A stretch of DNA of 9,499 nt from CAYFZR01 sp046760505 [NCBI: Candidatus Hydrothermarchaeota archaeon] (GTDB taxonomy: Archaea > CAYFZR01): positions 1-9,499 of the forward strand of contig JBHIEG010000048.1 of NCBI GenBank assembly GCA_046760505.1. Reading direction: 5' to 3'. Below, one piece after another: positions 1 through 9,499 of the stretch; the first letter of the stretch is position 1, and each line of letters starts with the position of its first letter. The position numbers and the translations under genes are program-made. The notes under the pieces are model-generated. The model was not told the origin of the DNA, searched no databases, and saw only the letters and a list, made by a program, of their open reading frames with translations.

Positions 1-55
1 TGATAACTACCTAATCGCCCTAGACCAGTACTCCGGGAAGCAGATATGGAAAATA
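1..55 (+). repeat. 55-bp exact direct repeat, copy 1 (beta-propeller blade)
   Basis: Bases 1-55 are identical to 421-475, an offset of 420 bp (140 codons, four blades). The copies diverge immediately after the shared aaaata. The left border cannot be seen because the window starts inside or at the edge of this copy. Confidence 0.95.
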
Positions 56-484
56 GGCATTGCTCCTTCTTATCTGAAGTACTCAAACAATCTTCTCTAC
101 GCATACACCGGAGATAAACTCATAGTTATCGATAAGAAGGGAAATATCAAGTGGAAGATTGACGCAAGCTCTGAACCATTGTTTTCATCAGGAACCATAT
201 ATTTAAGGTCCAATGAAGGAATTTCAGCCATAAATCAGTACACAGGAAATAAAAAATGGATTTTTCAAGATAGCGGGAACCCTTTACTAGTATCAAACCA
301 CGTAGTCTATATCTTATCAGACAACACCCTGAATGCCTTAAGCGAGGATGGAAAACTTCTCTGGAAAATCAGAGCGGAAAAAATACTTGAAAGAGCAAAT
401 GGAGTCTTGTATGTTCTCTCTGATAACTACCTAATCGCCCTAGACCAGTACTCCGGGAAGCAGATATGGAAAATAATCGTTTAG
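2..484 (+). CDS. PQQ-type beta-propeller repeat protein, C-terminal part (5' end outside window)
   Basis: The frame is open from base 2 to the TAG at 482-484, so only the C-terminal 160 residues are visible. They contain five successive PQQ-like blade units of 34-37 residues. Each unit has the family signature of a hydrophobic strand, a turn, and an aromatic strand ending in W-K, as in LIALDQYSGKQIWKI, KGNIKWKI, YTGNKKWIF and EDGKLLWKI. Such blades build eight-bladed or smaller propellers used as binding scaffolds, often outside the membrane. No catalytic PQQ-dehydrogenase residues can be assessed here. The TTG at 179 lies inside a blade and is not a credible start. The protein ends two residues after the last blade motif. 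Oddly, the first and last visible blades are identical over 55 bp while the three between have diverged. The family call is safe; the function is unknown. Confidence 0.85.
   Translation, partial: DNYLIALDQYSGKQIWKIGIAPSYLKYSNNLLYAYTGDKLIVIDKKGNIKWKIDASSEPLFSSGTIYLRSNEGISAINQYTGNKKWIFQDSGNPLLVSNHVVYILSDNTLNALSEDGKLLWKIRAEKILERANGVLYVLSDNYLIALDQYSGKQIWKIIV
421..475 (+). repeat. 55-bp exact direct repeat, copy 2 (last propeller blade)
   Basis: This is the second copy of the 55-bp segment at 1-55, in the same reading frame. It encodes the blade strand that ends in WKI just before the stop codon. Other blades of the same gene share protein motifs but not long nucleotide identity with it, so this identity is recent or maintained by recombination. 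Confidence 0.95.
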
Positions 485-492
485 CCTTTTTT
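485..492 (+). terminator. T-run after the beta-propeller gene
   Basis: CC followed by six T directly after the stop codon resembles the oligo-T signals at which archaeal RNA polymerase terminates. It lies in the short gap between two convergent genes. No hairpin precedes it. Confidence 0.35.
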
Positions 493-527
493 ATAAAATG
501 ATCTTCTATCAGAATTATTAGTAAAAA

Positions 528-791
528 TCAGGTCAGGATATCTATCGGCTCATCGAGATCTTCGCAGCACAGCATTCTTAATATATAAGCGCGAAGTTCT
601 TCCATTCTTTGCAAAATGAACTGAACATCTTTGTGATCCCTATCCTTGACCTTTGGACTGCCAATTATATTCAGGATAAAATTATGACATTCCATGAGAT
701 TACTTTCCAGTTCTTGCAATCTGCCCAGAACCTCGATGTACTTTAACCTATACTCCATATTTAACTCATAGCCCATATTTTCCACACCCAT
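528..791 (-). CDS. Small helical protein of unknown function
   Basis: This 87-codon reading frame has no family that I recognise. The product is charged and predicted to be mostly helical (heptad-like stretches around EVLGRLQELESNLMECHNFI and FILQRMEELRAYILRML). It has three cysteines, including an adjacent CC pair near the C terminus, and no signal peptide or membrane segment, so it is probably cytosolic. The start may be M1 at 791, M6 or M12; M1 is kept because a TATA-like ATTATAAG at 829-836 would place transcription start about 15 nt before it. It is convergent with the beta-propeller gene. It lies 172 nt downstream of the winged-helix regulator on the same strand, a gap that argues for its own promoter. 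No long ORF competes on the other strand. Confidence 0.55.
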   Translation of the reverse strand: MGVENMGYELNMEYRLKYIEVLGRLQELESNLMECHNFILNIIGSPKVKDRDHKDVQFILQRMEELRAYILRMLCCEDLDEPIDILT

Positions 792-828
792 TACCGATAA
801 ATGATCATTACCCGACCAATGATTTTTA

Positions 829-836
829 CTTATAAT
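829..836 (-). promoter_or_regulatory. Possible TATA box of the small helical protein
   Basis: On the minus strand the sequence reads ATTATAAG. Initiation about 25 nt downstream would fall near 805-808, giving a leader of about 15 nt to the ATG at 791. A second AT-rich candidate (TTAAATAAT) lies further upstream around 851-860. Confidence 0.3.
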
Positions 837-889
837 CCTTACCTGTAATAATTATTTAACCCTCTCGATTCTGAAATTTTGTTTGATCG

Positions 890-907
890 CTTTCTCTGAT
901 AAGAAAG
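890..907. other. Short stem-loop between the regulator and the small helical gene
   Basis: CTTTCT (890-895) and AGAAAG (902-907) form a perfect 6-bp inverted repeat with a 6-nt loop. It lies 57 nt past the stop of the regulator. It could be a transcript 3' end structure or a protein site; there is no T-run beside it. Confidence 0.3.
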
Positions 908-963
908 GTTTTCGCAAATATGAATATTAATCGAAAAGTTATCTGAGAAGGATTAAAAATGAA

Positions 964-1479
964 TTAAATGTTGCCCTCTTCATCGTTCTTTTCTGTTTCT
1001 TCTCTAACAACTTTTATCCTTATTGGTATCTTGGGATGTTTTATCTCCCCTTCCTTGTCCAAGTATCTGTCCAAGTTAATTAACTCATTTAATTTCTGCT
1101 CAATATTTCCAATAGTTTTTTTCAGAAGCTCGGTTGGAGGAATTGCCTCATAAATATATGGCTTTTTGCCTACTTTTTCTGTTTCTGCCTTTTCCCTTCT
1201 TACAACACCCATATTGTGGAGATCAACCAAAGCCTCTCTCACGCTACTCGGATAGAGGAAAGTGCCCTTTGCAATCTCCTGAGACGTAGCCTTTCCGAAT
1301 TTTCTCAGGTAGAGATATATCTTCGCCTTAGTTTCTGTATTCAAGAAAAATACCAGAAGATCTATAAAGGGCTTATCTATGTTTTCTAACCTATCCTTAA
1401 ATCTCTCTTTACGTTCTTCAAATCTTAAACCTTCTTTTATTTTCTCTTTGTCAACCTCTATCTTAACCTTTCTCTTCAT
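964..1479 (-). CDS. Winged helix-turn-helix transcriptional regulator
   Basis: The product is 171 residues. A basic, charged N terminus (1-35) precedes a winged-helix domain at about 40-112. Within it, TSQEIAKGTFLYPSSVREAL (65-84) gives the helix-turn-helix, VDLHNMGVVRRE gives the third helix into the wing, and GKKPYIYEAIPP the wing strand. A probable helical dimerisation segment (116-140) and an acidic tail follow. This is the architecture of archaeal TrmB/ArsR/MarR-like regulators; the effector is unknown and no Cys metal site is present. The ATG at 1479 is chosen over the upstream TTG at 1515 because the predicted transcript begins near 1496-1509. The gene is divergent from two small membrane proteins, and the shared intergenic region holds two TGTCC-N9-GGACA dyads, one inside its own leader. 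Autorepression and control of the divergent genes is the likely role (inference). Confidence 0.8.
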   Translation of the reverse strand: MKRKVKIEVDKEKIKEGLRFEERKERFKDRLENIDKPFIDLLVFFLNTETKAKIYLYLRKFGKATSQEIAKGTFLYPSSVREALVDLHNMGVVRREKAETEKVGKKPYIYEAIPPTELLKKTIGNIEQKLNELINLDRYLDKEGEIKHPKIPIRIKVVREETEKNDEEGNI

Positions 1480-1494
1480 ATTTATCCCATATAA

Positions 1495-1515
1495 TTGTCC
1501 TTTCTCACGGGACAA
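1495..1515. promoter_or_regulatory. Operator-like dyad 1 (TTGTCC-N9-GGACAA)
   Basis: This is a perfect 6-bp inverted repeat with a 9-nt spacer, overlapping the predicted transcription start of the winged-helix regulator. Its centre (1505) is 53 bp, close to five helical turns, from the centre of the second copy, so both would face the same side of the DNA. Confidence 0.7.
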
Positions 1516-1529
1516 AATATTTATACTTC

Positions 1530-1538
1530 CTTATAAAC
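1530..1538. promoter_or_regulatory. Shared, near-symmetric TATA element of the divergent promoters
   Basis: The element reads TTATAAA on the plus strand and TTTATAAG on the minus strand, so one TATA element could serve both directions. It sits between the two dyads, about 29 and 24 bp from their centres. A second minus-strand candidate, TATAAATA at 1518-1525, could serve the regulator with initiation near 1496. Confidence 0.5.
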
Positions 1539-1548
1539 CTTTCTATTA

Positions 1549-1567
1549 TGTCCTACTTAAAAGGACA
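1549..1567. promoter_or_regulatory. Operator-like dyad 2 (TGTCC-N9-GGACA)
   Basis: The dyad has the same half-sites and the same 9-nt spacer as the one at 1495-1515. Its centre (1558) is about 24 bp from the shared TATA element, where initiation of the plus-strand transcript is expected. Binding here would block the small membrane protein genes. Confidence 0.7.
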
Positions 1568-1573
1568 AATTTG

Positions 1574-1762
1574 GTGGTAAAAATAAGAAGCAACCTCAAG
1601 ATAAGAATTATCCTATTCCTTATATCAATTCTGATAGCAGCCTTGCTCATAGAGTTAAAGGTATTTAAGTTGATACTCTATGTAATATTGGTTTATGTTA
1701 TATTCATATGGCTTAGCCGCCAAATCTTTAAGTATAAAAGTAAAACTGGTTTTTTATTTTAG
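1574..1762 (+). CDS. Small protein with two membrane segments
   Basis: The 62-residue product is almost entirely two hydrophobic segments. The first is about 10-28 (IRIILFLISILIAALLIEL) and the second about 33-52 (LILYVILVYVIFIWLS), joined by a very short turn. There is a basic N terminus and a basic C-terminal tail (RQIFKYKSKTG). This predicts an integral membrane hairpin. The GTG at 1574 is preferred as start because it follows the predicted transcription start near 1559; the adjacent TTG at 1571 is equally possible, and neither has a strong ribosome-binding site. The frame stays open upstream, but that part is only the antisense of the regulator gene. It probably forms an operon with the gene 28 nt downstream and is controlled by dyad 2. 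No family recognised. Confidence 0.6.
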   Translation: MVKIRSNLKIRIILFLISILIAALLIELKVFKLILYVILVYVIFIWLSRQIFKYKSKTGFLF

Positions 1763-1790
1763 AAAATTATATTCCAGTTGGTGAATCGTT

Positions 1791-2006
1791 ATGGAAGACA
1801 GACTCCTGAAATTTAAGATGGATAAATTAGAAAACCTACTAAAACAAATGGATAAAAGATTAAACAACATAGAAGTTAAAATAAATGAAATGGAAAGGAA
1901 AAACTCAAAAAAATGGGAAACAAGATTCTTGTTCTTTGTCTTGATTTCCATAATGCTCGTCTGGAGCTGGCTGTTGCTCAGTTATGTTGTTCCAATAAGG
2001 ATTTGA
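1791..2006 (+). CDS. Small coiled-coil protein with a C-terminal membrane anchor
   Basis: The 71-residue product starts with a charged helical region (1-42) with heptad leucines/isoleucines (LLKFKMDKLENLLKQMDKRL and the following IEVKINEME), predicting a coiled coil. One hydrophobic segment follows (about 46-67, FLFFVLISIMLVWSWLLLSYVV) and a three-residue tail. This is a tail-anchored topology with the coiled coil probably cytosolic. The ATG at 1791 is supported by GGTGA at 1780-1784, six nt upstream and complementary to the archaeal 16S rRNA end. It lies 28 nt after the two-segment membrane protein and is likely co-transcribed with it. A partner role between the two is inferred from context only. 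It converges on the glycerol-3-phosphate dehydrogenase gene, with 27 nt between the stops. Confidence 0.65.
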   Translation: MEDRLLKFKMDKLENLLKQMDKRLNNIEVKINEMERKNSKKWETRFLFFVLISIMLVWSWLLLSYVVPIRI

Positions 2007-2033
2007 AGCAAATAGATCGTAAACAAATGTAAA

Positions 2034-3074
2034 TTACCGAAGACTATCTTCGATATGCTCTGCTTCTCTGCTCATTAAATATTCCATTGATTCCTGAGGG
2101 TTCTTATCCCTATGAATCATTTCATAAATCTCATTGAATATCGGAGTCTCTACATCTATATTTTCACACAGTACAGGAATGGCCTTCGTAGTGTAGTATC
2201 CTTCCACCAGCCTGTGTTCTGTTTCCATTTTCTCCAAGGCTTCTTTTGGAGTAAATCCTTTTCCTATCAATCTGCCGAATTCTCTATTTCTAGATTTACC
2301 CGTGCAGCTCATCCATAAATCATTTCCCCAGCACTGACTCTCCATTGAGAATGTATGGGGTTTTGCTCCGAGAGAAACTGCGATATCTTTTGCTTCTTTT
2401 GCGGCTCTTGAAATCATATGGGTTTCGCTTCCATACGGCAAACCTAGGCCATATATTATTCCAGCAAGAATGGCTATAACATTCTTGAATGCTCCTGCGT
2501 ATTCAACACCGATTAAATCGGTGTTTCCGTAAATACGCAAGGCGTTGCTATGAAAAATTTCTTGCAATTTTTTGAGAGTGGAGGGGTTTTCGCATGCAAT
2601 ATCTGCCCCCAAAGGTGCACCATCAACTAAATCTCGGGCAAATGTTCCACCGGATATTTTAGCAATTTCATAATTTATTGAAGCAGTGGCCATTTCTTCT
2701 TTGATTACTTCTGAGAATATTTTGGCTGATTCAATTTCCAGTGCTTTTGCGGTATTCAAAATCACTACCTCTTCTTCAAGATATCCCCTTATTTCTCTTA
2801 AAACTTCTCTAATTGCCGGAGAAGGAATTGCCAAAATAACAATCTCTGCATTTTTCAGCAAATCTCCTTTATCGTTTGTCAAAGAAATATTTGGAGGTAG
2901 TTTTTTATCCCTAAAATGATACAGGTGCTTCCTGTATCTTTTTAAATGGTCTATTAACTTCTCGTTTGAATCATAGGCCTTTATTTCAACATTTTTGCTC
3001 TTCAAATATTTTTTACCTAGGTAACGGGAAAGAGCAAATCCGAACATTCCAGTACCTACGATTGCTATTTTCAT
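2034..3074 (-). CDS. gpsA: NAD(P)-dependent glycerol-3-phosphate dehydrogenase
   Basis: This enzyme interconverts dihydroxyacetone phosphate and sn-glycerol 3-phosphate in the cytosol. The product is 346 residues, normal for the family. The Rossmann motif is GTGMFG (7-12), with Asp35 after the second strand, which hints at NAD preference. Family motifs follow: NTAKALE (107-113), SGGTFARDL (141-149) in place of the bacterial SGPSFAKE, EYAGAFKNVIAILAG (191-205) with the presumed catalytic Lys198, and SCTGKSRNREFG (256-267), the SRNR phosphate-binding loop. The ATG at 3074 is right because the glycine motif follows at once; an in-frame extension to 3185 only overlaps the neighbouring gene. The upstream gene ends one nt before this start, so translation is probably coupled. 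Archaeal lipids use the other enantiomer, glycerol 1-phosphate, so this product most likely serves catabolism or a soluble or head-group phosphodiester, as the neighbours suggest. Confidence 0.88.
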   Translation of the reverse strand: MKIAIVGTGMFGFALSRYLGKKYLKSKNVEIKAYDSNEKLIDHLKRYRKHLYHFRDKKLPPNISLTNDKGDLLKNAEIVILAIPSPAIREVLREIRGYLEEEVVILNTAKALEIESAKIFSEVIKEEMATASINYEIAKISGGTFARDLVDGAPLGADIACENPSTLKKLQEIFHSNALRIYGNTDLIGVEYAGAFKNVIAILAGIIYGLGLPYGSETHMISRAAKEAKDIAVSLGAKPHTFSMESQCWGNDLWMSCTGKSRNREFGRLIGKGFTPKEALEKMETEHRLVEGYYTTKAIPVLCENIDVETPIFNEIYEMIHRDKNPQESMEYLMSREAEHIEDSLR

Positions 3075-3075
3075 T

Positions 3076-3780
3076 TTATCTACCGAAAAGTTCCAGAGCT
3101 TTTTCAATATCCTCGGGAGTATCAGCCTCCACCCATTTAAGTCCGTGGACATCTTCGCAGTACATTTTAATTTCTTTGAGCACATTGTTCAAAGCGTATT
3201 CAAACCACTTCCTCTTCAGTTCTTTTTCGATGCATTTTTCTATCTCATCAAATAATACCTCGCTTCCTTTAGATGAGAGTTTAAAAATTCCTATGGTGGA
3301 GCCATCACTGCTTTCCCTCGATGCATCTTTTGGTAAAATTTCAACTACTCTCCCATCTCTTTCTCTAATTTTTAGCTCCTCTAAATCGTAATACTTGCTA
3401 TCCACGGGTGCAATATCTCCTTCTTTTGAGACGAGTTTTTCAATTATGGCCTCTTCAAAAATTACATCCCCGTTTAGTAAAATGAACTCCTCCCCTTTCA
3501 GATGGTTACTTACTAAATAGAGGGAATATATGTTATCTGTGACTTCGTATTCTTCGTTCATTATTAGCTCTACACCATCGATGTCTCCTATTTTTTCTCT
3601 TACCCTGTCCGCTTTGTATCCGATAACTACGTATATGTCTTCTACAGAATTTTTTCTCAGGATTTCAATTTGTCTTTCTATAATCGTCTTTTCTCCCACC
3701 CTTATTAGACACTTTGGTCTATCTTTTGTAAGTTCGGGCATTCTTGTTCCTCTGCCAGCAGCAAGTATAACCGCTTTCAT
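3076..3780 (-). CDS. Nucleotidyltransferase of the sugar/polyol-phosphate type (NTP_transferase fold)
   Basis: The 234-residue product has an intact active site. MKAVILAAGRGTRM (1-14) is the nucleotide-binding loop, RPKCL (21-25) carries the conserved Lys23, LLNGDVIF (101-108) carries metal-binding Asp105, and WVEADTPED (216-224) carries the second Asp, Asp220. The segment DNIYSLYLV (82-90) and the short length resemble the phosphocholine cytidylyltransferase (LicC) and inositol-1-phosphate cytidylyltransferase branch more than the long glucose-1-phosphate enzymes. It should therefore join a nucleotide, perhaps CMP, to a phosphorylated alcohol in the cytosol. The start is fixed by the N-terminal motif. 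It lies 17 nt after the CDP-alcohol phosphotransferase gene and 1 nt before gpsA, suggesting it makes the CDP-alcohol used by the former. Substrate candidates are glycerol 3-phosphate or inositol 1-phosphate; the sequence alone does not decide. Confidence 0.8.
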   Translation of the reverse strand: MKAVILAAGRGTRMPELTKDRPKCLIRVGEKTIIERQIEILRKNSVEDIYVVIGYKADRVREKIGDIDGVELIMNEEYEVTDNIYSLYLVSNHLKGEEFILLNGDVIFEEAIIEKLVSKEGDIAPVDSKYYDLEELKIRERDGRVVEILPKDASRESSDGSTIGIFKLSSKGSEVLFDEIEKCIEKELKRKWFEYALNNVLKEIKMYCEDVHGLKWVEADTPEDIEKALELFGR

Positions 3781-3797
3781 ACGCTAAAACTAGAGAA

Positions 3798-5039
3798 TTA
3801 TTTATCTTCTTTAATTTTTTGTTCATCGAAGAATCTATAAAGCACCGATATGACGGATATGTTTATAAAAACACCCATGAAAAGCATTGTATAAATCAGA
3901 AATTCTTGGCTGAAATGAGCCAAAATTCCCCCTATCATTATCATGAATAGCCTCATATCCCTGCCGAATATCATGCTTCTTAATCCGGTCAGGTGAAACA
4001 CATAACTTGGAAAAATACATGCAGATATCGCTAAGAAGAAGGCAACTATACTCAATTTGGTAAATCCGTATGCAAATACCATGCCTAGGACGATTGAAAA
4101 ATCCACATATCTATCTGTGATAGAGTCAAATACTGCTCCAAATTTTGATTTCATATTTTTTACTCTTGCAATTTCCCCATCCGAGCAATCAATGATTGAG
4201 CAGGTTTGAGCCATTATTCCAGCAAGGAAGAAATTTCTCGTAAAGAACAATGCGGAGGAAAACAGGCCAATCATAAAAGAAATTAGGGTTACCAAATTTG
4301 GAGTAATAAACTCGTATCTTACAAGTATCCTTGTAATCTTCGTCGAAATCTTTCTGTTTATAATTCTATTTATGATACCATCTGTTTTTCTTATTAAACC
4401 CTTCTCTATAGATTTTTCTGCTTTTCCTAAATCCTCTCTTCCGTCAATCTCAATCCAGAAATCATCGATCAGTTCGTATTCTACTTTTCCATTTTTTGCA
4501 AGTTCAAGGATTATATCCGAGAGGCTTTTATCTCTGTTCCTGAACTTTTCTGCATAATCAAGAACCTCTTTTTTGCAGTACAAAAAACCTGTATCGAAGT
4601 ATTCATACTCTTCAAGCTCTTTTCCTATATCAACAATTTTTTTCCCTTTAACCTTAACCTTTGTTGCTTCATTAACATTTTTGCTCTGAAGGCTTACAAG
4701 AACAGTGGTTAGTTCTTTTCTATCGATTTCAAAAAATTTCTCTCCATAGAAATTGTTTGCATTCAATAAAATGAAATCATCGGTTACGAAATCCTTTGTT
4801 AAATATAAACCCCAAACATTTCCTTTTTCTGGCTTAGAATTATAAACTATCTTAACATGCGGAAATTTTCCTTTTATAAATTCTCCAACTTTTTCATCAT
4901 GATATACCAAGATAATTTCGTGTCCTTTCAATTTCCTTACAGAATGTTCTATTACTGGCATGCCAAACAGAAAATCGAGTAAGTTTGACTCCTTAGAATC
5001 TCTCCTTTTAAATTCTGTTGCTATTATAACCGCCTTCAT
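3798..5039 (-). CDS. CDP-alcohol phosphotransferase with a degenerate N-terminal nucleotidyltransferase domain
   Basis: The 413-residue product has two parts. Residues 1-210 align with the inositol-1-phosphate cytidylyltransferase type (NEATKVKVKGKKIVDIGKEL at 123-142, FDTGF at 148-152, WIEIDGREDL at 195-204). However, the glycine-rich loop is replaced by ATEFKRR (7-13) and the metal-site Gly-Asp is replaced in LLNANNF (91-97), so this domain is probably inactive. Residues 240-405 form about six membrane helices with an intact signature D284xxDGxxAR(x)8G301xxxD305xxxD309, the metal and CDP-alcohol site. It should transfer a phospho-alcohol group from CDP-alcohol to a second alcohol, at the membrane. 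The layout matches the IPCT-DIPPS fusion of di-myo-inositol-phosphate synthesis and related Archaeoglobus proteins. The start at 5039 (MKAVII) is chosen by alignment; ATG 5048 is also possible. The intact nucleotidyltransferase gene directly downstream may compensate. Confidence 0.85.
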   Translation of the reverse strand: MKAVIIATEFKRRDSKESNLLDFLFGMPVIEHSVRKLKGHEIILVYHDEKVGEFIKGKFPHVKIVYNSKPEKGNVWGLYLTKDFVTDDFILLNANNFYGEKFFEIDRKELTTVLVSLQSKNVNEATKVKVKGKKIVDIGKELEEYEYFDTGFLYCKKEVLDYAEKFRNRDKSLSDIILELAKNGKVEYELIDDFWIEIDGREDLGKAEKSIEKGLIRKTDGIINRIINRKISTKITRILVRYEFITPNLVTLISFMIGLFSSALFFTRNFFLAGIMAQTCSIIDCSDGEIARVKNMKSKFGAVFDSITDRYVDFSIVLGMVFAYGFTKLSIVAFFLAISACIFPSYVFHLTGLRSMIFGRDMRLFMIMIGGILAHFSQEFLIYTMLFMGVFINISVISVLYRFFDEQKIKEDK

Positions 5040-5086
5040 TATACTCATGTGCAGTTGTCCGGGCGTTTGTTTTTTTATTAAAAACA

Positions 5087-5614
5087 TTATCCTTTTGGAT
5101 ATTTCAGCGCCTTGATTATCTCTCTGCAAAAATCTGGCAGATCACTTGGTGTGCGAGATGTGATGAGGTTGCCATCAACCACTACTGATTCGTCCAGATA
5201 TTCGGCTCCCGCATTTATGACATCGTCTTTTATCGCTATCACGCATGTTGCCTTTTTTCCCTTTAAAATTCCAGCGGATATTAAAACAGAAGGTCCATGA
5301 CATATAGCCGCGATCACTTTCCCCAGATCATTCATTTCTCTAACGAAATTGACAAGTTCAGGATATCTTCTCATGCGGTCTGGTGCCCAGCCTCCTGGGA
5401 TAACAACGGCATCAAAATCATTTGGCTTGAAATCTTTTATTTCTCCATCAACGGTTGCTGGATATCCGTGCTTGCTGTAATAAATCTCTTCACCTACCCC
5501 AGCTACCGTAACCTTCGCCCCGGCCTCAATGAGTCTTAATTTGGGATACCAGAGTTCTAGGTCTTCATATTCATTTTCTACCAGCAATATAACCTTTTTG
5601 CCTTTAAGCTCCAT
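5087..5614 (-). CDS. DJ-1/PfpI family protein (intracellular protease / deglycase-like)
   Basis: The 175-residue product is a single class-I glutamine-amidotransferase-like domain of the size of archaeal PfpI. Seen motifs are the N-terminal strand with acid (ENEYEDLELWYP, 14-25), VVIPGGWAPDRMRR (70-83), the nucleophile elbow AAICHGP (102-108; Cys105, His106), KKATCVIAIKDDVINAGAEY (120-139) and VVVDGNLITSRTPSDLP (144-160). Pyrococcus PfpI, as I remember it, has a glutamate from the neighbouring subunit in APER; here the aligned residue is aspartate (APDR, Asp79). Family members are described as ATP-independent peptidases or as enzymes removing methylglyoxal adducts, in the cytosol. The ATG at 5614 is preferred over TTG 5626, because a TATA box at 5646-5654 puts initiation near 5625. 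It heads the phosphodiester operon, 47 nt before the CDP-alcohol phosphotransferase. Confidence 0.85.
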   Translation of the reverse strand: MELKGKKVILLVENEYEDLELWYPKLRLIEAGAKVTVAGVGEEIYYSKHGYPATVDGEIKDFKPNDFDAVVIPGGWAPDRMRRYPELVNFVREMNDLGKVIAAICHGPSVLISAGILKGKKATCVIAIKDDVINAGAEYLDESVVVDGNLITSRTPSDLPDFCREIIKALKYPKG

Positions 5615-5645
5615 TTGATTTCCCAAGAGTCTTTAGAATTATCAC

Positions 5646-5654
5646 TATAAATAT
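5646..5654 (-). promoter_or_regulatory. TATA box of the PfpI/phosphodiester operon
   Basis: The minus strand reads ATATTTATA, preceded by A-rich sequence. Initiation about 25 nt downstream falls near 5625, giving a leader of roughly ten nt before the ATG at 5614. This is the only convincing promoter seen for the four-gene minus-strand operon. Confidence 0.5.
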
Positions 5655-5893
5655 TTTGCACAATCAACCAGTCTGCTTTACCTTCCTATCTCGAGGTGCA
5701 ATCCCTTAAATGAATGGACCTCAAGAAGTCTTCCTTTCGCTAAGTTCTGCATGAAAATCATTGTTAGTTACCAAAAATAGCACAAGTCGGGATAATCATC
5801 AAAAAACTGATTATGTAGAGAGAGCAATCAGAAAAATTAACACCAATGGAAATTTATTTTAATTCTATCATATCTATAATTTCGGCAGAATTC
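5655..5893. other. Intergenic region without a recognisable gene
   Basis: No ORF with a credible start or codon pattern was found on either strand. Two weak, mutually exclusive 6-bp inverted repeats exist: ATAATC 5792-5797 with GATTAT 5809-5814, and CTGATT 5807-5812 with AATCAG 5826-5831. The AT-rich part next to 5894 may hold the 3' end of the DUF371 transcript. Confidence 0.5.
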
Positions 5894-6355
5894 TCACTTT
5901 TTTGGATTATTGAAAAATTCTGGATAGATATTTATTGTTATTTCTACCGGCTTCTCCTTCTTTAGCAATTCAACAATTTTTCTATCTATGTTACATGCTG
6001 CTTTATCAGAATCCACCATCAGTGTTCTTCCGCACGTGAATCTACTTCTCCTTACAACCATAGAATTCTCATCTGTGTAGGTTAGGTTTGGATGTCCTCT
6101 CCCTTCTACAACTTCAAAATATTCTCCTACATGCAGTATTAGCTCTATTTTTGTTTTTCTCGATTTGACAGCATCTTTTATTTCTTCACTGAAGTCTTTC
6201 AGGGCATAATTGGCTCTTAGGGCAATTATGCAATCAGCCTTTTTTCCTATGTTTTCTTCCTTTGTTATTTCAAGTGTGGAGCGGTGCTCTGCAGTTACAT
6301 TTTTGTGCCCGCGGGCTTGAATTTTCATTTGGTATTTCATTTTCCTCAACTTCAT
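5894..6355 (-). CDS. DUF371 family archaeal protein
   Basis: The 153-residue product carries the conserved landmarks of DUF371, a small archaeal family without an established function. They are ARGHKNVTAEHRSTLEITKE (14-33), DCIIALRAN (41-49), EGRGHPNLTYT (84-94), VVRRSRF (100-106), RTLMVDSDKAACNIDR (110-125) and a closing beta-rich VEITINIY (137-144). The conserved His, Arg and Asp/Lys residues suggest a binding or catalytic pocket; no membrane or signal segment is present. The start could be M1 (6355), M6 or M10. M1 is kept because a TATA box at 6381-6388 would start transcription about 3-5 nt before it, a near-leaderless mRNA. The gene is divergent from the zinc-ribbon/methyltransferase/CBS operon, with promoters packed into about 80 bp. 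Confidence 0.85.
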   Translation of the reverse strand: MKLRKMKYQMKIQARGHKNVTAEHRSTLEITKEENIGKKADCIIALRANYALKDFSEEIKDAVKSRKTKIELILHVGEYFEVVEGRGHPNLTYTDENSMVVRRSRFTCGRTLMVDSDKAACNIDRKIVELLKKEKPVEITINIYPEFFNNPKK

Positions 6356-6380
6356 ATAGGTTTATTTTAAAAGAATACGA

Positions 6381-6402
6381 TTTATAAGTAAGAAGTTTAT
6401 AT
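6381..6402. promoter_or_regulatory. Divergent TATA boxes (DUF371 leftward, zinc-ribbon operon rightward)
   Basis: The minus-strand CTTATAAA (6388-6381) lies about 26-29 nt before the DUF371 ATG. The plus-strand TTTATAT (6396-6402) lies about 25 nt before 6423-6426. Centres are only 15 bp apart, so the two promoters probably compete for TBP/TFB. Confidence 0.5.
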
Positions 6403-6422
6403 CGGGATTGCATAAATTTATC

Positions 6423-6434
6423 ATGGCGTGGTAA
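6423..6434 (+). other. Possible three-codon leaderless upstream ORF (M-A-W-stop)
   Basis: ATG GCG TGG TAA begins about 25 nt after the TATA centre at 6399, where a leaderless transcript would start. It ends one nt before the TTG start of the zinc-ribbon gene, in a different frame. It may be a coincidence, a reinitiation device, or a one-base indel in a longer start region. Confidence 0.25.
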
Positions 6435-6435
6435 G

Positions 6436-7041
6436 TTGTATTTCACCTGCCCAAGTTGCTCTCCTCAGGAAGAGCTATTGCACGAAGTAATTGAAGAGAA
6501 AAGTAGGGGATCCGTAAGACTGATCCTTATAAAATGCCCTAAATGCAGCACCATCCATGAGATATCTCTTATCGAAGAGAAGGCGATTCCCATAAAAACA
6601 ATAATAAGCAAGGGAAAGAAATCCGAAAGAACGACCCTCTATCTCAAGGGCGACTATCCCAAGGAGCTATCTGTAGGAGATAAACTAGACTTAAATGGGC
6701 CACTAATAGTCTCCGCAATTGAGGACAAAAAGGGAAAACGCGTAAGTAAAGCAAATATAAAAGATATCGGAGTTCTCTGGTGCAAGGTTAAAGATTCCAT
6801 AAAGGTTACAGTTAATCTTGGGAAGTATTCAAAGAGCTTTAAGGTTAAAACAAGTCCCGAAGAGGTATTTAAAATCGGAGAGGTTTACAGGATCAGCGAT
6901 CTTAATTTTATTGTACATGCAATAAGAGCAAAGGGATCTACAAAGAGACACGGAAAATATCTTGCTGAGGAGATCGATAGATTATACGGTAAGATAACTC
7001 CTATAAAAGCGAAAAAAGTACTGGACGTGATAGAAAATTGA
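6436..7041 (+). CDS. HVO_0476-type zinc-ribbon protein
   Basis: The 201-residue product has an N-terminal zinc ribbon with ligands CPSC (5-8) and CPKC (34-37), about 25 residues apart, followed by beta-rich domains. GDKLDLNGPLIVSAIEDKKG (81-100) and GEVYRISDLNFIVHAI (148-163) are the parts I associate with this archaeal family, which is described only as a zinc-finger protein. Many basic residues (RAKGSTKRHGKY, 164-175) suggest nucleic-acid binding, as an inference. The start is a TTG at 6436. No ATG or GTG exists in frame between it and the stop at 6385-6387, and the zinc ribbon begins four residues later, so the start cannot be moved inward. It is the first gene of an operon and its stop overlaps the methyltransferase start by four nt (TTGA). 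Confidence 0.8.
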   Translation: MYFTCPSCSPQEELLHEVIEEKSRGSVRLILIKCPKCSTIHEISLIEEKAIPIKTIISKGKKSERTTLYLKGDYPKELSVGDKLDLNGPLIVSAIEDKKGKRVSKANIKDIGVLWCKVKDSIKVTVNLGKYSKSFKVKTSPEEVFKIGEVYRISDLNFIVHAIRAKGSTKRHGKYLAEEIDRLYGKITPIKAKKVLDVIEN

Positions 7042-7700
7042 AGAATTTCTATGAAAAAGAGAGGGAAAAAATGGTCAATTTCCTAGAGAGAACAGGATAC
7101 ATAACATCAGATAAGGTTAGAGCAGCTATGCTAAAGGTTCCTAGGCATTTATTTGTACCCGAGAATCAGAGAATCCATGCATACGAGGATAGACCTCTTT
7201 ACATAGGAATGGGGCAAACCATTTCTGCCCCCCACATGGTTGCGATAATGTGCGAGAAATTGGATTTAAAGCCTGCTCATCGCGTACTGGAGGTTGGAGC
7301 AGGCTCTGGCTATCATGCTGCCATCATATCTGAGATAGTAGGAAAAGATGGATATGTAATCTCGATTGAAAGGATAAAAGAGCTGGCTGATTTTGCGCAA
7401 GAAAATTTAAGGAGGTCGGAATATTCGAATAGAGTGAAGGTAGTGGTTGGAGATGGGACACTGGGATATAAGGAGGGCGCTCCTTACGATAGAATCCTCG
7501 TTACAGCAGGCTCTCCTAAAGTTCCACCTCCTTTAACTGAGCAGTTAAAGATAAAAGGAAAACTTTTAATACCAATTGGAGATAGAACTCTACAGCACCT
7601 GATTAAGGTCGAAAAAGTATCTGAAAAAGAGTTGAAGGAGGAAAACTTGGGTCCCTGTGTTTTTGTACCTTTAATAGGGAAAGAGGGGTGGGAATCATAG
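7038..7700 (+). CDS. pcm: Protein-L-isoaspartate O-methyltransferase
   Basis: The enzyme methylates L-isoaspartyl residues in aged proteins with S-adenosylmethionine, starting their repair, in the cytosol. The 220-residue product has the normal family length and all its motifs: GQTISAPHMV (59-68) for substrate binding, VLEVGAGSGYHAA (83-95) as SAM motif I, ERIKEL (111-116) with the acidic ribose ligand, VVVGDGTLGY (135-144), APYDRILVTAG (148-158), PLTEQLKIKGKLLIPIG (165-181) and VPLIG (210-214). The TTG at 7038 is chosen because it overlaps the previous stop by four nt and gives the N-terminal YEK segment seen in Pyrococcus homologues. ATG 7071, preceded by GAGAGGG, is the alternative and would lose 11 residues. 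The 3' end overlaps the CBS gene by 13 nt. Confidence 0.93.
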   Translation: MKNFYEKEREKMVNFLERTGYITSDKVRAAMLKVPRHLFVPENQRIHAYEDRPLYIGMGQTISAPHMVAIMCEKLDLKPAHRVLEVGAGSGYHAAIISEIVGKDGYVISIERIKELADFAQENLRRSEYSNRVKVVVGDGTLGYKEGAPYDRILVTAGSPKVPPPLTEQLKIKGKLLIPIGDRTLQHLIKVEKVSEKELKEENLGPCVFVPLIGKEGWES

Positions 7701-8137
7701 GAGAAAAGTATACGAAAGTATCTCTGGTCAAGGATATAATGATTGAGGAAGTTCTCTTCACCGATGTTTCTTCTTCGATCATCGAGGTAGCAAATTTAAT
7801 GAGTACAAAAGATGTGGGAAGTTTAATTGTTACAAAGAATGAAAAACCTGTGGGGATTATAACTGAAAGAGATATCTTGAAAAAGGTGGTTGCAAAGGGA
7901 TTGGATCCAAAGGAAACTAAAGTCTCGGAGGTAATGCATACTCCCCTTATAACCATAGATTCGGAATCTTCAGTATTTCAGGCAGCAGAACTCATGAACA
8001 TGAACAAGATAAGAAGGCTTCCCGCGGTCAAAGATGATAAAATAGTGGGTATTGTAACCGTTTTTGATATAATAACTCATTATAGAGAAGTAGCCGGCTG
8101 GATAGTCGAGGCTCTAACTCCGCTTCTAACGCCTTAA
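7688..8137 (+). CDS. Two-CBS-domain protein
   Basis: The 149-residue product is a Bateman module and nothing else. CBS1 is at about 15-70 (VKDIM at 14-18, KDVGSLIVTKNEKPVGIITE at 41-60, then RDILKKV). CBS2 is at about 79-135 (VSEVMHTPLITI, ELMNMNKIRRLPAVKDDKIV at 101-120, GIVTVFDII). The G-I-I-T-E-R-D and G-I-V-T-V-F-D stretches are the usual adenine-nucleotide ribose/phosphate contacts, so it probably binds AMP, ATP or SAM and acts as a cytosolic sensor. No effector domain is attached. The GTG at 7688 overlaps the methyltransferase end by 13 nt in another frame; there is no better start before the first domain. The location beside a SAM-dependent enzyme makes a SAM ligand worth considering (inference only). 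Confidence 0.85.
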   Translation: MGIIGEKYTKVSLVKDIMIEEVLFTDVSSSIIEVANLMSTKDVGSLIVTKNEKPVGIITERDILKKVVAKGLDPKETKVSEVMHTPLITIDSESSVFQAAELMNMNKIRRLPAVKDDKIVGIVTVFDIITHYREVAGWIVEALTPLLTP

Positions 8138-8139
8138 CC

Positions 8140-8148
8140 TTTATAAAA
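8140..8148 (+). promoter_or_regulatory. TATA box of the tRNA-Ile gene
   Basis: TTTATAAAA follows the CBS stop codon by two nt. Initiation about 25 nt on would give a 5' leader of some 20 nt removed by RNase P. Confidence 0.5.
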
Positions 8149-8190
8149 AAGTGCAATCAAAATTAACGTAAGGTTGATAAACATTTCAGA

Positions 8191-8265
8191 GGGCTCGTGG
8201 CTCAGCCTGGTTAGAGCGTCCGGCTGATAACCGGGAGGTCCGGGGTTCAAATCCCCGCGGGCCCA
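8191..8265 (+). tRNA. tRNA-Ile (GAU)
   Basis: A full cloverleaf can be folded. The acceptor stem GGGCTCG (8191-8197) pairs with CGGGCCC (8258-8264) with one G-U pair, and the discriminator is A8265. The D stem is GCTC/GAGC. The anticodon stem is TCCGG/CCGGG with loop CTGATAA, giving anticodon GAT at 8226-8228. The T stem CGGGG/CCCCG closes the loop TTCAAAT. There is no intron and no encoded CCA (ATCT follows). It decodes ATT/ATC isoleucine codons. Confidence 0.97.
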
Positions 8266-8287
8266 TCTAAACCCATATACAGCTGCG

Positions 8288-8292
8288 TTTTT
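8288..8292 (+). terminator. T-run after tRNA-Ile
   Basis: Five consecutive T occur 23 nt beyond the tRNA 3' end, in the manner of archaeal oligo-T terminators. Confidence 0.4.
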
Positions 8293-8337
8293 GGATTAAA
8301 GGATATCAGAGATTATTTCAAATCAATATAAGGGGTT

Positions 8338-8374
8338 TGCCTTATTCTCCGGATGCCAATCCGGGGGTAAGGTA
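8338..8374 (+). other. Strong imperfect hairpin (possible small RNA or mobile-element end)
   Basis: Bases 8338-8354 pair with 8359-8374 around a GCCA loop (8355-8358). The core CCGGAT/ATCCGG is perfect, continued by C-G and G-U pairs, one bulged T (8345), then CCTTA/TAAGG and two further pairs. That gives about 16 pairs. It lies in the accessory stretch between the tRNA and a recombinase remnant; no T-run follows, so it is not an obvious terminator. Confidence 0.6.
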
Positions 8375-8449
8375 TTGCTTGAGGTACATTTAGAAAGCAT
8401 ATTGAAAGATTTTGAAGATTTTCTACTCGAAGCGGATTATTTCAATTAG
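8375..8449 (+). pseudogene. Possible N-terminal recombinase fragment
   Basis: A short open frame of 24 codons (TTG 8375 to TAG 8447-8449) encodes a helical stretch, HLESILKDFEDFLLEADYF. It resembles the first helix of the core-binding (SAM-like) domain of tyrosine recombinases. It is out of frame with the C-terminal fragment and separated from it by a missing region of well over 100 residues. The resemblance is short and may be chance; an internal deletion of one integrase gene would explain both pieces. Confidence 0.25.
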
Positions 8450-8664
8450 TGAGAAGACTAGCGAGAAAGGCAGGGATAAATAAGAAAGTAAACGTGCATA
8501 CGTTCAGGCATTATTTTGGTTCAAGCATGATTTCAGATGGAGCAGATATTACAGTAGTTAAGGAATTAATGAGGCACAGCGATATGAAGATCACAATGAT
8601 ATATGTGCATTTAGACCAAAAGACACTGAAGAGACATTACGATAAGTATATGAGCGAGATATAA
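8449..8664 (+). pseudogene. Tyrosine recombinase (integrase), C-terminal remnant
   Basis: Only the last 71 residues of a phage-integrase/XerC-D-like recombinase remain. Present are the second catalytic arginine box HTFRH (17-21), the LMRHS box (40-44) that corresponds to LGHS, and the presumed nucleophile Tyr in MIYVH (50-54). The first catalytic Arg and the whole N-terminal domain are absent. Similarity appears to begin a few codons earlier, near 8437, in the same frame and before the GTG at 8449; a TGA at 8413-8415 closes the frame. The fragment lies 184 nt past tRNA-Ile on the same strand, a common integration site. It is probably inactive debris from an integrated element, or the int(C) half of an integrase split by integration. 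No att-type copy of the tRNA 3' end is seen in the window. Confidence 0.75.
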
Positions 8665-8688
8665 TTCTTTATCCCTATTTTTTAGTTT

Positions 8689-8740
8689 GGAGGGAATAAC
8701 TATGCTATACTATTCTAGAACCATCCTATTCTATAATTAA
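8689..8740 (+). other. Ribosome-binding site with a 12-codon ORF, probable gene remnant
   Basis: GGAGGG (8689-8694) stands seven nt before ATG 8702, a good archaeal translation start. The frame ends at TAA 8738-8740 after only 12 codons (MLYYSRTILFYN). It is most easily read as the start of a gene that has been truncated. Confidence 0.3.
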
Positions 8741-8806
8741 GCCGGAAGTTGATGAGCGTTTTGCATTGTTCTAATAGCCATTGAACTACTGTACATGTTT
8801 TTCCTG

Positions 8807-8825
8807 AAGTCATATGTTCTGACTT
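8807..8825. other. Inverted repeat upstream of the short ORF at 8866
   Basis: AAGTCA (8807-8812) and TGACTT (8820-8825) form a perfect 6-bp inverted repeat with a 7-nt spacer, 41 nt before the next start codon. It could be an operator or a small hairpin. Confidence 0.3.
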
Positions 8826-8865
8826 TGATCTAAATTTTAAAAAATCGTTTCAGGAGGTGTAATAT

Positions 8866-8973
8866 ATGGATTCTACATTAAAAAGAACTCTGAGAGGAGA
8901 TTCTCTCAAAAATTGCCGATATTTAATTTGCGAAGAGGATAGAATAGAAAGACTCGAGGTTTGGAATGATTGA
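8866..8973 (+). CDS. 35-residue hypothetical ORF with a strong ribosome-binding site
   Basis: GGAGGTG (8853-8859), nearly the full anti-16S sequence, stands six nt before ATG 8866, the best ribosome-binding site in the window. The product is short and charged, with two Cys (MDSTLKRTLRGDSLKNCRYL, then ICEEDRIERLEVWND). No family recognised. The stop overlaps the next short ORF (ATGATTGA). Either it is a real micro-protein coupled to its neighbour, or the beginning of a longer gene broken by a frameshift; the decayed surroundings favour the second. Confidence 0.4.
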   Translation: MDSTLKRTLRGDSLKNCRYLICEEDRIERLEVWND

Positions 8974-9106
8974 AAACTGGAAGAAAGATATTTTAGAAAA
9001 TTCTAAGCCTGATGACACTGTACTAAGAAGAATTAAAACAAACCAAGTTAGAATGAGAGGTGCTCAGGAGAGAAGAGGAACAAAAGAAGATACCAGACGA
9101 TTTTGA
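8966..9106 (+). CDS. 46-residue hypothetical ORF, possibly a fragment of a longer gene
   Basis: ATG 8966 overlaps the previous stop by eight nt and has GAGGT (8956-8960) five nt upstream. The product is basic and charged (MIENWKKDILENSKPDDTVL, then RRIKTNQVRMRGAQERRGTK), without cysteines or hydrophobic segments. After the TGA at 9104-9106 the same frame stays open for 27 further codons (9107-9187), with similar composition (KWTNEDYFIREEEYRGNEK), to a TAG at 9188-9190. This suggests one gene interrupted by a nonsense mutation. No family recognised. Confidence 0.35.
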   Translation: MIENWKKDILENSKPDDTVLRRIKTNQVRMRGAQERRGTKEDTRRF

Positions 9107-9382
9107 AAATGGACAAACGAAGACTATTTCATAAGAGAAGAGGAATACCGAGGTAATGAAAAAATCCGGAAAAGAAGGAAAGAAAAATAGATGTAGAGTT
9201 TCTATCTTCATTTGAAACATGTTGACTGGAAAAAGGAAAACAAAGAATTCAAGATACCAAAGTGCACTCAACAAATATAAGTTATAGAAGCAAATCCAAA
9301 AAAACACGAAATATCGAGAGCTTTAAATTTTCGATATAATTCTTTTGTCAATAATATTAAACTCAAATTTTTTTCTGTACTA
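9107..9382. other. AG-rich stretch without a supported gene
   Basis: The first part (to 9190) may be the in-frame remainder of the interrupted ORF before it. From 9191 onward there is no credible ORF. ATATCGA (9311-9317) and TCGATAT (9331-9337) form a 7-bp inverted repeat with a 13-nt spacer rich in A/T. Confidence 0.4.
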
Positions 9383-9420
9383 TTGTAACCGAAAAGCTTT
9401 TAAATATGTTTTTTGTAACC
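9383..9420 (+). promoter_or_regulatory. BRE/TATA promoter flanked by direct TTGTAACC repeats
   Basis: CGAAAAG (9390-9396) fits a TFB recognition element, followed by TTTAAATA (9399-9406) as TATA box. Identical octamers TTGTAACC lie at 9383-9390 and 9413-9420, 30 bp apart. One abuts the BRE and the other sits between TATA and the expected start near 9428. Binding at the second site would repress; at the first it could hinder or help TFB. Confidence 0.55.
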
Positions 9421-9435
9421 ATAGTTAGAGAAGAA

Positions 9436-9499
9436 ATGAAGGCAGAAAGACATTTGGAGAAAGCAAAAAGAATTGAACAAACAATAAGAAATCTAGATC
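9436..9499 (+). CDS. Unidentified gene, first 21 codons (3' end outside window)
   Basis: ATG 9436 starts a frame open to the window end. It encodes a charged helical N terminus (MKAERHLEKAKRIEQTIRNL). The placement about eight nt after the predicted transcription start of the BRE/TATA promoter supports it as a real gene with a very short leader. Too little is visible to name a family. Confidence 0.55.
   Translation, partial: MKAERHLEKAKRIEQTIRNLD

Follow-up and report, generated by a model that had tools for sequence, protein, structure and literature searches.

A repeated dyad forms a probable operator pair in the divergent promoter region of an archaeal TrmB/Lrs14-like winged-helix regulator

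RESULTS

We focused on an AT-rich intergenic region of 91 bp in a 9,499-base stretch of archaeal DNA (referred to here as the window), which separates a minus-strand gene for a winged-helix protein from plus-strand open reading frames (ORFs). This region contains two exact matches to TGTCC-N9-GGACA, dyad 1 at 1496-1514 (TGTCCTTTCTCACGGGACA, centre 1505) and dyad 2 at 1549-1567 (TGTCCTACTTAAAAGGACA, centre 1558), in agreement with the original prediction of identical half-sites and an identical spacer. The two centres confirm the predicted distance of 53 bp, with a midpoint at 1531.5. Extended by one base on each side, dyad 1 reads TTGTCC/GGACAA (1495-1515) and dyad 2 reads ATGTCC/GGACAA (1548-1568). 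Between them lies a TATA block, TTTATA-N6-TATAAA (1520-1537), in which, as read from the sequence, each direction of transcription has one candidate TATA element. The block is centred at 1528.5, 3 bp from the midpoint of the dyads, making its earlier description as a near-symmetric element a fair one.

The minus-strand gene (964-1479) encodes a protein of 171 amino acids that, by its predicted fold class, is a single-domain TrmB/Lrs14-like winged-helix protein. This assignment draws on Pfam, a structure model and Foldseek. The protein matches PF01978 (TrmB) with 34.6 bits (E value of 1.8e-8), above the curated cut-off of 25.6, while its NCBIfam matches to Sta1 (8.4e-11), Lrs14 (7.6e-10) and MreA each fall under the respective cut-off, which places it outside curated Lrs14/Sta1 membership (41.9 bits versus 80; 38.7 versus 90). 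The structure model was built from a four-row alignment and has a mean pLDDT of 63.7, with block means of 75 to 93 across residues 41 to 130. The modelled winged helix spans residues 35-112, with a recognition helix at 77-89 and wing strands at 93-97 and 108-112, and is followed by a long C-terminal helix at 115-141 and, at 144-171, by a tail of low confidence. The top Foldseek matches were TFE-alpha, AF2008 (1sfx), a Methanosarcina regulator (3r0a) and AbfR2 (6cmv). Given that only the helix and the tail follow the winged helix, the 171-residue protein contains no C-terminal effector or sugar-binding domain. It also contains no cysteine, as is the case for its orthologues L001, L002 and L005 (see below), so that all four lack the conserved dimer-interface cysteine of OxsR-type thiol regulators. 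For a protein with neither a sugar-binding domain nor a cysteine, no effector is predicted.

On the plus strand, the first ORF (1571-1762, TTG or GTG start) encodes a possible membrane protein of 63 amino acids, proposed from hydropathy and ORF frame. It is strongly hydrophobic along most of its length, sufficiently so for membrane spans, and had no family match in Pfam or NCBIfam searches. Its codon signal is weak (0.088), exceeding five of six noncoding control frames (-0.284 to -0.086) and lying just under the sixth (0.091). A possible protein of 71 amino acids follows (1791-2006, plus strand), with a coiled-coil-like N-terminal part, one hydrophobic stretch that could span a membrane and a moderate codon signal (0.209). 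Candidate homologues of the latter, matching in 2 of 23 genomes at E values of 0.003 to 0.007, were too weak to accept.

Several other features of the window are worth recording. A minus-strand cluster (2034-5039) encodes a GpsA-like glycerol-3-phosphate dehydrogenase, an NTP transferase and a fusion of an NTP transferase with a CDP-alcohol phosphotransferase, and this fusion resembles the di-myo-inositol-phosphate enzyme of the Thermococcales (235.8 bits against a cut-off of 580). The latter enzyme is linked with thermophiles, and the cluster hints at a thermophile and at a compatible-solute or phospholipid pathway. The protein encoded at 6436-7041 has matches in 6 of 23 genomes, all at 35% identity or less. 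A tRNA-Ile (gat) gene at 8191-8265 precedes a 71-residue C-terminal fragment of a tyrosine integrase (PF00589, 8449-8664), a pattern as would be left by an element integrated at a tRNA gene. Finally, an ORF for a beta-propeller (PQQ-like) protein contains an exact direct repeat of ∼55 bases (1-55 and 421-475) that starts with base 1 of the window, which may be an assembly overlap at the contig end or a genuine propeller repeat.

TGTCC-N9-GGACA is the sole perfect 5-bp dyad (spacer of 3 to 15) that recurs within 120 bp or less in the window. Dinucleotide shuffling of the window produced some recurring 5-bp dyad pair in 56 of 500 cases, and the 91-bp segment has an unremarkable best single-dyad score, which 89 of 300 shuffles equalled; both figures would fit a chance repeat within AT-rich DNA. 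However, recurring pairs with at least three G/C per half-site, a cut picked once the half-site had been seen, occurred in none of the 500 window shuffles, and 20,000 shuffles of the segment yielded any dyad pair in 13 cases and a G/C-rich pair in none. Together with the dyad match at the promoter of an orthologue described below, this makes a chance repeat highly improbable. When up to two mismatches were allowed, the pattern was no rarity: the whole window contained five occurrences versus 1.94 expected, a number reached in 10 of 200 shuffles. The significance resides in the repetition and the common half-site, not in the strength of any single dyad.

In archaeal promoters, the TATA box lies ∼25 bp before the transcription start, with the BRE just upstream of it. 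By this layout, the leftward promoter of the regulator gene would have its TATA box at ∼1537-1530, its start near 1509, within dyad 1, and its BRE at ∼1544-1538, separated by about 4 bp from the left half-site of dyad 2. The plus-strand promoter would have its TATA box at ∼1518-1526 and its start near 1548, bordering dyad 2, while its BRE would coincide with the right half-site of dyad 1. The claim that each dyad sits at the expected start of one divergent gene agrees with these predicted positions. Owing to the arrangement of start and BRE at both dyads, each bound dimer could hinder both promoters.

The orthologues place the regulator in two or more archaeal groups that are distant from each other. 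Two orthologues were found among genome contigs, in archaeon BMS3Abin16 (L001) and SZUA-236 (L002). In the phylum of archaeon BMS3Abin16, 5 of 23 genomes have a match at 1e-5, of which three contain a convincing orthologue (L001, L002 and, in genome G015, L005, with 53%, 52% and 47% identity to the window regulator over the alignment), and two were excluded as distant (38% over 69 amino acids and 29% over 98 amino acids). A further search matched 16 of the 23 genomes, from which 13 were excluded as distant, including these two. Among plasmids there was one orthologue, on a Natrinema thermotolerans plasmid (41.8% identity over 79% of the query); the phages searched contained none, and two scans of viral contigs gave no confirmed relatives.

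The genes around the orthologues differ from those in the window. In L001/L002, the gene upstream of the orthologue is divergent and encodes a protein of 117 or 120 residues; in L005, it is also divergent and encodes 428 residues, whereas Natrinema lacks a divergent gene. When we inspected the lists of ORFs and genes, nothing beside the orthologue in any of the four loci was similar to the small membrane ORFs of the window, so these ORFs do not belong to a conserved gene pair. The Natrinema locus has an annotated fibrillarin-like gene near the regulator orthologue (L046 1091-1777), and on visual inspection the next ORFs near the orthologue in G015 resemble those for Nop5 and fibrillarin (L044 8255-9891); no fibrillarin-like gene was seen in the window.

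The promoter of L005 contains the dyad TTTTGTC-ATATTATACAC-GACAAAA (N11; L005 1459-1483), 2 bases before a GTG start at 1486, which has the same core, the same register and a similar promoter position as the window dyads. Against TTGTCC-N9-GGACAA, a pattern taken from the window alone, it scores 10 of 12. This score was reached in 59 of 20,000 shuffles of the L005 promoter and at 1 of 114,375 positions of a 28-locus background, in which the only G015 DNA is L044 with its promoter masked, the near-duplicates L007 and L013 are both present, the promoters of L001, L002 and L046 are included, and loci chosen by the pattern itself are left out. Given about three independent lineages tested, the L005 match would be expected with a probability of about 0.2 to 1%, which is supportive, not proof. 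The promoters of L001, L002 and Natrinema lack the site: their best scores (8, 8 and 7 of 12) were equalled in 916, 703 and 1,497 of 3,000 shuffles. A site matching the window dyads precedes the orthologue in one of the four promoters scored, where L001 and L002 are close relatives of each other. Conservation upstream of orthologous gene pairs, whose absence the original prediction had named as counting against it, is thus partly lacking: a matching dyad is present at L005 but not at the other three promoters, and the divergent partner is present in none of the four loci.

L001 and L002 lack the site even though they are closer to the window regulator than L005. In the modelled recognition helix, the window regulator has YPSSVREAL and L005 has HPSSVRQAL, so that both share PSSVR, while L001/L002 have SSSTR instead (YSSSTREAL). 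This split would agree with the presence or absence of the site; Natrinema, with YPSTVREAL and a promoter without the dyad, does not help.

L001 and L002 contain a different long imperfect dyad, TGTTGTTTTGTC-GGA-GACTAAACAGCA, which is identical in both and immediately precedes the TATA box of the orthologue gene (L001 5907-5933; L002 5239-5265). It holds a TTGTC half-site at another spacing. Against 300 shuffles, the best-dyad score was significant for L001 (2 shuffles) and not for L002 (91) or L005 (62). The activator-like place of the L001/L002 dyad could indicate that the window sites are an activating platform, or that they serve the plus-strand gene only, with no autorepression, and TrmB proteins are capable of both activation and repression (PMC4158304). 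However, the window dyads each lie at an expected start site, downstream of a TATA element, and we consider such a role quite improbable.

Across the three genomes with orthologues, G001, G002 and G015, the strict pattern TGTCC-N9-GGACA occurs 1, 1 and 0 times versus 1, 1 and 1 for reversed-pattern controls, so the proposed genome scan returned counts at or under the control, and we rejected the strict pattern as a regulon signal. The relaxed core TTGTC-N11-GACAA, defined once the L005 site had been seen, occurs 4, 0 and 3 times versus 5, 1 and 0 for reversed controls. Of these seven sites, the gene context was looked at for the one before the L005 orthologue. The lack of enrichment over the reversed control in G001 and G002, together with the three orthologue promoters without the site, would suit a different regulator that governs the promoter pair, with the adjacent winged-helix gene merely its target. 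This is unlikely, since in the 1.2-Mb genome of G015 the relaxed core occurs at three places only, one of which directly precedes the orthologue even though the neighbouring genes differ. The dyad-binding protein is likely the adjacent winged-helix regulator.

The dyads could also act as RNA, forming a small leader hairpin near each expected 5' end. Both can form hairpins of 6 bp (-5.8 and -6.9 kcal/mol; z of -2.3 and -3.6), the L005 site folds as well (7 bp, -4.6; z of -4.5), and dyad 1 resembles a plus-strand terminator (1 found versus 0.1 expected). However, folding is expected of any DNA dyad, and the same half-site letters in both dyads and the core shared with L005 indicate that a protein recognises the sequence, whereas a hairpin would not require such identity. 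Moreover, the stems are short, while the di-myo-inositol-phosphate-like enzyme encoded nearby suggests a thermophile, and a terminator at dyad 1 has no evident use because no plus-strand gene ends just before it. A function as RNA is therefore very unlikely.

DISCUSSION

The dyads are real and probably a functional operator pair at an autoregulated divergent promoter. Autorepression, i.e., repression by the winged-helix protein of its own gene through these dyads, is the best reading, which we favour with somewhat better than even confidence. It is based on a pair beyond chance, the adjacent regulator gene and an orthologue (L005) with a matching dyad; this last point lends support to the autorepression proposed earlier, while the three orthologue promoters without the site weigh against it.

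The closest described systems share parts of this arrangement. OxsR of Haloferax volcanii is a single-domain TrmB protein that senses via cysteine C24 and binds CGGnCGnGCG; its motifs downstream of BRE/TATA are linked with repression, and motif position was proposed to set activation or repression (PMC9426492). The window regulator is likewise a single winged-helix domain of PF01978, but it has no cysteine and its site differs. For TrmB, TrmBL1 and Tgr of the Thermococcales, PMC4158304 describes the sites TACT-N3-AGTA and TATCAC-N5-GTGATA and palindromic operators at BRE/TATA or the start site, with autoregulation proposed for Tgr. Although the PF01978 winged helix and the palindromic sites at the promoter are shared, the window regulator lacks the C-terminal sugar-binding domain of TrmB, the site sequence differs, and the half-site centres in the window are 14 bp apart, wider than in the published TrmB-family sites compared. 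The same paper cites autoregulation for Lrs14 and describes MreA as a regulator whose motif could not be identified (PMC4158304). The likeness to the Sulfolobales proteins Lrs14, Sta1 and AbfR2 consists of the best NCBIfam matches and the fold match to AbfR2. CsmR, a Haloferax regulator, has the site TATCA-N4-TGATA (PMC13286277). Tar (TK0271) of Thermococcus kodakarensis activates from TGGACA-N8-TGTCCA upstream of BRE/TATA (PMC6737238). This archaeal palindrome is made of the same GGACA/TGTCC letters, but we rejected the window dyads as a Tar operator since its half-sites are turned the opposite way. Among the matches listed by text searches of the literature for TGTCC/GGACA and TTGTC/GACAA, which sites given only in figures would escape, we saw no archaeal operator built like the window dyads, consistent with the view that the dyads are not a known named operator.

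In the autorepression reading, a homodimer of the winged-helix protein, joined via the long C-terminal helix, would bind each dyad. At dyad 1 it would cover the predicted start of its own gene and reach the BRE of the plus-strand promoter; at dyad 2, which lies ∼4 bp past the BRE of the regulator promoter, it would cover the predicted plus-strand start. The bound protein would hinder RNA polymerase or TFB at both promoters, resulting in negative autoregulation and in repression of the plus-strand gene content. We infer dimerisation, binding, the transcription starts and repression rather than activation from the arrangement of the locus. Cooperativity between the dyads is a conjecture from the 53-bp spacing alone, and co-control of the small membrane protein genes, which no relative supports, is a plausible conjecture.

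More broadly, the regulator may belong to a branch of single-domain TrmB proteins, free of cysteines and effector domains, which would use a separate class of operator, TTGTC-N11-GACAA, in two or more archaeal lineages; in the window, a pair of these sites would bracket an overlapping TATA platform, each dimer hindering one start and the BRE side of the other promoter. We regard this generalisation as possible but doubtful. The kind of switch is ordinary, whereas the sequence of the site is apparently undescribed. The dyads provide a testable operator for an archaeal winged-helix regulator group for which we saw no named site in the literature searched, and the bracketed-promoter layout offers a neat test of how archaeal repressors act on overlapping face-to-face promoters.
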